The position numbers and the translations under genes were made by a program. Positions 1 to 64,000 of a DNA stretch of 64,000 bases are shown in pieces. Source of the DNA: Cognatundibacterium aquatile (GTDB taxonomy: Bacteria > Pseudomonadota > Gammaproteobacteria > Burkholderiales > Burkholderiaceae_D); the NCBI RefSeq assembly GCF_014699135.1, contig NZ_JACOFT010000003.1, positions 558,001 to 622,000 on the forward strand, written 5' to 3'. The notes beneath the pieces were generated by a model that saw only the letters and a list, made by a program, of their open reading frames with translations, was not told the origin of the DNA and made no database searches. Each line of letters starts with the position of its first letter. Positions within the stretch are counted from its first letter, which is position 1.

Positions 1-1827
1 TTTTTTGCGCTGGTACTGATTCTGGCAGAAGTTTACGCGTGGCTGGTGTTGCTGTTGGGATATCTGCAAACTGCCTGGCCTCTGAGGCGCAAACCTGTCA
101 TCTTACCGACCGATACATCAAGCTGGCCAGTTGTTGATCTGTTTATTCCGACATATAACGAAGATTTGGCAGTCGTCAAACCGACCGTGATGGCGGCGAT
201 GGGCATAGACTGGCCAAAAGATAAATTGAATATCATTATTCTGGACGATGGGCGGCGTCCGGAATTTGCTGAGTTCGCTGAGACGATTGGTGTCCAGTGT
301 TTTACGCGCTCGGATAATAACCACGCCAAAGCAGGCAACATTAACGCAGCGCTGAAGCGCACCACGGGTGAATTTGTCGCGATTTTTGACTGCGATCACA
401 TGCCGACCCGCTCGTTTTTGCAATACACGATGGGATGGTTTCTGGTCGATCCGAAACTGGCGATGATACAGACGCCCCATCATTTTTTGTCACCCGACCC
501 GTTCGAGAGAAATCTGCATACGTTCCGACATGTACCCAACGAAGGCGAGCTGTTTTACGGCTTGATTCAGGATGGAAATGATTTATGGAACGCGACTTTC
601 TTTTGTGGCTCCTGCGCTATTTTGCGGCGTACTTATCTGGAAGAGATTGGTGGTATCGCCGTTGAAACCGTGACTGAAGATGCGCACACCGCATTAAAAA
701 TGCAGCGGCTTGGATATAACACGGCGTATCTGGCACTGCCACAAGCGGCGGGACTGGCAACCGAAAGTTTGTCTGCACACGTGGGGCAACGCATACGCTG
801 GGCGCGTGGAATGGCGCAGATTTTCAGGGTCGACAATCCTTTGTTCGGTAAGGGGCTGACTTTTGGTCAGCGACTTTGCTACAGCAATGCGATGCTACAT
901 TTCTTTTACGGTCTGCCGCGCATGGTTTTCCTGTTGGCACCCATCTCGTATCTGTTTTTTGAAGTTCACATCATCAAGGCATCAGCGATTTCTATTGCGG
1001 CATATTCGTTGCCACATTTGCTGCACGCCAACTTGACCAACTCTCGTATTCAGGGCGCTCACCGGCATTCATTCTGGGCTGAAGTCTATGAGGCAACGCT
1101 TGCCTGGTACATCTTCCGGCCAACGATGGTGGCGTTGATTAATCCAAAATTAGGTAAGTTCAACGTAACCGCCAAAGGTGGTTTAGTTGAAGAGGAGCAC
1201 TTTGACTGGGTGATTTCCAAACCCTACCTGGTGATGCTGGCCTTGAATATTTTAGGTTTCATCGTCGGTATCGGACGGGCTATCTGGTGGAATAGCTATG
1301 AGCTCGACACAGTTTTGCTGAACATGTTATGGACGATTTATAACCTGATTATTCTTGGTGCGACTCTTGCCGTGGCAACCGAGTCCAAGCAGGTACGGCG
1401 CTCGCACCGCGTCCGTGCAGAGTTGAGCGCCACATTGCGTTTGCCAAACGGACACTCCTTTGTTTGTCAGACCGAGGATTTTTCTATGGGCGGAATGTCA
1501 CTCAAAGTACCCGAAGGCTTCAAAATGGAGAAAGGCGAAGAGGCAATGATTTCGCTGTATGGTACGAATGGCGAATGTTTATTTCCATCGAAAGTTATTT
1601 TCTCAAAAGAGAATTTATTGAGTCTGCAATTTCTGGATCTGAGTTTACAGCAACAGATGGATCTGATCAGTTGCACAATTGGCCGGGCAGACGTTTGGTT
1701 GAATTGGTCCGAGGAACGCGATCTGGATCATCCTTTGAATGGTTTAAAAGAAATTGCCTTTCATAGTATGCGTGGTTTTATCCGGTTCGGAGCCGGATTG
1801 AGGCAATACTTAGGAAAAAGCGCTTAG
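1..1827 (+). CDS. bcsA: Cellulose synthase catalytic subunit BcsA (5' partial)
   Basis: Inner-membrane processive glycosyltransferase polymerising UDP-glucose into beta-1,4-glucan, activated by c-di-GMP. The frame is open from base 1, so the start and the first membrane helices lie outside the window. Counting from the codon at base 46, the GT2 motifs are a DDG at about 67-69, DCD at 115-117, TED at 210-212 and QRIRW at 248-252. Several membrane helices follow. A C-terminal PilZ domain shows its c-di-GMP signature, RRSHR at about 451-455 and DFSMGG at 478-483. bcsB begins 3 bases after the stop. The family assignment is secure; c-di-GMP control is inferred from the intact PilZ motif. Confidence 0.96.
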   Translation, partial: FFALVLILAEVYAWLVLLLGYLQTAWPLRRKPVILPTDTSSWPVVDLFIPTYNEDLAVVKPTVMAAMGIDWPKDKLNIIILDDGRRPEFAEFAETIGVQCFTRSDNNHAKAGNINAALKRTTGEFVAIFDCDHMPTRSFLQYTMGWFLVDPKLAMIQTPHHFLSPDPFERNLHTFRHVPNEGELFYGLIQDGNDLWNATFFCGSCAILRRTYLEEIGGIAVETVTEDAHTALKMQRLGYNTAYLALPQAAGLATESLSAHVGQRIRWARGMAQIFRVDNPLFGKGLTFGQRLCYSNAMLHFFYGLPRMVFLLAPISYLFFEVHIIKASAISIAAYSLPHLLHANLTNSRIQGAHRHSFWAEVYEATLAWYIFRPTMVALINPKLGKFNVTAKGGLVEEEHFDWVISKPYLVMLALNILGFIVGIGRAIWWNSYELDTVLLNMLWTIYNLIILGATLAVATESKQVRRSHRVRAELSATLRLPNGHSFVCQTEDFSMGGMSLKVPEGFKMEKGEEAMISLYGTNGECLFPSKVIFSKENLLSLQFLDLSLQQQMDLISCTIGRADVWLNWSEERDLDHPLNGLKEIAFHSMRGFIRFGAGLRQYLGKSA

Positions 1828-1830
1828 CAC

Positions 1831-4209
1831 ATGAATACACTTACTGAAGCGAACATTGTGAAAAACATGAAATCAACATTGCCTTGGAAAAAAACTGTCA
1901 AAACCACGCTTGCCCTGGCAATTGCATTTGGCATGAGTGTGACGGCGCATGATGACGTTTTTGCGAAATCGAAGCGCGCAAAATCTGCTGAAGCGCAAAC
2001 GGAAGAAACGGAAAAGACACTGACAAGTGATGCCTCTGCCGTTGCTTCAACGCCAGTTCTTGGCCAAAAAGTGTATACCATCAGCCTCAAGCAGATGGGG
2101 CAGGGCTCGAATATCGAATTGCGTGGTGTTGAAGGTGAGCGTACATTTCCTTTCACAGTCCGCAGTGACGAAGTGATTACTTCGGCAAAAATACGTTATG
2201 GCATTGCGTATTCGCCAGCGCTGTTGCCGGATTTATCCCATATCAAAGTTTCGGTTAACAATGAGCTGGTCAGCGTTGTGCCCCTGCCGAAAGATAATCC
2301 TAAGGGGATCGTCCGCGAAGATAATATCGACCCACGGTTTTTTGCAGACTTTAATCAGCTCAGTTTCAAACTGATAGGGCATTACACCAGAGAATGTGAA
2401 GACCCATATCATTCCAGTTTGTGGGCGAAAATCAGTAATACGACGCAATTGGAGCTGACCGTCAGCACAATCGATTTGGCGAATGATCTGGCGCTGTTGC
2501 CTGGGCCATTCTTTGACAAGCGCGATTCCAAATTGCTGGAGTTGCCGTTTGTGTTGCCCAATGGAGCATCATTGGAATTGTTGCGCAATGCCGGTGTTGT
2601 GGCTTCCTGGTTTGGTCAGTTGGCGTCCTATCGCGGTGCTCGTTTTCCGGTCGCTGATGGCATGCCAAAATCACATGCGATCGTATTCGCAACGACGAAA
2701 GAAGCACCTGCCGGTGTGCAATTACCTGTGATCAATGGCCCGACCTTGATGGTGGTACCAAATCCGCAAAACCCGAAAACAAAGTTGTTGTTAGTTTTAG
2801 GACGTGACAATGCAGAGCTGAAAATTGCGACGCAAGCTTTGACACTGGGACAAACGGCATTGGCAGGTCAGACGGCGATTATCCGTAACTTTAAAGAGCC
2901 CGCGCTGCGTAAAGCCTATGATGCGCCTAAATGGCTGCCAACTTCGCGGCCGGTTAAATTCGGCGAACTGACCCCGCTGCAAAGTTTGCAGGTGAATGGC
3001 CTGACGCCCGATCTGATCCGGATTAACATGCGGGTGGCACCTGACTTGTTCACCTGGCAGACCGAGGGCGTTCCTATGGATCTGCGCTATCGCTTTACGC
3101 CCAGACCAACGATTGACAAGTCGACGTTAAATATCGGTATTAATGATGGTTTTGTCCGCGCATTGTCTTTGTCTGGTGCAGAACCGGAAAAAGGCAAGAT
3201 CAAAGAATCTGTGATGCTTTTCTTCAAGTCCGGTTTGCGTTACGCTCAGGAGGAGATACAAGTACCGACATTCAGAATCGGCGCTGAAAACCAACTGCAA
3301 TTTCACTTCTTCTATGACTATCCTAAGCAAGGTGCTTGTAAAGATGTGTATCTGGATAACGTGCGGTCTACGATTGACCCAGATTCGACCATAGATTTTT
3401 CACACATGCCGCATTACGCGACATACCCCAACCTTGCCTACATTGCGAATGCCGGCTTCCCGTTTACCAAATTGGCAGATTTATCTGAAACGGCTGTCAT
3501 TCTCCCTGAGCGCGCCAGTAATCAGGAGCTGGAAGTTTTTTTCAATCTGATGGGGCGTATGGGGGAATCAACCGGCTATCCTGTCACTAACAATACCGTG
3601 ATCTACGGTAGCGATGTCGAAAAACACAGCAATAAAGATTTGCTCGTGATTGCGACTAACGGTAACCAGCCTCTTTTGAAACAATGGTCAAAATATATGC
3701 CACTGACCATTGATGAAACAGGGAACCGTTTGCAATTGCCGACCGGATTTTTACGTGTTCTGGCGCGCTGGGCTGGTAAAGATCTGGATGAACTCGAGCG
3801 TAAATCCGGCGAAATGTTAGCCAGCACCGGAAGTGCATTTGGCACCGTTATGCAGTTTGAATCGCCATTGTCTGGCGGTCACAGCGTTGTCGTCGTGACT
3901 TCTGGCAGCCCCCGCGGCTTACTGGATGTGACAGATGGTTTGAATAAAGCCGATCTTCGCAGCCAATTCCAGGGCGATCTGGTGTTGATTAAAGGTGATA
4001 AGGTCATCAATGCATTGATCGGTAACACCTATTATTCCGGTCATCTGCCGTTATGGACCTGGCTGAAGTGGAATCTGTCGACAAAACCTGTCTTGCTGAT
4101 TGCTTTCCTGATGTTGGCGTCATTGATTGCCGCCGCTTTACTGTTCCGTTATTTACGGAAAAAGGCAGCCCAGCGCTTGAAGGCGAATGAGCCCAAAGAT
4201 CAACATTGA
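1831..4209 (+). CDS. bcsB: Cellulose synthase regulatory/periplasmic subunit BcsB
   Basis: Periplasmic, membrane-anchored partner of BcsA that guides the nascent glucan and is needed for synthase activity. The 792-residue length is normal for BcsB. A hydrophobic export segment lies at about residues 25-45 and a single C-terminal anchor helix near 755-775, followed by a basic tail (RYLRKKAAQRLK). The first ATG, 3 bases after bcsA, is used. A second ATG at 1867 would give a more usual signal-peptide length, and neither has a strong ribosome binding site. Translation is probably coupled to bcsA. A perfect hairpin terminator follows the gene, which separates it transcriptionally from bcsC. Confidence 0.93.
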   Translation: MNTLTEANIVKNMKSTLPWKKTVKTTLALAIAFGMSVTAHDDVFAKSKRAKSAEAQTEETEKTLTSDASAVASTPVLGQKVYTISLKQMGQGSNIELRGVEGERTFPFTVRSDEVITSAKIRYGIAYSPALLPDLSHIKVSVNNELVSVVPLPKDNPKGIVREDNIDPRFFADFNQLSFKLIGHYTRECEDPYHSSLWAKISNTTQLELTVSTIDLANDLALLPGPFFDKRDSKLLELPFVLPNGASLELLRNAGVVASWFGQLASYRGARFPVADGMPKSHAIVFATTKEAPAGVQLPVINGPTLMVVPNPQNPKTKLLLVLGRDNAELKIATQALTLGQTALAGQTAIIRNFKEPALRKAYDAPKWLPTSRPVKFGELTPLQSLQVNGLTPDLIRINMRVAPDLFTWQTEGVPMDLRYRFTPRPTIDKSTLNIGINDGFVRALSLSGAEPEKGKIKESVMLFFKSGLRYAQEEIQVPTFRIGAENQLQFHFFYDYPKQGACKDVYLDNVRSTIDPDSTIDFSHMPHYATYPNLAYIANAGFPFTKLADLSETAVILPERASNQELEVFFNLMGRMGESTGYPVTNNTVIYGSDVEKHSNKDLLVIATNGNQPLLKQWSKYMPLTIDETGNRLQLPTGFLRVLARWAGKDLDELERKSGEMLASTGSAFGTVMQFESPLSGGHSVVVVTSGSPRGLLDVTDGLNKADLRSQFQGDLVLIKGDKVINALIGNTYYSGHLPLWTWLKWNLSTKPVLLIAFLMLASLIAAALLFRYLRKKAAQRLKANEPKDQH

Positions 4210-4246
4210 TACATCAAAAATAACTGAATAAAAGAGTAAATTTACG

Positions 4247-4283
4247 CAGGCAGACCACATGATTGTGGTCTGCCTGTTTATAA
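4247..4283 (+). terminator. Intrinsic terminator after bcsB
   Basis: A perfect 13-bp inverted repeat (4247-4259 with 4264-4276) has a 4-base loop and is followed by a T/A-rich tail. It lies between bcsB and bcsC, so the cellulose genes are probably at least two transcription units, or bcsC is reached only by read-through. Confidence 0.8.
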
Positions 4284-4366
4284 TTTAATGCCAGTTTTAA
4301 AGCAGATTTCAAATTCTCCAATTGAGGTAGAGATCGCTTCATCAAAGTGTTGAATAGGGGATGGTA

Positions 4367-7300
4367 ATGGTTTTCAAAAGAAAAGCGATGGCGTTGGCGC
4401 TTTTAGCGATGTGTGTCGAATGCAGCACTGCTTTTGCAAACTCTCCTCTGACCCAGAAATTAGTTGAGCAGGCACATTTTTGGGAGCAGCGCGGTCGTGA
4501 CGATAACGCCGCCGATGCCTGGCGCAAGGTACTGAAAGTCGATGCGAATAATATTGAGGCATTGGTCGCACTGGGTATATTCGACGCTCACAGCGGCAAT
4601 GCCGATCTCGCGAAAAATCATCTGGATAAGCTGAAAGAAGTGAAGGCGGCAAGCGCGCAAATTCGTCTGGTAGAAAAAGCGATCAGTCTCGGTACTGCCG
4701 GGGGCAAGTCTCAGCTTGAAAATGCCAGAAGACTGGCGCAGCAAGGCGATACTGAGGCAGCGGCCGACAGTTATCGCATGATCGGCGATGTGAAAGGTGA
4801 TGCGGCGCTTGAATATTATCAGGTGCTGGCCGGTACTAAATCTGGTTATGCCGAGGCAAAACGCGGCCTTGAAAAACTGGCGAAAGAAAATCCCTCCAAC
4901 CATAAATATGCTTTGGCTTATGCGCAAACGCTGACGTACCGCGATGCCAGCAGACCGGAAGGCCTAGCCTTGCTGGAGAGTCTGACCAGTAAAGCGGACG
5001 TATCCAGGCAGGCGGAAGAGGCATGGCGTCAGGCATTAACCTGGATGGGGCTGCAAAGCAGCAACAGTAAATATTTCCGGAACTATCTGGAAAAACACCC
5101 GCAGGATAAAACCATACAAGATAAACTTGCGAGCGTGAATCGTCCGGTCAGGAATGATGCGCCGGAAGAGCGCCGTCCCGTCAATAAGCCCAAGCCTGAG
5201 AGTCCTTTAGCAAAAGGATCTGCAATCGGGTTTAAAGCACTTGATGCCAATGATGTGCCGACGGCAGAGAAAGAATTCCAGTCACTGATCAAATCTCATC
5301 CTAAAGATCCTGTTGGTTATGGTGGCATGGGGCTGGTCAAAATGCGCCAGGAAGAATTTATTGAAGCGCGTAAATTCCTGCAAAAAGCCTTAGATTTTTC
5401 GTCCGCAAAAGCGAAATCGAATTGGAAGCAAGCATTTGACGGCGCCAATTATTGGGCACTGATCGAAGATGCACGCACCGCTTTTGAAGATGCTGACAGC
5501 GTAAAAGGGATCGCGTTATTGCGTAAAGCGGTTGAGATCAATGGCACCGAGCCATCCGGACTTTTACAACTCGCCGATGCGTTGCAGGCTGAAAACGATA
5601 TGGCTGGCGCAGAAGAAAACTTTAAGCGTGTTTTTAATGCAGATAAAAAAGAAATGCGCGCGCTCGATGGTCTGATCGGCATCTATGTTTTGCAGAAGCG
5701 ACTCAGTGATCTGGAGGCGCTCGGTGAATATTTATTACCTCGTCACCTGGCGATCGTCGCGAATCTGAAGTCTGAGCAAATGGCGGCTCAGGCCAAGCAA
5801 CTTGAAGCAGCAGGCGATATCGTCGGCGCGCAAAGGGTGTTGGAAGACGCGATTCTGATCAAGCCGGAAGATGCCTGGTTAAGAATGTCGCTGGCCAAAA
5901 TTTATCTGAAACGGGACATGGCACCGCAGGCGCAGGCATTGTTAGATGCACTGACCAATGTTGAAAAACCCGATGCAGAGGCGCTTTATGTCAGCGCCTT
6001 GCTCAGTCAGATGCAGCAGCTCTGGTGGGAGGGTTTGCAAACATTGGAGCGCGTCCCTGCCAACGCGCGCAAACCAGAAATGTTTGCCCTGCAAAAGCAA
6101 TTATGGATACGCGTCCAGCTTGACCGGATTGATCTTCTGAACAAACGTGGCTATGTCGATCAGGTAAGGGAAATTCTGACACAGATTGAAGCGGCGGCAG
6201 GAACAGATAACGAGTACATCGGCACTCTTGCGGCCTTGTACATCAAGTTAGGCGATACCGAACGCGGTTTTGCCATGATACGGCAGGCGGTACAAAATAC
6301 GCAGCAACCTTCCGCCAGCCTTTTGTTGCAATACGCCAGCACCTTGATGCAGGCGAATCAGGAAGCCGAGCTGGAAGCCGTGATGCGTAAAGTGGCGGCG
6401 ATGCCGAAATTGCAGGAGGATGAAATTAAATCCTTTAAGCAATTACAAAAGGCATTGTCCATGCGTTACTCCGAGCGCGCCAGAGAAGCAAAAGACTACG
6501 CGGCGGCTTATGCTTATATCCAGCCTTATCTGATAGAGACGCCGGACGATAATTTATTGCTGCTGACGTTGGCGCGTATTTATTCGTCTGCTGGTGACAG
6601 CGAACCGGCAAAAGAGTTGTACACCAAAGTACTGGAAACCGATCCGGATAATCCCGAGGTATTACAAGGACTGGTCTTTGCGGCGATACAGATCAAAGAT
6701 TTCAGTGGCGCTGAGAATTACCTTGATAAATTAATGCGCATGCAGCCAGAGAATCCGCGCTTTATTGCGCTGGCGGGGAATGTTGCACGGGCACAGGGGC
6801 ATAACGGCAAAGCCTTAGGCTATTTCAAAAAAGCACTGGCACTGGAACAGGCACAGCGCCCATTGTCCGGCGCAGGTGTCGATGGTTTGCGTCTGGTCAC
6901 ACCAGGTTCGGTTGCTAACAACCTCAACAATTTCAAAGTCAATCCTTTTGCTGAACGTAAGGCTGACGTTGTTCCGGCAGTGACGCAAGTCGCAGCACCT
7001 GCGCCAGTGAGTGCGCCAGCGACGCCCATGCCACCGGTATTGAAAGAGGTGCCACAACTTGCACCGCAATATGCTGCCGCGGCGAAGCCTGCAAGCGCAA
7101 CATCCGCAGCGGTCGCGCCGGTCTCTGCAACACCGCTGGTTGCGAATGGAGTTACCCCCGGTTCGACAAGTACATCAGGTACAACCAATACGATAGCTAT
7201 ACCCGCCGCCGTCAGTAACTCAACTGGCGTGGCTGTTGCTGGCAATGCCGGCAACAAAACAGTGAACGCGCCAGCATTGCTCAGCGTGCCTGCTGCGCCA

Positions 7301-8692
7301 CCAGTATCTCAGGGTTCTGCTGTGATTCGCAGTAACCCTTTACCACTAGCGAAGCCTGTAGCAGGAAACGCAGTCAGCGGAGCCGAGGTAAAAAAAGTCT
7401 CACCGCTATCATCTGCCAAGTCAACGGCACCTGTCAGCGCGGAAGAGGCCGCACTGATCAAAGAGATTGATGCCCTGAATGAATTGAACCGCTCCGAAGT
7501 CACCGCCGGATTTGCTGCCCGCGCACGCAGCGGACAAAGCGGTTTATCTCAGTTGAAAGATCTGGAAACACCGATAGAAGCACATATCACTACCTTGGGT
7601 TATGGCCAGTTTGGCCTGAAGGTGATTCCGGTTGTGATTGATGCCGGTACCTTGCAACTGAATGATGCGAATATCGCAGGTCAGTTCGGTCGCAATACGA
7701 TACTCAATGAACAGGCCAAATTCGCCAAAATCGCTTTTTCAACGCAGGCCAGAACGCGCGGTTTATCAGATGCATCTTCGATAGAGCAGGTGGCGAGAGG
7801 AGTTGCGCTGAATCTGAGTTATGAGTTAGCCGGAGTGAAGCTCGATGTCGGTTCCAGTCCTTTGAACTTCCCTATCCAGAATGTTGTCGGCGGGCTGCGC
7901 TGGAGCACGCAGTCGGACGGTCTGAATTTCAGTGCAGAAGTGTCCCGTCGTTCTGTGACGGATAGTTATCTGTCGTATGCGGGAGCAAAAGACAGCCTGT
8001 ACGGGTTGAGCTGGGGCGGCGTCACCAGAAACGGCTTGCGTCTGGATGCGTCCTACGACGGCGAGGATGGCGGTGTTTACGGTGCGCTTGGCCTGTATGG
8101 CATCAATGGTAAAAACGTCGTTAAAAACACGATGGTCGATGCAGGTGCCGGTATTTACTGGCGTGCTTACCGGACCAAAGACACCACAGTCACAACGGGG
8201 CTCGGCCTGAATTCGAGTTTCTATAAAAAGAATCTGCGTTACTTCACTTACGGCCACGGTGGGTATTTCAGCCCGCAATCGTATGTCGCTCTGAATGTGC
8301 CACTGGAAATCAGCGGACGTTATGGCAAGTTGTCGTATCAGGCCGGTGCTTCGGTTGGTGTCCAGCATTTCCGCGAAGATGCGGCGCCGTACTACCCGCT
8401 GATCAGCGCAGACCAGACTGAGCTGGAGTTATTTGCGGCGGCGAATCCTGCGTTGAATATTGCCAGCAGCTATGCCGGGCAGTCGCATACCGGATTGCAA
8501 TACAAAATTTCAGGCGCATTAGAGTATTTGCTGTCGCCGCATTTTACTTTGGGCGGCAGGTTATCTGCCGATAATTCCGGTGACTTCACCGATGCCAGCG
8601 GCATGCTGTATATCCGTTACACCTTTGAGCCACGGCGAGGTCAGGTCTCGTTCCCGCCGATTGCGCCTAAGCCTTACTATCTGGGAAATTGA
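4367..8692 (+). CDS. bcsC: Cellulose export outer-membrane protein BcsC (TPR plus beta-barrel)
   Basis: Outer-membrane porin with a long periplasmic TPR scaffold through which cellulose leaves the cell. A Sec signal peptide ends near ...CSTAFA. TPR-like helical repeats fill roughly residues 25-860, then a low-complexity Ala/Pro/Ser/Thr linker of about 170 residues (about 868-1040), then the BCSC_C barrel domain from about residue 1065 to the end. I chose ATG 4367 because the AGGGG at 4356-4360 sits 6 bases before it but abuts the alternative ATG at 4361. The length (1441 aa) is above the E. coli protein, mostly because of the linker. No bcsZ endoglucanase gene lies between bcsB and bcsC. Confidence 0.93.
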   Translation: MVFKRKAMALALLAMCVECSTAFANSPLTQKLVEQAHFWEQRGRDDNAADAWRKVLKVDANNIEALVALGIFDAHSGNADLAKNHLDKLKEVKAASAQIRLVEKAISLGTAGGKSQLENARRLAQQGDTEAAADSYRMIGDVKGDAALEYYQVLAGTKSGYAEAKRGLEKLAKENPSNHKYALAYAQTLTYRDASRPEGLALLESLTSKADVSRQAEEAWRQALTWMGLQSSNSKYFRNYLEKHPQDKTIQDKLASVNRPVRNDAPEERRPVNKPKPESPLAKGSAIGFKALDANDVPTAEKEFQSLIKSHPKDPVGYGGMGLVKMRQEEFIEARKFLQKALDFSSAKAKSNWKQAFDGANYWALIEDARTAFEDADSVKGIALLRKAVEINGTEPSGLLQLADALQAENDMAGAEENFKRVFNADKKEMRALDGLIGIYVLQKRLSDLEALGEYLLPRHLAIVANLKSEQMAAQAKQLEAAGDIVGAQRVLEDAILIKPEDAWLRMSLAKIYLKRDMAPQAQALLDALTNVEKPDAEALYVSALLSQMQQLWWEGLQTLERVPANARKPEMFALQKQLWIRVQLDRIDLLNKRGYVDQVREILTQIEAAAGTDNEYIGTLAALYIKLGDTERGFAMIRQAVQNTQQPSASLLLQYASTLMQANQEAELEAVMRKVAAMPKLQEDEIKSFKQLQKALSMRYSERAREAKDYAAAYAYIQPYLIETPDDNLLLLTLARIYSSAGDSEPAKELYTKVLETDPDNPEVLQGLVFAAIQIKDFSGAENYLDKLMRMQPENPRFIALAGNVARAQGHNGKALGYFKKALALEQAQRPLSGAGVDGLRLVTPGSVANNLNNFKVNPFAERKADVVPAVTQVAAPAPVSAPATPMPPVLKEVPQLAPQYAAAAKPASATSAAVAPVSATPLVANGVTPGSTSTSGTTNTIAIPAAVSNSTGVAVAGNAGNKTVNAPALLSVPAAPPVSQGSAVIRSNPLPLAKPVAGNAVSGAEVKKVSPLSSAKSTAPVSAEEAALIKEIDALNELNRSEVTAGFAARARSGQSGLSQLKDLETPIEAHITTLGYGQFGLKVIPVVIDAGTLQLNDANIAGQFGRNTILNEQAKFAKIAFSTQARTRGLSDASSIEQVARGVALNLSYELAGVKLDVGSSPLNFPIQNVVGGLRWSTQSDGLNFSAEVSRRSVTDSYLSYAGAKDSLYGLSWGGVTRNGLRLDASYDGEDGGVYGALGLYGINGKNVVKNTMVDAGAGIYWRAYRTKDTTVTTGLGLNSSFYKKNLRYFTYGHGGYFSPQSYVALNVPLEISGRYGKLSYQAGASVGVQHFREDAAPYYPLISADQTELELFAAANPALNIASSYAGQSHTGLQYKISGALEYLLSPHFTLGGRLSADNSGDFTDASGMLYIRYTFEPRRGQVSFPPIAPKPYYLGN

Positions 8693-8695
8693 CCG

Positions 8696-9115
8696 ATGAA
8701 AACTATCATGAATACCTTGATCGTCGCGTCGGCAACGCTGCTGTTATCAACCCTGGTAAGCGCTGCGGATTTACAGGCAGAAGGGCGGGTACATCTGGCG
8801 GAAGGGGACGCCGCTGCAGCCAGTAAAAAATTTGCTGAAGCAGCGAAAGTAAATCCATTTGATGCATCTGCATTGAATAATCAGGCGGTGTCTCTTGCTG
8901 CGCAAGGCGATTATGAAAACGCGCTGAATTTGCTGGAGCGCGCCGTCCGGCTTAATCCTGAGCGTCGTGATATTGCGACCAATCTGACCAGCATGCGGCA
9001 ATGGATGGGGCGCAACGTACCGCAAGTGAAATTGAAAGAGCAGAGCAAACCCATCATGAATGTGTATCCTGAAGGTGATATTCCGCCGGAACCACCAGCG
9101 CTCTGGAAAAAATAA
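8696..9115 (+). CDS. Small exported TPR protein downstream of bcsC
   Basis: 139 residues with a signal peptide (cleavage probably after ...STLVSA) and about two TPR units (about 27-100, including the DYENALNLLERAVRLNPE repeat), then a Pro-rich tail ending PPEPPALWKK. It starts 3 bases after the bcsC stop and is surely co-transcribed with it. I know no named Bcs subunit that matches. It may be a periplasmic adaptor for the TPR scaffold of BcsC, which is inference from position and fold only. Confidence 0.85.
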   Translation: MKTIMNTLIVASATLLLSTLVSAADLQAEGRVHLAEGDAAAASKKFAEAAKVNPFDASALNNQAVSLAAQGDYENALNLLERAVRLNPERRDIATNLTSMRQWMGRNVPQVKLKEQSKPIMNVYPEGDIPPEPPALWKK

Positions 9116-9340
9116 ATACGAATTGGCGGGATTTGGCTTGCCAATTGCTGATTTTTGATGCAATATCAATGCCGAACTTTTTAAGTTTTATCAAAATTTA
9201 ATATAGCGATTCAAGCTAAACGCCTAATTTATGAAACTTGCGCACTTCTTTTTCTTTTTTTACTTTAGCTATTCCAAGCCACAGGCGGTCGGAAGAAGGT
9301 AAGCGCACAAAGAAAAAAAGCTCAACCAGATTTCTGAAAA

Positions 9341-9367
9341 AACCGCCAGTCATGGCGGTTTTTTTTT
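9341..9367 (+). terminator. Intrinsic terminator closing the bcsC operon
   Basis: Stem AACCGCCA / TGGCGGTT (9341-9348, 9353-9360) with a GTCA loop and a long T tract. It is preceded by an A-run, so it could act in both directions. The remainder of the 9116-9421 gap shows no convincing gene. Confidence 0.9.
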
Positions 9368-9421
9368 GCCACAAATTCAACCATTTGCACTTATTTATAC
9401 TTGAAAGACACAGGAGAGAAC

Positions 9422-10489
9422 ATGCACCGTACCGATGATTTACGCATACGCGAAATGAAAGAACTGGTTCCACCTTCACATTTGATCCGTGAGTTTGCCT
9501 GTTCTGTCAAAGCCTCTGAAACTGCTGCGCACGCACGCACCGCCTTGCACAATATTCTGCACGGCAAAGATGATCGCCTGATGGTGGTGATAGGTCCTTG
9601 CTCGATTCACGATACCAAAGCTGCGATGGAATACGCACGTCGTCTGGCAGAGCAGCGCACGCGTTTTGCCGGTGAGTTAGAAATTGTCATGCGCGTGTAT
9701 TTCGAGAAACCGCGCACCACCGTCGGCTGGAAGGGCTTGATTAACGATCCGTACATGGATAACAGCTTCCGCATCAATGATGGCCTGCGTATCGCACGTG
9801 AACTGCTGCTCAATATCAATGAACTCGGCTTGCCAGCTGGTACGGAATTTCTCGATGTGATCAGCCCGCAGTATATTGCTGACCTGATCAGCTGGGGGGC
9901 CATCGGTGCCCGCACCACAGAATCGCAGGTCCATCGCGAGCTGGCGTCTGGCTTGTCTTGCCCGGTCGGCTTTAAGAATGGCACCGATGGCAATGTCAAA
10001 ATTGCGGTCGATGCGATTAAGGCATCTTCGCAGTCGCATCATTTTTTATCAGTGACAAAAGGCGGTCATTCAGCGATTGTTTCGACCAATGGTAACGAAG
10101 ATTGCCACATTATTCTGCGCGGTGGAAAAACGCCGAATTACGATGCAGCGAGTGTCGATGCGGCCTGCAAGGATATTGCGAAAGCCGGTCTGGCTGCGCG
10201 CCTGATGATCGATGCATCGCATGCCAACAGCTCGAAAAATCCAGCGAACCAGATTCCGGTCTGTGCGGATATTGGCGCTCAGCTTGCTGCTGGTGACACG
10301 CGCATTGTCGGCGTGATGGTTGAGTCACATCTGGTGGCCGGACGTCAGGATCTGGTTCCGGGTCAGGAGCTGGTGTATGGTCAGTCTGTGACCGATGGTT
10401 GTATCGACTGGGATTCCAGTGTCAAGGTATTGGAAGGTCTGGCAGCGGCGGTCAGACAGCGTCGCGTCGTTGAGGCGCAACCAGCGTAA
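9422..10489 (+). CDS. aroG: 3-deoxy-7-phosphoheptulonate (DAHP) synthase, class I
   Basis: First step of the shikimate pathway: phosphoenolpyruvate plus erythrose-4-phosphate to DAHP, in the cytoplasm. The 355-residue length matches AroF/G/H of E. coli. Family motifs are GPCSIHD near the N-terminus, RVYFEKPRTTVGWKG, GARTTESQVHRELASG, SCPVGFKNGTDG and HANSSKNP. ATG 9422 is preceded by AGGAG at 9412-9416; the frame also extends upstream to a TTG without support. Which aromatic amino acid inhibits this isoenzyme cannot be read from the sequence, so the aroG symbol is by general similarity. Confidence 0.95.
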   Translation: MHRTDDLRIREMKELVPPSHLIREFACSVKASETAAHARTALHNILHGKDDRLMVVIGPCSIHDTKAAMEYARRLAEQRTRFAGELEIVMRVYFEKPRTTVGWKGLINDPYMDNSFRINDGLRIARELLLNINELGLPAGTEFLDVISPQYIADLISWGAIGARTTESQVHRELASGLSCPVGFKNGTDGNVKIAVDAIKASSQSHHFLSVTKGGHSAIVSTNGNEDCHIILRGGKTPNYDAASVDAACKDIAKAGLAARLMIDASHANSSKNPANQIPVCADIGAQLAAGDTRIVGVMVESHLVAGRQDLVPGQELVYGQSVTDGCIDWDSSVKVLEGLAAAVRQRRVVEAQPA

Positions 10490-10510
10490 GTGCTGCCTTA
10501 TTGGTGTCTG

Positions 10511-10542
10511 TGACCCTGATCAGAAACGTTTGCTCAGGGTCA
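10511..10542. repeat. Inverted repeat between convergent aroG and protease genes
   Basis: TGACCCTGA (10511-10519) and TCAGGGTCA (10534-10542) are perfect complements. The right arm lies inside the last codons of the minus-strand protease gene. It could help end transcription from either side, but there is no T tract, so function is uncertain. Confidence 0.4.
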
Positions 10543-11149
10543 TCTGATCGCCTTCGCGACGCATTTCCATGCGGTTCAGAAACGACATGCCCAGCAAAGG
10601 CATCGTCAGGCCTGCTTCGATGACGGACGCATCCACCTGATGTAATTCGATGTCACCGATCTTGATCGTATCGAGCTTGATCAGATACGTATTGACGACG
10701 CCACCGGCCGTATTGGCCCGGCCCATGCGCCCCGCTTTGTAATTCAGGCCGATGCGCGTCGCATCAGTTGCAGGCAAAGCGATCAGGCTGGCACCGGTAT
10801 CGACCATCATATTCACACTGACGCCGTTGATCATGGCAGGCGCCATAAAATGCCCGCGATCACCCGCTTTCAGAACCACACTGTTACCGCTGCTGGCGGC
10901 CGAGCGGTGGACGGTTTGCCCCATCACCAGCACGTAGCGTTTGCCGTTGCTGACGATGGTGGCGGATTCGCGATCTGCATCGACCAGTTTGGTGTCGCTG
11001 CTCAGCGCGCTGCCTACCGCATAAGCCTTGGGCGGCGCGCCATCGACAACCAGTATCGCCTTACCCGGGAATAAACCGACCACGCCGACATCCGTTGCGA
11101 AGGACGTCAGTGAACACAATAAAAGAGGCAGCAGGGCAAGGCGTTTCAT
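10520..11149 (-). CDS. Exported retropepsin-like aspartic protease (TIGR02281-type)
   Basis: 209 residues. A signal peptide (MKRLALLPLLLCSLTSFA) is followed by a variable N-terminal region and a retropepsin-like domain with the active-site triplet in MVDTGAS (Asp117 of this start). A single such motif implies that a homodimer forms the active site. The ATG at 11149 is chosen because it begins the signal peptide; the frame extends to 11203 without one. The family is common in proteobacteria, and the substrate is unknown. Convergent with aroG. Confidence 0.82.
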   Translation of the reverse strand: MKRLALLPLLLCSLTSFATDVGVVGLFPGKAILVVDGAPPKAYAVGSALSSDTKLVDADRESATIVSNGKRYVLVMGQTVHRSAASSGNSVVLKAGDRGHFMAPAMINGVSVNMMVDTGASLIALPATDATRIGLNYKAGRMGRANTAGGVVNTYLIKLDTIKIGDIELHQVDASVIEAGLTMPLLGMSFLNRMEMRREGDQMTLSKRF

Positions 11150-11185
11150 GGTGACTTTCGGTGTGAGGTCGGAAGGCGGAACGAA

Positions 11186-11247
11186 GCGGATATCATGGGG
11201 CATCGTGCAATATGGCTCAAGATTGCGCGATATTGCACGATATCCGC
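11186..11247. repeat. Nested inverted repeats in the protease leader / yajQ 3' region
   Basis: Inner arms ATCGTGCAATAT (11202-11213) and ATATTGCACGAT (11230-11241) are perfect 12-mers. Outer arms GCGGATAT (11186-11193) and ATATCCGC (11240-11247) overlap them by two bases. The structure lies downstream of yajQ and upstream of the protease start on the same strand, without a T tract. Function unknown. Confidence 0.5.
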
Positions 11248-11255
11248 GTCAGCAA

Positions 11256-11747
11256 TCAATCGCGGAAGTTATTGAATTCCAGCGGCAAATCTTTGATTTC
11301 CTTGCGCAGTAAAGCCATCGCTGCTTGCAGATCATCGCGCTTCGCGCCCTGAACGCGCACAGCGTCGCCTTGTATGCTGGCTTGCACTTTCATTTTGCTG
11401 TCTTTCAGCACTTTGACAATTTTCTTTGCGTCTTCGGTCTCAATGCCATTTTTGACCTTGATGACTTGCTTGACCTTGTCGCCGCCGATTTTTTCAACTT
11501 TACCGAAATCCAGGAAACGCACATCGACTTTACGTTTTCCCATGGTTTGCGTCAGCTCAGTAATAATCTGATCCAGATGGAATTCTGTATCGCCAAAAAT
11601 CACGACTTCGCGCTCTTTATCTTTGAGTTCGATTTTGGCGCTGGTGCCTTTCATGTCGAAGCGATTGGTGATGACTTTGTTCGATTGCGTGACCGCATTC
11701 TTCACTTCTTCCATGTTTGCTTCAGAGACGGTATCAAATGAGGGCAT
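11256..11747 (-). CDS. yajQ: YajQ-family nucleotide-binding protein
   Basis: 163-residue cytoplasmic protein of the YajQ family. Members bind nucleotides, and a Xanthomonas homologue has been reported as a c-di-GMP effector. The typical opening [19 protein letters not shown] is present, as is the characteristic FDMKGT segment. The start at 11747 is fixed by the MPSF family N-terminus and an AAGGAAG ribosome binding site. Whether this protein binds c-di-GMP here is not visible. Confidence 0.93.
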
Positions 11748-11819
11748 AGTGCTTCCTTGGTGAAATAAATAAACGTGCGTCATTTTATCAAATGCGCGGC
11801 TGTCACAAAGCGCAGCAGC

Positions 11820-11825
11820 TATAAT
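11820..11825 (+). promoter_or_regulatory. Candidate -10 element directly before murB
   Basis: An exact TATAAT ends 9 bases before the murB ATG (11835). A start of transcription at the usual distance would leave only a few untranslated bases. There is no good -35 at 16-18 bases and no Shine-Dalgarno sequence. Confidence 0.4.
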
Positions 11826-11834
11826 TTGCACCCT

Positions 11835-12863
11835 ATGACGACGAATCTTTCTTTTTCCCGCGATGTTTCGCTGCAACCGTACAATACTTTTGGCATTGCG
11901 GCGCAGGCGAATTACTTTTTATCCATCACCAACATTGAGCAGTTACGCGCGTTGCGCGCTGATCCGGCGATCGCTGCAATGCCGCGTCTGATCTTGGGGG
12001 GCGGCAGTAATCTGGTGTTGTCGGATCAGGTCGATGCGCTGGTGCTGAAGATGGATTTACTCGGCAAATCCATCGTCGGTGAAGATGCTGAATTTGTTTA
12101 TGTGCAGGCGCAGGCCGGTGAAAACTGGCACGCTTTCGTGCAATGGACGCTGGCGCTGGGCCTGGGCGGGCTGGAAAATTTATCCCTGATTCCCGGCACG
12201 GTTGGCGCGGCACCGATACAGAATATCGGCGCGTATGGCATGGAAGTGCAGGATGCTTTGTTTCAGCTAGAAGCATTTGATTTTGCCACTGGCGAGATGC
12301 TGGTGCTGGATAAGGCTGCGTGCCAATTTGCCTACCGCGACAGTATTTTCAAACATGCGCTGAAAGACCGCGTGGCAATCACCAGCGTGCAGTTTGCGTT
12401 ACCTAAACAATGGCAGCCAAAAATCGGCTATGCCGATGTCGCCAGATATCTGCAACTGCAAGCGATCAGCGCACCTTCGCCACGCGCAATCAGCGATGCG
12501 ATTATCGCGATACGTCAGGCGAAATTACCCGATCCACAGGTGATCGGTAATGCCGGCAGTTTTTTCAAAAATCCGTTGGTGAGCGCGGCACAGCGCGATG
12601 CGCTGTTGCTGAACTATCCTGATCTGGTCAGTTATCCGCAAGCGTCCGGCGAGTACAAACTGGCGGCAGGCTGGCTGATAGAGCGTTGCGGCTGGAAAGG
12701 AAAAAATCTGGGACGTGCCGGTGTCTATGAAAAACAGGCCTTGGTGCTGGTGAACCGGGGCGGTGCAAGCGGAGTAGAAGTGCGCGCGCTGGCGCAGGCA
12801 GTGCAGGCCGATGTGTTAGCGACGTTTGCAGTGACGCTGGAAATTGAACCGGTGTTTGTCTGA
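11835..12863 (+). CDS. murB: UDP-N-acetylenolpyruvoylglucosamine reductase MurB
   Basis: FAD enzyme reducing UDP-GlcNAc-enolpyruvate to UDP-MurNAc in peptidoglycan precursor synthesis. 342 residues, type I MurB length. Visible motifs are the N-terminal NTFGIAA, the FAD-binding [28 protein letters not shown], the YRDSIFK substrate-binding segment, [10 protein letters not shown] and [12 protein letters not shown]. The ATG at 11835 is used; the open frame starts further upstream, but homology begins here. There is no Shine-Dalgarno motif and a TATAAT lies just in front, so the message may be nearly leaderless. Confidence 0.95.
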
Positions 12864-12899
12864 TTTTTTGTCTGATTATTTCTCTGCAGATTGTGCTGG

Positions 12900-12930
12900 C
12901 TGGCGCTTTGACGTATGCGCCGGTTTTTTC
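12900..12930 (+). terminator. Intrinsic terminator after murB
   Basis: Stem CTGGCGC / GCGCCGG (12900-12906 with 12917-12923, one G-T pair), 10-base loop, then six T. It lies just before the palindromic element at 12941. Confidence 0.7.
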
Positions 12931-12940
12931 TGTCAATACG

Positions 12941-13023
12941 GATACTCCCCCTCTTTTTTAATGAAATCGCCTTTATCTCAGCATAAATAAAGGGCTTAAA
13001 AATATACTGGGGGGAGTATATTT
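12941..13023. repeat. Palindromic intergenic element, copy A
   Basis: One of four related elements in this window. The left arm ATACTCCCCC (12942-12951) is the exact complement of GGGGGAGTAT (13010-13019). The right part is itself a palindrome with 9-bp arms around six G (13000-13023). Between them is a small hairpin-forming core (CCTTTAT ... ATAAAGG) shared with copy C. It lies between the convergent murB and the minus-strand gene ending at 13117. Confidence 0.75.
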
Positions 13024-13116
13024 AAGGCATATTCGGGCAAATTCAGAGCTATTCCGGTATGCGTTGGCATGAATTGGTTTCGTTGGCAGTTTTGCGCCGT
13101 GTGTTGTGTACAACTT

Positions 13117-13749
13117 TCAGCGATCGCAACCCATGCTTTTTAAATCCTTGTCGGCGTTGCCCGCGTTGCCTGCCTGACGCAGGCTGACCAGCGCTTCACG
13201 CACCTTATCGCACATTGCTTTTTTGCGCGCTGCTTCGCCATTGTCGGGCGCACTTGCCGATGCGGCTTTTTCGTTGGCAGCCGGTGCCGAGGCCGACGCT
13301 GGTGTCGCTGGCGCAGCTGGTACTGCTGGTTTTGCGGCATTCATTGCACGCTGTTTTTCATCCATGCATTCTTTTTCAACCGCCGCCCGTACATCCGCAG
13401 CATTGCCACGTTGCGCGTAAATTTCATTGATCAGTTTCTTGCGCTCTTCGGTGCCGGCTTCAGACAAAACACGCTCTTGCGTCGCACCGGCTTCACGCAT
13501 CCAGATAATTTTTTTGGCGTCTTCACCACGCAAGCGACACGACGCATCGACCACCGGTTTATTCGTATTGTCTGTGATGGCGAGCTTGCCTAAGATCTGC
13601 TCTTTCTGGCCTTTGTCGCAGGGTTTGTCCTGATATGAATTGCCGCAGCGATACAGGGTTTGCGCCTGCGCACCCGTTGTCATACTGAGAACCAGCAGCA
13701 AGCTGCCGAGCACGGTTGAGGCTGAGAATAGTTCGCGTCGTGTCTTCAT
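13117..13749 (-). CDS. Exported DUF4124-like protein
   Basis: 210 residues. A signal peptide ends near ...TTGAQA, and a short Cys-containing segment (TLYRCGNSYQDKPC) is typical of DUF4124 domains. A charged helical region and an Ala/Pro-rich stretch (about 145-180) follow. Likely periplasmic; function unknown. ATG 13749 is preceded by AGGAG; the frame continues upstream without support. A second DUF4124 protein is encoded at 21059-21646. Confidence 0.8.
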   Translation of the reverse strand: MKTRRELFSASTVLGSLLLVLSMTTGAQAQTLYRCGNSYQDKPCDKGQKEQILGKLAITDNTNKPVVDASCRLRGEDAKKIIWMREAGATQERVLSEAGTEERKKLINEIYAQRGNAADVRAAVEKECMDEKQRAMNAAKPAVPAAPATPASASAPAANEKAASASAPDNGEAARKKAMCDKVREALVSLRQAGNAGNADKDLKSMGCDR

Positions 13750-13772
13750 AGTGACTCCTGTAGTCCAAATGC

Positions 13773-13799
13773 AGAGAGGTGCCATCCGTGCACCTCTCT
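13773..13799 (-). terminator. Hairpin after uup
   Basis: Perfect 10-bp stem AGAGAGGTGC / GCACCTCTCT with a 7-base loop, in the gap between uup and the downstream minus-strand gene. It lacks a long T tract on the minus strand, so it may be a weak terminator or a processing site. Confidence 0.4.
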
Positions 13800-13819
13800 T
13801 TGCTTTACTGCGGTTGGAT

Positions 13820-15736
13820 TCAGCCTTTACTTCTGGCTTCGATGGTTTCCCATTTATCCAGCGCTGTCAGCAATTCCTCATCGATCTCGGCAAAGCGCGC
13901 ATTCAATTTATTTGCTTCGTCCGGTCCATTTTTATACAAGTCAGCATCGGCGAGTTGCGCGGTAATCGCAGCTTGCTCCGCTTCCAGTTGCGCGATCAGC
14001 TTAGGCAATTCTTCTAACTCGCGTTGCTCTTTGTAGCTGAGCTTTTTGGCTTTCGCGGCGGCGGGTACATTTGCGGTCGCTGCTGTATTGGCGACATTGG
14101 CGGTTGGTTTGCTGTCCGCTTTCGCCGCGGATTTGGCGACGGAATTGCTGTAACGTTCCCAGTCGCTGTAACCGCCGATATATTCGCGCCACTGACCTTC
14201 ACCTTCAGAGACGATCACCTGTGTGACGACGTTGTCGAGGAAGGTTCGGTCATGGCTGACCAGGAAAACGGTGCCGGTATATTCTTCGAGCAATTCTTCG
14301 AGTAATTCCAGCGTGTCGATATCAAGATCATTCGTCGGTTCATCGAGCACCAAGACGTTGGCTGGTTTGGCGAACAGGCGCGCCAGCAACAGGCGATTGC
14401 GTTCGCCGCCGGACAAAGATTTGACCGGTGAACGGGCGCGTTCCGGTGCAAACAGGAAATCGCCCAGATACGACATCACATGTTTGCGCTGACCGTTGAT
14501 CTCAACAAAATCACTGCCCGGTGCAATCGTTTCTGCCAGACTCATTTCATCGTTTAACTGTGCCCGCATCTGATCGAAATACGCGATCTGCAATTTGCTG
14601 CCTTGTTTGATGGTGCCGCTATCCGGTGTTTCCTGACCGAGTATCAGTTTCAGCAAGGTGGTTTTACCGGCGCCGTTCTGACCGATCAGACCGATCTTAT
14701 CGCCGCGCATGATGATGCTGGAAAAATCTCTGACGATGACTTTCTCGCCAAACGATTTGCTGACGTTTTCCAGCTCGGCGACGATCTTGCCGGAACGCTC
14801 GCCCGTGGTGACATCGAGCTTGACCTGGCCTTGCAATTCACGTCGCGCGCTGCGTGCCAGACGCAATTGTTCCAGACGTTTGACGCGACCTTCATCGCGC
14901 ACGCGGCGCGCTTTCACACCTTTGCGTATCCAGATTTCTTCCTGCGCTAAAAATTTATCAAACTTGGCGTTTTCGACTTCTTCATTTTCCAGCTGTTCTG
15001 CTTTGCGGGTCTGATAAGTGGTGAAGTTGCCGGGATACGAAGTCAGCTTGCCGCGATCGAGTTCCACGATGCGGGTCGCTACATTGTCGAGGAAACTACG
15101 GTCATGCGTGATGAACAGTACGCTGCCTTTGAAATCTTTCAGCAAACCTTCGAGCCATTGAATAGAGGAAAAATCCAGATGATTGGTCGGCTCATCGAGC
15201 AACAATACATCCGGCGCACTGACCAGCGCGCAGGCCAGCGCCACCCGCTTTTTCATCCCGCCTGACAATGTACCCATAATCGCGTCTTTACCGAGATTGA
15301 GTTTATCCAGCGTGGTTTCGACTTTATTGCCCAGGCTCCAGGCGTCGGCGGCATCCAGCTTGACCTGAATGTCATGCATACGCTCCATCAGCGCATCATC
15401 ATTGTCGCCACCGAATTGGCCGGTCAGGCTTTCATATTCTTGCAACAGCGCAGGCAATTCACCGAGACCGGAAGCCACCGCGTCAAACACGCTGATGTTC
15501 TGGTCAAATTGCGGTTCCTGTTCCACATACGCGATTTTCAGACCTTGTTGCTGCACCAGCAGGCCATCATCGATTTTTGAAGTGCGGGCGATAATTTTCA
15601 GCAAAGAAGATTTGCCGGTGCCGTTACGGCCGATCAGACCGACGCGCTCGCCGGTTTCAAGGGAAAACTCTGCATGATCGAGCAGAGCAACGTGACCGAA
15701 TGCCAATTGGGCATCGCTTAATGAGATAACTGCCAT
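13820..15736 (-). CDS. uup: ABC-F ATPase Uup
   Basis: 638 residues, two ABC ATPase domains and no membrane helices, as in ABC-F proteins acting on ribosomes or nucleic acid. First domain: Walker A GRNGTGKSS, signature LSGGMKKR, Walker B with LLLDEPTNHLD. Second domain: GQNGAGKTT, LSGGERNR, LVLDEPTNDLD. A C-terminal coiled coil (about 560-638) follows a low-complexity Ala/Lys linker, which identifies Uup rather than EttA or YheS. It starts with ATG after an AGGT element. E. coli Uup is tied to ribosome assembly and to the stability of tandem repeats. Confidence 0.93.
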   Translation of the reverse strand: MAVISLSDAQLAFGHVALLDHAEFSLETGERVGLIGRNGTGKSSLLKIIARTSKIDDGLLVQQQGLKIAYVEQEPQFDQNISVFDAVASGLGELPALLQEYESLTGQFGGDNDDALMERMHDIQVKLDAADAWSLGNKVETTLDKLNLGKDAIMGTLSGGMKKRVALACALVSAPDVLLLDEPTNHLDFSSIQWLEGLLKDFKGSVLFITHDRSFLDNVATRIVELDRGKLTSYPGNFTTYQTRKAEQLENEEVENAKFDKFLAQEEIWIRKGVKARRVRDEGRVKRLEQLRLARSARRELQGQVKLDVTTGERSGKIVAELENVSKSFGEKVIVRDFSSIIMRGDKIGLIGQNGAGKTTLLKLILGQETPDSGTIKQGSKLQIAYFDQMRAQLNDEMSLAETIAPGSDFVEINGQRKHVMSYLGDFLFAPERARSPVKSLSGGERNRLLLARLFAKPANVLVLDEPTNDLDIDTLELLEELLEEYTGTVFLVSHDRTFLDNVVTQVIVSEGEGQWREYIGGYSDWERYSNSVAKSAAKADSKPTANVANTAATANVPAAAKAKKLSYKEQRELEELPKLIAQLEAEQAAITAQLADADLYKNGPDEANKLNARFAEIDEELLTALDKWETIEARSKG

Positions 15737-15863
15737 AAATACCTGTGAGATCAGTACGGCAGATCATGCCGGACTACATTGGAGAAAACCCGTATTGTAC
15801 GACAGGCAGCGCAGCGCTTAGCGATCTTGATTCGTCTTTGACTGAAGCTTGATACGGCCTTGA

Positions 15864-15892
15864 TTGATTGTTAGGGGCTGCTCAGGTAAGAT
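15864..15892 (+). promoter_or_regulatory. Candidate promoter of tRNA-Arg
   Basis: TTGATT (15864-15869), 17 bases, TAAGAT (15887-15892). A transcript would start near 15900, about 35 bases before the tRNA. Confidence 0.5.
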
Positions 15893-15903
15893 GGCGGGCT
15901 TGC

Positions 15904-15926
15904 TGAACAGCGCCTGTCGCTGTTCA
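15904..15926 (+). repeat. Hairpin in the tRNA-Arg 5' leader
   Basis: Perfect 9-bp stem TGAACAGCG / CGCTGTTCA with a 5-base loop, ending 8 bases before the mature tRNA 5' end. It could be a precursor-processing feature. Confidence 0.5.
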
Positions 15927-15934
15927 CACCGTGT

Positions 15935-16009
15935 CTCGCCGTAGTTCAATGGATAGAACGTATGCCTCCTAAGCGTAAGATACAGGTTCGATTCCTGTCG
16001 GCGGGACCA
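15935..16009 (+). tRNA. tRNA-Arg (anticodon CCT)
   Basis: Full cloverleaf: 7-bp acceptor (15935-15941 with 15999-16005, one G-T), D stem GTTC/GAAC, anticodon stem TATGC/GCGTA with loop CTCCTAA, anticodon CCT at 15968-15970, T stem ACAGG/CCTGT with TTCGATT loop, discriminator A and encoded CCA. It reads AGG codons. The D arm and T arm resemble E. coli tRNA-Arg(CCT). Confidence 0.97.
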
Positions 16010-16030
16010 GTCCTGGCACATCTCATTCCT

Positions 16031-16065
16031 CAACGTAATCAAAGTAATCAACGTAAACAACGTAC
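16031..16065. repeat. 9-bp tandem repeat after the tRNA
   Basis: Nearly four units of CAACGTAAT-like sequence (CAACGTAAT, CAAAGTAAT, CAACGTAAA, CAACGTAC), starting 22 bases after the tRNA 3' end. Function unknown. Confidence 0.6.
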
Positions 16066-16409
16066 TTTTCCCTCTGTTGTTGTGATTAGCGGTCAGCGTT
16101 GATCGCAAACGATGCGCGGCTGATTCGTTAAATATTATTTCCTACTGGCAATCAGCCATTGCTGCGGCTGAATATCCTATAGAATCAAACGATTGCACTC
16201 ATAAACATAAAAACAATGCAACGCTGATTTTTAATCATCTATCAAATTTAGCGATGTTATTCCGGTGGCTTTTTTCAGCTTATTTTTCGCTTTTAGCGGC
16301 ATGCGCACTTTCAGCCACGAGCGTGGCGGCCAGAGCGCTCCTTCACGGTCCCAGCGCAGTGGGCTGATTCAGCCATCATCACTGAGTATCAAACATAAAG
16401 AGCACCGTC
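16066..16409. other. Non-coding gap upstream of the chemoreceptor gene
   Basis: No coding region, terminator or strong promoter is recognised here. The stretch holds A/T-rich segments and presumably the promoter of the PAS/MCP gene. I looked for a flagellar sigma-28-like promoter and found no convincing match. Confidence 0.5.
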
Positions 16410-18104
16410 ATGAACCAGTCCAGTATCTCTCGCCAGAATGCCTTGATCGAAGCGCTCAACCGCGTGCAGGCGATTATCGAATTTGATCTGCAAGGCAATA
16501 TCCTGCATGCGAATGAATTATTTCTTTCAACGATGGGCTACACGCGTGACGAAGTGGTCGGCCAGCATCATAAGATTTTTTGCGAACCGGCTTATGTCAA
16601 CGGCATAGGATATAGCCAGTTCTGGAGTAAGTTAGCCAAGGGCGAAACTTATTCGGGTGAATTTCATCGCTACGGAAAAGACGGCAAAACAGTCTGGTTA
16701 CATGCGTCTTACAACCCCATCATGGGCGACGATGGCAAGCCCGCACGCATCGTCAAATTTGCGACCGACATTACCGCTGAAAAATTACGACGCGCGAACG
16801 ATGAGGGAAAAATCAATGCGATAGACCGCGCGCAAGCGGTTGTTGAATTTTCTCTTGATGGCAGAGTGTTAGCTGCGAATCAGAATTTTCTGCAGATTTT
16901 CGGCTACAACATCGAACAGATAACGGGGCAACATCATCGTCTTTTTTGCACGCAGGACGAAGCGCGTTCTGTCGAATATCTGAATTTCTGGGAACGCCTC
17001 GGGCGTGGTGAATTTGATGCCGGTGTGTATCGGCGGCTCGATGTGCATGGCAAGGATGTCTGGATACAGGCGTCGTACAACCCGGTGTTTGATCCGGATG
17101 GCAAACCATACAAGATCGTGAAGTTTGCGACCGATATTACGGAGCTGCGTACCAGGCAGGCAGAATCTGAGGGCAAGCAAAATGCGATTTCCCGTTCGCA
17201 AGCGGTGATTGAATTCGATTTGCAGGGAAATATCCTGACGGCGAATGCTAATTTTTTGCGTACTTTTGGTTTTACCGAACAGGAAATCATCGGCCAGCAC
17301 CATAAAATTTTTTGTGAAGCCGCACTGGTCAAATCGCTGGAATACCGTCATTTCTGGGCGGATCTGGCGGACGGCCAGTTTAAAAGCGGGCGCTATAAAC
17401 GGATAGGAAAACACGACGCAGAAGTCTGGATACAGGCAACCTACAATCCTATCCTCGATCTGGAAGGCAAACCGTACAAGGTCGTGAAATATGCGGTGGA
17501 TATTACCGAGCAGGTGGATAGAGAAAACCTGATTTCAGAAAAAGTTGAATCGATCACGCGCATACTCGATGAACTGTCCGCATCAATCGACAGTATTTCC
17601 AAGAGTTCTGAACACTCGAATGATCTGGCGCAGAAAACGCAGCAACATGCGGCCGACGGCAGCGGTGTGCTGAAGCGTTCGCAAGAAGCGATACAGGCGA
17701 TACAGAAATCGTCAAACGACATCAACGAAATTATCAACACGATTGCCGATATAGCGAGCCAGACCAATTTGCTGGCGTTTAATGCGGCGATCGAAGCCGC
17801 ACGCGCTGGCGAGCAAGGGCTGGGCTTTTCTGTGGTCGCTGACGAAGTGCGTAAGCTGGCAGAGAAATCGACGCTGGCAGCACGCGAGATCGCCAAGTTG
17901 ATCACACAAACCGTGACGCGGGTGGATGAGGGCGGGCGCTTGTCGGAACAGGTCGGCGATTCGTTTGCACGGATTCTCGATTCAATGAATAACACCACGC
18001 AATCGATCGCCGCTATTTACGGCGCGACCAGCGAGCAGGCGGATGCGACCCGCAACGTCGTGAACTTGCTCAACGAATTGAATCAATCGACGGAGCGCCT
18101 GTGA
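16410..18104 (+). CDS. Soluble triple-PAS methyl-accepting chemotaxis protein
   Basis: 564 residues with no membrane helix. Three PAS domains occupy about 12-115, 137-240 and 259-365. They are clearly internal duplicates: each has a (V/I)(V/I)EF(D/S)L opening, a GQHH(K/R)(I/L)FC block and ends with a (F/Y)A(T/V)DIT motif. A short MCP signalling domain follows, with the conserved tip IADIASQTNLLAFNAAIEAA. There is no C-terminal methyltransferase-tethering pentapeptide. It is probably a cytoplasmic redox, oxygen or ligand sensor. Its stop overlaps the next gene (GTGA), a CheW-type adaptor, so the two likely work together. Confidence 0.9.
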   Translation: MNQSSISRQNALIEALNRVQAIIEFDLQGNILHANELFLSTMGYTRDEVVGQHHKIFCEPAYVNGIGYSQFWSKLAKGETYSGEFHRYGKDGKTVWLHASYNPIMGDDGKPARIVKFATDITAEKLRRANDEGKINAIDRAQAVVEFSLDGRVLAANQNFLQIFGYNIEQITGQHHRLFCTQDEARSVEYLNFWERLGRGEFDAGVYRRLDVHGKDVWIQASYNPVFDPDGKPYKIVKFATDITELRTRQAESEGKQNAISRSQAVIEFDLQGNILTANANFLRTFGFTEQEIIGQHHKIFCEAALVKSLEYRHFWADLADGQFKSGRYKRIGKHDAEVWIQATYNPILDLEGKPYKVVKYAVDITEQVDRENLISEKVESITRILDELSASIDSISKSSEHSNDLAQKTQQHAADGSGVLKRSQEAIQAIQKSSNDINEIINTIADIASQTNLLAFNAAIEAARAGEQGLGFSVVADEVRKLAEKSTLAAREIAKLITQTVTRVDEGGRLSEQVGDSFARILDSMNNTTQSIAAIYGATSEQADATRNVVNLLNELNQSTERL

Positions 18105-19666
18105 CCCTTGCCGCAGCATCGGTAGCGTTGAACGACGCGCATCGCAACGACAGCAGCCTGAGCATGACATTCTGCCGGCTTGGTGACCTGCGTTTTGCGG
18201 TGCCGCTGAACGATGTCGTGCAGGCGATCCGACAGCCGCAGCTGACGCTGTTGCCACGTCGCGATCAGGCGATTGCCGGTGTGTTTGTGTATAGACAGCA
18301 GACCATCCCATTGCTCGATTTGCGGCGCTGGTTGCCGTGGCCGGATGAACGTGGCGAGCTACCCGGACAGATATTATTATTGCGCCAGAATGCGCATCTG
18401 GTCGGTGTGGCGATTGATCAGGTTGAAGGTTTGCAGCGCGTCCCTGGCAGTCAGATTCAGCGCGTGGTTCAGCGTGAGGATGACGAAGAATTGTTTCATT
18501 CCACCGTCAGTATTGCCGCTGGTGAGCAAGAGTCGCAGGCTCTGGGTCTGCTTGATGTCGATGCACTGATCCGGCTGTCACAGGTATGGAGTGCGGCGGA
18601 TGAGGAGTTTGCGACTTCCATCGCAGCGGCCGATAGCGAATTGGCCGCAACTGCTGCCGTTGACGCAGGCTCAGCCTCAGCCTCAGCCAGCACAGTGCCG
18701 CATGCATTGTTTGAGCTTGCCGGACAGGTGCTGGCGATTCCCGCTGCCGATGTTGCCGCTGTGATTTCCATGCCTGTCGTTACCACGATATTAGGACGCC
18801 ATCCGGCGTGGTTGGGTATGACGATCTGGCGCGAACGTGATGTGCCGGTCTTGCGCACGATGGCGGCATTAGGCTTACCACCGCAAGCAGCGGATGAATC
18901 TGCACACGACACGACGGCATCAGCGCAAGAAAACTTGCTGGTGATACTGGGCAGTGAGGGGCGTTATGCGGGCTTACCGGTACAGGTCGCCCGCGCGGTG
19001 ACGCCACTCGATACCAGCGCAGCGCAAACGGCTGCCAGTGCTGGTTTACCTGTCAACACCGTATTAAGCGGCGTATTGCATCTGAATGCGGCGGAACGCC
19101 TGTTGCTGGTCGATGGGGCTGAACTGGTGAATACATGTTCCCTGAGTGCGCTGAGCCAGAAAGCAGAGAGTGCCAAACAAGACCAGCAAAACCAGCAACC
19201 AGATCAACAGAGTCAGGCGGACCTGGATGCTGCGTTACAAGCGCATGTGGTGGTGCAGGGCGGACGCGCTTGGGCGGTCGGCATGCGCTGGCTGGAGGCC
19301 ATCGTTTATTTTCCGGCTCAGCTTGATACAAATACAGCGGGAAACCCTGCGCAGCTGGGGAACTTTATCTGGAATCAGCAGACCCTGGCCTTGTGGGATT
19401 TGCGTATGCTGAGCAATCAGACGCCAACGCCGGATAGCCCGGAACGCCGCGTGCTGATCATGCGTATCGACGGCATGCTGATCGGGCTTGCGGTTGAGCA
19501 GTTGCTGATACTGCTACCCGCCAGAAGCGGCAAAATTGCGGCATTTGGGCGGCGCCAAAGTGGCGTCACTCAGATCATCACCGTCCGCGATCAGGATCAG
19601 GAAAAAACTTACAGCATTCTGAATCCGGCAGAATATTTACCTTTGCAGCAGGCGCTGGCATCCTGA
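18101..19666 (+). CDS. Multi-domain CheW-like adaptor (three CheW units)
   Basis: 521 residues. The first CheW-like unit (about 20-165) starts LGDLRFAVPLNDVVQAI, the second lies at about 195-345 and the third at about 370-515. The domains are separated by Ala/Ser- and Gln-rich linkers. The GTG start overlaps the receptor stop by 4 bases, which implies translational coupling. CheW domains link chemoreceptors to CheA. A triple CheW without CheA nearby suggests a dedicated scaffold for the upstream soluble receptor, which is inference. The later units are degenerate. Confidence 0.82.
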   Translation: MTLAAASVALNDAHRNDSSLSMTFCRLGDLRFAVPLNDVVQAIRQPQLTLLPRRDQAIAGVFVYRQQTIPLLDLRRWLPWPDERGELPGQILLLRQNAHLVGVAIDQVEGLQRVPGSQIQRVVQREDDEELFHSTVSIAAGEQESQALGLLDVDALIRLSQVWSAADEEFATSIAAADSELAATAAVDAGSASASASTVPHALFELAGQVLAIPAADVAAVISMPVVTTILGRHPAWLGMTIWRERDVPVLRTMAALGLPPQAADESAHDTTASAQENLLVILGSEGRYAGLPVQVARAVTPLDTSAAQTAASAGLPVNTVLSGVLHLNAAERLLLVDGAELVNTCSLSALSQKAESAKQDQQNQQPDQQSQADLDAALQAHVVVQGGRAWAVGMRWLEAIVYFPAQLDTNTAGNPAQLGNFIWNQQTLALWDLRMLSNQTPTPDSPERRVLIMRIDGMLIGLAVEQLLILLPARSGKIAAFGRRQSGVTQIITVRDQDQEKTYSILNPAEYLPLQQALAS

Positions 19667-19758
19667 ACGCTGACGAAAAATCGCTGCCATGTTGTTTTTC
19701 ATGCCCCGTCTGACGCCAACTATTTTGCCTCTGCACTCATCCTTTATTTACTGAAAAA

Positions 19759-19835
19759 GGGGGAGTATCTGCGATTTCATGCTGATTGTCGGCATGAAAT
19801 AAAGGGTGTAAAAAATACTCCCCCCAGTATTTTTT
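19759..19835. repeat. Palindromic intergenic element, copy B
   Basis: Left arm GGGGGAGTAT (19759-19768) complements ATACTCCCCC (19815-19824). The right palindrome has 10-bp arms (19810-19819 and 19826-19835) around six C, the opposite sense of copy A, and the left arm is switched accordingly. It lies between the CheW-like gene and the ankyrin gene, both on the plus strand. Confidence 0.75.
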
Positions 19836-20026
19836 CAATAAAAAACCTTCATTCAGCGCCCGGTAAGGGCATGCTGATACGGTAACGTGCCATCGCCAGA
19901 TGGCGAGCCTGAGACAAGGATGGAAATCGTCCCGTCATTGTGAGACATCAGAAAATGCCCTCACTAAAAATAAAACTCAGTAAAATAGGCCATATCTATT
20001 TTGTAATTTTTCGTGACGGAGTACGA

Positions 20027-20920
20027 ATGAGTGGTAAGGCTTCTCGTGGCATGGTGTGGGCAAGAATCTTCATCGTTTTGATTCTGGTCAGCTTGATGGC
20101 ATGGTGTACGACTAATAATCGCAGGATGGCGCAATCAGCACCGCTGCGTATGGAGTTGCAATCCATCTTTCTTGAGCAAGGTTTAATCGATAATAACAAC
20201 GAGCGCAGCAATCTCGCTGATGTCGCCAGAAAAGCGGGAACCGCCCGCATGAACCGGCTCTTATACGATGTGGCAGGCAGCGCTTCACTGGATAGTCTGA
20301 AATGGATCGTGGCGAATGGCGCTGAACCGAAAGACATCGGCATCATGCGCGACATGACTTTGCTGCAGTCTGTGGCGATGCGGGCGCAGGGCGACCGGAT
20401 AGAGTATTTTCTGGGGCTGGGATTAAATCCGGCCGAACGTAGCCGTGACGGTAAAACCCTGATGCATATCGCTGCGCAAGGCGGCATGGATAATAAAGTG
20501 CTGGCGCTGTTGGTGGCCAAAGGCCTCAACATGAATGAGCCGGATAATGTCGGGCGTGTTCCCATACATTACGCCAGCGTTAAAGCAATCAGTGTGCTGG
20601 CGGGTGCGGGAGCCGATATTGACGCCAAAGATGCGCTGGGAATGACGCCTCTGCATTACGCCGCCAAAGAGGGGAAGAACGATATCGTTGCCGAGTTATT
20701 GCGCAATTCGGCCTCGGTTTATCTCACGGATAAAAAGGGCAGAACCGCACTGCATTTTGCGGCGATGACGGCACAGTCAAATAATGTGGTGGATACCTTG
20801 CTGGCCGCCGGTGCCCCGGTGACTGTCAGAGATGAAGACGGCAATACGCCTAAAGATCTCGCCATCGAAGCGCGTGACAATTACCGTTATCACAATGTGA
20901 GCGTGATTGACCGTCTGTAA
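20027..20920 (+). CDS. Membrane-anchored ankyrin-repeat protein
   Basis: 297 residues. One N-terminal hydrophobic helix (about 10-28) is followed by ankyrin repeats visible as DGKTLMHIAAQGG, VGRVPIHYASVKA, LGMTPLHYAAKEG, KGRTALHFAAMTA and DGNTPKDLA. The bulk is probably periplasmic. ATG 20027 is chosen because a GACGGAG ribosome binding site lies 6 bases upstream; the frame also opens at 19940 without one. A partner-binding role is expected for ankyrin repeats, but the partner is unknown. Confidence 0.82.
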   Translation: MSGKASRGMVWARIFIVLILVSLMAWCTTNNRRMAQSAPLRMELQSIFLEQGLIDNNNERSNLADVARKAGTARMNRLLYDVAGSASLDSLKWIVANGAEPKDIGIMRDMTLLQSVAMRAQGDRIEYFLGLGLNPAERSRDGKTLMHIAAQGGMDNKVLALLVAKGLNMNEPDNVGRVPIHYASVKAISVLAGAGADIDAKDALGMTPLHYAAKEGKNDIVAELLRNSASVYLTDKKGRTALHFAAMTAQSNNVVDTLLAAGAPVTVRDEDGNTPKDLAIEARDNYRYHNVSVIDRL

Positions 20921-20963
20921 AATCCGACGACAGTGAAAAAAGTTTTATAAAAAATGCTTCATA

Positions 20964-21013
20964 AAAAAAATAGCTTCATACGCGCTACTGGCTGTGTATG
21001 AAGCTATTTTTTT
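20964..21013. terminator. Bidirectional terminator, ankyrin gene / DUF4124 gene
   Basis: An 18-bp stem (20964-20981 with 20996-21013) with A and T runs on its outer ends and a 14-base loop lies between two convergent genes. It should end transcription on both strands. Confidence 0.9.
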
Positions 21014-21058
21014 GAGGCTCTTTTTACGGTGGTTTTGCAGTAGTAGTATCTGTGACGC

Positions 21059-21646
21059 TTAATGCTTATTACGTTTCAGAATGACGGGATCGCGCCCGTC
21101 TGCAGGAGCTGCTTGCAGTTTGTAATCGATGGCTTTTGCGTCTTGCTGGCTGATCTTGTCGTTGAATGTGGATTTCAGAAAATCCCACATATTTCTTTGC
21201 AGACCATCACATTCAAGTACATCGCGGCTTTTGCTGGTATAGCGATGGTTGTATTCAAGATCATTTCCTTCTTGTTCTTCACGATAATTTCTTGAACGTG
21301 AATTCTCCTTGGCCCGTTCACGCTCGAACTGACTCATCGGGATACTGCAGTTTTCGCGGAAATTCGACATCAGCAAATGCTCAACAGCGACGTTGCATTG
21401 TGAATAGCGATGCGACAGTTGCCAACAACTTTTTCCCACATCCTGTTCTTTGATGCGCGAGCTGATTTTCTTTAATGCCGCATCGTCACGGACTTCCTTG
21501 ACTGATTCGCCTGCTTTGCTGGCACAAGGTTGATCTGTGTAGGTAACCGTACCGGAACTGCTGACACATTTTTTTAAATCAGCGTGTGCCGATAGCGGTG
21601 CGAGCAGGATAAGCACAACAGAAAAACAGACAACCGGGTTGAGCAT
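21059..21646 (-). CDS. Exported DUF4124 protein
   Basis: 195 residues. Signal peptide MLNPVVCFSVVLILLAPLSAHA is followed by a DUF4124 segment (KKCVSSSGTVTYTDQPC), then a basic, charged C-terminal region with further Cys residues that may form disulphides. ATG 21646 is chosen for the signal peptide and a GGAG ribosome binding site; the open frame runs on to 21859. Function unknown, probably periplasmic. Confidence 0.82.
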   Translation of the reverse strand: MLNPVVCFSVVLILLAPLSAHADLKKCVSSSGTVTYTDQPCASKAGESVKEVRDDAALKKISSRIKEQDVGKSCWQLSHRYSQCNVAVEHLLMSNFRENCSIPMSQFERERAKENSRSRNYREEQEGNDLEYNHRYTSKSRDVLECDGLQRNMWDFLKSTFNDKISQQDAKAIDYKLQAAPADGRDPVILKRNKH

Positions 21647-21788
21647 GAATACTCCAGTCAAAAATAAAGGTAATGAATTGTTCCCGCGCTTTTTTCTGAC
21701 CAGTAATTCAGCGGCGGGAGACAAAGATTTTATCGAGGGGTATTGTAAAATATTTGTTACAAAGTGATGGTTTATTTTTTTTGTATGA

Positions 21789-22397
21789 TTACAACGCAGT
21801 CCATTGCTGCTCGACCAGCAGGCTGTCGCCGGAATAAATCCTGCCGGTGAAAATTGCACCGCGCTGTACTGGTCCCACGCCTTTCGGTGTGCCCGTCATC
21901 AGGATGTCGCCATCATTGAGACTCATAAAACTCTGTATCGATGCCAGCAATTGTGCAGGTTTAAACAGCATCAGCGGTGTGCCGCCCTGTTGTGCGAGCT
22001 GTCCGTTAATCAGCAGCTCCAGTCGTAAAGCGTCCAGATTGCCGTCAAAGCGTACGAAGCGGCTGAATACTGCCGAGCCATCAAAGGCTTTGGCCCGTTC
22101 CCACGGCAAGCCTTGTTTTTTCAGGCTGGTCTGCACCGCACGGCGGGTCAGATCCAGCCCGAAGCCGACCGCATCGATCTTGCCATTGTGCAGCAGGAAG
22201 CTGATTTCACCTTCGTAATGAATATCGTCGCCATCCGAGCGCAGTTCGTCAGACAGAGCCGAATTTGGTTTGACAAAAATCACGGGTTCCGTCGGTACTT
22301 CATTATCGAGTTCGGCGATGTGCTCGACATAATTGCGGCCGGCGCAGACGATTTTGGATGGCACGACGGCCTGATTTTCGCGTATTACGGTATGCAT
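21789..22397 (-). CDS. Fumarylacetoacetate hydrolase (FAH) family protein
   Basis: 202 residues, the compact FAH-family fold (YcgM type). Metal-ligand region HYEGEISFLL, upstream CAGRNYVEH, and the C-terminal GDILMTGTPKGVGPV block are present. Members hydrolyse or decarboxylate beta-dicarbonyl compounds (acylpyruvates, oxaloacetate). The specific substrate is not readable. A good AGGAG precedes ATG 22397. It could serve aromatic catabolism beside the kynurenine genes, which is inference from position. Confidence 0.88.
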   Translation of the reverse strand: MHTVIRENQAVVPSKIVCAGRNYVEHIAELDNEVPTEPVIFVKPNSALSDELRSDGDDIHYEGEISFLLHNGKIDAVGFGLDLTRRAVQTSLKKQGLPWERAKAFDGSAVFSRFVRFDGNLDALRLELLINGQLAQQGGTPLMLFKPAQLLASIQSFMSLNDGDILMTGTPKGVGPVQRGAIFTGRIYSGDSLLVEQQWTAL

Positions 22398-22455
22398 GTT
22401 TACTCCTGAATTTCTGTCGTCAAAGCGAGCAGTTTAATTGATGCAAGAAACTTTC

Positions 22456-23082
22456 TCAGCGTTGCGCCAACGCGAGTTTGGTTGCCAGTAAGGCAAACAC
22501 AGTCGCCGCGCTGCGATTGAGCCAGCGCTGTGCTTGTGCCGAGCGGCGCAAACGCTGACCAACACTGGCGGCGAACCAGGCGATGCCGCCAAAGGTGATC
22601 AGCGTCGCGACGATGAAAATAGCACCAAGCTGAAAAAACTGCGGCGCTATCGCACCACGTTCCGCCGATACAAACTGCGGCAGCAACGCGAGGAAAAATA
22701 ACACGACTTTAGGATTCGTCAGGTTCATGATAATGCCGCGCAAATACAGTTGCGCCGGACGCATGACTGGCGCGCTGTTGCCTGCCGTATCGCCGACCGG
22801 AGCATGAAATGCGCCCCACGCCAGATACGCAAGATAAGCTGCACCGACGAATTTGAGAACAAGAAACGCGGTTGCCGAGGCGGCAAACAGAGCGGCCAGC
22901 CCCATCGCAATGGCGCAGGTGTGGACGATGATGCCGCTACTGAGACCGAAGACGACCAGCATGCCTGCTTTGCGTCCCTGCGTTGCCGATTGCATCAGCA
23001 CGAACAGGTTATCGGGGCCGGGCGTCAGTCCCAGCAAAATTGAAATACCAAAGAAAGTCAGTGCGGTTTGTAAAGTCAGCAT
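22456..23082 (-). CDS. LysE/RhtB-family amino-acid exporter
   Basis: 208 residues with about six membrane helices. The N-terminal family signature LGLTPGPDNLFVLMQSATQG is clear, and NLTNPKVVLFFLALLPQFV is typical of the RhtB group. It exports amino acids or derivatives across the inner membrane. Substrate unknown; a kynurenine-pathway or homoserine-type substrate is a guess only. It is followed by the FAH gene 58 bases on, probably the same transcript. Confidence 0.9.
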   Translation of the reverse strand: MLTLQTALTFFGISILLGLTPGPDNLFVLMQSATQGRKAGMLVVFGLSSGIIVHTCAIAMGLAALFAASATAFLVLKFVGAAYLAYLAWGAFHAPVGDTAGNSAPVMRPAQLYLRGIIMNLTNPKVVLFFLALLPQFVSAERGAIAPQFFQLGAIFIVATLITFGGIAWFAASVGQRLRRSAQAQRWLNRSAATVFALLATKLALAQR

Positions 23083-23164
23083 GGCATCGTCCGGAAAAAG
23101 TACACAGGCAAATCAACATTATCTGCGATTTGCCTTCAACCGGGTATCTGATGTCATGCTGAAA

Positions 23165-23455
23165 TTACAGAGAGTGGCGGCGTCTTTCCGGATGGGTCAG
23201 GACACGACCACTGGTGACTGGATCGACATCATTGGCCTGCAGGTATTCCAGTGCGCAACTGGTGCCGTGGCTTTGTTGCAGGCGGATTGCTGTTTCTACA
23301 TACGCTGCAGTGCGCAGATCGTGGCGCTGAGCGTCAAGTGGTGTGGCAGACGCGGGGAAATCAGGAATAGCGGTAATACCGTGGCGGTGCATGTCAGACT
23401 CCATAATCAATCCAGCCGCGACATCGTTCTTATGCCCTCTTACTGTTACGGACAT
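23165..23455 (-). CDS. Small hypothetical protein, weakly supported
   Basis: A 96-codon minus-strand frame in the 580-base gap between kynA and the LysE gene, on the same strand. The C-terminal two thirds (RHDLRTAAYVETAIRLQQ, CALEYLQANDVD, then RVLTHPERRR) look like a folded helical protein rather than random translation. No strong ribosome binding site lies before ATG 23455; an internal ATG (MESDMHRHG) is an alternative start. I do not recognise the family. The rest of the gap (23460-23660) shows nothing clear. Confidence 0.45.
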   Translation of the reverse strand: MSVTVRGHKNDVAAGLIMESDMHRHGITAIPDFPASATPLDAQRHDLRTAAYVETAIRLQQSHGTSCALEYLQANDVDPVTSGRVLTHPERRRHSL

Positions 23456-23662
23456 TCATCATGCAACTGGTGATGGTAATAAGATTGCTGTGACGGGATG
23501 GATAATCAATAAGTGGGTATCCGGGAAACACGCTCACATTATAAATCCATCAAGGGCAGAAAGATTGCGCGGCATCAACATCCCGGCAAGCCGCTGCGAG
23601 AGAGGGGGGCAGCCAGGATGTTGCGACGTGATTCTTGAGTCAGGTTTGGCAGGCGGTCATGC

Positions 23663-24517
23663 TTACAGCGCCGTACGCAGGGCGAACAATTCCGGAAACA
23701 GCACCACATCCAGCATTTTGCGCAGATAGCTGACGCCAGCCGTGCCGCCGGTGCCGGTTTTAAAGCCGATAATGCGTTCTACCGTTGTCACATGACGGAA
23801 GCGCCAGATGCGGAATGCGGTTTCCATATCGACCAGTTTCTCTGCCAGCTCATATAAAGACCAGTGCTGTTCCGGCGCACGATAGACTTGCAGCCATGCC
23901 TCTTTGACGGATTCGTTGGATGTCGTCGATTGCGTCCAGTCGGCTTGCAAGCGCTCAGCATCAATCACCAGACCCTGACGTGCCATCAGCATGATGGCTT
24001 CATCGTAAATCGATGGCGTGTGCAGTGCATCGCTCAGCGTGGCATGGATCGCCGGTTTGCTTTCATGCACGCTCAGTAAAGCCGCATTCTTATTGCCGAG
24101 CAGGTATTCCAGTTCGCGGTACTGATGCGATTGAAAACCGGATGACGCACCAAGATAAGGGCGGATCGCCGTGTATTCACTCGGCGTCATGGTTGCCAAC
24201 ACATCCCAGGCATGCACCAGCTGATCCATGATGCGGGCGACGCGTGACAGCATTTTGAATGCGGGCGGCAAATCATTGTTGCGTATCTGTTGCCGCACCG
24301 CATGCAGCTCGTGCAGCATCAGCTTGATCCAGAGTTCGCTGGTCTGGTGTTGGACGATAAACAGCATTTCATTATGATTCGGCGAGCGCGGATGTTGCGC
24401 CGTCAGTATCTGATCCAGTCCCAGATAGTCGCCGTAGCTCATGTCATTCGAAAAATCCATCTGCGCGCCATGCCATGACATCGGGCATTTGCCTGCGCTG
24501 GTATTGTCGTTACTCAT
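23663..24517 (-). CDS. kynA: Tryptophan 2,3-dioxygenase
   Basis: Heme dioxygenase opening the indole ring of L-tryptophan to N-formylkynurenine, a cytoplasmic tetramer. 284 residues, normal length. Family blocks [32 protein letters not shown] and [15 protein letters not shown] are present. The C-terminal [15 protein letters not shown] loop (about 251-265) contacts the amino acid. A strong AGAGGAA precedes ATG 24517. It is the last gene of kynB-kynU-kynA, an order that puts the first enzyme at the distal end. Confidence 0.96.
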
Positions 24518-24592
24518 TGTGTTCCTCTTTTTTATCGTTGCTGTTGCTTGGTCTGCTCAGTTGTCTGCTCGGTGTCTGTATCGCCGCTGTGA

Positions 24593-25843
24593 TCAGGTCA
24601 CTGCATGGCGTTTGGCATGCAGATCGTAATCTTCGCGGTCGAGTATGTCGCGCAAGCTGGCAACGGCGTCCCACACATCGACATAACGCACGTACAAAGG
24701 TGTGAAGCCAAAACGCATGATGCCGGGTTCGCGGTAGTCGCCGATCACGCCGCGTTCTATCAAGGCCTGGATAATCGCGTAAGCATGCGGATGATGGAAA
24801 CTGGCCTGGCTGCCGCGCTGCTGATGAGAACGCGGCGTGACCAGTTCCAGCGGATGTGCGGCGCACTGGCTTTCAACCAGTGCGATGAATAAATCGGTCA
24901 GCGCCAGCGATTTTTTGCGTATCGCCTGCATCGTGGTTTGTCCGAAAATATCAAGGCCACAGCCGACCAGCGCCAGCGACACCATCGGTTGCGTACCGCA
25001 CAGCGCGCGGCGAATATTGGCCGTCGGCTCAAAATGTGGCTGCATCGCGAACGGGCTTGCATGCCCCCACCAGCCAGACAGCGGGTGCTGAAATGCAGCC
25101 TGATGGCGTTGCGGTACCCAGATGAATGCGGGCGCGCCGGGGCCACCATTCAGATATTTATACGTGCAGCCGACCGCGAAATCAGCCTGCGCTGCGTTCA
25201 GTTCCACAGGCACCGCACCGGCAGAATGCGCGAGATCCCATAAGGCCAGCGCGCCATGCTGATGTATCAGGGCGGTCACCGCGCGCATATCGTGCAGATA
25301 ACCAGTGCGGTAATTCACATGCGTCAGCATCACCAGTGCCGTTTTTTCATTGATGACCTGCGGCAGCTCGTCAGGAGTATCGATCAGTTGTATCTGATAG
25401 CCGCGATCCAGCCAGCGGGTGATGCCTTCGGCCACGTAAATGTCGGTAGGGAAATTGCTGCGCTCGGTGATGATGACTTTGCGTTGCGCATCGCCAGACT
25501 GCATCTGCAACGCCGCGCTGATGGCTTTGAACAGATTAATGGAGGTCGAATCGGTGACGACCACTTCATCTGCCTGCGCGCCGATCAGCGGTGCGAGCTG
25601 ATTTCCCAGCGTGGAGGGCAGATCGAACCAGCCCGCTTTATTCCAGCTTTTGATCAGATCGGTGCCCCATTCCTGCGCTATCACTTCCTGCGCGCGTTGC
25701 AGCGACGCTTTCGGGCGCGCGCCCAGTGAATTTCCATCGAGGTAAATCACGCCGTCCGGCAAAATAAATTCATCGCGTAAAGCGGCCAGCGGATCTTGCT
25801 GATCAAGTTGCTCGCAGGCTGCGCGGCCGTGGGCTAGGGTCAT
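24593..25843 (-). CDS. kynU: Kynureninase
   Basis: PLP enzyme cleaving kynurenine to anthranilate and alanine. 416 residues. Motifs: [11 protein letters not shown] near the N-terminus, [10 protein letters not shown] for phosphate binding, [12 protein letters not shown], and the PLP lysine in [10 protein letters not shown] (about residue 229). Two ATGs are close together: the AGGAG abuts ATG 25849 but lies 6 bases before ATG 25843, so the latter is preferred. It sits between kynB and kynA. Confidence 0.95.
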
Positions 25844-25893
25844 ATCCATCTCCTGAAAATAATAGTGAGCGTGTTGATGCGTTCGTGTTTTTT

Positions 25894-25929
25894 GCGTTGA
25901 TTATTGCGTTGATTATTGTGTTGATTTAT
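25894..25929. repeat. 12-bp tandem repeat at the kynB stop
   Basis: Three units, GCGTTGATTATT twice and then GTGTTGATTTAT. The last unit contains the kynB stop codon. It is probably a slippage product between kynB and kynU. Confidence 0.8.
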
Positions 25930-26579
25930 CGCAGCGCCCTGAGTACCGCCCGCACCGGGCTGGCATCGAGTCCGGCGAGTTTTAGTGGCAGACAGATCAA
26001 TTCATAATCGCCCTCCGGCACTTCATCAAGAACGATGCCTTCTAATATCGCCATCTGATGCTGTTTCATGCGCAGATGCGCATCCAGCGTTTTGGATTCC
26101 TGCGGGTCGAAAGACGGGCTGTCTATGCCGATCAGTCTGACGCCGTGTTGCGCCAGCAGATCGATAGTTGCCGGGGCAATGCTGGGAAAATCCGCATCCC
26201 ATTGCATCAGCGGCGCCTGCAGATAGGTGCGGAATAACACGCGTGGCGGTAAATTGTGCAGATAGTCGCTGACGTGTTCCGGTAAAACCTGTGCCACGCC
26301 CAGACTATGAATCACGCGGCAGGCACCGATATACGTATCGAGTGCGACCTGGTCAATGGATTTGCCGTCGACATCGTAATGCGAAGGCGCATCGCAGTGC
26401 GCGCCGGTGTGGGTGGACATCGTGATCTTGCTGACTTTGACCGGGCAGCCATCAGCTATTTGCCAGGTGGTTTCAGCGCTGTAAGCACTGTCGCCCGGCC
26501 AGACCGGAATGCCCGGTTGTATCGCCGGTGTGATGTCCCACAAGCGGGGCATTTCAGGCAACTTAGACAGATCAGACAT
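25926..26579 (-). CDS. kynB: Kynurenine formamidase (arylformamidase)
   Basis: Metal-dependent hydrolase converting N-formylkynurenine to kynurenine. 217 residues, normal for bacterial KynB. The metal-binding signature [13 protein letters not shown] is at about 57-69. [16 protein letters not shown] at the N-terminus and [10 protein letters not shown] are also typical. A GAGGAG ribosome binding site precedes ATG 26579. First gene of the kynBUA operon, divergent from the Lrp-type regulator. Confidence 0.96.
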
Positions 26580-26708
26580 GGCAAACTCCTCAACAGAACA
26601 GGCAGAGATTTTATGCCGGATTGCCTGAATAATTGTTGCAAATCACAATATCAAAAACGGTATCGGTAGAATATACTGCGAATAAATGAAGGTTATTTGA
26701 CGGAAATT

Positions 26709-26741
26709 GCAAATGTGCGTTTGTGCATCGCGCAAATGCAC
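26709..26741. promoter_or_regulatory. Candidate KynR operator between kynB and kynR
   Basis: GTGCGTTTGTGC (26715-26726) and GCGCAAATGCAC (26730-26741) form an inverted repeat matching at 10 of 12 positions. GCAAAT boxes also recur at 26638, 26709 and 26732; the last two are 23 bases apart, about two helix turns, as suits Lrp-family octamers. It lies just upstream of the regulator and in the shared control region. Confidence 0.5.
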
Positions 26742-26758
26742 CAGAAAACAGGAAAACC

Positions 26759-27232
26759 ATGCAACTCGACGCGACCGATCTGAAAATTCTCGATTACCTG
26801 CAAACCGATGGCCGTATCAGCAACCAGGAGTTGGCGGACAAAGTGTTTCTGTCGCCTTCATCCTGTCTGCGGCGGGTGCGTATGCTGGAAGAGGCTGGCG
26901 TCATTCATCACTATTGCGCCGTGATCGATACCGAAAAAGTCGGGCTGGAAGTGGATGCGTTTGTGCAGGTGACGATGCGGCGCGATGTCGAACAATGGCA
27001 TGAGAGTTTTTCGCAGGCATTGCAGCAGTGGCCGGAAGTGACCGGTTCCTACATCATCACCGGCGACGCCAATTACCTGCTGCGCGTGCGCGCCCGCAAT
27101 CTGAAACACTATTCCAGCTTCGTCCTTGAACGCCTCTACAAAACCACAGGTGTGCTGGATATCCGTTCGAACATCGTCTTGCAGACGCTGAAAGATACCC
27201 AGCAGATTGACACTGCTTTGCTCGCAGAATAA
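26759..27232 (+). CDS. kynR: Lrp/AsnC-family regulator of kynurenine genes
   Basis: 157 residues: N-terminal winged helix-turn-helix (about 1-60, LDATDLKILDYLQTDGRISN opening) and a C-terminal RAM ligand-binding domain (about 68-145, with ITGDANYLLRV). It is divergent from kynBUA, the arrangement known for KynR in Pseudomonas, where kynurenine is the effector. That role is inferred by position. ATG 26759 has AGGA upstream. Confidence 0.88.
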   Translation: MQLDATDLKILDYLQTDGRISNQELADKVFLSPSSCLRRVRMLEEAGVIHHYCAVIDTEKVGLEVDAFVQVTMRRDVEQWHESFSQALQQWPEVTGSYIITGDANYLLRVRARNLKHYSSFVLERLYKTTGVLDIRSNIVLQTLKDTQQIDTALLAE

Positions 27233-27242
27233 GCCAATTTCA

Positions 27243-27318
27243 GGGGAGTATCTTTGATTTTCGCCTTATTCTCAGCATAAACAAAGGGCTTTTAAATATA
27301 CTCCCGGGAGTATATTTA
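27243..27318. repeat. Palindromic intergenic element, copy C
   Basis: Left arm GGGGAGTAT (27243-27251) complements ATACTCCC (27298-27305). The right part is a perfect 26-bp palindrome (27293-27318). The core (CTCAGCATAAACAAAGGGCTT) is nearly identical to that of copy A. It lies between the convergent kynR and serine hydrolase genes. Confidence 0.8.
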
Positions 27319-27343
27319 TGCCTCCGGAAGCCGTTTGACAGGC

Positions 27344-28432
27344 TTATTTACTCTGTAACAGCGCTTTCAGGATTCCTGCTGCCGGGCCCTGATTATTCCA
27401 GGTCTGGGTCAGATCAAGGTCGCCGTTGGTGCTGACGAGGATCAGGATATGGCCGTTTTGGATGTCGAGCAGATTCAGGATGCGCACCCCGGCAATCCAA
27501 CCCTGGCGTTCGACGATGGTGGTCGGTTTGCGTTCATCGGCACCTTTGAACGGATAGACCCAGACGCCGAGCGCGCCGCCGGTGGCATTCGGTTTCAGCA
27601 TGTCAGCACGGGCGGCAGACGACAGCAGTTTGCCTGCAATGAAGGCGCGGTCAAAGGCCAGTAAGTCTTGCAGCGTGCCATACGATGAACCTGCCGCGCC
27701 GTAACTGGCGAAATTCACTTCCGGTTCGGCTTTGCCACCCAAGATGCCGTGCACATGCGTTGGGTTGTCCGGCATCGTGGCGTTGTACATACCAGCGTTT
27801 TTCATACCTGCAAGCTGGAACAGGCGTTTTTGGAGTAATTGGGCAAATGGCTGGCCGCTGATTTTTTCCAGCATCGCGCCGAGCACAAGATAATCGCAGT
27901 TGTTGTAATCAAACGTGCTGCCGGGCGCACTCTTCATTGGCCCTGCGCAGATGCCGCCCGCGAAGGCCTGCATATTGTCGCCCTGATTGGCATTGCGCAT
28001 GTGAAACGTGGGCTCCGCGTTTTCATTGTAAAGGCCGGAATAATGCGTCAACAACTGCCGCAGCGTGATCTGGCGCGCCTGCGGATTCGGATAATCTGGC
28101 CAATACTTTCCCAGCGGCTGATCGAGTTGCAAACGTCCGGCATCCACTTCCTGCATTATCAGAATCGCGGTCATTTGCTTGGTGATCGAGGCGAAACGGA
28201 AAGGGCGTTGCAGATCACCAAAGTCGGTGCTGCTTTTTTGCAGCAAAATTTTATCGCCGCGCGCTGCCAGTATCGCACCGCGGAAACCGCTGGCAAACAA
28301 CTGGCTGGCGGCGGTTTCCAGCGCATCAGGCTGTTTTGCCGCGACATTCTGGGTGGATAGAGAACTCAACAGACTCAGAACGATGAGTGCGCTGCTGCGC
28401 AGGAAGTGACTAAGGTGACAGAGGCGGTACAT
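27344..28432 (-). CDS. Exported serine hydrolase (beta-lactamase / class C PBP family)
   Basis: 362 residues. A signal peptide (about 1-32) is followed by a DD-peptidase/beta-lactamase fold. The SxxK active site is SITK at 82-85 and the YxN motif YNN at 176-178. A canonical KTG is not evident near the end, where WVYPF aligns with the expected region. Periplasmic; esterase or peptidase activity is more likely than drug resistance. GGAG precedes ATG 28432. Confidence 0.85.
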   Translation of the reverse strand: MYRLCHLSHFLRSSALIVLSLLSSLSTQNVAAKQPDALETAASQLFASGFRGAILAARGDKILLQKSSTDFGDLQRPFRFASITKQMTAILIMQEVDAGRLQLDQPLGKYWPDYPNPQARQITLRQLLTHYSGLYNENAEPTFHMRNANQGDNMQAFAGGICAGPMKSAPGSTFDYNNCDYLVLGAMLEKISGQPFAQLLQKRLFQLAGMKNAGMYNATMPDNPTHVHGILGGKAEPEVNFASYGAAGSSYGTLQDLLAFDRAFIAGKLLSSAARADMLKPNATGGALGVWVYPFKGADERKPTTIVERQGWIAGVRILNLLDIQNGHILILVSTNGDLDLTQTWNNQGPAAGILKALLQSK

Positions 28433-28520
28433 GGCTCTACTCCGGGAACAGATCAGAATCTGCAGTGTAACAAATCACGGTAAAAACGGAAGATTGTGCA
28501 GTGCAGGATAGGTGTCGCGA

Positions 28521-28526
28521 TATAAT
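28521..28526 (+). promoter_or_regulatory. Candidate -10 element directly before murJ
   Basis: An exact TATAAT ends 8 bases before the murJ ATG (28535), leaving almost no untranslated leader. No clear -35 and no Shine-Dalgarno sequence. The same layout is seen at murB. Confidence 0.4.
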
Positions 28527-28534
28527 GCCGCACC

Positions 28535-30088
28535 ATGAATTTACTCAAAACTCTTGCTTCTATCAGCGGCATGACGATGTTGTCGCGTATTACAGGCCTG
28601 GCGCGCGACATTCTGATTAACAGCCAGTTCGGTGCGAATGCACTGTCCGATGCATTCAATATCGCGTTCCGTATTCCGAATCTTTTACGCCGTTTATTTG
28701 CCGAAGGCGCGTTTGCGCAAGCTTTTGTGCCGATTCTGGCCGAATATAAAGTCAGGCAGGGCGAAGAAGCGACGAAGGCGTTGGTCGATCATGTCGCGAC
28801 TTTGCTGACCTGGGCTTTGCTGCTGACCTGCGCGGCTGGCATCGTCGGTGCGCCGGTGATTTTATATGTGGCGGCGAACGGTTTGCTTGACCGGCCGGAC
28901 GTATTTAACGCCAGCGTGGTGATGACGCGCATCATGTTCCCTTACATCGGTTTCATGTCGATGGTGGCGCTGGCTGGCGGCATTTTAAATACCTGGCGCG
29001 AATTCAAAATACCGGCTTTTACGCCGGTGATTTATAACCTGACCTCAATCGCGGGATCTTTGTGGCTGTCACGTTTTCTTGAGCAACCTATCTATGCGTT
29101 GGCGATCGCGGTTTTCGTCGGCGGCGTGCTGCAGATGGCGATACAGGTACCGGCTCTGGTCAAAATCGGCATGTTGCCACGCATAGGCTGGCGGCCGCAT
29201 ACCGCATGGCAGGACGAAGGCGTGCGCCGCATCGTGCGCAATATGCTGCCGGCGATATTGGCCGTGTCGGCGTCGCAGATCAGTATTCTGATCAACACCA
29301 GTCTGGCCTCCAAAATGGTTGCTGGCAGCACCAGCTGGCTTGCCAGCGCAGATCGTTTAATGGAATTTCCAACCGCGTTGCTGGGTGTGGCCTTAGGCAC
29401 GATCTTGCTGCCGGGCTTGTCGAAAGCCAATGCCGATGGCGATACCACCGAGTATTCGGCATTGCTGGATTGGGGCTTACGTTTGACTTTCCTACTGGCG
29501 ATGCCCGCTGCCGTGGCGCTGGCAACGATACCCGAAGCGCTGACTGCCACCTTGTTTCACCATGGTAAATTCGATGATCATGCGGTGCAGATGACTTCGC
29601 ATGCCCTGATTTCTTATGGCATCGGTCTGATTGGTCTGATCGTGGTGAAAATTCTGGCACCGGGTTTTTACGCGCGGCAGGATATACGCACGCCAGTCAA
29701 AATCGCGCTGACCGTGATGATCGCAACGCAATTGCTGAATCTGGTGTTTGTGCCTTTGTTCGCGCATGCCGGTCTGGCTTTATCGGTCGGGCTCGGCGCT
29801 TGTGTTAATGCGCTGTTGCTGTTTATCGGCTTGCGTCGCCGCGGTATTTTCCATCCCCAAAAAGGCTGGCTGATGTTTCTGATTAAACTCGCTGCGGCAT
29901 TAATGCTGATGGCCGCGGTATCGTCGTGGATGTCAGATCAGATACCCTGGCTGGCGATGAAACATACGCCGTTGCTGCGCGCCGGTGCTTTGTTCGTGCT
30001 GATACTGATATCGGCGGCGGCGTATTTCGGTGTGCTGGCGGTGATGGGATTCCGTCCGAAAGATTTCAGGAAAACAGCGAAGGTCTGA
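28535..30088 (+). CDS. murJ: Lipid II flippase MurJ
   Basis: 517-residue MATE-like membrane protein of about 14 helices that flips lipid II to the periplasm for peptidoglycan synthesis. The opening (SGMTMLSRITGLARDILI, then AFRIPNLLRRLFAEGAFAQA) is the MurJ signature. The single plausible start is ATG 28535, which lacks a Shine-Dalgarno sequence. It is followed by a strong bidirectional terminator. Confidence 0.96.
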   Translation: MNLLKTLASISGMTMLSRITGLARDILINSQFGANALSDAFNIAFRIPNLLRRLFAEGAFAQAFVPILAEYKVRQGEEATKALVDHVATLLTWALLLTCAAGIVGAPVILYVAANGLLDRPDVFNASVVMTRIMFPYIGFMSMVALAGGILNTWREFKIPAFTPVIYNLTSIAGSLWLSRFLEQPIYALAIAVFVGGVLQMAIQVPALVKIGMLPRIGWRPHTAWQDEGVRRIVRNMLPAILAVSASQISILINTSLASKMVAGSTSWLASADRLMEFPTALLGVALGTILLPGLSKANADGDTTEYSALLDWGLRLTFLLAMPAAVALATIPEALTATLFHHGKFDDHAVQMTSHALISYGIGLIGLIVVKILAPGFYARQDIRTPVKIALTVMIATQLLNLVFVPLFAHAGLALSVGLGACVNALLLFIGLRRRGIFHPQKGWLMFLIKLAAALMLMAAVSSWMSDQIPWLAMKHTPLLRAGALFVLILISAAAYFGVLAVMGFRPKDFRKTAKV

Positions 30089-30104
30089 GTGTTTCTCCGA
30101 TAAT

Positions 30105-30134
30105 AAAAAAGGGATGCCGCGGCATCCCTTTTTT
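30105..30134. terminator. Bidirectional terminator, murJ / ppnP
   Basis: The core GGGATGC-CGCG-GCATCCC stem is extended by six A-T pairs on its outer side, between convergent genes. It works on paper on both strands. Confidence 0.9.
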
Positions 30135-30152
30135 ATTACCTCTGAATACAAC

Positions 30153-30470
30153 TTACACGACGAAATGGCAAACGTAATCAAGAGTTTCCAGCGTTTCAAT
30201 TTCAAAGCTGGAATTGGCTGGCACCTGAAATTGCTGACCGCCTTCATATACTGACCATTCGCTGTCGCCTTTGACGCGGATGCGGCATTTGCCTGCGTTC
30301 AGTTCCATGATTTCAGCCGCGCCTGTATTGAATACCAGGCTGGATGGGAAAATCACGCCTATGGTTTTTTTTGTGCCGTCAGCCAGCAATACTGTGTGGG
30401 AAACACATTTGCCGTCGAAGTAAATATTCGCTTTTTTTACGACGCTGACCTGGTCGAATTGAGTTGTCAT
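30153..30470 (-). CDS. ppnP: Pyrimidine/purine nucleoside phosphorylase PpnP (DUF1255)
   Basis: 105-residue cupin-like enzyme that phosphorolyses several nucleosides. The family core ([46 protein letters not shown]) is intact. The start at 30470 is set by family length; the frame extends upstream into the argG 3' region without support. It follows argG on the same strand after 76 bases. Confidence 0.93.
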
Positions 30471-30546
30471 GTTGTTCTGTTCCAAAAAAACAGCCCGCAT
30501 AAAAAGCGGGCTGAGATGCATTGATAAAAGCGGGTGTATTTCCTGA

Positions 30547-31779
30547 TTACTGACCGCGTTTTGCGCGGGCATTTGCTGCAATACGCATACGCAATGCGTT
30601 GAGCTTGATGAAGCCACCAGCATCCGCCTGGTTGTAAGCGCCGCCGTCTTCATCAAAAGTAGCAATGTTCATGTCGAACAGAGAATCTGTTTTGGAATCA
30701 CGCGATACGGTGATCACATTGCCTTTGTACAGCTTGACGCGTACCCAGCCATTGACCGTTTGTTGTGTCTGATCGATCAGGGTTTGCAGAGCGATACGCT
30801 CTGGCGCCCACCAGTAGCCGTTGTAAATCATGCTGGCGTAACGTGGCATCAGATCATCTTTCAGATGCGCGACTTCGCGATCTAGTGTGATCGATTCAAT
30901 CGCACGGTGCGCACGCAGCATGATGGTGCCGCCTGGCGTTTCGTAGCAACCACGGGATTTCATACCGACATAACGGTTTTCCACCAGATCGAGACGACCG
31001 ATACCGTGTTTACCACCCAGACGGTTTAATTCAGTCAGCACCGCTGCTGGCGACAAGCGCTTGCCGTTCAGGGCGACGATGTCACCGCGCTCGAATTCGA
31101 TGTCCAGATATTCTGGTGCATCTGGTGCTGCTTCCGGGCTGACTGTCCAGCGCCACATCGATTCTTCTGCTTCAGCACTTGGGTTTTCAAGGTGGCGACC
31201 TTCAAAACTGATGTGCAATAAATTCGCATCCATCGAATACGGTGCGCCGCCATTTTTGTGTTTCTGGTCGATTTCTATGCCTGCGTCTTCTGCATATTTC
31301 ATCAGTTTTTCGCGGGACAATAAATCCCATTCACGCCATGGTGCAATGATCTTCACGCCCGGCATCAGCGCATAAGCACCGAGTTCGAAACGCACCTGAT
31401 CGTTGCCTTTGCCAGTCGCACCATGCGAGATCGCATCGGCACCGGTTTCTTTAGCGATTTCGATCAGGCGTTTGGCGATCAGCGGACGGGCAATCGATGT
31501 GCCGAGCAGATATTCACCTTCGTAAATCGTATTGGCGCGGAACATAGGGAAAACGAAATCGCGCACGAACTCTTCACGCACGTCATCGATATAAATGTTT
31601 TCTGGCTTAATGCCGAATTTGATCGCTTTGGCACGTGCCGGTTCCAGCTCTTCACCCTGGCCCAGATCGGCAGTGAAGGTCACGATTTCGCATTGATAAT
31701 TGTCTTGCAGCCATTTCAGTATGACTGAGGTATCCAGACCGCCGGAATAGGCGAGGACGACTTTTTTAATATCGCTCAT
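30547..31779 (-). CDS. argG: Argininosuccinate synthase
   Basis: ATP-dependent condensation of citrulline and aspartate in arginine biosynthesis. 410 residues. N-terminal PP-loop [17 protein letters not shown], then [15 protein letters not shown] and [18 protein letters not shown] are family blocks. A GAAAG precedes ATG 31779. argF lies directly upstream with a 48-base gap, so the two are probably one operon. Confidence 0.97.
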
Positions 31780-31827
31780 AGTGTGCTTTCAAAATGTCTA
31801 TTTAAAACGGTGTGTGCTTGATCCGGC

Positions 31828-32742
31828 TTAGCTGATTTCGCCAACAACCAGATATTCTAATAAAGCTTTTTGTACGTGCAGACGGTTTTCTGCTTCATCC
31901 CAGACCACAGACTGCGGGCCATCGATCACGCCAGCTGATACTTCTTCGCCGCGATGAGCAGGCAGACAGTGCATGAACAGCGCATCCGTATTGGCGCGAG
32001 CCATTTTTTCTTCATCCACAATCCAGCCGTCAAATGCTTGCAGACGCGCCTGATTTTCGGCTTCGTAACCCATGCTGGTCCAGACATCGGTATTCACCAG
32101 ATCAACGCCGGCACAGGCATCGGATGGATTGTCGAACAAGGTGTACTGCGACGGATCTGCGCTGACCAGCGACATATCCATGTCATAGCCTTTGGGTGTC
32201 GAAATATGCAGATGGAAATTGAATATCTGGGCGGCTTGCAGCCACGAATACAGCATGTTGTTCGCGTCACCTATCCATGCGACTTTTTTGCTCGTGATAG
32301 AACCGCGATGTTCGATGTAGGTGAACACGTCGGCCAGAACCTGACACGGATGGTGCTGGTTGGTTAAACCATTGACGACAGGGACGCGCGAATTGGCGGC
32401 GAATTTTTCTATCATTTCTTGTTCGAATGTGCGGATCATGATGATGTCGCACATCCGGGACATGACCTGACCTGCGTCTTCAACAGGTTCGCCGCGACCA
32501 AGCTGACTGTCACGCGTATTCAGATAAATTGCCGCGCCGCCGAGCTGATGCATGCCAGCTTCAAATGACAGACGGGTACGGGTGGAATTTTTCTCGAAAA
32601 CCATCACCAGCGTTCTGTCGAGCAGAGGGTGATAGGTCTGATAAGCTTTGAACCGTTGTTTGATGATGCGCGCACGTTGCATCACATATTCAAATTCGGT
32701 CAGCGTGAAATCGGAAAATTGCAGGAAGTGTTTGATAGCCAT
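31828..32742 (-). CDS. argF: Ornithine carbamoyltransferase
   Basis: Makes citrulline from ornithine and carbamoyl phosphate. 304 residues. Carbamoyl-phosphate motif EKNSTRTRLSFE, then HPCQVLADVFT and the ornithine-binding MHCLPAHRGEE are present. ATG 32742 (MAIKHFLQF) is chosen; a TTG at 32760 would lie inside a hairpin. There is no Shine-Dalgarno sequence. Instead a strong stem-loop ends 9 bases before the ATG, followed by a U-rich stretch. Confidence 0.95.
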   Translation of the reverse strand: MAIKHFLQFSDFTLTEFEYVMQRARIIKQRFKAYQTYHPLLDRTLVMVFEKNSTRTRLSFEAGMHQLGGAAIYLNTRDSQLGRGEPVEDAGQVMSRMCDIIMIRTFEQEMIEKFAANSRVPVVNGLTNQHHPCQVLADVFTYIEHRGSITSKKVAWIGDANNMLYSWLQAAQIFNFHLHISTPKGYDMDMSLVSADPSQYTLFDNPSDACAGVDLVNTDVWTSMGYEAENQARLQAFDGWIVDEEKMARANTDALFMHCLPAHRGEEVSAGVIDGPQSVVWDEAENRLHVQKALLEYLVVGEIS

Positions 32743-32751
32743 AAATAAAAC

Positions 32752-32798
32752 CGGCAGCAAGTGAGCTTGCTGCCGCCTGTTATAACTGCTTCATTATA
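32752..32798 (-). promoter_or_regulatory. argF leader: -10 element and terminator-like hairpin
   Basis: On the minus strand a TATAAT (32798-32793) is followed by a perfect 10-bp stem with a 4-base loop (32775-32752), then GTTTTATTT and the argF ATG. The hairpin plus U-rich tract looks like an intrinsic terminator placed in the leader, which suggests attenuation or occlusion of the start codon. No -35 match was found. Confidence 0.55.
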
Positions 32799-33136
32799 AA
32801 GGATTAAAGCGGCTTTCCCATATTAAATTCAGAAGATGACGGGTTTGAAAATTAATTTGTGGGCGCTTTTGACATTTATTTGCGAAAAATCAGCTTTGTT
32901 GTTGCGATATTGAAATGTTGTTTGATTGCGTGCGGAATTGTTAATTTTCGTGAATTAGTAAAAAAAAGTAACTCTACTTGATAATCTTATTGTTCTGACA
33001 TCATTGGTTCTCGGTAAGCTATTTATAATGCCTCTGATTGTAGAATTTGTTTCTTCAGAGAATTTGTCGTTAATCTGACTGGCATTTGAGCTGGCAGATC
33101 ATTTGTATTGAACAACATTTACCCGGATTAATTATT
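32799..33136. other. A/T-rich gap between argF and the acetylation genes
   Basis: A divergent control region of about 340 bases. It holds long A/T runs and a TATAAT at 33024-33029 facing the SGNH gene, with only a poor -35. No ORF or RNA gene is recognised. Confidence 0.4.
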
Positions 33137-33796
33137 ATGAGTGCACTTTTAGCCGGACTGACCGTCCTGATTATTGGCGATAGCCATATGTCCACACCTG
33201 ATTATCTGATCACGACTTTGCACGATGATCTGATGAATAAAGGTGCCGTCGTCTATTCTTTCGGTGCCTGCGGCGTCGCCGCCGGTGACTGGATGGTAAA
33301 GAGCCAGTCTTCTTGCGGCGGTGCTGTTCGTCTGAAAGATGGTCCGGTTGAAGTGAAAACCGGGCAGGATGCAATGACGCGTCCGTTCAATGAACTGGTC
33401 AAAACCTACAAACCAAATCTGGTGGTTGTGGTGAATGGCGATACGATGGCGTCGTATTCTCAGCCAGAACTGCAAAAAAACTGGGTCTGGCAACAGGTTT
33501 CCCGTCTGACTAAAGGCGTCAAAAATAACAATGTGAGTTGCGTCTGGGTTGGCCCGGCCTGGGGTACTGAAGGCGGCAAATTCAATAAAACTTATGCCCG
33601 TGCCAAAGAAATGTCTGGTTACCTGTCTGAGATCGTGGCGCCATGCACTTATATCGATTCACTCAGCCTGTCTAAACCTGGCGAATGGGGCACGATTGAC
33701 GGTCAGCATTTCGACGGTGCTGGCTATAAATCCTGGGGCAGTGCGATCGGTAATGCGATCGCCACACCTGCGATTCTGAATTCAATCAAACGTTAA
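33137..33796 (+). CDS. SGNH-fold protein of a polysaccharide acetylation set (WssF-like position)
   Basis: 219 residues. The SGNH/GDSL blocks are GDSH (Ser16) and DGQHFDG (Asp188, His191), so the catalytic triad looks complete. Only about 8 hydrophobic residues precede the first strand, so no normal signal peptide is seen. A TTG further upstream (33086) would lengthen the protein but gives no export signal either. It leads a run with AlgF-, AlgI- and AlgJ/X-like genes, the order of wssFGHI in Pseudomonas fluorescens. Its role in acetyl transfer or removal is inference. Confidence 0.75.
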   Translation: MSALLAGLTVLIIGDSHMSTPDYLITTLHDDLMNKGAVVYSFGACGVAAGDWMVKSQSSCGGAVRLKDGPVEVKTGQDAMTRPFNELVKTYKPNLVVVVNGDTMASYSQPELQKNWVWQQVSRLTKGVKNNNVSCVWVGPAWGTEGGKFNKTYARAKEMSGYLSEIVAPCTYIDSLSLSKPGEWGTIDGQHFDGAGYKSWGSAIGNAIATPAILNSIKR

Positions 33797-33813
33797 TATC
33801 CAGATTGACCGGC

Positions 33814-33855
33814 CGTGCGCCACCAGATTTTTATCTGTGGCGCACGGGTGTTTTT
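33814..33855 (+). terminator. Intrinsic terminator inside the acetylation cluster
   Basis: Ten-bp stem CGTGCGCCAC / GTGGCGCACG with further inner pairs, followed after a few bases by five T. It separates the SGNH gene from the three downstream genes and may lower their expression. Confidence 0.75.
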
Positions 33856-33919
33856 GGCTGGCATGATGCCTGTTTGTATTGTCGGCTTTGTCTTTGACCG
33901 CATAGACTGATTCATCAAA

Positions 33920-34576
33920 ATGAAAAAAATTATCCTTACTTGCCTGGCTTCCGTCTTGTCTCTGAGCGCTTACGCAGATAATCCTTTGTATGAAACCGGA
34001 CCTGGTCAGGATTCATCCTTCGTGCGCTTTTTGAATGCCAGCAGCGATAAGGCCGTTGTCGTCAACGGCGCCGCTAAAGTGAGTCTGGATGTTAAAAATG
34101 AGAGCCGTGTTTCGCGGTTTTATCCGGTCAAGGCCGGCGATAAACTGAAGGCCAGTGTGCAAGTCGGTGCCGCTAAAACCAATGTGGAAGTTGTGGCGAA
34201 GCCGGGTGAATTTATTACTGTCACCATCCTGAATAAAGGAACGGCGCTTGAAAGTATGCTGGTGCGCGAAGCGCCAACCGATTTCAATGCCATGCGTTCT
34301 TCTATTTCTCTGATGAATGTCGATAGCAGTTGCGCTGCCGCCTCGCTGACGGGGGGCGCCAAGGCCGCGACGATTTTTGAAGGCGTTAAACCAGCCACAA
34401 CACAACGCCGTCTGGTGAACCCAGTGGCGCTCACAGTGCAGGCGAATTGTGGCACTGACGCTGCCGGTGCAGCGGTCGATATGTCGCAATTGCAAGCGGG
34501 TGAACGCTACAGCATTATCGTGATTCCTGCGAAAAAAGGTCGTCAGACTTTTTTTGTACGCGATTCCACTTCCTGA
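33920..34576 (+). CDS. AlgF-like periplasmic O-acetylation protein
   Basis: 218 residues with a clear signal peptide (...SLSAYA). The mature part resembles AlgF/WssG: the opening YETGPGQDSSFVRFLNAS, beta-rich repeats, and the end RYSIIVIPAKKGRQTFFVRD. AlgF is an essential accessory factor passing acetyl groups to exported polysaccharide. Here it is followed 20 bases later by the MBOAT gene. The similarity is judged by eye, so I leave the symbol blank. Confidence 0.8.
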   Translation: MKKIILTCLASVLSLSAYADNPLYETGPGQDSSFVRFLNASSDKAVVVNGAAKVSLDVKNESRVSRFYPVKAGDKLKASVQVGAAKTNVEVVAKPGEFITVTILNKGTALESMLVREAPTDFNAMRSSISLMNVDSSCAAASLTGGAKAATIFEGVKPATTQRRLVNPVALTVQANCGTDAAGAAVDMSQLQAGERYSIIVIPAKKGRQTFFVRDSTS

Positions 34577-34596
34577 TCTGAATCAGGATTTTTCTC

Positions 34597-35994
34597 ATGG
34601 TATTCGCTTCTCTTGAGTTTCTGACGCTATTTCTGCCTCTGTTTTTTGCGCTGTATCTGGTCACCCCGCAGCAGTATCGCAATCACACTTTGTTGTTTGG
34701 CAGCTGGTTGTTTTATGCATGGTGGACGCCTAAATTTCTGCTGTTGATTATTGCGCTGACCATCCTTGCATGGGGTGCTGCGATCCTGATTGACCGAACC
34801 AATGATGAACGCCTGAAAACACGACTGATGGCGGCAACCATAGTGTTGAATCTGGCGTCGCTGGTCTGGTACAAATACACCAACATGGTGGTGTCGTCGC
34901 TCAACACCATACTCACGGGGCGGCAGATGCCCGTCATACCGTGGGAAAACCTGATGCTGCCGATAGGCTTGTCGTTCACGGTATTACATGCGATTTCGTA
35001 TATCGTGGATGTGCGTCGCAAGACCGTACCCGCACAGTACAGCTTTATTTCTTTCAGTGCGTATATGGCGATGTTCCCGCATCTGATTGCCGGCCCCATC
35101 GTCCGTTATAAAGTGATCGACAAAGAACTGCGCGAACGTGTTTTTTCATTTGAAAAATTCACGCTTGGCGCACGTCGTTTCATGATTGGTTTTTCGATGA
35201 AGGTCTTGATTGCCGATACGCTGGCACCGGTGGTGGCACTGGCGTTTGGCTTGAAAAATCCCGGCTTTGGCGATGCCTGGGTTGGCTGTATTGCCTATAC
35301 GTTTCAACTGTATTTTGATTTCGCCGGTTATAGCGCAATGGCGATTGGCCTTGGGCTGATGCTGGGTTTTCATTTTGAGGAAAATTTCAATAACCCGTAT
35401 CTTGCGGTGTCGATACAGGATTTCTGGCGGCGCTGGCACATGACCCTGTCGTCATGGTTACGGGATTATCTTTACATCAGCCTCGGCGGTAATCGCCAGG
35501 GAAAAATCCGCACCTATGTGAATCTGATGCTGACGATGGCAATCGGTGGTTTATGGCATGGCGGTGATAACTGGAATTATCTGATCTGGGGCATCATTCA
35601 CGGTAGCGCACTGTGCTGTGATCGCGCTTTTACTCAACGTGGCTGGTCTATGCCCAATTTTGCTTCGCGCAGCCTGACTTTGTTGGCGGTGATGTTTGCC
35701 TGGACGATCTTCCGTGCCGCAGGTTTCGACAATGCGCTCGACATGTGGGCGGGACAACTTGGTTTAAACGGTATGAGTATCGGTGATGAAATCATTCTGG
35801 CTTTGCGTCCCGGTATTTTGCTGACCTTTGTGATAGGTCTGATTTGCGTGGTTTATCCTGCGACCCGGATAGCGAAACAGGGCGGTCTCGGTATTATGAG
35901 CTGGAGTATGGTCTGGCCAGTACTTACCTTTGCTTATGCAGTGATCGTACTGGCAGGGCAAAAGGCAATTCCATTTTTGTACTTCCAGTTTTAA
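34597..35994 (+). CDS. MBOAT membrane O-acyltransferase (AlgI/WssH-like)
   Basis: 465 residues, about 10-12 membrane helices. The MBOAT signature includes NFNNPYLAVSIQDFWRRWHM, WLRDYLYISLGGNRQG and the catalytic histidine in GGLWHGG (His321). It moves acetyl groups from a cytoplasmic donor across the membrane for transfer to a polysaccharide. The neighbours point to WssH (acetylated cellulose) or AlgI (alginate). No alginate polymerase genes are present, whereas bcs genes lie 24 kb away. Confidence 0.92.
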   Translation: MVFASLEFLTLFLPLFFALYLVTPQQYRNHTLLFGSWLFYAWWTPKFLLLIIALTILAWGAAILIDRTNDERLKTRLMAATIVLNLASLVWYKYTNMVVSSLNTILTGRQMPVIPWENLMLPIGLSFTVLHAISYIVDVRRKTVPAQYSFISFSAYMAMFPHLIAGPIVRYKVIDKELRERVFSFEKFTLGARRFMIGFSMKVLIADTLAPVVALAFGLKNPGFGDAWVGCIAYTFQLYFDFAGYSAMAIGLGLMLGFHFEENFNNPYLAVSIQDFWRRWHMTLSSWLRDYLYISLGGNRQGKIRTYVNLMLTMAIGGLWHGGDNWNYLIWGIIHGSALCCDRAFTQRGWSMPNFASRSLTLLAVMFAWTIFRAAGFDNALDMWAGQLGLNGMSIGDEIILALRPGILLTFVIGLICVVYPATRIAKQGGLGIMSWSMVWPVLTFAYAVIVLAGQKAIPFLYFQF

Positions 35995-36003
35995 GAGGAA
36001 AAC

Positions 36004-37149
36004 ATGAGCGAATCTTTTTCCTTTGATGCAAAAAAAGCCGGAGCGTGGCGCTATGTGCCAGCCTTGTCGTTTGCAGCGATACTTGCTGCTGGCCTGGTTG
36101 CGACGGTATCGTCTTTGCAAGAAGTGCCACTGCAGAAGTGGCGAGAGATGGGGGACGTGCAGAAGATTGTTCAGGGTGAAGCGACGCGGATGTTTACGAC
36201 GCAGCTCAATGAACATTTTTCATGGAGTAAAACATTTGCCAAATTTGAGCGGGCGGTTCGATGGAATCTTGCGCGCGATGCAGGCCCGAATGTGCGTGTC
36301 GGTTGTGACGGTTGGTTTTTTTTACAGGAAGAGCTGACGACATTTGACGGCGGCGCACAGAATGCAAATGCGCGCGCATACATGGTCGGACAGATTGCGC
36401 AAAGCCTGAAAAAGCAAGGCGTGCAACTGGTGGTGGCGGTCGTTCCGGATAAATCACGGGTGGAACAGCAGCATCTGTGTGGCCTGCACCGGCCAGCGGG
36501 CTTTGCCCAACGCGGCGATGACTGGATTAAGGCTTTACGTGCAAAACAGGTTGAGGTGATCGATCTGTATCCTGCACTGAGCAGTTTCAGTGGTGAGCGT
36601 TATTACCGGACCGATTCGCACTGGAGTGAGGCAGGTGCGAATGCAGCGGCGGCAGCGATTGCCAGGCATTTGCAAAGTGCTGGCCTGGTTGATAAGTTCA
36701 ATGCGGAGCTTCCTGCAGGTGCGGTGAAAACCGTGATCGCAGAGCGCATGGGGGATTTATTCCGCGTCGCCAATCTGGATGGATTACCGGCTGCTTTACG
36801 TCCCGCAATTGAAAGGACTGCGACCAGTACCGTGGCACCAGTCGCGAATAACAGCGACGATTTGTTTGGTGACGGCGGATTGCCTGCGGTAGCTTTAATC
36901 GGCACCTCATTCAGCTTGCGCGGTAATTTTGTGCCGTTTCTGAGTCAGCATCTGGCGGCACCGGTAGCGAATCTGGCCAAAGATGGCGGTGATTTTGACG
37001 GTTCTGCCTCAGCCTATCTGCACAGCAAAGCATTGCAGCAGGAACCGCCAAAAGTCGTAGTGTGGGAGATTCCAGAACGCATGTTGCAAAAGCCGTTCAA
37101 ACCCTCAGAGCGTGCCTGGCTGGAAAGCCTGAAGCAAGGCAAGCTGTAA
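36004..37149 (+). CDS. AlgJ/AlgX-like SGNH acetyltransferase (WssI-like)
   Basis: 381 residues. An N-terminal membrane anchor (about 17-38) is followed by a periplasmic SGNH-like domain with VVPDKSRV, RTDSHWS (Asp204, His206) and the nucleophile in LIGTSFS (Ser302), the AlgJ/AlgX/WssI pattern. It would attach acetyl groups to the exported glucan. AGAGGA precedes ATG 36004, 9 bases after the MBOAT stop. Confidence 0.88.
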   Translation: MSESFSFDAKKAGAWRYVPALSFAAILAAGLVATVSSLQEVPLQKWREMGDVQKIVQGEATRMFTTQLNEHFSWSKTFAKFERAVRWNLARDAGPNVRVGCDGWFFLQEELTTFDGGAQNANARAYMVGQIAQSLKKQGVQLVVAVVPDKSRVEQQHLCGLHRPAGFAQRGDDWIKALRAKQVEVIDLYPALSSFSGERYYRTDSHWSEAGANAAAAAIARHLQSAGLVDKFNAELPAGAVKTVIAERMGDLFRVANLDGLPAALRPAIERTATSTVAPVANNSDDLFGDGGLPAVALIGTSFSLRGNFVPFLSQHLAAPVANLAKDGGDFDGSASAYLHSKALQQEPPKVVVWEIPERMLQKPFKPSERAWLESLKQGKL

Positions 37150-37159
37150 TTCAACGCTG

Positions 37160-37183
37160 AAAATTCAATGGAAAATTCAATGG
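37160..37183. repeat. 12-bp tandem duplication
   Basis: Two exact copies of AAAATTCAATGG between the AlgJ/X-like gene and rsgA (convergent). Confidence 0.8.
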
Positions 37184-37218
37184 AAAAGTCAGCGTAAAAA
37201 TTCAGCAATCCGTAGCGA

Positions 37219-38124
37219 TCAGTAACCGACCGTTTGTGCCGATTCATGCACGAGTTGTTCAAACAGCTCGTGCCGCATAGCGGCGATACTGCCCTCTTTT
37301 ACTGCCGCCAGAATTGCGCAGCCAGGCTCGGCGTGATGGTGGCAATTGTAGAATTTACAGTGCCCCAGATGAGGTAAAAATTCCGGGAACGCCCGTTCCA
37401 GCATGCCTTCACTCAGATGATGCAGACCGAATTCCTGAAAGCCCGGCGAATCAATCACATACGAGTTTTCATCCATTTGATACAGACGGGTGAACGTCGT
37501 CGTGTGTTTGCCGGTATCCAGCGCTGCCGAAATTTCACGGGTGGCGATTTCCGCATCGGGAATCAGCAGATTAATCAGCGAGGATTTCCCCATGCCCGAC
37601 TGGCCTATCAATATCGTGCTTTGGCCGCGCATCAGGTTTTCCATTGTCATCCGAGTGCCTTCAGGATCGGCTTTAGCCGATACTTCATGCACCGGGTAGC
37701 CTAGCTTCGCATACAAGCCGACACGTTCACGCGCTTTCGGCAGTGATTCGGTGACATCCACTTTGTTCAGAATCAGATGTGGCTTGATGCCGGAAGATTC
37801 TGCCGCAACCAGTGCCCGCGAGACCAGATCGTCAGTAAAGCTGGGCTCTGTCGCGACTACAATCAATAGCTGGGTCAGATTCGCTGCCAGCATTTTTGAC
37901 TTGTACTGATCTGAGCGGTACAGCAAGGTTTTACGCGGCGTAATCGCTTCGATCACGCCCTGATTTTTCGACGTCAGAGCGAATTCAACCACGTCACCGA
38001 CAGAGACATCGCTTTTCTTGCCACGTGTGACGCAATGCAGTTTTTGTACTTCGCCGTTGATCGTTGCCTGTATCAGGTAATGACGACCATGTGCAGCGAT
38101 AACCAGACCTTGTAGATGCGCCAT
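37219..38124 (-). CDS. rsgA: Ribosome small-subunit GTPase RsgA
   Basis: Circularly permuted GTPase in 30S maturation. 301 residues: N-terminal OB fold, NKVD (G4) preceding the Walker [10 protein letters not shown], then DSPGFQEFG (G3), and a C-terminal zinc knuckle [14 protein letters not shown]. The ATG overlaps the stop of the pterin dehydratase gene by one base. Confidence 0.95.
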
Positions 38125-38474
38125 CAGGAAAAACTTTGCTCAAAAATGGCGTCGATTTTAGCGGCACAGATGAAGTCGTTTTCTGAAATGCCGCCTTTAC
38201 CGCTGTTCACCGTATGCGTGTCAAAGCGGATCACACAGCGGTTGTAAGTGACGACCAGTTCCGGATGATGGTCTTCGGCGTGAATCACATACGCAATCGC
38301 GTTGATGAACGACAGTGTTTCGTAATAATTTTTGAACTGATAAGTTTTGGCGATACGCGCGCCATCGACTGCCCAGCCCGGCGTGGCAGCCAGATAAGCA
38401 GGTAATTCCGATTCCGGTAATCCGGTGAAGGTTTCCTGTGATTTTTTAGCTAGCAGATCGGCGGTTTTAATCAT
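38124..38474 (-). CDS. phhB: Pterin-4-alpha-carbinolamine dehydratase
   Basis: 116 residues. The active-site pattern [16 protein letters not shown] is clear. It dehydrates hydroxy-tetrahydropterin, normally recycling cofactor for phenylalanine hydroxylase, but no phhA is visible here. Coupled to rsgA through a TGATG overlap. Confidence 0.93.
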
Positions 38475-38512
38475 GGTTGTTCCTGATATTATTTTTGACG
38501 TTATTCATGAAA

Positions 38513-39796
38513 TTACGCGGCTGAAGATGCCGCCAGTAATTTGTTAATCCGTACCGTCGCTGGGGGATGCGAATCATAAAAAGCAGAATGCAGCGGATCA
38601 GGTGTCAGGGTAGACGCATTGTCTTCATATAGTTTCACCAATGCAGCAACCAGATCATTGGCATCGGTATGTTTGGCGGCGAAGGCATCAGCCTCAAATT
38701 CATGTTTGCGCGAGCTGATCGAAGTCAGCGGCGAAAACAGGAAGGTGAATACCGGCACGCTCAGCATAAACAAAATCAGCGCCATCGCATCATTTTTTGC
38801 CAGCAGCATAGGTTCAACACCAAGCCCCGTATAAAACCAGATCTGCTCTTTCAGGTAGCCCAGCAAACCCAGAAAAACCAGTGACATACCAAAGATCACC
38901 AGCATACGTTTGACGATGTGTTTTAATTTGAAATGACCGAGTTCGTGCGCGAGTACCGCTTCAATCTCAGCCGGCGCCAGACGCGACAACAAAGTATCAA
39001 AAAAGACGATGCGTTTAGATGCGCCAAACCCTGAGAAATACGCATTGCCGTGGGCGCTGCGTTTAGACCCGTCCATCACAAACAAGCCTTTGGAGGCAAA
39101 ACCGACGCGCTGCATCAGGCCTTCGATACGCGCACGCAGACCATCATCTTCCAGAGGGGTGAATTTATTAAACAGCGGTGCGATCACGCTGGGGTAAATC
39201 AGCATCATCAATAACTGAAAACCGCTCCAGAATAGCCACGCATACAGCCACCACAACGCACCGGATTTATCCATCAGCGTCAGCACCACCCAGATCAGTG
39301 GCAGGCCAATCACCGCGCCCAGCAGCGTGCTTTTTAGCAGGTCACCAAAGAACAGGCCCGGCGTCATTTTGTTAAAGCCAAACTTCTGTTCAAGCACGAA
39401 TTGCGAGTAATACGAAAATGGCAGTTCCAGCAAACTGCTGATCACAGCAAATGCGGCGATCAGACTGATCTGATACCACATGCCCGGGCCGGTGATTTTG
39501 ACCAGTGTGACAGACAGCCACTGCAAGCCGCCAAACAAGGTGAAGCCGATCAGGACAAGCGCGTTAAATATCAGTAAAACCAGACCCAGTTTCGTCTTCG
39601 CGATGGTGTAGTCGGCGGCTTTCTGATGCGCTGCCAGCGGGATTTTTTCGGCAAATTGCGCAGGCACCTGAGAACGGTGTTGCAGTATGTGGCGAATGTG
39701 GCGCGAGCCCAGCCAGAACTGCACCAGTAGCGTGACCAGCAGAAAGGAAATGAAGAAAACCGAAAAGGCGACTGAAATCATGGGAAAATGTGACAT
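38513..39796 (-). CDS. M48 (Ste24/CAAX protease-type) membrane metallopeptidase
   Basis: 427 residues with about seven helices, M48A architecture. The zinc site HELGH follows EIEAVLA, and a Glu-containing third-ligand region (SSRKHEFEADAFA) lies further on. Quality-control proteolysis of membrane proteins is likely. Bacteria lack CAAX prenylation, so the eukaryotic name is only structural. The start is ATG 39796 or 39781, neither with a good ribosome binding site. It is divergent from orn with only 24 bases between starts. Confidence 0.92.
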   Translation of the reverse strand: MSHFPMISVAFSVFFISFLLVTLLVQFWLGSRHIRHILQHRSQVPAQFAEKIPLAAHQKAADYTIAKTKLGLVLLIFNALVLIGFTLFGGLQWLSVTLVKITGPGMWYQISLIAAFAVISSLLELPFSYYSQFVLEQKFGFNKMTPGLFFGDLLKSTLLGAVIGLPLIWVVLTLMDKSGALWWLYAWLFWSGFQLLMMLIYPSVIAPLFNKFTPLEDDGLRARIEGLMQRVGFASKGLFVMDGSKRSAHGNAYFSGFGASKRIVFFDTLLSRLAPAEIEAVLAHELGHFKLKHIVKRMLVIFGMSLVFLGLLGYLKEQIWFYTGLGVEPMLLAKNDAMALILFMLSVPVFTFLFSPLTSISSRKHEFEADAFAAKHTDANDLVAALVKLYEDNASTLTPDPLHSAFYDSHPPATVRINKLLAASSAA

Positions 39797-39820
39797 TCGT
39801 AAAAAAGCTAAGGAAGAATT

Positions 39821-40405
39821 ATGTCACAAGCGACCGACATTCAAGCAAACACACCGCCTGCACGCCCAAATGAAATGAATCTGATCTGGGTGGACATGGA
39901 AATGACCGGCCTTGACCCTGATAATGACCGCATTATCGAAGTGGCTGTGGTAGTCACGGATTCGCAATTGAATGTGCTGGCAGAAGGCCCTGTATTTGCC
40001 ATCCATCAGTCGGATGAAACGCTGAACAAAATGGACGCCTGGAATAAAGGCACACATGGCCGCTCCGGCCTGATCGATAAAGTCAAAGCATCGACGTTCA
40101 GCGAAGCCGATGCTGAAGAAGCCCTGATCGCGTTCCTGAAACCGTATGTGCCAGCCGGTAAATCGCCGATGTGCGGTAACTCGATTTGTCAGGATCGCCG
40201 TTTCATGGCGCGCGGCATGCCTAAGCTGGAGGCATTTTTCCACTACCGCAATCTGGATGTCTCGACGCTGAAAGAACTGTGCCGCCGCTGGAAACCGGAA
40301 TTATCGACAGGCTTTAAAAAGCACCAGAAACACACCGCGCTGGCCGACATCGTTGAATCCATCGAAGAACTCAAGTATTACCGTCAGCATTTCATCAAGG
40401 AATAA
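39821..40405 (+). CDS. orn: Oligoribonuclease
   Basis: DEDDh 3'-5' exonuclease degrading short RNAs and pGpG, the breakdown product of c-di-GMP. 194 residues. [14 protein letters not shown] carries the first acidic pair; the distal HTALADI block carries the last ligands. AAGGAAG precedes ATG 39821. It starts with a short Gln/Pro/Asn-containing tail (about 15 residues) before the usual domain. Confidence 0.96.
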
Positions 40406-40472
40406 GCTGAGTGCGATGCTGCCTCTGCGGCGTTGCAGGCATAGGAATACAGCAGCAGACATAGGCAGACAT

Positions 40473-40508
40473 AAAAAAAGCGACGGTCAAAATGGCCGTC
40501 GCTTTTTT
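40473..40508. terminator. Intrinsic terminator after orn
   Basis: A long stem built on GCGACGG / CCGTCGC with flanking A-run and T-run pairs. It is usable on both strands. Confidence 0.9.
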
Positions 40509-40524
40509 ATTCCTGATTTTTCAT

Positions 40525-40606
40525 ATACTCCCGGGGAGTATGTATTTTGGCATCGCTAACATCCTTTGTTTATAAAGAGATGTTCGCAATTGAATCGGAT
40601 ACTCCC
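40525..40606. repeat. Palindromic intergenic element, copy D (inverted)
   Basis: Reverse orientation relative to copy C. The palindrome ATACTCCC-G-GGGAGTAT (40525-40541) comes first. The single arm ATACTCCC (40599-40606) complements GGGAGTAT (40534-40541). The core on the minus strand contains TTTATAAACAAAGG, as in copy C. It lies between the convergent orn and FKBP genes. Confidence 0.75.
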
Positions 40607-40669
40607 TGAAAAATGGCAAAAACAGGGCCAAAAAGGCTGTTTTCAGGCCATTTTCAGCGCAGCCAGTGC

Positions 40670-41026
40670 TTAAACGCCTAACAGTTCTACTTCAAAAATC
40701 AAAGTCGCATTTGGTGGAATCACGCCACCGGCGCCGCGTGGGCCGTAGCCGAGGCTGGATGGGACGGTCAGGATGCGGGTGCCGCCGATTTTCATGCCTT
40801 GTACGCCTTCATCCCAGCCTTTGATCACGTGACCAGCGCCGAGTGGGAAAGAGAAAGGATCATTGCGGTCTTTGCTGGAATCAAATTTCGCGCCAGCGCT
40901 GCCGTCGGCATTTTGCAGCCAGCCTGTGTAATGAACGACAACGTGATTGCCTGCTTGTGCTTCTGCGCCTTCACCGACGATTTTATCTTCGTATTGCAGA
41001 CCGCTGACGGTAGTAATTGTGCTCAT
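40670..41026 (-). CDS. FKBP-type peptidyl-prolyl isomerase
   Basis: 118-residue single FKBP domain, cytoplasmic. Conserved VVVHYTGWL, FDSS, FPLGAGHVIKGWDEGVQGM and GYGPRGAGGVIPPNATL are all present. AAGGGGAA precedes ATG 41026. Confidence 0.95.
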   Translation of the reverse strand: MSTITTVSGLQYEDKIVGEGAEAQAGNHVVVHYTGWLQNADGSAGAKFDSSKDRNDPFSFPLGAGHVIKGWDEGVQGMKIGGTRILTVPSSLGYGPRGAGGVIPPNATLIFEVELLGV

Positions 41027-41266
41027 GGTTTCCCCTTAATTTGTCAAAAAAGTGGCGCAATTGTAGAGCAAAAACAGAGTCCGGCGCTGGAATCTGCCCG
41101 GATGATGCCCTTTTCTTCGTGGTGCGGTGTTTCCCGAGTGAAAGTTGCCGCCTTGATTTTTCTCAATATCGGCCGAAAAGTAAAAAAACAGCAAGCCTGA
41201 TCTAAGCCGTTGACGACTATGCACGGTAAAATGCAGACTTGATTCATTTATTGGCGGTCTTCTTTC

Positions 41267-42241
41267 ATGCGTAGTCGTTCTTTGTTGGCATCTCTGTTTT
41301 TTGGTTTATTGGTTCCTGCGGTTGTACCGGCAGCGCAGTCAAATGTCGTGGTCGTGCTGAATTCGCGTGACGCGACGGTCAGTTTGCTGGATCAGCAGAC
41401 GTACAAAGAAATCAGTACCTTTCCTATCGGTAAAGAGCCGCATCATCTGATGGCGACGCCGGATAATAAATCCCTGATTGTGGCGAATGCGATTGGTGAT
41501 GAGCTGGTATTTCTTGATCCTAAGAGTGGTCAGATCCAGCGTCGCATCAAGGATATTGCTGATCCGTATCAGATCGGTTTTTCACCGGATCAGAAATGGT
41601 TTATCTCGAATTCGCTGCGCCTTGATCGCGTCGATTTCTATAAATTCGATGGGCAGGATCTGAAACTGGTGAACCGTGTGCCGCTGGCAAAATTACCTAG
41701 CCACATGGCATTTGATGCCGCCAGCACGACGGTGTTTATTACCCAGCAGGGCAGTGATCAGGTGTCGGCAATTGATCTGGCGACCCAGAAAGTAAAATGG
41801 ACGATACCTGTCGGCAAGCTGCCTGCAGGTATCGTGATGACGCCGGATGATAAATATCTGCTGGTCGGCATCATGGGGAAAGACTACGTTGAAGTGATTG
41901 ACTGGCGCACACAAAAAACCGTCAAGCGGATTAAAGCTGGTGTCGGCACGCATAATTTCCGTGCGCTGGGCGATAAGCGTCATGTGTTTGTGTCGAACCG
42001 TACCTCGAATGAAATTAATATTCTGGATCAGCAAACGCTGGAAATGGTCGGCAGTATTCCTGTTCCCGGCGGCCCTGATTGCATGGAAGTCAGTGAAGAT
42101 GGTAAGACTTTGTGGGCGACTCTGCGCTGGATTAAAAAAGTAGCGGTCGTGGATATTCCTTCCAGAAAAGTCATCAAGCTGATTCCGGTTGGCCGCTCCC
42201 CACATGGCGTTTTCTTTGCCAATCGTGCCGGCAACATCTAA
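41267..42241 (+). CDS. Exported YVTN-type beta-propeller protein
   Basis: 324 residues. A signal peptide (about 1-22, ...VVPAAQ) is followed by six or seven blade repeats with D..V.V.D....K pattern (for example VEVIDWRTQKTVKRIKAG and INILDQQTLEMVGSIPVPGG). Periplasmic binding or scaffold role, ligand unknown. First gene of a compact run; its 3' end overlaps the deacetylase gene by 38 bases. No clear ribosome binding site. Confidence 0.85.
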   Translation: MRSRSLLASLFFGLLVPAVVPAAQSNVVVVLNSRDATVSLLDQQTYKEISTFPIGKEPHHLMATPDNKSLIVANAIGDELVFLDPKSGQIQRRIKDIADPYQIGFSPDQKWFISNSLRLDRVDFYKFDGQDLKLVNRVPLAKLPSHMAFDAASTTVFITQQGSDQVSAIDLATQKVKWTIPVGKLPAGIVMTPDDKYLLVGIMGKDYVEVIDWRTQKTVKRIKAGVGTHNFRALGDKRHVFVSNRTSNEINILDQQTLEMVGSIPVPGGPDCMEVSEDGKTLWATLRWIKKVAVVDIPSRKVIKLIPVGRSPHGVFFANRAGNI

Positions 42242-43034
42242 GCACCATCCTTACCTTGCAGCCGCACTGGCAGCGTTGATTCTGCCGGTGCAGATCAGCG
42301 CTGTCGCTGCGACCGCTGCCGCTCATTCTGCCGCATGTAAGGGAACGATTTATCTGACGTTTGATACCGGCAGCCAGTCGCAGGCGGAATTGATTGCGGC
42401 AACACTGCGTCGCCATCAGATCAAGGCCACCTTTTTTCTGGCGAACGAAAAAACGGTGCGTGACGATTATTCTCTCGATCCATCGTGGGCTCCCTATTGG
42501 AAAACGCTGGCAAATGAAGGCCATGCGTTCGGGTCGCACACTTTCGATCACGTTTATGTGATCGGTGATTTGCCTGATGGCCGGATTGAAGTACGCCCGC
42601 AGTTCGGCGCTGATGCAGGAAAAAAACTGACGTGGACGCCGCAACAATATTGCAGCGAATTGCGTCGTGTGAACCAGCGTTTTCTGCAGCTGACCGGTAA
42701 GCAACTTGATCCCTACTGGCGCGCGCCTGGCGGTAAGCTGACACCGAATTTATTGAAAGCGGGCGAAGCTTGCGGTTACCATCATGTCGCATGGGCGCCT
42801 GCCGGTTTTTCCGGCGATGAATTATCCAGCGAAAAATTCAGTAATGTGTTGCTGTTAAAACGCGCACTGGATCATTTACGTGATGGCGATATTTTCATGG
42901 CGCACCTCGGCATCTGGTCGCGCAAGCAGGCCTGGGCACCGGAAAATCTGGAGCCATTAATTACCGGGCTTGAGCAAAAATCCTTTTGTTTTGCTACGCT
43001 ACGCGAGCATCCTTCTTACACCACTGGCAAATAA
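42204..43034 (+). CDS. NodB-like polysaccharide deacetylase with altered metal site
   Basis: 276 residues, signal peptide to about residue 36, then a NodB fold. Motif 1 is TFDTG (Asp54, Thr55) instead of TFDDG, so the usual metal-binding second Asp is Thr. Motif 2 is HTFDH (His112, His116) and motif 3 RAPGG (Arg173). ATG 42204 inside the previous gene is chosen; TTG 42189 and GTG 42225 are alternatives. The stop overlaps the next ATG by one base. It probably acts on an N- or O-acetylated glycan if active. Confidence 0.82.
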   Translation: MAFSLPIVPATSKHHPYLAAALAALILPVQISAVAATAAAHSAACKGTIYLTFDTGSQSQAELIAATLRRHQIKATFFLANEKTVRDDYSLDPSWAPYWKTLANEGHAFGSHTFDHVYVIGDLPDGRIEVRPQFGADAGKKLTWTPQQYCSELRRVNQRFLQLTGKQLDPYWRAPGGKLTPNLLKAGEACGYHHVAWAPAGFSGDELSSEKFSNVLLLKRALDHLRDGDIFMAHLGIWSRKQAWAPENLEPLITGLEQKSFCFATLREHPSYTTGK

Positions 43035-44026
43035 TGAATTTCATTGCTTACTTCTCAGATTTACTGACCAACCTGCAATCCTGGATTTTTCAAGCCATCG
43101 TGCAGCCGACGATGTTTTATGTCGGGCTGGGTGAATATGTGGAAGATTCATTTGAGGGTGTTGAGTGGTTTATCTTCGGTGTATTACAACTGATTATTTT
43201 GTTCCTGATCTTGCGCCCGTTGGAGTCCTGGATACCGGTACATAAGATCTCCGACCGTTACGCCCGCTGGAACGATTTTATTTATACCGCCTTGCATCGC
43301 CTGGGCGCGTTTTCGATGGCGGTGTTTTTTCTGCTGACACCGATATTTGATCATCTGACAGCGGTCTTGCATTTGCAGGGCGTCAATCCTTTTAATCTGG
43401 AAAATCTGTGGTCAGGTTTCTTGCAATATCCGGCCTTGCTATTTATTGCTTATCTGTTTGTGCTGGATTTTTTTGATTACTGGTATCACCGCGCCAGCCA
43501 TCAGTTCAACTGGTGGTGGGGTTTGCACAGTCTGCACCACAGCCAGCGCAATATGAATCTGTGGAGCGATAACCGTAATCATTTGCTGGATGATTTCCTG
43601 CGTGATATTTACATGGGCATGATCGCGATTGTGATTGGCGTGGAGCCCGGTCAGTATGTGATGCTGGTGATGGCATCGCAGATGTTGCAGAGTCTGCAGC
43701 ATGCGAATGTGCGCCTGCATTTCGGCCGGTTCGGTGATTATTTACTGGTGTCGCCACGCTATCACCGCATGCATCACGCGATTGGTCTGGGGCATGAAAC
43801 GCAAGGCAAAGGCACCTTGGGCGGGCATAATTTTGCTGTGTTATTTCCGCTATGGGATGTGCTGTTTGGCACAGCCTTATTCAGTCAAGAATATGCCGAG
43901 ACCGGCATTCGTGATCAGTTGCCTGCACCGGAAGGATGTTCCCGCGATTATGGTCGTGGATTCTGGGCGCAGCAATGGCTGGGGCTCAAACGCATGACCG
44001 GTATGGAAAAGGAAACGCACTCATGA
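43034..44026 (+). CDS. Sterol desaturase / fatty-acid hydroxylase family protein
   Basis: 330 residues, several membrane helices. Histidine clusters for a di-iron site: HRASH (152-156), HSLHH (165-169) and HRMHH (244-248). It would hydroxylate or desaturate a lipid; the substrate is unknown. The start ATG overlaps the deacetylase stop (TAATG) and the stop overlaps the next ATG (ATGA), so translation is coupled throughout. Confidence 0.9.
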   Translation: MNFIAYFSDLLTNLQSWIFQAIVQPTMFYVGLGEYVEDSFEGVEWFIFGVLQLIILFLILRPLESWIPVHKISDRYARWNDFIYTALHRLGAFSMAVFFLLTPIFDHLTAVLHLQGVNPFNLENLWSGFLQYPALLFIAYLFVLDFFDYWYHRASHQFNWWWGLHSLHHSQRNMNLWSDNRNHLLDDFLRDIYMGMIAIVIGVEPGQYVMLVMASQMLQSLQHANVRLHFGRFGDYLLVSPRYHRMHHAIGLGHETQGKGTLGGHNFAVLFPLWDVLFGTALFSQEYAETGIRDQLPAPEGCSRDYGRGFWAQQWLGLKRMTGMEKETHS

Positions 44027-44844
44027 ATATTGCTGCGGTGGGTATTGCATGGGGGAGAGCGGTTGCGGCGCAATTACACTTTCGCATGTTGTTACTGACC
44101 TTCATTCCATTTCTGGCTGCGCTGTTGATCTGGAGCGTCGCCATGTGGTTTGGTCTGCAGGCGCTGATCGATTATCTGCAACTATGGTTTGCCGATCACA
44201 ACAGTTTTCAGACCGCTGGTGACATCCTCGGAATGATAGGCTTGTTCACATTAAAAGCGATGGTGGTGCCGCTGGTGGCGATGTGGCTGTTGTTACCGCT
44301 GATGGTGTTTACAGCTTTATTGTGCATAGGCTTGTTTGCGATGCCTGCGATCAGCAAACATGTCGGGTCCCGCCATTATCCGCAACTGGAACAACGGCAT
44401 GGTGGTTCTTTGCTCGGAAGCATAGGGTATTCACTCAGTTCATTTGTGATTTTTGCAGTTGTCTGGCTGCTGACGTTACCGCTGACTTTATTTCCACCTG
44501 TGAGTCTGGTATTGCAACCCTTGTTATGGGGTTGGCTCACTTATCGCGTGATCGTCTATGACGCGTTGGCTGAATATGCCGATGCTGATGAACGTCGCGC
44601 ACTGATGAAACAGCATCGCTGGTCTTTATTACTGATGGGAACGGTCGCCGGTATATTCGGTGCCGCGCCGGGTCTGTTGTGGCTGGGCGGTGTGATGGCG
44701 GTAATGTTTTTGCCGGTGATCGCTGGATTTGCGATCTGGTTGTATGTGCTGGTATTTGTTTTTTCCGGTCTGTGGTTCCAGCACTATTGTCTGGCGGCGC
44801 TGGCACAACAGCGGGCAGCAGCATCGTCTGCTCTTGTACAATAA
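44023..44844 (+). CDS. EI24-domain integral membrane protein
   Basis: 273 residues with about five or six helices and the EI24/CysZ-type pattern (GRAVAAQLHFRMLLLTFIPF near the start, GYSLSSFVIF and WGWLTYRVIVYDALAEYA). Function in this family is poorly known; CysZ relatives carry sulfate. ATG 44023 overlaps the hydroxylase stop by 4 bases. Confidence 0.85.
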   Translation: MNIAAVGIAWGRAVAAQLHFRMLLLTFIPFLAALLIWSVAMWFGLQALIDYLQLWFADHNSFQTAGDILGMIGLFTLKAMVVPLVAMWLLLPLMVFTALLCIGLFAMPAISKHVGSRHYPQLEQRHGGSLLGSIGYSLSSFVIFAVVWLLTLPLTLFPPVSLVLQPLLWGWLTYRVIVYDALAEYADADERRALMKQHRWSLLLMGTVAGIFGAAPGLLWLGGVMAVMFLPVIAGFAIWLYVLVFVFSGLWFQHYCLAALAQQRAAASSALVQ

Positions 44845-44875
44845 GAGCATCACGAATTCCAACAAAGGAACGCAT

Positions 44876-45679
44876 ATGGCTATCGGTCTGATCATCATCG
44901 GTGACGAAATTCTTTCAGGGAAACGCCAGGATAAGCACTTGCCGCAAGTGATCGCCGCATTGAATGCGCGCGGTCTGCAACTGGATTGGGCTGAGTACGT
45001 CGGTGATAACCGCGAACGGATTACGGCAACCCTGCAACGCAGTTTTGCCAGCGGCGATATCGTTTTTTCGACTGGCGGCATCGGTGCGACACCGGATGAT
45101 CACACCCGTCAATGTGCCGCCGCAGCACTGAATCTGCCGCTGGAATTACATACTGAAGCGAAGACACTGATACAGCAACGGGTACTGGAAATGGCGGCGG
45201 AGGCCGGTAAGACCGTGGATCTGAATAGCCCCGATCATTTGCAGCGCCTGAAGATGGGCGAGTTTCCGCAAGGTGCGGCGCTGATTCCGAATCCTTACAA
45301 CAAAATTCCCGGCTTTGCGATACGTCAGCATTATTTCGTTCCGGGCTTTCCGGTGATGGCCTGGCCGATGATAGAGTGGGTGCTGGACACGCATTATTCC
45401 CATCTGTTTCATCAACAGGCAAGAGCAGAAAAAGCCGTGTTGGTATACGAAGCAATAGAGTCTGTACTGACGCCGTTAATGGAGGCTTTGGAAGCTGAAT
45501 TTCCGCTGATTAAAGTCTTCAGTCTGCCCAGCGTTGGCACAGAGACGCAGCGCCGACATATCGAGCTGGGCGTCAAAGGTGATCCTGCACAGGTGGAAGC
45601 CGCATTTATAAAAATGCTCGCAGGCCTCGATCATTTTCAATCTGAATATGTGCCGGTACCGCTGAGTTCCGACGCCTGA
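44876..45679 (+). CDS. MoaB/Mog-type molybdopterin-binding domain protein (CinA N-terminal-like)
   Basis: 267 residues. IGDEILSGKRQDKH and FSTGGIGATPDDHT are the MoCF_biosynth signatures. It lacks the C-terminal CinA amidohydrolase domain. Members bind molybdopterin or hydrolyse ADP-ribose-like nucleotides; the role here is unknown. AAAGGA precedes ATG 44876; the stop overlaps the next ATG by one base. Confidence 0.88.
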   Translation: MAIGLIIIGDEILSGKRQDKHLPQVIAALNARGLQLDWAEYVGDNRERITATLQRSFASGDIVFSTGGIGATPDDHTRQCAAAALNLPLELHTEAKTLIQQRVLEMAAEAGKTVDLNSPDHLQRLKMGEFPQGAALIPNPYNKIPGFAIRQHYFVPGFPVMAWPMIEWVLDTHYSHLFHQQARAEKAVLVYEAIESVLTPLMEALEAEFPLIKVFSLPSVGTETQRRHIELGVKGDPAQVEAAFIKMLAGLDHFQSEYVPVPLSSDA

Positions 45680-47007
45680 TGCAAAAGATCAAGTTCACCC
45701 TGTTTTCGCTGCGCGACCTGATCATCGCGTTTGGTCCGGTGACGCTGATGGTGCTGATCGTTTGCGGCCTCGGGTTCTGGCTGGTGGATCCGGCGCCGCC
45801 GCGCATTATCGACATTTCCACCGGTCCGGAAAATAGTGCTTACGAACGTTTTGCCAAGTTATATGCTGCGGAGTTAGCAAAAAATCAGATTCAGCTACGC
45901 TTTAAAACCTCGCAAGGTTCACAGGAAAACTTGCAACGCATCAGTGACCCAGATTCGGAAATCGAAGTCGGCTTCGTGCGTAGCGGCTCAACCGATCGTA
46001 CGGAAGCGGCGGAAAAAGGATTGGTGTCGCTCGGCAGTTTGTTTTACGAACCGATCTGGATTTTTTACCGCGATAAAAAAGAATTCACGACCATCAGCCA
46101 GTTCCGAGGGCGACGCATTAATGTCGGCCCCGACGGTACCGGTGTTGGCCGTATTTTCGAGCAGATTTTATCGGTGAATAACATGAGTGCCGGCGATGTC
46201 AGTTTCCAGCATCTTGATGACACGCCTGCGACAGTGGCATTTCTGGCGGGGCAGTTAGATGTGCTGGTATTCAGCATCGCCAGTGATGCGCCGCTGGTAC
46301 AGATGTTGTTGCAGACGCCTGGTGTGCGCTTATTTGATTTTGTGCAGGCGGAAGCCTATACCCGCCGTTTTCCTTATCTTTCGCAAGTGACTTTGCCGCG
46401 CGGCATCGTCGATATCGGCTTGGATTTGCCTGCCCGCGATTATCATCTGATCTCACCGACAGCAACGCTGGTGGCGCACGAAAGTCTGCATCCGGCATTG
46501 ACCGGTCTGTTGTTGCAGGCAGCGGCTAAAATTCACAGCCGTGCCGACTGGCTGAGTAAGCAGGGTGAATTTCCTTCCGATCGTTACACCGAAATTCCGG
46601 TGTCGGGCGAAGCTGAAAAATTCTATAAGAACGGTGCGCCGGTGCTGCAACGTTATCTGACTTTCTGGGTCGCAAATTTTATCGAGCGCATGTGGGTAGT
46701 CATCGTTGCGCTGGGGGCTTTGTTTTTGCCCTTATCCAAAATCATTCCCCCTTTGTACGTCTGGCGTATCCGCTCCAGAATTTATCGCTGGTACGGGCAG
46801 TTACGTACGGTCGAGCAGATCATCGATAACCTGAGCAGTTCAGATAAAAAAGCGACGCTGGAAAAGCAATTGAATTATCTTGATGAAATCGAAGACAAGG
46901 TGAACCGCATCAGCGTTCCCTTGTCGTATGCAGAAGAATTATATGGTCTGCGCAGTCATATCCAGTTCGTACGAACCCGGGTGCAATCTTTGCTGAAAGC
47001 CCGATAA
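45679..47007 (+). CDS. TAXI-family substrate-binding protein with two membrane anchors
   Basis: 442 residues. An N-terminal helix (about 12-35) precedes a TAXI TRAP-type binding domain (ISTGPENSAYERFAKLYAAE, then GFVRSGSTD, INVGPDGTGVGRIFEQIL). Unusually there is a second helix at about 336-355 and a coiled-coil tail of about 85 residues. Normal TAXI proteins are soluble and sit beside a TRAP permease gene; none is present here. It may be a sensor or scaffold rather than a transporter subunit. Confidence 0.85.
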   Translation: MQKIKFTLFSLRDLIIAFGPVTLMVLIVCGLGFWLVDPAPPRIIDISTGPENSAYERFAKLYAAELAKNQIQLRFKTSQGSQENLQRISDPDSEIEVGFVRSGSTDRTEAAEKGLVSLGSLFYEPIWIFYRDKKEFTTISQFRGRRINVGPDGTGVGRIFEQILSVNNMSAGDVSFQHLDDTPATVAFLAGQLDVLVFSIASDAPLVQMLLQTPGVRLFDFVQAEAYTRRFPYLSQVTLPRGIVDIGLDLPARDYHLISPTATLVAHESLHPALTGLLLQAAAKIHSRADWLSKQGEFPSDRYTEIPVSGEAEKFYKNGAPVLQRYLTFWVANFIERMWVVIVALGALFLPLSKIIPPLYVWRIRSRIYRWYGQLRTVEQIIDNLSSSDKKATLEKQLNYLDEIEDKVNRISVPLSYAEELYGLRSHIQFVRTRVQSLLKAR

Positions 47008-47010
47008 GTT

Positions 47011-47066
47011 CAGTGCGCTGCTGTAGCCAGAGTTCTGCTGTTCGCTCTGGCAGCGCAAGCGCACTG
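47011..47066. repeat. Long imperfect hairpin between convergent genes
   Basis: CAGTGCGCT (47011-47019) pairs with AGCGCACTG (47058-47066), and CCAGAG (47027-47032) with CTCTGG (47045-47050). No T tract. Possibly a rho-independent-like end signal for both genes. Confidence 0.45.
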
Positions 47067-47068
47067 TC

Positions 47069-48166
47069 TCATCCCATCGCCAAGCCAGTTGCTAGCAAAT
47101 CCAATGCCTGTCGCAATGTGTTGTCGTTGATGTCCAGCATCTGATCACCGACATACCATTCAAACATGCAATAGCCCGGCAGCGCTGTATGCACTGCGTT
47201 GTTAAATAGCCAGATGCCATGTTCGCTGGCGATGCGGTTACGCAACTGTATCGCTGTGTCTTTGTCTGCCGGCAAATGCAGATGCAGCATATTGCAGTCC
47301 GGTGTTGCAGGGTTCGCGATGAATGCCGGATAGTCTTTTAATACAGCATAGATTTCCCTGGTGCGCTGAAAATACGCTGGCATCGCCGCAAGACGTTGAT
47401 CGAATTGCATAGCAGCGGCAACGACATACGGTGTGCGCCGGAACACATTACCACCTTGCCTGTGTATCCAGACTCTGGCTTTCGCGATGAAATCAGTGCG
47501 ACCAGCAAGCATGGCACCGGCAAATCCGCCTATACCTTTGTAAAAAGAAACATAGACACTATCGAAGCCTGCTGCGATGTCGTTCAAGGGCTTATTGAAC
47601 CCGCAGGCAGCTTCCCATAATCTTGCGCCATCCATGTGCAGATGAATGTCTTGCTGACGGCAATAGGTTTTTATCGCATTGAGTTCGTCCCAGCCCGGTA
47701 ATTGCCCGCCTATTTCACGCATAGGTAATTCGTACTGCGCAGCGGCGATGTGTTCGGGCTGGGTTTGCAGGTCTTGCAGTACCCAGGGACGGTGCGGGTT
47801 ACCGATGTTCAATGCGGTGAAATAATTCAAGACCTGAAAGTTACTGCGTTCGTGCAAAAGCAGGTGTGAGGTCGGATGCAGCGCAACCAGCGAACTGCCA
47901 CGTTCTTCGCAGGCCAGTTTTAATGCGATTACCTGCGCCATAGTGCCGCTGATGCAAAATACTGAAGATTCCATCCCCAGCAGACCGGCAATTTTTTTCT
48001 CAAATGATTGCAGAAAATCGCCTTCACCATACACATCATGCTCAATATTATTTGCTTCGCACCAGCTCGCCATCTGTGCAAAACTCTGTGCCGGGGTCTG
48101 AGCTTTATGACCGGGCAGGATGGTATGACAGGTGTTTTTCAGGGCAATAATCTCGGCGTTATTCAC
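47069..48166 (-). CDS. Threonine aldolase-like PLP enzyme
   Basis: 365 residues, beta-eliminating lyase fold type I. HMDGARLWEA and the PLP-lysine segment SFYKGIGGFAGAML are typical of low-specificity L-threonine aldolases, which split threonine to glycine and acetaldehyde. The start is GTG 48166 with GGAGAAG upstream. Length and N-terminus differ somewhat from LtaE, so substrate specificity is open. Confidence 0.88.
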   Translation of the reverse strand: MNNAEIIALKNTCHTILPGHKAQTPAQSFAQMASWCEANNIEHDVYGEGDFLQSFEKKIAGLLGMESSVFCISGTMAQVIALKLACEERGSSLVALHPTSHLLLHERSNFQVLNYFTALNIGNPHRPWVLQDLQTQPEHIAAAQYELPMREIGGQLPGWDELNAIKTYCRQQDIHLHMDGARLWEAACGFNKPLNDIAAGFDSVYVSFYKGIGGFAGAMLAGRTDFIAKARVWIHRQGGNVFRRTPYVVAAAMQFDQRLAAMPAYFQRTREIYAVLKDYPAFIANPATPDCNMLHLHLPADKDTAIQLRNRIASEHGIWLFNNAVHTALPGYCMFEWYVGDQMLDINDNTLRQALDLLATGLAMG

Positions 48167-48306
48167 AGTCTTCTCCGGTCAGATTCTTTTCTTTGGTAGT
48201 GCGGATAAAATCGCAGGCTCCAGTATGCCATCTCTGCCGTGTGTTTTTGGATAGTCGGAATGTAAGCTAAAATCGAAGCCTTACTCCATTTTGCAGAATC
48301 CTGAAT

Positions 48307-50013
48307 ATGAGCACGACGCCCACGCTTGCACACCAATTTTTAACTCCCTATGAAACTGGCAATCAGAATCAAACTACCAGCTGGGAAGAGTGCATACAAT
48401 TCTATCAGCGACTTGCCGCAGCATTTCCCCGGACCTTACAGTTTTTTGAGATAGGCAGATCCGATGCAGGAAGACCTATTCATGCGGGCGTCGTGACGGC
48501 GGATGGCGTGTTTGATCGTGAGCAGCTGCAACGCGAAGGCCGCCCCGTCTTTTTTAATAACAATGGTATTCATCCGGGTGAACCGGAAGGGATAGACGCT
48601 TGTATGGCGCTGGTGCGTGACTTTTGTGTACAGCCGGAACGTCTGGCGGCATTAGGACGAACCGTGTTTTTGTTTATCCCTGTCTATAACGTTGATGGCT
48701 GCGTCAATCGTCAAAATACATCACGTGTGAATCAGGATGGCCCAGAGATGTTCGGCTTTCGCGGTAATAGTCTGCATCTTGACCTGAACCGCGATTTCAT
48801 CAAATGCGACAGTCTGAATGCGCAGGTGTTCAATCGCTTCTTCAGTGCCTGGAGCCCGGATGTGATGGTCGATACGCATACGTCTAACGGCGCAGATTAC
48901 CAGTACACGATGACGTTGATACAGACCCAGGCCGATAAGCTGGGGAGTGCGCTCGGCGGCTTTTTGCGCGAGACGATGTTACCTGCAATTTATACACAGA
49001 TGAATGAACGTGGCTGGCCGACTTGCCCGTATGTGAATCCGGTGAAAGATATTCCGGATCACGGCATTGAAGATTTTCTGGAAACACCGCGTTTTTCCAC
49101 AGGCTACGCCGCGTTGCATCACACGATAGGTTTTATGCCTGAAACGCACATGCTCAAGCCATTTGCTGACCGCTACGCATCGATGCGGGCACTGGTCGAA
49201 ACTGTGCTGGACTTCACCATTGCGAATGCGGCACAGATACAAATGCTGAGGGCGCAGGCAAGACAGGCTGCCGCAACCAGTACGCACGCCGCCGTCAGCT
49301 GGAAGGTAGATCAAAGCCGTCCATCCAGCTTTCTGTTCAAAGGATATCAGGCAGTGTATCGCCCCAGCGTGATTGGTCATTACACTCGCTTAGCCTATGA
49401 CCGTAGTCAGCCCTGGGAAAAACCGATTCCTTACTTCAATCACTTTGTCAGCGATGTGACAGTTACGCGTCCCAAAGCCTATCTGGTGCCACAAGCATGG
49501 CGCGATGTGATCGAGCGACTGCAATGGAATGCTGTGCAGATGCAGCGCGTCGAAAAAGCGCAGATGCTTGAGGTGCAGGCTTACCAGATTGAATCTGTGC
49601 AGTCGCGTCCGCACGCGTATGAGGGGCATCTTTTTCACGACCAGCTGACGCTCGTCAGCAGCCAGCAGACAGTGCAGGCGGAGCCTGGTGATTACCTGAT
49701 TGCTCTTAATCAGCCACAGGCACGTTATGTGATGGAAACGCTGGAGCCACAGGCGCATGACAGCTTTTTCCGTTGGGGTTTCTTCAATAGTGTGTTGGAA
49801 AAAAAGGAAGCGTATTCCGATTACGTATTCGAGGATACCGCAGCGGAAATCCTGCACGACGAAGCGGCTACTCTGGCTTTGTTTGATGCCTGGAAGCAGA
49901 GCCATCCCGAGTTACTGAATAATCAGGAAGCGGTACTCGATTTTATTTTCACGCATTGCGAGCGCTACAGAGAACCAGAATGGCGTTGTTACCCGGTGTT
50001 GCGGATAATCTAA
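48307..50013 (+). CDS. M14-family zinc carboxypeptidase-like protein
   Basis: 568 residues, no signal peptide. Zinc ligands HPGEPEG (His89, Glu92) and VDTHTSN (His191), catalytic Glu in PETHMLK (Glu279), so the site is complete. A C-terminal region of about 270 residues follows the peptidase domain. Cytoplasmic. It ends 88 bases before the borosin-like operon on the same strand, but a candidate promoter lies between. A part in peptide maturation is only a positional guess. Confidence 0.85.
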   Translation: MSTTPTLAHQFLTPYETGNQNQTTSWEECIQFYQRLAAAFPRTLQFFEIGRSDAGRPIHAGVVTADGVFDREQLQREGRPVFFNNNGIHPGEPEGIDACMALVRDFCVQPERLAALGRTVFLFIPVYNVDGCVNRQNTSRVNQDGPEMFGFRGNSLHLDLNRDFIKCDSLNAQVFNRFFSAWSPDVMVDTHTSNGADYQYTMTLIQTQADKLGSALGGFLRETMLPAIYTQMNERGWPTCPYVNPVKDIPDHGIEDFLETPRFSTGYAALHHTIGFMPETHMLKPFADRYASMRALVETVLDFTIANAAQIQMLRAQARQAAATSTHAAVSWKVDQSRPSSFLFKGYQAVYRPSVIGHYTRLAYDRSQPWEKPIPYFNHFVSDVTVTRPKAYLVPQAWRDVIERLQWNAVQMQRVEKAQMLEVQAYQIESVQSRPHAYEGHLFHDQLTLVSSQQTVQAEPGDYLIALNQPQARYVMETLEPQAHDSFFRWGFFNSVLEKKEAYSDYVFEDTAAEILHDEAATLALFDAWKQSHPELLNNQEAVLDFIFTHCERYREPEWRCYPVLRII

Positions 50014-50028
50014 TGTCGGTAACTTTTG

Positions 50029-50057
50029 CTTACATTTAAGATGAAACCGAATAGAAT
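50029..50057 (+). promoter_or_regulatory. Candidate promoter of the borosin-like operon
   Basis: CTTACA (50029-50034), 17 bases, TAGAAT (50052-50057). This matches the sigma-70 consensus at 4/6 and 5/6. Transcription would start about 38 bases before the precursor ATG. Confidence 0.55.
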
Positions 50058-50101
50058 GTTTTCTTGGAAGTAATGTCATCAACTTTTACCTGAGAAACAC
50101 T

Positions 50102-50317
50102 ATGTCAAAACTGCTGGACTATCTGAATTATCTGGATCAAAACGCTGACGCACGTGAAGCATTTGCAGCCAACCCTGTCGCCGCAATGGATAGTTTTGGT
50201 CTGAGTGAGGAAGAAAAAAATTCGCTGATTTCCGGCGATAAATCGAAGGTGGCCAATTTAATTGGGATTGATGAGGCGGACTTGCCGAAGCTTCAGTCTC
50301 TTGAGACCACTCACTGA
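50102..50317 (+). CDS. Candidate split-borosin precursor peptide (LigA-like binding domain)
   Basis: 71 residues. The helical part carries a LigA-like borosin-binding-domain pattern: an AFAANPVAAMDSFGLSEEE block (20-38), then SGDKSKVANLIG (44-55). This closely follows the arrangement I recall for SonA of Shewanella oneidensis (NPxAxM, GL(S/T), GD, K(V/L)xxL), which is of similar size. The C-terminal stretch after residue 55 (IDEADLPKLQSLETTH) would be the core. It shares an operon with a GGDEF gene (38-base gap) and a SonM-like methyltransferase. The ribosome binding site is weak (TGAGAAA). Alternatively it is a free LigA-like domain of unknown use. Confidence 0.8.
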   Translation: MSKLLDYLNYLDQNADAREAFAANPVAAMDSFGLSEEEKNSLISGDKSKVANLIGIDEADLPKLQSLETTH

Positions 50318-50355
50318 TTTGTTAAGAGCGTGCGCTTAATAATGATAAAGAATCC

Positions 50356-52095
50356 ATGAGGCTTTTATTGTTATGCGCGATGCTGCTCATCGTTATTCTG
50401 CCTCGGGAGGTGAATGCTGCAACAGATGCGAAAAATGATGTGCTTTTTCAAAAAGTACGTCAGACTTTAAGCACTTCTCCCGATGCATCACTCAAAATAC
50501 TAGACGAACTGGCGTCGCAGCAGACTACGTTTTCTACTGAACAAAAAAATAAATTTCTGCTTTTGCGTGCATCGGCGCTCGGTTTTCTTGGAAAACACCG
50601 CGAGCGTGTGCAATTTGTTCAGTCTGTCATCTCAGATATTTCTGACATCGACTATCGAGCCCGATTTTTATATCAACTATCGGATGGCTACATCAATTTA
50701 GGTGAGTATGAAAATGCGCTGAGTTATATGAATCAGAGCATAGTATTGCTCCCCAGTCTGAAAAATAAAAATGCCAAGATTGATGTTTTCCAATCAGCAA
50801 TTGTTATTCTGAATTCATTGCGGGCGTATGACGAATCGATGATGTATGCGTTACGCTTGTCAGAACTGGATCGCGAAGAAAGTCCAGGTTTGGCGACCTG
50901 CCTAGGGATCGGCGATCAGATTGAAATCAGTTTTTTAAAGGGCAATCGTCAAAAAGCCAATGAACTGTTGAATAGTGCTATCAAGTCTTGTGATGAACAA
51001 CAGTTTTTTATTATGTCTCTTTTGATTAAAACCATCGCCAATATTGATGTGATCGAGTCAGGTAATTATGCTCTGGGTATCAAGGCTGGAGTATCTTTAG
51101 CTGTGGAGTTGAAAAAAAGCAATCAGAGTTCTGATTACTTAATACAGCTGGAAACGGCACTTGCTAAAGCTTACCTAAAAACGGGAGATACGCAGCAGGC
51201 TGAGTCATACGGTGTTCAGGCATATACCAGGGCAAAAAAAGAAAATGTCGTTTTGTTATTGGAAAAAGCCAGTGAAATTATGGCGGATATTAAGCGATCA
51301 CAGGGGCAGTATTTCTCAGCACTGGAGTATGCCGATACGGCGCTGACTTTAAAAAATAAGCTGCTTGATCAACAGTTGCAGAAAAACCTGGCCTACCAGC
51401 GTGTTAAGTTCGAGATTCAGGACAAAGCCAATCAAATGGTTTTACTCGAACAAAAGAACAAAATTCTCGATGTTGAAAAAAAATTAGAGAAGAAGAGCAA
51501 TCAGAATCTATTGCTGATCATCGCCTTGGTGCTGTGTTTTATTTGTGTGCTGGGCGTCTGGTTGTGGAAAGTTATCAGGCAGAAAAATATTTTCCAACGC
51601 CATGCAGAACTGGATGGGCTGACGCAGATCAGCAATCGTTCACACTTCATGAGTTCAGCAGAAGCCGGGGTTAAGCATCGTACTGCAGCGGTCAGCCTGA
51701 TCCTGTTCGATATGGATTTTTTCAAAAATGTGAATGACAGTTTTGGTCACCCAACTGGTGACTGGGTATTGAAAAATGTGAGTCAGGCTGTTGCCGGTGT
51801 ATTGCGTAAAGGTGATGTTTTTGGGCGTATTGGCGGCGAGGAGTTTGCTATCTTTTTGCCAGCGGCAGAACCGGAAATCGGTTTGCAACTTGCAGAACGT
51901 TGTCGGCATGCTATTACTATGATTGATACGGAATCCCGTGGCATCCGTTTTCCTTTAAGCGCAAGTTTTGGCCTCGCGACAATGACGATGAACACTAGCG
52001 GCATCACTAATTTTCAGGAATTGATGCAAGCGACTGATAAAGCGCTGTATCAATCCAAAGCAGATGGACGTAATCGCGTTTCCGTATTTTCATAG
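50356..52095 (+). CDS. Membrane diguanylate cyclase with TPR sensor (signal peptide-TPR-TM-GGDEF)
   Basis: 579 residues. A signal peptide (to about residue 21) is followed by periplasmic TPR-type helices (about 30-345), a coiled coil, a membrane helix at about 383-403, and a cytoplasmic GGDEF domain. The active site is GGEEF (493-497), and an intact RxxD inhibitory site (RKGD, 484-487) lies five residues before it, so it should make c-di-GMP with product inhibition. The DNA looks more A/T-rich than neighbours. It sits between the precursor and methyltransferase genes, with only 6 bases to the latter. Confidence 0.92.
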   Translation: MRLLLLCAMLLIVILPREVNAATDAKNDVLFQKVRQTLSTSPDASLKILDELASQQTTFSTEQKNKFLLLRASALGFLGKHRERVQFVQSVISDISDIDYRARFLYQLSDGYINLGEYENALSYMNQSIVLLPSLKNKNAKIDVFQSAIVILNSLRAYDESMMYALRLSELDREESPGLATCLGIGDQIEISFLKGNRQKANELLNSAIKSCDEQQFFIMSLLIKTIANIDVIESGNYALGIKAGVSLAVELKKSNQSSDYLIQLETALAKAYLKTGDTQQAESYGVQAYTRAKKENVVLLLEKASEIMADIKRSQGQYFSALEYADTALTLKNKLLDQQLQKNLAYQRVKFEIQDKANQMVLLEQKNKILDVEKKLEKKSNQNLLLIIALVLCFICVLGVWLWKVIRQKNIFQRHAELDGLTQISNRSHFMSSAEAGVKHRTAAVSLILFDMDFFKNVNDSFGHPTGDWVLKNVSQAVAGVLRKGDVFGRIGGEEFAIFLPAAEPEIGLQLAERCRHAITMIDTESRGIRFPLSASFGLATMTMNTSGITNFQELMQATDKALYQSKADGRNRVSVFS

Positions 52096-52101
52096 AATTC
52101 A

Positions 52102-52914
52102 ATGTTAAATAAAAAAGCAGGGAAATTAGTTTGTGTCGGCACTGGTATGCGTATGGCGGGACAATTGACGCCGTTGGCAAAAAGCTATATCGAGTCATTT
52201 GACGTGGTGATCGCTGCCGTTCCTAACATGTTCACCCGCAAATGGTTGCAAGGTGTGGCAAAGGAGTATGTCTGTTTATTAGATCATTACGACGATACGA
52301 AAGTCGATGGCAAGACCCGGCGGGATACTTATCGTCGCATGGCTGATACGATCCTGCATGAAGTCCGGCAGGGTAAAAGAGTATGCGCGGCATTTTATGG
52401 GCATCCCGGTATTTTCGCCTGCATCTCACACTTGGCAATTGCTGATGCGCGGCAGGAGGGTTTTGAAGCACATATGGAGCCGGGGATTTCCGCACTGGAT
52501 TGTCTGGTCGCCGATCTGGGAATCGACCCGGGTACTTTTGGTATGCAATCGATGGAAGCCACCCAATTCATGATTTATCAGCGCCAGATCGACCCGACTG
52601 CATTGTTTGTTTTGTGGCAGATCGGTATTGCCGGTGATCTGACACTCAAGCGTTTTGAGACGGAACCGGCGCATTTGCAGATCATTGTGAATAAGCTCAT
52701 GAAAACATATTCACCTGATCATGAGGTAATTTTGTATGAGGCTGCTACGCACCCGCTGGAGCAGACACGGGCGGATAAAATTCGTCTCTGTGAATTGCCG
52801 CAGGCGGCGCTGAAGCAGATCACCACACTGGTGATTCCGGCTGCAAATAAGATGCAAATTGATCAGGATGTCGTCGATCAGTTGCGAGCCTTGTCAGACA
52901 CCGTACTTGCCTGA
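52102..52914 (+). CDS. SonM-like borosin alpha-N-methyltransferase (tetrapyrrole methylase fold)
   Basis: 270 residues. SAM-binding, tetrapyrrole-methylase-like fold: LVCVGTGMRMAGQLTPLAKS at the N-terminus, YGHPGIFACISHLAI (99-113) and MEPGISALDCLVADLGIDPG (125-144). These blocks match, from memory, split borosin methyltransferases such as SonM rather than CobA/CysG or diphthine synthase. The Tyr-Arg-Tyr set of borosin enzymes is plausible here as Tyr63, Arg73 and Tyr77. No precursor peptide is fused to the C-terminus, so the substrate must be separate; the 71-residue peptide upstream fits. It starts 6 bases after the GGDEF stop without its own ribosome binding site, implying coupling. Confidence 0.85.
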   Translation: MLNKKAGKLVCVGTGMRMAGQLTPLAKSYIESFDVVIAAVPNMFTRKWLQGVAKEYVCLLDHYDDTKVDGKTRRDTYRRMADTILHEVRQGKRVCAAFYGHPGIFACISHLAIADARQEGFEAHMEPGISALDCLVADLGIDPGTFGMQSMEATQFMIYQRQIDPTALFVLWQIGIAGDLTLKRFETEPAHLQIIVNKLMKTYSPDHEVILYEAATHPLEQTRADKIRLCELPQAALKQITTLVIPAANKMQIDQDVVDQLRALSDTVLA

Positions 52915-52943
52915 GCCTTACCTGTATAGGTATTTATTGAATT

Positions 52944-52982
52944 AAAAAAAGCAGCACAATTTCTTTGTGCTGCTTTTTTTTC
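52944..52982 (+). terminator. Strong terminator closing the borosin-like operon
   Basis: GCAGCACAA / TTGTGCTGC stem, extended by seven A-T pairs, with a 5-base loop and a T run. It marks the operon end 30 bases after the methyltransferase stop. Confidence 0.92.
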
Positions 52983-53071
52983 TAGTTTCCAGTTCGTCTC
53001 CGCAGGCTGATCGGATATGAGTGGAACGGCGTTGAGTGATATTGAGGCAACGCAGGGCTGGCCTGAGTTGT

Positions 53072-53323
53072 TTATTTTGTCGACTGCCGCAAAGGATTCA
53101 GCAGTTCCCGCAGATCATTATGGTCAATCTCATACATCAGCTCCAATAATCTGCCTATCTCTCCTTTGGGAAAACCTTCACGCGCAAACCAGCCCAGATA
53201 ATGCCCCGGCAAATCGGCGATGTATCTGCCTTCATATTTGCCGTAAGGCATTTTTAGTGTCAGCAATCGCTGCAAATCATCTGCTTGCATGGGTTTTTCA
53301 AATGGAAGCTTAGTTATCGGCAT
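53072..53323 (-). CDS. DUF3820 family small protein
   Basis: 83 residues. The family core MPYGKYEGRYIADLPGHYLG is intact. Function is not established. It overlaps the 3' end of the upstream lipoprotein gene by 14 bases. Confidence 0.85.
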   Translation of the reverse strand: MPITKLPFEKPMQADDLQRLLTLKMPYGKYEGRYIADLPGHYLGWFAREGFPKGEIGRLLELMYEIDHNDLRELLNPLRQSTK

Positions 53324-53975
53324 TCGACTTACTTATTTCTTTACCCGCCTGATCCGGCGCGGCTGATTGTTCAGCCGGCGGTGCCTTTACAGAAGCACTT
53401 TCTTTTTTTTCTGCATCGGGATCATTCGGCATTTGTACACTATCGAGATAGCGTTCAACCAGATCAAAAAACTGGTTGTAAAACTGCCCGGTTGGTATCG
53501 TTTCGCTGGCGACTTTAACGAGCGCATCATCCGTTGTGCCAAATGGTAAAGAGACGGAGCCGATAGCACTGACGCCGATACTGGCAGAGGTGTTGCTCTT
53601 TTTCAGTGAGTAACGATCGCGTACCGCATTCGCGAATATGGTGGTGCTGTTGCTGCCCAGACTGTTGGCGACACAGACGACATTAAACTCGATTTCCGCA
53701 TGGACTTCGGCATCGTGCTGATATTTGCGGCGACCTTTCAGGATGGAAGGTTTCCAGTCGCTGATAACATATCCCTGGCTCAGCAATGCGCGTCGCGCTG
53801 CTTCGCAGGCGGATTGCTCCGTACCGGGAAAACTGCGCGTAAATACACCGCTGGCACCAAATTCCTCATGTTGTTGGGAGGGCGATTTGGTAGTGGAACA
53901 GGCACTGACCAGACTCAAAGAAAGTGCGACTGACAAGTACAAAAATAAACGGCGCATTTTTAATCTAAACTTCAT
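53310..53975 (-). CDS. DUF2242-like lipoprotein
   Basis: 221 residues. A lipobox (LVSAC) follows a hydrophobic signal, so it is an outer-membrane or periplasmic lipoprotein. The middle part resembles DUF2242 (CEAARRALLSQGYVISDWKP). The C-terminus is a charged, Pro/Ala-rich disordered tail. ATG 53975 or 53957, neither with a clear ribosome binding site. Function unknown. Confidence 0.8.
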   Translation of the reverse strand: MKFRLKMRRLFLYLSVALSLSLVSACSTTKSPSQQHEEFGASGVFTRSFPGTEQSACEAARRALLSQGYVISDWKPSILKGRRKYQHDAEVHAEIEFNVVCVANSLGSNSTTIFANAVRDRYSLKKSNTSASIGVSAIGSVSLPFGTTDDALVKVASETIPTGQFYNQFFDLVERYLDSVQMPNDPDAEKKESASVKAPPAEQSAAPDQAGKEISKSNADN

Positions 53976-54008
53976 GTGAGCAGAGGCTGGTTTTACTATG
54001 ATCTATCC

Positions 54009-54206
54009 TCAAGCGAGCGCCTCTTTTGCTGCTTCTTCCGGACTTAAACCATCAAAAAATAAATCGGTGAACCACTCGATTTGTTCTTCTATATGATCCT
54101 GTGCCTGCGCGATGGTCGCCCCGCCGGCAACTAAAAAACCTTCAACTTCTGTGCACCATGCGATCAGCGCTTCGGTTTCCGGATCAAGCTCATTCTTTTT
54201 TGCCAT
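54009..54206 (-). CDS. Small acidic hypothetical protein
   Basis: 65 residues, mostly helical and acidic (EALIAWCTEVEGFL, then EEQIEWFTDLFFDGLSPEEA). A good AAGGAAA precedes the ATG. It has a single Cys and no signal peptide. I do not recognise the family. It stands between hutC and the DUF2242 lipoprotein gene on the same strand. Confidence 0.7.
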   Translation of the reverse strand: MAKKNELDPETEALIAWCTEVEGFLVAGGATIAQAQDHIEEQIEWFTDLFFDGLSPEEAAKEALA

Positions 54207-54355
54207 GGTAATTTCCTTAATTCAGACTGCATTTTAACTGCTTGGCAGAATGAACGTTGTTACAAGACTGTTACCAAATCATGTCGTAACGTATCAGTCC
54301 GGTTGTTGCAACGTGTCAGAGCGGTTTTTCGATGACGTGCTCAGTTATTTTGTCA

Positions 54356-55066
54356 TTAGAAACTGCCAGCAAACTGGTAGCGTTTCCCCGGGTGCCACAT
54401 AGTCACAACGGTTGCGATTTTTCCCTTTGAGCGGGTCTTTCTGTGCAATACCAGACAAGTATCCTTAACGGCAATCTGCAGCATCGCGGCGATCTGTTTT
54501 GGCGGCATCATCGCTTCTATCCGGTAATCAACGCCTTGCAGCGGTGCTACTGCGACCAGATACTCATTCGGTGTCATGCTGCTGAAATCCTGTTGCAGAT
54601 AGTCGGGTGTGACACTGGAATTGACCCAGCGGTCTTCTACCTGAATCGCGACATTATCTTCAAAGTGAACGATGACTGAGTGAAACAGACGATGCCCCGG
54701 TTTGACCATAAATTCTTGCGAAAGTTGCTCACTTGCAGGATGCTCCGCCAGCAGATGTAATTCACTTCTATGCACGTGCCCACGCGAACGGATTTCTTCG
54801 GCAATGCTTTTGATTTCCACCAGCGTTGCCTGGTATTTTTGTTGTGCAACGTAGGTGCCTGAACCTTGAATCCTGTGCAGAATCTGTTCGCTGGTCAGCT
54901 CGCGCACTGCGCGGTTGACCGTCATGCGCGAGACGTTGAATTGTTCTGCCAGCATCGCTTCAGATGGGATTGCATCGCCTTCTTTCCAGGTACCGGACTG
55001 AATCTCTTTCAGTAAATAATTTTTGATCGTCTGGAAAACGGGGGCATTAACTTGTACTTTTGGCAC
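54356..55066 (-). CDS. hutC: Histidine utilisation repressor HutC (GntR/UTRA)
   Basis: 236 residues: N-terminal GntR winged helix (about 8-75, IPSEAMLAEQFNVSRMTVNR) and C-terminal UTRA ligand domain, which senses urocanate in known HutC proteins. The start is GTG 55066 with AGGAA upstream. It is divergent from hutUHDI, with a perfect palindrome between them. Confidence 0.94.
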   Translation of the reverse strand: MPKVQVNAPVFQTIKNYLLKEIQSGTWKEGDAIPSEAMLAEQFNVSRMTVNRAVRELTSEQILHRIQGSGTYVAQQKYQATLVEIKSIAEEIRSRGHVHRSELHLLAEHPASEQLSQEFMVKPGHRLFHSVIVHFEDNVAIQVEDRWVNSSVTPDYLQQDFSSMTPNEYLVAVAPLQGVDYRIEAMMPPKQIAAMLQIAVKDTCLVLHRKTRSKGKIATVVTMWHPGKRYQFAGSF

Positions 55067-55119
55067 GGGATTCCTGCTGAAATAGTTGCGCTATTGTCTC
55101 ACTAAAAATCCGCTTGCAA

Positions 55120-55137
55120 AAGTTGTATATACAACTT
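55120..55137. promoter_or_regulatory. HutC operator
   Basis: A perfect 18-bp palindrome centred on TTGTATATACAA in the hutC-hutU gap. It agrees with the known HutC half-sites in Pseudomonas (TGTATA..). It probably controls both directions. Confidence 0.85.
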
Positions 55138-55244
55138 AAACTCAAAAAAAGCTGCTCTGAAGGGAACGTCAATATTCAGCGCTACCGGCCATCAAAATGC
55201 CCGGCTACATTTTCCCCGTAACACCTGAGATCAGGAGACACCGT

Positions 55245-56948
55245 ATGTCCGATATTCTTCAAAACGATCCACGCTGGGATGCTAGCCGTGTTATTCACGC
55301 ACCGCATGGTGCCGAGAAGGTTTGTAAAACCTGGGTGGCCGAGGCGGCCTATCGCATGATACAAAATAATCTGGATCCGGCCGTTGCTGAAAATCCTAAG
55401 CATCTGGTGGTGTATGGCGGTATAGGCCGCGCGGCGCGTAACTGGGAGTGCTATGACCAGATTCTGGCTTCGCTCAAGGCGCTCGAAGCCAATGAAACCC
55501 TGTTGATACAGTCAGGCAAACCGGTAGGTGTATTCCAGACGCATGAAGATGCGCCACGCGTACTGATCGCGAATTCCAATCTGGTGCCGAAATGGGCCAA
55601 CTGGGAACACTTTAATGAACTCGACCGCAAAGGCTTGTTCATGTATGGTCAGATGACCGCAGGCAGCTGGATTTACATCGGCACTCAGGGCATCGTGCAG
55701 GGGACTTATGAAACCTTCGCCGAAGCCGGACGCCAGCATTACAACGGCGACTGGGGTGGACGCTGGATACTGACTGCCGGCCTCGGTGGCATGGGCGGTG
55801 CGCAGCCATTGGCGGCCAGCTTTGCCGGTGCGGTGTCGCTGAATATCGAATGCCAGCAAAGCAGTATCGACTTCCGTCTGCGTACCCGTTATGTCGATAA
55901 ACAAGCGAAAGACCTGGACGATGCGCTGGCACTGATACAGCAGCATTGCGAACGTAAAGAAGCGGTTTCTATCGCCTTGCTCGGCAATGCCGCTGAAATC
56001 CTGCCTGAGCTGGTCAAGCGCGCCAAAGCGGGCGGCATGAAACCCGATCTGGTGACCGATCAGACCTCGGCACATGATCTGATCAATGGCTATCTGCCTG
56101 TAGGCTGGAGCGTGCAGCAGTGGAAGGCTGCCCAGCACGATTCGACACAACATGCAAAGCTGACTGCGGATGCGGCTCAGGCGTGTGCGGTGCATGTACA
56201 GGCGATGCTGGACTTCCATGCGATGGGCATTCCTACTGTTGACTATGGCAATAATATCCGTCAGGTTGCATTCGATACCGGCGTAAAAAATGCCTTCGAT
56301 TTCCCCGGTTTCGTACCGGCCTATATCCGTCCGCTGTTCTGCGACGGCAAAGGTCCATTCCGCTGGGTGGCTTTGTCGGGTGATCCGGAAGATATCCGGA
56401 AAACCGATGCCAAAATCAAGGAATTATTCCCACACAACAAAGGCGTGCATAAATGGCTGGACATGGCGGGTGAACGTATCGCGTTTCAGGGCTTACCTGC
56501 ACGTATTTGCTGGCTGGGTCTGGGCGAGCGTCATATCGCCGGGCTGGCCTTTAATGACATGGTCAAAAACGGCGAACTCAAAGCACCGGTCGTGATCGGT
56601 CGCGATCATCTCGATACCGGTTCGGTCGCCAGCCCGAATCGCGAAACAGAAGGCATGCGGGATGGTACCGATGCCGTCTCTGACTGGCCTTTGTTGAATG
56701 CCTTGCTGAATACCGCCGGTGGCGCCAGCTGGGTTTCTTTGCATCATGGCGGCGGCGTTGGTATGGGTTATTCCCAGCATTCCGGTATGGTGATTGTAGC
56801 CGATGGGACGGACGCCGCAGCGAAGCGTCTTGCGCGCGTACTGGTCAATGATTGCGGTTCCGGCGTGATGCGTCATGCCGATGCTGGCTACGAACAAGCC
56901 GTGGCCTGCGCCAAGCGTGAAGGCTTGAATTTGCCGATGCTTAAATAA
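55245..56948 (+). CDS. hutU: Urocanate hydratase
   Basis: NAD-dependent conversion of urocanate to imidazolonepropionate, step two of histidine breakdown. 567 residues, normal length. [12 protein letters not shown] (NAD loop), [33 protein letters not shown] and [13 protein letters not shown] are characteristic. AGGAG lies before ATG 55245; the frame also opens at 55197. First of hutU-H-D-I. Confidence 0.97.
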
Positions 56949-57071
56949 GCAGATCGTCTGAATTGACAAGAAAATGCCCGCGTATAACGGGCGTCCTGGC
57001 GCAAAAATGCCTGAAGAGGCGCGCAGACATTGAGACAATCCATTGCGACACCCTATTGAGAAAGCAAAAAA

Positions 57072-58613
57072 ATGAGTAAGCATCTTGAGATACATCCTGG
57101 CGAATTCACGCTGTCAGATTTGCACCGCATCTGGATCAGTCCGGCACCATTAAAACTGGTCGCGTCTGCTTACCCGGCGATACACGCATCGTCAGAAATG
57201 ATACAAAAGATCGTTGCCAAAGGTGATGCGGCTTACGGTATCAACACCGGCTTCGGCAAACTCGCGAAAACCCGCATTCCAGATGATCAGCTTGAACTCT
57301 TGCAACGCAATCTGATTTTGTCTCATTCGGTGGGTTCAGGCGAATTCATTGCTGATGAGGTCGTGCGTCTGATATTGGCGATGAAAATTGCCAGCCTGGC
57401 TCGTGGGGTATCCGGCATCCGCGCGGTTGTGATCGACACCATGATCGCGATGCTCAACGCTGGCATTATGCCTACCATCCCCGTCAAGGGCTCGGTCGGT
57501 GCCTCCGGCGATCTGGCACCGTTATCGCACATGACACTGGCGCTGCTGGGCGAAGGCGATGTGCGCGTCAACGGTACACTGATATCGGCAAAACAGGCGC
57601 TGGCGAATGCTGGCATCACGCCGGTGGTGCTGGCCGCGAAAGAAGGGCTGGCATTGATCAATGGTACTCAGGTATCAACGGCGCTCGCTTTGCATGGCTT
57701 ATTCATGGCGGAACGTTTGCTGGAAGCAGCCACGATTACCGGCGCTTTGTCGGTCGATGCTGCCAAAGGCAGTGACGCACCGTTTGACCCTCGCATACAT
57801 AGCAGTCGTGGTCAGCCGGGTCAGATCGCGACGGCAGAAATTTATCGTAAGCTTCTGGTCGGTAGCGAAATCCGTCAATCCCATCTGGTCAACGATGAGC
57901 GCGTGCAAGACCCATATTGCCTGCGCTGCCAGCCTCAGGTTATGGGTGCCTGTCTGGACATCATCAATAATGCAGCGCGCACTTTGCTGATCGAAGCGAA
58001 TGCCGTCACCGATAATCCGCTGGTATTTGTTGATACCGGCGAAGTCATTTCCGGTGGTAACTTCCATGCCGAGCCAGTCGCTTTTGCGGCGGATACGCTG
58101 GCACTCGCAATTGCCGAGATCGGTGCGATTTCCGAGCGCCGTATCGCCTTGCTGATTGATGCTTCGTTATCTGGTTTGCCGCCATTTCTGGTGCCATCGT
58201 CGGGCCTGAATTCCGGCTTCATGATCGCGCATGTGACAGCGGCAGCACTCGCTTCCGAAAACAAATCGCACGCGCATCCATCCAGCGTCGATTCGATTCC
58301 GACCTCGGCCAATCAGGAAGATCACGTCAGTATGGCGACCTATGGTGCCCGTCGTTTGCATGAAATGGCGCAGAATACCGCGACCATCGTCGGTATTGAA
58401 TTGCTGGCGGCGGCGCAGGGCGTGGATTTCCATGCGCCACTGAAGACCTCGCCTATGCTGACGCAGGTGCATCAGACCTTGCGGAATAAGGTTGCGTTCT
58501 ATGAGAAAGACCGTTTTTTCGCACCCGATATCGAGGCAGCAAAAGAGCTGGTGGTCTCAGGCCGCATCAGTGCAGAATGCCAGCATCTGTATCAGCATTT
58601 ATATCTGGCTTGA
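57072..58613 (+). CDS. hutH: Histidine ammonia-lyase
   Basis: Removes ammonia from histidine to give urocanate. 513 residues. The Ala-Ser-Gly that cyclises into the MIO group is at 144-146 within [24 protein letters not shown] and [18 protein letters not shown] are also diagnostic. The 123-base gap from hutU contains only a small GCCCG/CGGGC hairpin (56976-56992). Confidence 0.97.
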
Positions 58614-58619
58614 CGGTGT

Positions 58620-59252
58620 ATGTTGATGCAGCGTTGGTCGGTGAGTGATTATCAGACGATGCCCTGGAAAAATGGCGGCGGCAGCACGACTGAGCTGGCG
58701 ATTTTTCCGGCTGGCGCCAGTCTGGATAATTTCATCTGGCGCCTGAGTACGGCGCAAGTCGAGGTTGATGGGCCGTTTTCCAGTTTCCCCGGCATAGACA
58801 GAACGCTTGCCGTGTTGTCTGGCGCAGGTTTGATTTTGCATACGAAGGCAGAGCAGGGAACTACACCATCGGGTGCGGTGCATCTGACGCAAAACAGCGC
58901 GCCGTATTGCTTTGCAGGCGAGCTTGCGGTAACGGCTGAATTATCAGAGGGCAGCGTGTCGGATCTGAACATGATGACGCGCCGCGATGTCTGCACCCAT
59001 ACCATGCAAAAGCTATTGGCCGGACAACATCGCATCCATGCGCAAGACGCCCGGCAGATGCTGTTGTACTGCGTTGCCGGTGGCGCTCGCCTGACAACGC
59101 CAGAAACAGCGGAGGAAGTATTTTGCAGCGGCGATCTTATGCTGTTGAATGAAAACCGTCCTGCATCAGGCATAGCACTGGAACTGACTGCCGATGAGGG
59201 CGCCATCGTATATCTGATCACGCTGGAATTTCTCGATAACGGGGTGGACTGA
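58620..59252 (+). CDS. hutD: HutD family protein
   Basis: 210-residue cupin-like protein of the HutD family ([28 protein letters not shown]). It is thought to limit Hut activity or bind formylated intermediates; its role is not settled. It starts 6 bases after hutH and overlaps hutI by one base (TGATG). ATG 58620 or 58626. Confidence 0.93.
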
Positions 59253-60460
59253 TGTTGCACTGGGATAGTTTGTGGACCAACATCCACCTCGCGACCATGA
59301 CAGATGGTTATGGCGAGATTAATGATGCCGCGCTTGCTGTCCGTGACGGCAAGATCGTCTGGCTGGGTGAGCGCAATGCCTTACCCCCGAATTATTCGGT
59401 CACAACACAGCACGATGGCGCTGGCTGTTGGGTCACGCCGGGACTGATCGATTGTCATACGCATCTGGTGTATGCAGGTAACCGTAGCAATGAATTTGAA
59501 GCACGTCTGAATGGCGTCAGTTATGAAACGATTGCCCGCCAAGGTGGCGGTATTCTTTCCACCGTCACGGCGACCAGAGCCGCGACGGAAGATGAGCTAT
59601 TGCAAGCGACTTTGCCACGTCTGCGCGCGTTGCTTAGTGAAGGTGTGACCACGCTGGAAATCAAGTCAGGCTATGGTCTCGATTTGCCTAGCGAAGCGCG
59701 GCTGCTGCGTGTTGCGCGGCGCATAGGACGTGAGTTTCCGGTTCGCGTCAAGACAACTTTTCTGGGAGCGCACGCTTTGCCAGCGGAATATGCAGGTCGG
59801 CCAGATGATTACATCACACTGGTGTGCGAGCACATGCTGCCAGCATTGGTGGCGGAAGAATTGGTGGATGCAGTTGACGTCTTTTGCGAAAAAATCGGTT
59901 TTACGCCGGCTCAGACCGAGCGGGTATTTCTGGCCGCGCAAGCACTTGGTTTGCCGGTGAAGCTGCATGCAGAGCAATTATCCGATCAGGGTGGGGCGGC
60001 GTTAACTGCGCGTTATCACGGCTTGTCGGCGGATCATCTGGAATATCTGTCGGAGGAAGGGATCGCCGCGATGGCTGCCAGCGGCACGGTGGCGGTGTTA
60101 TTGCCCGGTGCTTTTTATTTTTTACGTGAAACGCAAATGCCGCCGGTGCAGGCCTTACGTGCTGCCGGTGTGAAGATCGCATTGGCGACCGATTGCAATC
60201 CCGGCACATCGCCACTGACCTCACTGTTACTGACAATGAACATGGGTTGCACCCTGTTTCGTTTGACGCCGCTGGAAGCCCTGCAGGGCGTGACTTGCCA
60301 TGCCGCACAGGCATTAGGGGCGAGCAGCATCAGCGGCACCTTAGAAGTTGGCAAGATGGCCGATTTTATTTTGTGGAAGATACAGCGACCGGCAGATCTG
60401 GCCTATCACATCGGTGCGAATTCACTCTGGAGCAGGGTTTTCGGCGGGCGACCAGAATAA
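59252..60460 (+). CDS. hutI: Imidazolonepropionase
   Basis: Amidohydrolase opening imidazolonepropionate to formiminoglutamate. 402 residues. Metal site HTHLVYAG (His69, His71), later [11 protein letters not shown] and ATDCNPGTS with the catalytic Asp. It is the last hut gene here; no hutG or hutF follows, so formiminoglutamate processing must be encoded elsewhere. Confidence 0.97.
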
Positions 60461-60797
60461 CGGCGCGGTTTTTTCCCATGAAGCGTATGAGCCGGAAACA
60501 AAGGCTTGCCGCTGTTGCACCTGACTGACACTTGTCAACATTAAGCCCTGCCCGGGTCGGCGCTTGTTCACGGTTTGTTTAATCTTTACGCGCTTCCGTT
60601 CGAATGCGTATCGATAGCATCTGAACGAACTCTGGTAATCTTTTGACACATTATTTAACCCACGCAGCCCGGGTTTTCCCCGCTTTGACGTTTAGCGAGA
60701 CGTATAATGCTGGAAAAATAATATTCAATTGAAAAATGAGGCGCTTCAGCGATTTTTGCTTCATTTTATCTACCTTATCTACACGCAGAGGCTCACA
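60461..60797. other. Non-coding gap between hutI and the DUF748 gene
   Basis: No gene is recognised. It contains a TTGACA (60643-60648) without a matching -10, and a TATAAT (60703-60708) whose nearest -35-like TTGACG is only 12 bases away. The second may be the downstream promoter. No terminator hairpin with a T run was found after hutI. Confidence 0.4.
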
Positions 60798-63700
60798 GTG
60801 GCATTACCGGTTACTTCTTTTTCGACCCGTTTTCAACGTTGGAGAACGGGGCGCTGGCTTGCCGGGGGACTGGTGCTAGCCGTGCTGCTGATGTTGCTCA
60901 GCTATTTATTTCTGCCGGTGTTTGTAAAACGCATGGCGATAGAGCAGGTGCAACAACAAACTGGCCGCAAACTGGATATCGGCGAGGTCAGCTTTTCTCC
61001 ATTTTCGCTTGCCCTGACGGCGACGAATGTGCGTCTCTATGAAGCCGATCAGAAAACGTCGGCTTTAGCGGTGCAAGAGCTGAGAGTCAATCTGTCAATG
61101 ACATCCTTGTTTCATCGCGCACTGGTACTCGATGAATTTTATCTGACTGCGCCGGATGTGCATCTGGTACGTTACAGTGCGGCTCAGCATAGTCGCTATA
61201 ACGTCAGCGACGTGCTGGATAAAATTGCAGCAGCTCCCAAAAGTGACGCGCCGCTGCGTTTTTCTGTTGCCAACATACAGATCAGCAAAGGTACTATCGT
61301 CTTTGATGACCAGGTCTTCGGTAAGCAATTTAAACTGACAGACTTGCAGGTAGGCTTACCTTTCATTTCCAATTTCCCGAAACAGATAGACAGCTTTGTC
61401 GAGCCCCGATTATCTGCCCACATCAACGGTGCGGATTTTTCTTTGCAGGCGCGCGCCAAGCCATTTTCTGAAACGCACGAAAGCACGCTGGCGATCGATT
61501 TCGATCAATTAGATCTGGCGCAACTGATTCCTTATGTGCCAGTCGCCTTACCGGTGCAGGTAAGCAGCGCCAGACTGAGCAGCAAGCTCAATCTGACTTT
61601 CAGCCAGAAAAAGCAGATGGAAATTTTTCTGTCCGGTGATTTGCGTTTGCATGATGTTTTCCTGAAAGATAAACAAAGTCAGCCTTTGCTGAAGCTGGAA
61701 GGTTTGCAGGCGCAGATTCGTCAGATGAATCTGATGACGGCGGCGACAGAGTTGCAACAATTGAGCCTGAGCGCACCACAGGTATGGCTGGATTTTGATG
61801 CGCAGCATGGCCTGAACTGGGCGAATCTGCAAGCTGCGCCCGTTGGTAAATCAGGGGCGGTAACGACTGCTGCAGCCGGAAAAACATCCACAGCGACACC
61901 AGTAGTGACGGCGACAACAGCGACAGCAACCACTGCACCGTTGCCACTCGTGCAGGTACACGATCTGCAGGTCGCGAATGGACAGATACACTTTTCTGAT
62001 GCCGTGCATGCCAAACCAGAACAAAAACTGGAATTGCAAAACATCAGCCTGCGTGCGCAGCAGTTATCGACCGCGAAAGACGTCAAGCCAGCACAACTGA
62101 AACTGAGTCTGGAAACAAAAGCCGATGAAAAAATCGGGTTTGACGGGCAATTGCAGATTTTTTCCTCTACGCTGAATGGCAAGCTTGCCATCAGCGATGT
62201 GGCGCTCGCCAATTATCAGGCTTTTCTGAATCCGTTTTTGAAGGCGAATCTGAGTGGCAAACTGGATGCGGAATCCAGCGTCAGTCTGAAGGCTGGCGAA
62301 TTTCAGCTTAGTAATTTATCGCTCAGACTGCGTGATCTGCTGCTGAAAGGGAACGCCAGTGACGGTAGCATTGCGCTCAAATCTTTTGCGCTGAACAAAA
62401 CACTACTTGACTCCACGAACCGTGCGATACAAATGGGAACCGCGGAATTTGATGGTTTGCGGGCGGATATCCGGCGCGATAAATCGGCGACGATGCTGAT
62501 GCAGAGCTGGTTGCCCGAGTCAGCTTCCTCTGCGACCAAAGGGAACGTCGTCAGAACTGCCAACGCTGAACAGCCACCTGCCAAGAGCGCAGCAGCTGCG
62601 CCGTGGAAAATCAGCCTGAATCAATTTGATCTGAAAAATAGTGAAATCGATTTTCTCGATCAGTCGGTCACACCGGAAGTGAAATTAAACCTGAACAGCA
62701 TCAGCCTGAATCTGGGGCAACTGAGCAGCGATCTCTCTAAAGACGTCAGCTTCCGTCTGCAATCGAAACTGAACCGGCGTTCCAAGCTGAATCTGGATGG
62801 CAGTAGTTCTGCCGGTATGAAAAAAGTAAACGTGAATGTCGATACAGAGAGTTTGCCGATTGCGCGACTATCTTCGTATTTTTCGCAATTTCTGAATGTG
62901 CAGATTGTTAAAGGTGGCGGCACTGCCAAGGGCAAGCTGGTACTGACAAATATCCTGGAAGCCGACCGTCAGTTTGATTACGACGGCATGCTGAGTCTGA
63001 ATAATTTTCAGATATTTGAAAATGGCACAGAGGAGGATTTTCTGGACTGGAAAGCGATATCGGCCGAAGGCATTCACGCGAACGTAGGAAAAACCAAGCA
63101 ACTGATTGATGTTAAAAAACTGAGCCTGAATGATTTTTTTGCGCGTCTGGTGTTGTCTGACAAGGCGCGCTTGAATTTACAGAATATTCTGGTGAGCCAA
63201 ACCGCGAAGGATGTACCTGCGAACGCAGTGCCGACGTCGAAAGAGATGACGCCGAAAACCACTGCAGGCCTTGCCGGTAGCACCACCGTGACGCAGAAAG
63301 TACCGGTCACCGGTACGCCATCCTCCGTCGTTATGCGCATAGGGCAAACCGTCATCACCGGTGGCAACGTAAACTTTACGGACAATTTCATACAACCGAA
63401 TTACCATGCAAACCTGACTGGCATCAGCGGTAGCATAGGCACGATTTCATCCGACAACCCACAAGTGGCAACGGTGGAACTGAATGGCAAAGTGGATGAT
63501 GACGCACCTTTGCTGATTTCAGGCAGCATGAATCCTTTATCCACACCGGTATTTCTGGATATTAAAGGCAGTGCGAACGGGATCGAGCTGACCAAGCTGA
63601 CGCCGTATGCGGCTAAATATGCGGGCTACGTGATTGAAAAAGGTAAATTGTCGGCTCAGGCAAGTTACAAAATAGAGAACCAGCAATTGACGGCTGAGAA

Positions 63701-64000
63701 CGAGGTGAGGCTGGATCAACTGACGTTTGGTGAGCGGGTGGACAGCCCGAGTGCGACCAAATTACCAGTGATGCTGGCAGTGGCGCTGTTGCGTGACAAC
63801 CAAGGCCGGATAACGATTAATTTACCGATCTCTGGCTCATTAGCCGACCCGCAGTTTTCTGTTAGCAGCATTATTTTTAAAGTGTTTGTGAACATCATTA
63901 CCAAGGCGGTGACGTCACCGTTTGCCTTACTGGGATCGATGTTTGGTGGTGGTGAAGAGCTGGCCTATCTTGAATTCAATCCCGGCAGTGCAGTTCTGAC
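60798..64000 (+). CDS. DUF748 (AsmA-like) envelope protein, 3' partial
   Basis: An open frame from GTG 60798 to the window end (over 1,060 residues so far). AGAGG at 60787-60791 sits 6 bases upstream. An N-terminal membrane helix (about 21-44) is followed by a long periplasmic beta-rich region of AsmA/DUF748 type. Thr/Ala-rich linkers lie near 61850-61940 and 63210-63300, and the end GEELAYLEFNPGSA is characteristic. Such proteins are linked to lipid transport between membranes. The stop lies outside the window. Confidence 0.88.
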   Translation, partial: MALPVTSFSTRFQRWRTGRWLAGGLVLAVLLMLLSYLFLPVFVKRMAIEQVQQQTGRKLDIGEVSFSPFSLALTATNVRLYEADQKTSALAVQELRVNLSMTSLFHRALVLDEFYLTAPDVHLVRYSAAQHSRYNVSDVLDKIAAAPKSDAPLRFSVANIQISKGTIVFDDQVFGKQFKLTDLQVGLPFISNFPKQIDSFVEPRLSAHINGADFSLQARAKPFSETHESTLAIDFDQLDLAQLIPYVPVALPVQVSSARLSSKLNLTFSQKKQMEIFLSGDLRLHDVFLKDKQSQPLLKLEGLQAQIRQMNLMTAATELQQLSLSAPQVWLDFDAQHGLNWANLQAAPVGKSGAVTTAAAGKTSTATPVVTATTATATTAPLPLVQVHDLQVANGQIHFSDAVHAKPEQKLELQNISLRAQQLSTAKDVKPAQLKLSLETKADEKIGFDGQLQIFSSTLNGKLAISDVALANYQAFLNPFLKANLSGKLDAESSVSLKAGEFQLSNLSLRLRDLLLKGNASDGSIALKSFALNKTLLDSTNRAIQMGTAEFDGLRADIRRDKSATMLMQSWLPESASSATKGNVVRTANAEQPPAKSAAAAPWKISLNQFDLKNSEIDFLDQSVTPEVKLNLNSISLNLGQLSSDLSKDVSFRLQSKLNRRSKLNLDGSSSAGMKKVNVNVDTESLPIARLSSYFSQFLNVQIVKGGGTAKGKLVLTNILEADRQFDYDGMLSLNNFQIFENGTEEDFLDWKAISAEGIHANVGKTKQLIDVKKLSLNDFFARLVLSDKARLNLQNILVSQTAKDVPANAVPTSKEMTPKTTAGLAGSTTVTQKVPVTGTPSSVVMRIGQTVITGGNVNFTDNFIQPNYHANLTGISGSIGTISSDNPQVATVELNGKVDDDAPLLISGSMNPLSTPVFLDIKGSANGIELTKLTPYAAKYAGYVIEKGKLSAQASYKIENQQLTAENEVRLDQLTFGERVDSPSATKLPVMLAVALLRDNQGRITINLPISGSLADPQFSVSSIIFKVFVNIITKAVTSPFALLGSMFGGGEELAYLEFNPGSAVL

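Follow-up and report, generated by a model that had tools for sequence, protein, structure and literature searches.

A conserved, covarying hairpin between the presumed promoter and the start codon of argF in Undibacterium and other Oxalobacteraceae

The argF locus and its leader

The argF gene, encoding ornithine carbamoyltransferase (304 aa; Pfam OTCace_N and OTCace), occupies 31828..32742 on the minus strand of the window, that is, of the whole 64,000-nucleotide stretch that was analysed, and its closest named counterpart comes from an Undibacterium MAG (90% identity), the next being from Oxalobacteraceae. According to Pfam, it is followed by argG, the gene for argininosuccinate synthase (30547..31779, minus strand; Arginosuc_synth), and by a ppnP-like frame. 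On its other side, four plus-strand frames (33086-37149) lie between argF and rsgA (37219-38124, minus strand): one has no Pfam match, one is AlgF-like below the cut-off, and the other two are MBOAT and AlgX. We take the four as an alginate-type O-acetylation set. A frame with an rsgA-like C-terminus, as judged by eye, ends 50-190 nt before argF in many relatives, and the segment 33086-37149 therefore looks like an insertion.

Read along the minus strand, the leader starts with a TATAAT box (32793..32798), presumed from its conservation to be the -10 element of the argF promoter; it has no good -35 partner and is missing from the listing of a sigma-70 scan. Assuming a start 7 nt after this box, the transcript would open with a short unpaired 5′ end (32776..32786). 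There follow the 5′ arm of a hairpin, CGGCAGCAAG (32766..32775), a loop of 4 nt, CTCA (32762..32765), the 3′ arm, CTTGCTGCCG (32752..32761), a U-rich spacer, GTTTTATTT, that joins the stem to the AUG (32743..32751), and the argF ATG (32742-32740), before which no Shine–Dalgarno (SD) sequence is visible. The stem (32775-32752) is perfect, with 10 bp of which seven are G-C. The arrangement given in the sequence-only reading, namely TATAAT, a perfect 10-bp stem-loop, the spacer and an SD-less ATG, was confirmed on the minus strand. The letters GTTA at the presumed transcription start (32786-32783, minus strand) recur, by eye, from Undibacterium to Burkholderia. A block CTGAATTTAATATGGG 5′ of the -10 box (32832-32817, minus strand) is, likewise by eye, common in Undibacterium argF promoters; we take it to resemble half an ARG box, yet ArgR was not found.

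The earlier suggestion that a leader of this kind would be unusual for a gene under ArgR control does not apply here, as the ArgR C-terminal domain (PF02863) was found in none of 60 genomes of the order, 36 of them from this genus, compared with 8 of 14 named genomes, E. coli included, in a control search. A comparative study describes ArgR as highly conserved in gammaproteobacteria and absent from other classes (PMC5343134), and in the open-licence literature that we searched we met no account of how arginine synthesis is controlled in Burkholderiales without ArgR.

Taken by itself, without its conservation, the hairpin is not striking. A 101-nt segment folds at -24.8 kcal/mol (z -1.98), 6 of 200 shuffled sequences being equally stable, and positions 30000-36000 hold 10 terminator-like sites compared with 7.5 (sd 2.6) in shuffles. 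Its 25-base pattern occurs once in the genome besides its own reverse complement, with one further site at three mismatches; a repeat element was ruled out, the genome having no second copy of the hairpin. A search with Rfam 15 returned only a tRNA above the gathering cut-off in the whole window, four unrelated matches far under their cut-offs in the leader region, and no match in the leaders of nine relatives. No description of an argF leader hairpin in these bacteria was found in the available text, supplements aside, of the open-licence literature (PMC4603805, PMC2965389, PMC5343134, PMC5688073, PMC4035088, PMC3014915, PMC6146998).

Conservation and covariation of the stem

In the genus, which is Undibacterium to judge by its named relatives, model R1 of the leader gave matches at E <0.003 in 29 of 43 genomes. 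For 27 of the 29 loci built from these matches, tblastn located the N-terminal portion of argF, mostly directly behind the match; in the remaining two (L133, L137) the match lies beside broken or partial pieces of argF. A multi-gene regulon was rejected on the matches at this threshold, weaker ones (E 0.02 to 1) being outside the count: the 29 genomes have one match each, always before argF, with the exception of one genome (G035) that has two matches on two contigs and argF on both. Six loci from Undibacterium relatives, in which a frame ends 2-32 nt before argF (L025, L027-L029, L032, L033), lack TATAAT and hairpin alike; the frame adjoining argF in L027, the one tested of the six, encodes a class-III aminotransferase, and L018, where the leader is present, has a frame of the same family at a distance of 126 nt from argF.

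The leader is also present in many other Oxalobacteraceae. Identical upstream sequences being merged, the family provided 137 distinct regions upstream of argF; of the 115 family genomes with the gene, five (G447, G480, G481, G499, G502) are not in the counts. Searched for by the same finder under identical settings, a stem scoring at least 15 with its foot 8-11 nt before the start was found in 78 of these 137 regions compared with 3 of 122 control genes, and one scoring at least 18 in 70 of 137 compared with 0 of 122, the control genes being ATG-started ORFs of at least 150 aa with unverified starts. Seven divergent family loci outside the 137 (L253-L259) had no such stem, which brings the overall count to 78 of 144. 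Among the 77 leaders with a foot at 8-11 nt that we used for further comparison, three (L050, L052, L248) have stems of unrelated sequence. TATAAT lies 5′ of the stem in 73 of the 77, and 46 of 60 regions without a stem also have it no more than 100 nt from the start; since the box is so common in stemless regions, promoter and stem are separable.

Compensatory changes in a conserved stem, the check proposed in the sequence-only reading, were found in both alignments of the leader. In the first 22 leaders, aligned by MAFFT without a structure model, 6 of 10 pairs had changed on both sides and the covariation score was 0.317 compared with 0.175 in shuffles; one of the five measures, that of further pair types, stayed within the shuffles (70 of 500). 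An alignment of 74 leaders, 70 of them distinct, has changes on both sides at 8 of 10 pairs, in 28 cells. It scores 0.226, with shuffles at 0.130 (none of 500 as high) and slid pairings at no more than 0.100; a reservation is that this alignment was fitted to the model, which favours structure. The slid controls weigh more, as kinship alone can push sequences past the shuffles without any structure. It is this conservation that decides that the hairpin is real, because compensatory change exceeds the controls, and we consider it very likely that the hairpin belongs to a genuine, conserved argF leader RNA. Comparison of the sequences thereby lends support to a functional leader hairpin.

Towards the edges of this distribution the picture becomes less uniform. 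Model R1 matched 74 of 86 chosen loci, the 12 misses being L189, L245, L246, all six Oxalobacter-like loci and three g185 loci. The g185 loci keep TTTT with weak complementarity; the Oxalobacter-like leaders, of which the model finds 0 of 6, have shorter stems with a foot at 10-11 nt and no U-run, two of the six being within chance. In three further loci (L276, L073, L075) the stem is kept with only 3-4 T in the first eight spacer bases, and a fourth (L072) has 5. Leaders of the Massilia/Duganella type, 28 loci picked by eye, are without the stem: only one (L050) has a stem rarer than 5% of shuffles (0 of 400), and for the others at least 51 of 400 shuffles are as good, or there is no stem.

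When a foot at 8-11 nt was sought in the Burkholderia group, stems of 7-9 bp were found in all 18 distinct leaders, with the foot at 8-10 nt and loops of 9-44 nt, and 0-17 of 400 shuffles were equally good; the Cupriavidus argF leader has 8 bp and a foot at 11 nt. Without the foot limit, a different stem scores best in 11 of 19 Burkholderia-group leaders. A shared layout in this group is therefore likely, but less certain given the competing stems. By eye, competing hairpins are seen in Burkholderia (GACGGC-GGC-GCCGTC) and in other Oxalobacteraceae (GGCG/CGCC) and not in Undibacterium, and we dropped alternative hairpins as a general mechanism, as Undibacterium is without them. Outside Undibacterium a GGCGCC palindrome is often seen in the loop region (L042, L226, L231, L239, L240), and it could form an alternative hairpin or take part in loop–loop pairing. 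An order-wide search matched 16 of 399 genomes at E <=0.1, several of them weakly, a count that is too low because the model was tuned to one family and the filters were strict; even so, the leader is far from universal in the order. In three Limnobacter loci (L088, L089, L101) the end of a hairpin lies 8 nt short of the argF ATG; there is neither a U-run nor, within 100 nt, a TATAAT box, and 10-14 of 400 shuffles are equally good.

The region between stem and start codon

The distance from stem to start is nearly fixed while the loop is variable. Among 75 leaders selected by arm sequence, with the position of the foot left free, it lies at 8-11 nt in 71, and loops measure 3-12 nt; the other four are a locus in which a later ATG was taken as the start (L021), L168, a chance pick of the Massilia type (L198) and a locus with a GTG start (L221). 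In the 77 leaders, which were selected for a foot at 8-11 nt, the foot is at 9 or 10 nt in 69 and the loop measures 3-14 nt. The spacer itself is conserved in these leaders, with T at -8 in 75, at -7 in 74 and at -2 in 74, and A at -4 in 69. Between stem and AUG, the number of bases is divisible by three in 46 of the 77 and not in 31, and a coding explanation was rejected, the span being in frame in only those 46. L010 and leaders like it in Undibacterium have, by eye, an ATG 14 codons upstream, in the argF frame, that reads through the hairpin; other leaders are without it.

The lack of an SD sequence is general. The energy of pairing with the anti-SD has a median of +0.7 kcal/mol in the 77 leaders, 1 of which reaches -5 kcal/mol or lower, compared with a median of -2.55 kcal/mol and 21% at or below -5 kcal/mol in the 122 control genes. 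The presumed 5′ segment before the hairpin, which measures 11-13 nt in 67 of 73 leaders if the start is assumed 7 nt after TATAAT, has no SD either: none of the 73 reaches -5 kcal/mol, the minimum being -3.0 kcal/mol. Nor did computed pairing give any support to the earlier proposal that the fold exposes or hides the start, the start region (-9..+6) having a mean unpaired probability of 0.589 when the hairpin is present and of 0.606 when its letters are shuffled, and accessibility being better with the hairpin in 40 of 73 leaders. An insulator that frees the start codon was consequently set aside, as computed accessibility shows no gain.

Candidate roles of the leader

The observations describe a covarying stem that has a conserved -10 box on one side and an SD-less start on the other; its spacer is nearly constant in length, its loop is not. 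We tentatively favour a structured, SD-less 5′ leader that acts after transcription, on translation or on the life of the message, and that possibly leaks premature ends. Transcription would begin about 11 nt before the stem; the folded stem may then occupy the place of the SD helix on the 30S subunit, and the U-rich single strand behind it could be a binding stretch for ribosomal protein S1. In such a scheme the stem would set the initiation of argF translation, the lifetime of the message, or both, and the leader, in bacteria that have no ArgR, would probably be a fixed module and not a switch. Some transcripts may also end in the spacer, since it is rich in U, and we would regard such termination as a side effect and not as the main role.

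This preference draws on the covariation, the near-fixed distance from foot to start, the missing SD, the stems of the Burkholderia group and Cupriavidus, the stems with a poor U-run, and a stem-loop precedent from Cupriavidus necator. Several observations count against it: start accessibility is not improved; the stemless Massilia/Duganella-type relatives also look SD-less by eye; two leaders (L168, L189) keep stem and U-run with the AUG 17 and 22 nt away; the spacer has T, almost never A, at -8 to -6, as in a terminator; other stems compete in the Burkholderia group (11 of 19); and the Oxalobacter-like leaders are missed by R1.

Known leaders offer partial likenesses. That of E. coli rpsA (S1) has an SD-less start, several hairpins, A/U-rich single strands and feedback by S1; it shares with argF the SD-less start with hairpin and A/U-rich single strands, whereas the argF leader has one hairpin in place of several. 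The leaders of T4 genes 38 and 25, in which a hairpin shortens the distance from an upstream SD according to the available text (PMC3014915), are alike in that the hairpin lies close before the AUG and is part of initiation, and unlike in that no SD precedes the argF hairpin (0 of 73), for which reason an SD bypass of the gene 38 kind was excluded. In Cupriavidus necator H16, insertion of a T7 gene 10 stem-loop ahead of the SD increased reporter output 1.5- to 3-fold and made the mRNA more stable, as far as the available text reports (PMC6146998). It resembles the argF hairpin as a 5′ UTR stem-loop, in the same order of bacteria, that raises output and mRNA level, and differs in sitting before an SD in an artificial context. 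The argF leader lends itself to the question whether the SD helix can be replaced by a hairpin in initiation, and a conserved, compact SD-less leader with a hairpin nearly fixed to the AUG provides a handle on arginine control in Burkholderiales without ArgR.

A leaky intrinsic terminator is a quite possible alternative that we rank closely behind a role after transcription, and both can be true. Here, a share of argF transcripts would stop in the U-run before the AUG, and if that share responded to a factor acting in trans, the leader would be an attenuator, a role suggested in the sequence-only reading; of that suggestion the functional leader has gained support from the covarying stem, whereas attenuation is only a candidate role, the U-run being borderline in the window and poorer behind the stem of some Burkholderia-group relatives, and the stem being preceded by only about 11 nt under the presumed start. 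A conserved -10 is followed by a GC-rich hairpin, a U-run and then the AUG, hairpin plus U-run being the order of an intrinsic terminator; T stands at -8 and -7 in nearly all of the 77 leaders (75 and 74), and L168 and L189 retained stem and U-run after the AUG had moved. The terminator discriminant d, as formulated here, is above 0 in 39 of the 77 (median 1.6), but -1.0 in the window, where the tail score of 2.54 is borderline. Fourteen other hairpins of the window have d of 8-44, 13 of them with T-runs of 6-9, a contrast that is one-sided because the scan admitted only tails scoring above 2.8; 15 strong hairpins after genes, taken without selection on the tail, have mixed tails, 3 of them with at least 5 T of 8, though T-runs were taken into the stems. 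Further points against termination as the main role are the stretch ahead of the stem, roughly 11 nt long under the start predicted from the -10 box, and the three loci (L276, L073, L075) that have the stem with 3-4 T of 8. Because the terminators used for comparison had been preselected and other stems compete with those of the Burkholderia group, we moved a little weight from a role after transcription to the leaky attenuator. The leader of E. coli ampC is an intrinsic-terminator attenuator without a leader peptide, and such attenuators, like the argF leader, place a GC-rich hairpin with a U-run after the promoter and ahead of the start codon; they are unlike in that the argF U-run is of borderline strength in the window and weaker in certain relatives, and that the argF AUG lies only 9-10 nt behind the stem, with no SD and no known signal.

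A bolder version, in which an order-wide argF leader RNA replaces the missing ArgR in Burkholderiales and the stability of the stem, or a bound factor, decides between ending and translation of the message according to the supply of arginine, carbamoyl phosphate or nucleotides, seems unlikely to us. Somewhat more doubtful still is a 5′-terminal stabiliser of the ompA kind, which would guard the message against RNase E and have no role in initiation. Stabilisers of this type are not known to tolerate unpaired 5′ ends as long as the 11-13 nt presumed for the argF leaders, and the fixed distance to the AUG would be left unexplained; for it speak the nearness of the stem to the presumed 5′ end and, in the available text, the stabilisation of mRNA by a stem-loop in C. 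necator (PMC6146998).

Two DNA-level or upstream explanations appear highly improbable. A DNA operator for a dimeric repressor just after the start site would agree with an inverted repeat 3′ of the -10 box, but the loop varies from 3 to 14 nt and base changes preserve pairing and not sequence, which counts against an operator because a dimer bound to DNA should call for constant spacing and sequence. A terminator that stops transcription coming in from an upstream gene would suit the many relatives in which a co-directional frame ends 50-190 nt before argF, but the stem is preceded by the argF -10 box, and the stem is kept in the window despite the divergent neighbouring frame.

Follow-up and report, generated by a model that had tools for sequence, protein, structure and literature searches.

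A probable type IV split borosin operon with a linked TPR-GGDEF sensor gene in Cognatundibacterium aquatile

Split borosins of type IV are widespread in bacteria (PMC11285071; PMC11395268). In SonM/SonA of Shewanella oneidensis MR-1 (Miller et al. 2021, PMC8429565), the methyltransferase is a protein separate from the small precursor, whose binding domain has five helices. SonA comprises a five-helix bundle (residues 1–53), a linker (54–61) and the core (62–71), and residues Y58, R67, Y71 and Y93 of SonM are those probed by mutation (PMC8429565). Type IV is defined by separate, nearby genes, a SonM-family enzyme with the active-site residues, a precursor with a five-helix borosin-binding domain, alpha-N-methylation of the core by the enzyme, and an enzyme–precursor complex that is a dimer of heterodimers. 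The fungal proteins OphMA and dbOphMA (types I–III) share the methyltransferase fold and catalytic residues, but in them enzyme and precursor make up one fused chain, whereas in the locus described here the two are separate.

The window, the whole stretch of 64,000 nucleotides that was analyzed, comes from a genome close to Undibacterium rivi; the enzyme is 97% identical to its counterpart in that species. Three genes form an operon in the order precursor, sensor, enzyme, with intergenic gaps of 38 and 6 bp. The features are as follows.

50029..50057, + strand: weak sigma-70 promoter-like site 5′ of the precursor gene; 9/12 matches, no better than chance.
50102..50317, + strand: precursor peptide gene, 71 aa, ATG start (SonA match, five-helix model, Foldseek, alignment of 29 relatives); borosin-binding domain at about residues 1–54, a linker, and the C-terminal core at about 61–71, LPKLQSLETTH.
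50356..52095, + strand: sensor gene, 579 aa (Pfam TPR and GGDEF, model and fold search, invariant Cys182/Cys212, conserved linkage).
52102..52914, + strand: peptide backbone alpha-N-methyltransferase gene, SonM family, 270 aa, ATG start (SonM match; Y63, R73, Y77 and Y99 conserved).
52944..52980, + strand: intrinsic-terminator-like hairpin at the operon end; 16-pair stem, then a T run.
50014..53071, no strand assigned: extent of the cassette, inserted or lost, as judged from genus members that lack it.

The coordinates and lengths that the preliminary description gave for the peptide and enzyme ORFs are correct. The peptide motifs NPVAAM (24–29), GLSEEE (33–38) and GDKSKV (45–50) are exact as quoted there, and YGHPGIFACISH is present in the enzyme at residues 99–110. 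The peptide and enzyme genes do lie in one operon, as had been stated, but the third gene between them, that of the sensor, was overlooked. The terminator-like hairpin 3′ of the enzyme gene was rated strong; a GcvB match at the same place was below threshold and was taken as chance. No second precursor was found elsewhere in the source genome, the 71-residue peptide being the sole one of its type detected.

The enzyme matches SonM with an E-value of 1.5e-77 (263 bits) and about 49% identity over 251 residues, as against 1e-41 to 1e-47 for the fused borosins OphMA and dbOphMA. In the alignment its Tyr63, Arg73, Tyr77 and Tyr99 pair with SonM Tyr58, Arg67, Tyr71 and Tyr93. The proposed kinship with split alpha-N-methyltransferases such as SonM is borne out by this score and by the retention of all four active-site residues, and each member of the candidate set Tyr63/Arg73/Tyr77 falls on a characterized SonM residue. 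Pfam assigns the enzyme to the TP_methylase superfamily, and it gives weak matches to CobI, CobJ and CobM, as might be expected if it were an ordinary corrin or siroheme methylase lying beside a stray LigA-like ORF. That reading is scarcely credible. CobI, CobJ and CobM reach 12–24 bits against cut-offs of 163–391, while SonM scores 263 bits; the borosin active-site residues are complete; and a SonA-like precursor adjoins the enzyme in relatives from two proteobacterial classes. Across the corrin and siroheme methyltransferase families, YabN included, the scores are 12–51 bits against cut-offs of 163–525, which places the enzyme outside them. The cobalamin or siroheme methylase identity, which the preliminary description had set against its own, is thus left with profile scores far under the family cut-offs.

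The peptide matches SonA over residues 1–55 with an E-value of 4e-6. An AlphaFold model of the precursor alone, built with an alignment of 29 relatives, has five helices across residues 3–54 and a tail that is disordered from residue 65. The top Foldseek matches of this model are SonA chains, with a TM score (target) of about 0.9 over 53 columns; the E-values are weak (0.03) on account of the short domain, and the first 37 places are taken almost entirely by SonA, LigAB, one related dioxygenase and OphMA chains. The borosin-binding-domain pattern claimed for the peptide is therefore found both in the sequence match to SonA and in the predicted SonA-like fold.

The core, LPKLQSLETTH, is unlike the SonA core, SYLVISHGNGD, as had been claimed. 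One group of relatives has the core motif [AV]-[ILV]-D-S-[ILV], which is common to first precursors, to second precursors with diverged leaders and to one genome's extra precursor elsewhere; in the window core, K-L-Q-S-L-E-T-T-H, the segment L-Q-S-L is a variant of it. In other relatives the core is closer to that of SonA, for example IQVNISSF or ITVPQF. Because the window core is only weakly hydrophobic beside that of SonA, its methylation is less certain than that of its relatives. An extra precursor (L142, 7147–7413, + strand) lies on another contig of genome G176, with no sensor or enzyme gene nearby, and its core keeps the ALDSIE motif of the main-locus precursor of that genome. Many gamma-proteobacterial precursors (L079, L083–L086, L088, L090, L091) carry long acidic tails after a hydrophobic core.

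The locus compares closely with SonM/SonA. Precursor and enzyme are distinct neighboring ORFs in one operon (50102–50317 and 52102–52914), as the preliminary description had noted for split borosins, and this linkage is kept in relatives. The enzyme is of the SonM family and has the characterized active-site residues, and the precursor has the five-helix borosin-binding domain by sequence, model and fold search. The split-borosin reading of the preliminary description accords with the SonM-level homology, the catalytic residues, the sequence and fold of the binding domain, and the conserved linkage. As inferred from SonM/SonA, the enzyme would grip the helical binding domain of the precursor and methylate backbone amides of the core in a SAM-dependent manner. 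Relatives of SonM that are 67–77% identical to it (L080–L082) have the same type of TPR-GGDEF gene directly 3′ of the precursor. The order in the SonM/SonA type is enzyme–precursor–sensor, whereas here it is precursor–sensor–enzyme; the cores differ as given above, and core methylation here is predicted.

In the 579-residue sensor a signal sequence is followed by TPR repeats that are predicted to be periplasmic; a long helix that crosses the membrane once then leads to a cytosolic GGDEF domain. The GGDEF domain (Pfam E-value 5.6e-38) has intact GGEEF and RxxD motifs, and the model matches solved GGDEF domains in a fold search. With an intact GG(D/E)EF motif, in the form GGEEF, the protein is a predicted diguanylate cyclase. 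Two cysteines of the TPR region, Cys182 and Cys212, 30 residues apart, are invariant in 31 aligned sensors. The model puts them opposite each other, at the ends of a predicted helical hairpin, and a disulfide between them is therefore plausible. In its signal sequence, TPR input, membrane helix and GGDEF output the protein resembles periplasmic-sensor diguanylate cyclases with TPR input; it differs from them in the cysteine pair and in that its family occurs almost exclusively in genomes that have a split-borosin enzyme. We asked whether the cysteine pair marks precursor-linked sensors exclusively. This mostly holds, as in an unlinked sensor without the pair (L130), but the pair is missing in three kinase-type sensors and is present in the unlinked sensor of genome G950.

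We surveyed 37 split loci, 22 from beta- and 15 from gamma-proteobacteria. A TPR-family sensor adjoins the enzyme or the precursor in all of them, at differing chromosomal sites. Three gene orders occur: precursor–sensor–enzyme in the beta-proteobacteria and in gamma locus L087, enzyme–precursor–sensor in most gamma loci, and a divergent arrangement in L084. The output is a GGDEF domain in 12 gamma sensors, one of them degenerate (GAAEF, in L087). In the three remaining gamma loci (L089, L092, L093) hybrid histidine kinase and receiver domains replace GGDEF, and the TPR region of these kinase-type sensors still matches the sensor HMM (E 1e-18 to 1e-24). At five gamma loci (L083, L084, L085, L090, L091) a small ORF without a significant HMM match sits at the precursor position; from this position and the gross sequence we infer that these ORFs are diverged precursors. 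One beta locus (L104, 7433–9073) has a broken sensor, a precursor remnant and an intact-looking enzyme, and looks like a decaying copy.

Enzyme and sensor also occur together across genomes. Among the genomes of the genus, 18 carry both genes and 24 carry neither; one, a fragmented assembly, has an enzyme fragment alone. In a sample of 398 genomes of the phylum, 11 have both, one the sensor only, four the enzyme only and 382 neither (p about 2e-17, shared ancestry ignored). The enzyme is thus found in 11 of the 12 sensor genomes of this sample, and the four enzyme-only genomes comprise three of the kinase type and one of the long type. Genome G950, in which neither enzyme nor precursor was detected, encodes a member of the sensor family (L169, 6790–8529) that keeps both conserved cysteines.

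A search of 16 enzyme-bearing genomes with just the TPR region gave 18 matches, of which 16 are no more than about 5 kb from the enzyme gene. One exception is the L130 sensor mentioned above, which is without a precursor. The other, in genome G883, is a TPR-GGDEF sensor that directly follows a precursor-like ORF, the pair (L129, 4027–6094, − strand) being located 87 kb from the enzyme. This ORF matches the precursor HMM with an E-value of 6e-4 in a small search, and its core region, ALLICVQIPG, is followed by an acidic tail.

The cassette is found at several different chromosomal places among the relatives. Nine members of the genus retain the M14 gene, which lies upstream of the cassette here, and have none of the three cassette genes near it, and in two of the compared loci (L144, L145) the genes that flank the cassette downstream directly follow the M14 gene, giving a clean empty site. 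The M14 peptidase was rejected as part of the system: it is present in 9/9 tested genomes lacking the cassette, and other relatives have the cassette elsewhere. L108 carries duplicated precursor–sensor units, and the second precursor ORF of L028 continues into an apparent remnant of a sensor C-terminus. From the differing chromosomal places of the cassette, its empty sites, and this duplication and remnant, we conclude that precursor and sensor belong together and that the enzyme serves one or more precursors. Comparison with the closest relative gives a dN/dS of 0.03 for the enzyme, 0.15 for the precursor and 0.24 for the sensor; all three genes are therefore maintained under purifying selection. 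Within the sensor, the value is higher for the TPR part (0.26) than for the GGDEF part (0.12); the faster change of the TPR part fits a diversifying ligand, though such change is common in sensor domains.

We count the sensor as part of the system because of its linkage in all 37 loci, the co-occurrence, the separate pair in G883, the duplicated units and the retention of the TPR region when the output is swapped. It is very likely that the locus is a type IV split borosin operon to which the TPR-TM-GGDEF sensor is integral.

What the product does is a less certain matter. In RNPP systems of Gram-positive bacteria, a small peptide gene adjoins the gene of a TPR-containing receptor, and the receptors are cytosolic regulators. 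The present locus likewise pairs a short peptide gene with that of a TPR protein, an analogy for which no homology is claimed; unlike in RNPP systems, the candidate receptor here sits in the membrane as a predicted diguanylate cyclase, and the peptide is a predicted backbone-methylation substrate. As expected of a peptide–receptor pair, the two genes are co-inherited, in the 37 loci, in the G883 pair and in the duplicated pairs. The core, perhaps after proteolysis, would then bind or regulate the sensor TPR domain and shift the c-di-GMP output. The methylation step is predicted by homology to SonM/SonA. That the methylated core acts on the TPR domain to alter c-di-GMP output is drawn from gene association only, and we put it just short of an even chance. 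More broadly, and tentatively, split-borosin precursors and TPR membrane sensors may be cognate peptide–receptor pairs, by which N-methylated peptides signal through c-di-GMP or a phosphorelay in proteobacteria, one methyltransferase possibly serving several pairs.

The weak point of the ligand model is that the TPR domain is predicted to be periplasmic while the cassette encodes no exporter or maturation protease. A pepsin-like protease of the shewasin type is a borosin-cleaving enzyme; the family PF00026 has no match in the source genome, but as it has none in the control set either, this negative carries no weight. The G950 sensor, with neither enzyme nor detectable precursor, and the five gamma precursors that are too diverged for a significant HMM match count against the explanation as a whole. 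The missing protease and exporter, together with a precursor that has no signal sequence and a core that is only partly hydrophobic, would suit a precursor that stays in the cell and uses its binding domain to control the sensor from the cytosolic side, methylation only tuning the effect and no peptide being released. We regard this as quite improbable, in that the predicted periplasmic TPR region is the conserved, fast-changing part and is retained when the cytosolic output is swapped, and the core motif is retained among precursors with diverged leaders.

It is also conceivable, if on the unlikely side, that the sensor governs production: its TPR domain would sense an outside condition and c-di-GMP would tune the pathway, the product itself serving an unrelated purpose, for example in metal binding or as an antimicrobial. 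The tight three-gene operon agrees with this, as does the variation of the output domain among loci, expected of a locally wired regulator. Yet the precursor is paired with a sensor even where the enzyme is distant, as in G883, and precursor–sensor units duplicate together, while a production regulator should stay with the enzyme at least equally. The constant partnership of precursor and sensor suggests that such peptides may act as signals.

The peptide–enzyme pair is an ordinary addition to the type IV split borosins. A literature search combining borosin and diguanylate found no paper; the association of GGDEF with borosins is not claimed as new, because a GGDEF element appears in the legend of a borosin architecture figure (PMC11395268, 2024). 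Only the wider pattern may be new: a constant TPR input with interchangeable outputs, the separate precursor–sensor pair and the unit duplications were not found described in the literature searched. Should the constant partner of the precursor prove to be a c-di-GMP or histidine-kinase sensor of the TPR type, the function of the peptide becomes directly testable, and, if true, this would be a case of backbone-methylated ribosomal peptides serving as signals. The window locus is compact and cleanly missing from close relatives, which allows simple comparisons.

Distant enzymes that lie within longer proteins (L040–L042, L094) have no TPR sensor neighbor in 4/4 cases. Those of L040 (6971–11094) and L042 adjoin proteins with aspartate-valine repeat tails, and in L040 a gene resembling methionine adenosyltransferase lies directly 5′ of the enzyme. 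L041 and L042 have in common a 220-aa protein directly 3′ of the enzyme, which resembles an iron/2-oxoglutarate oxygenase.
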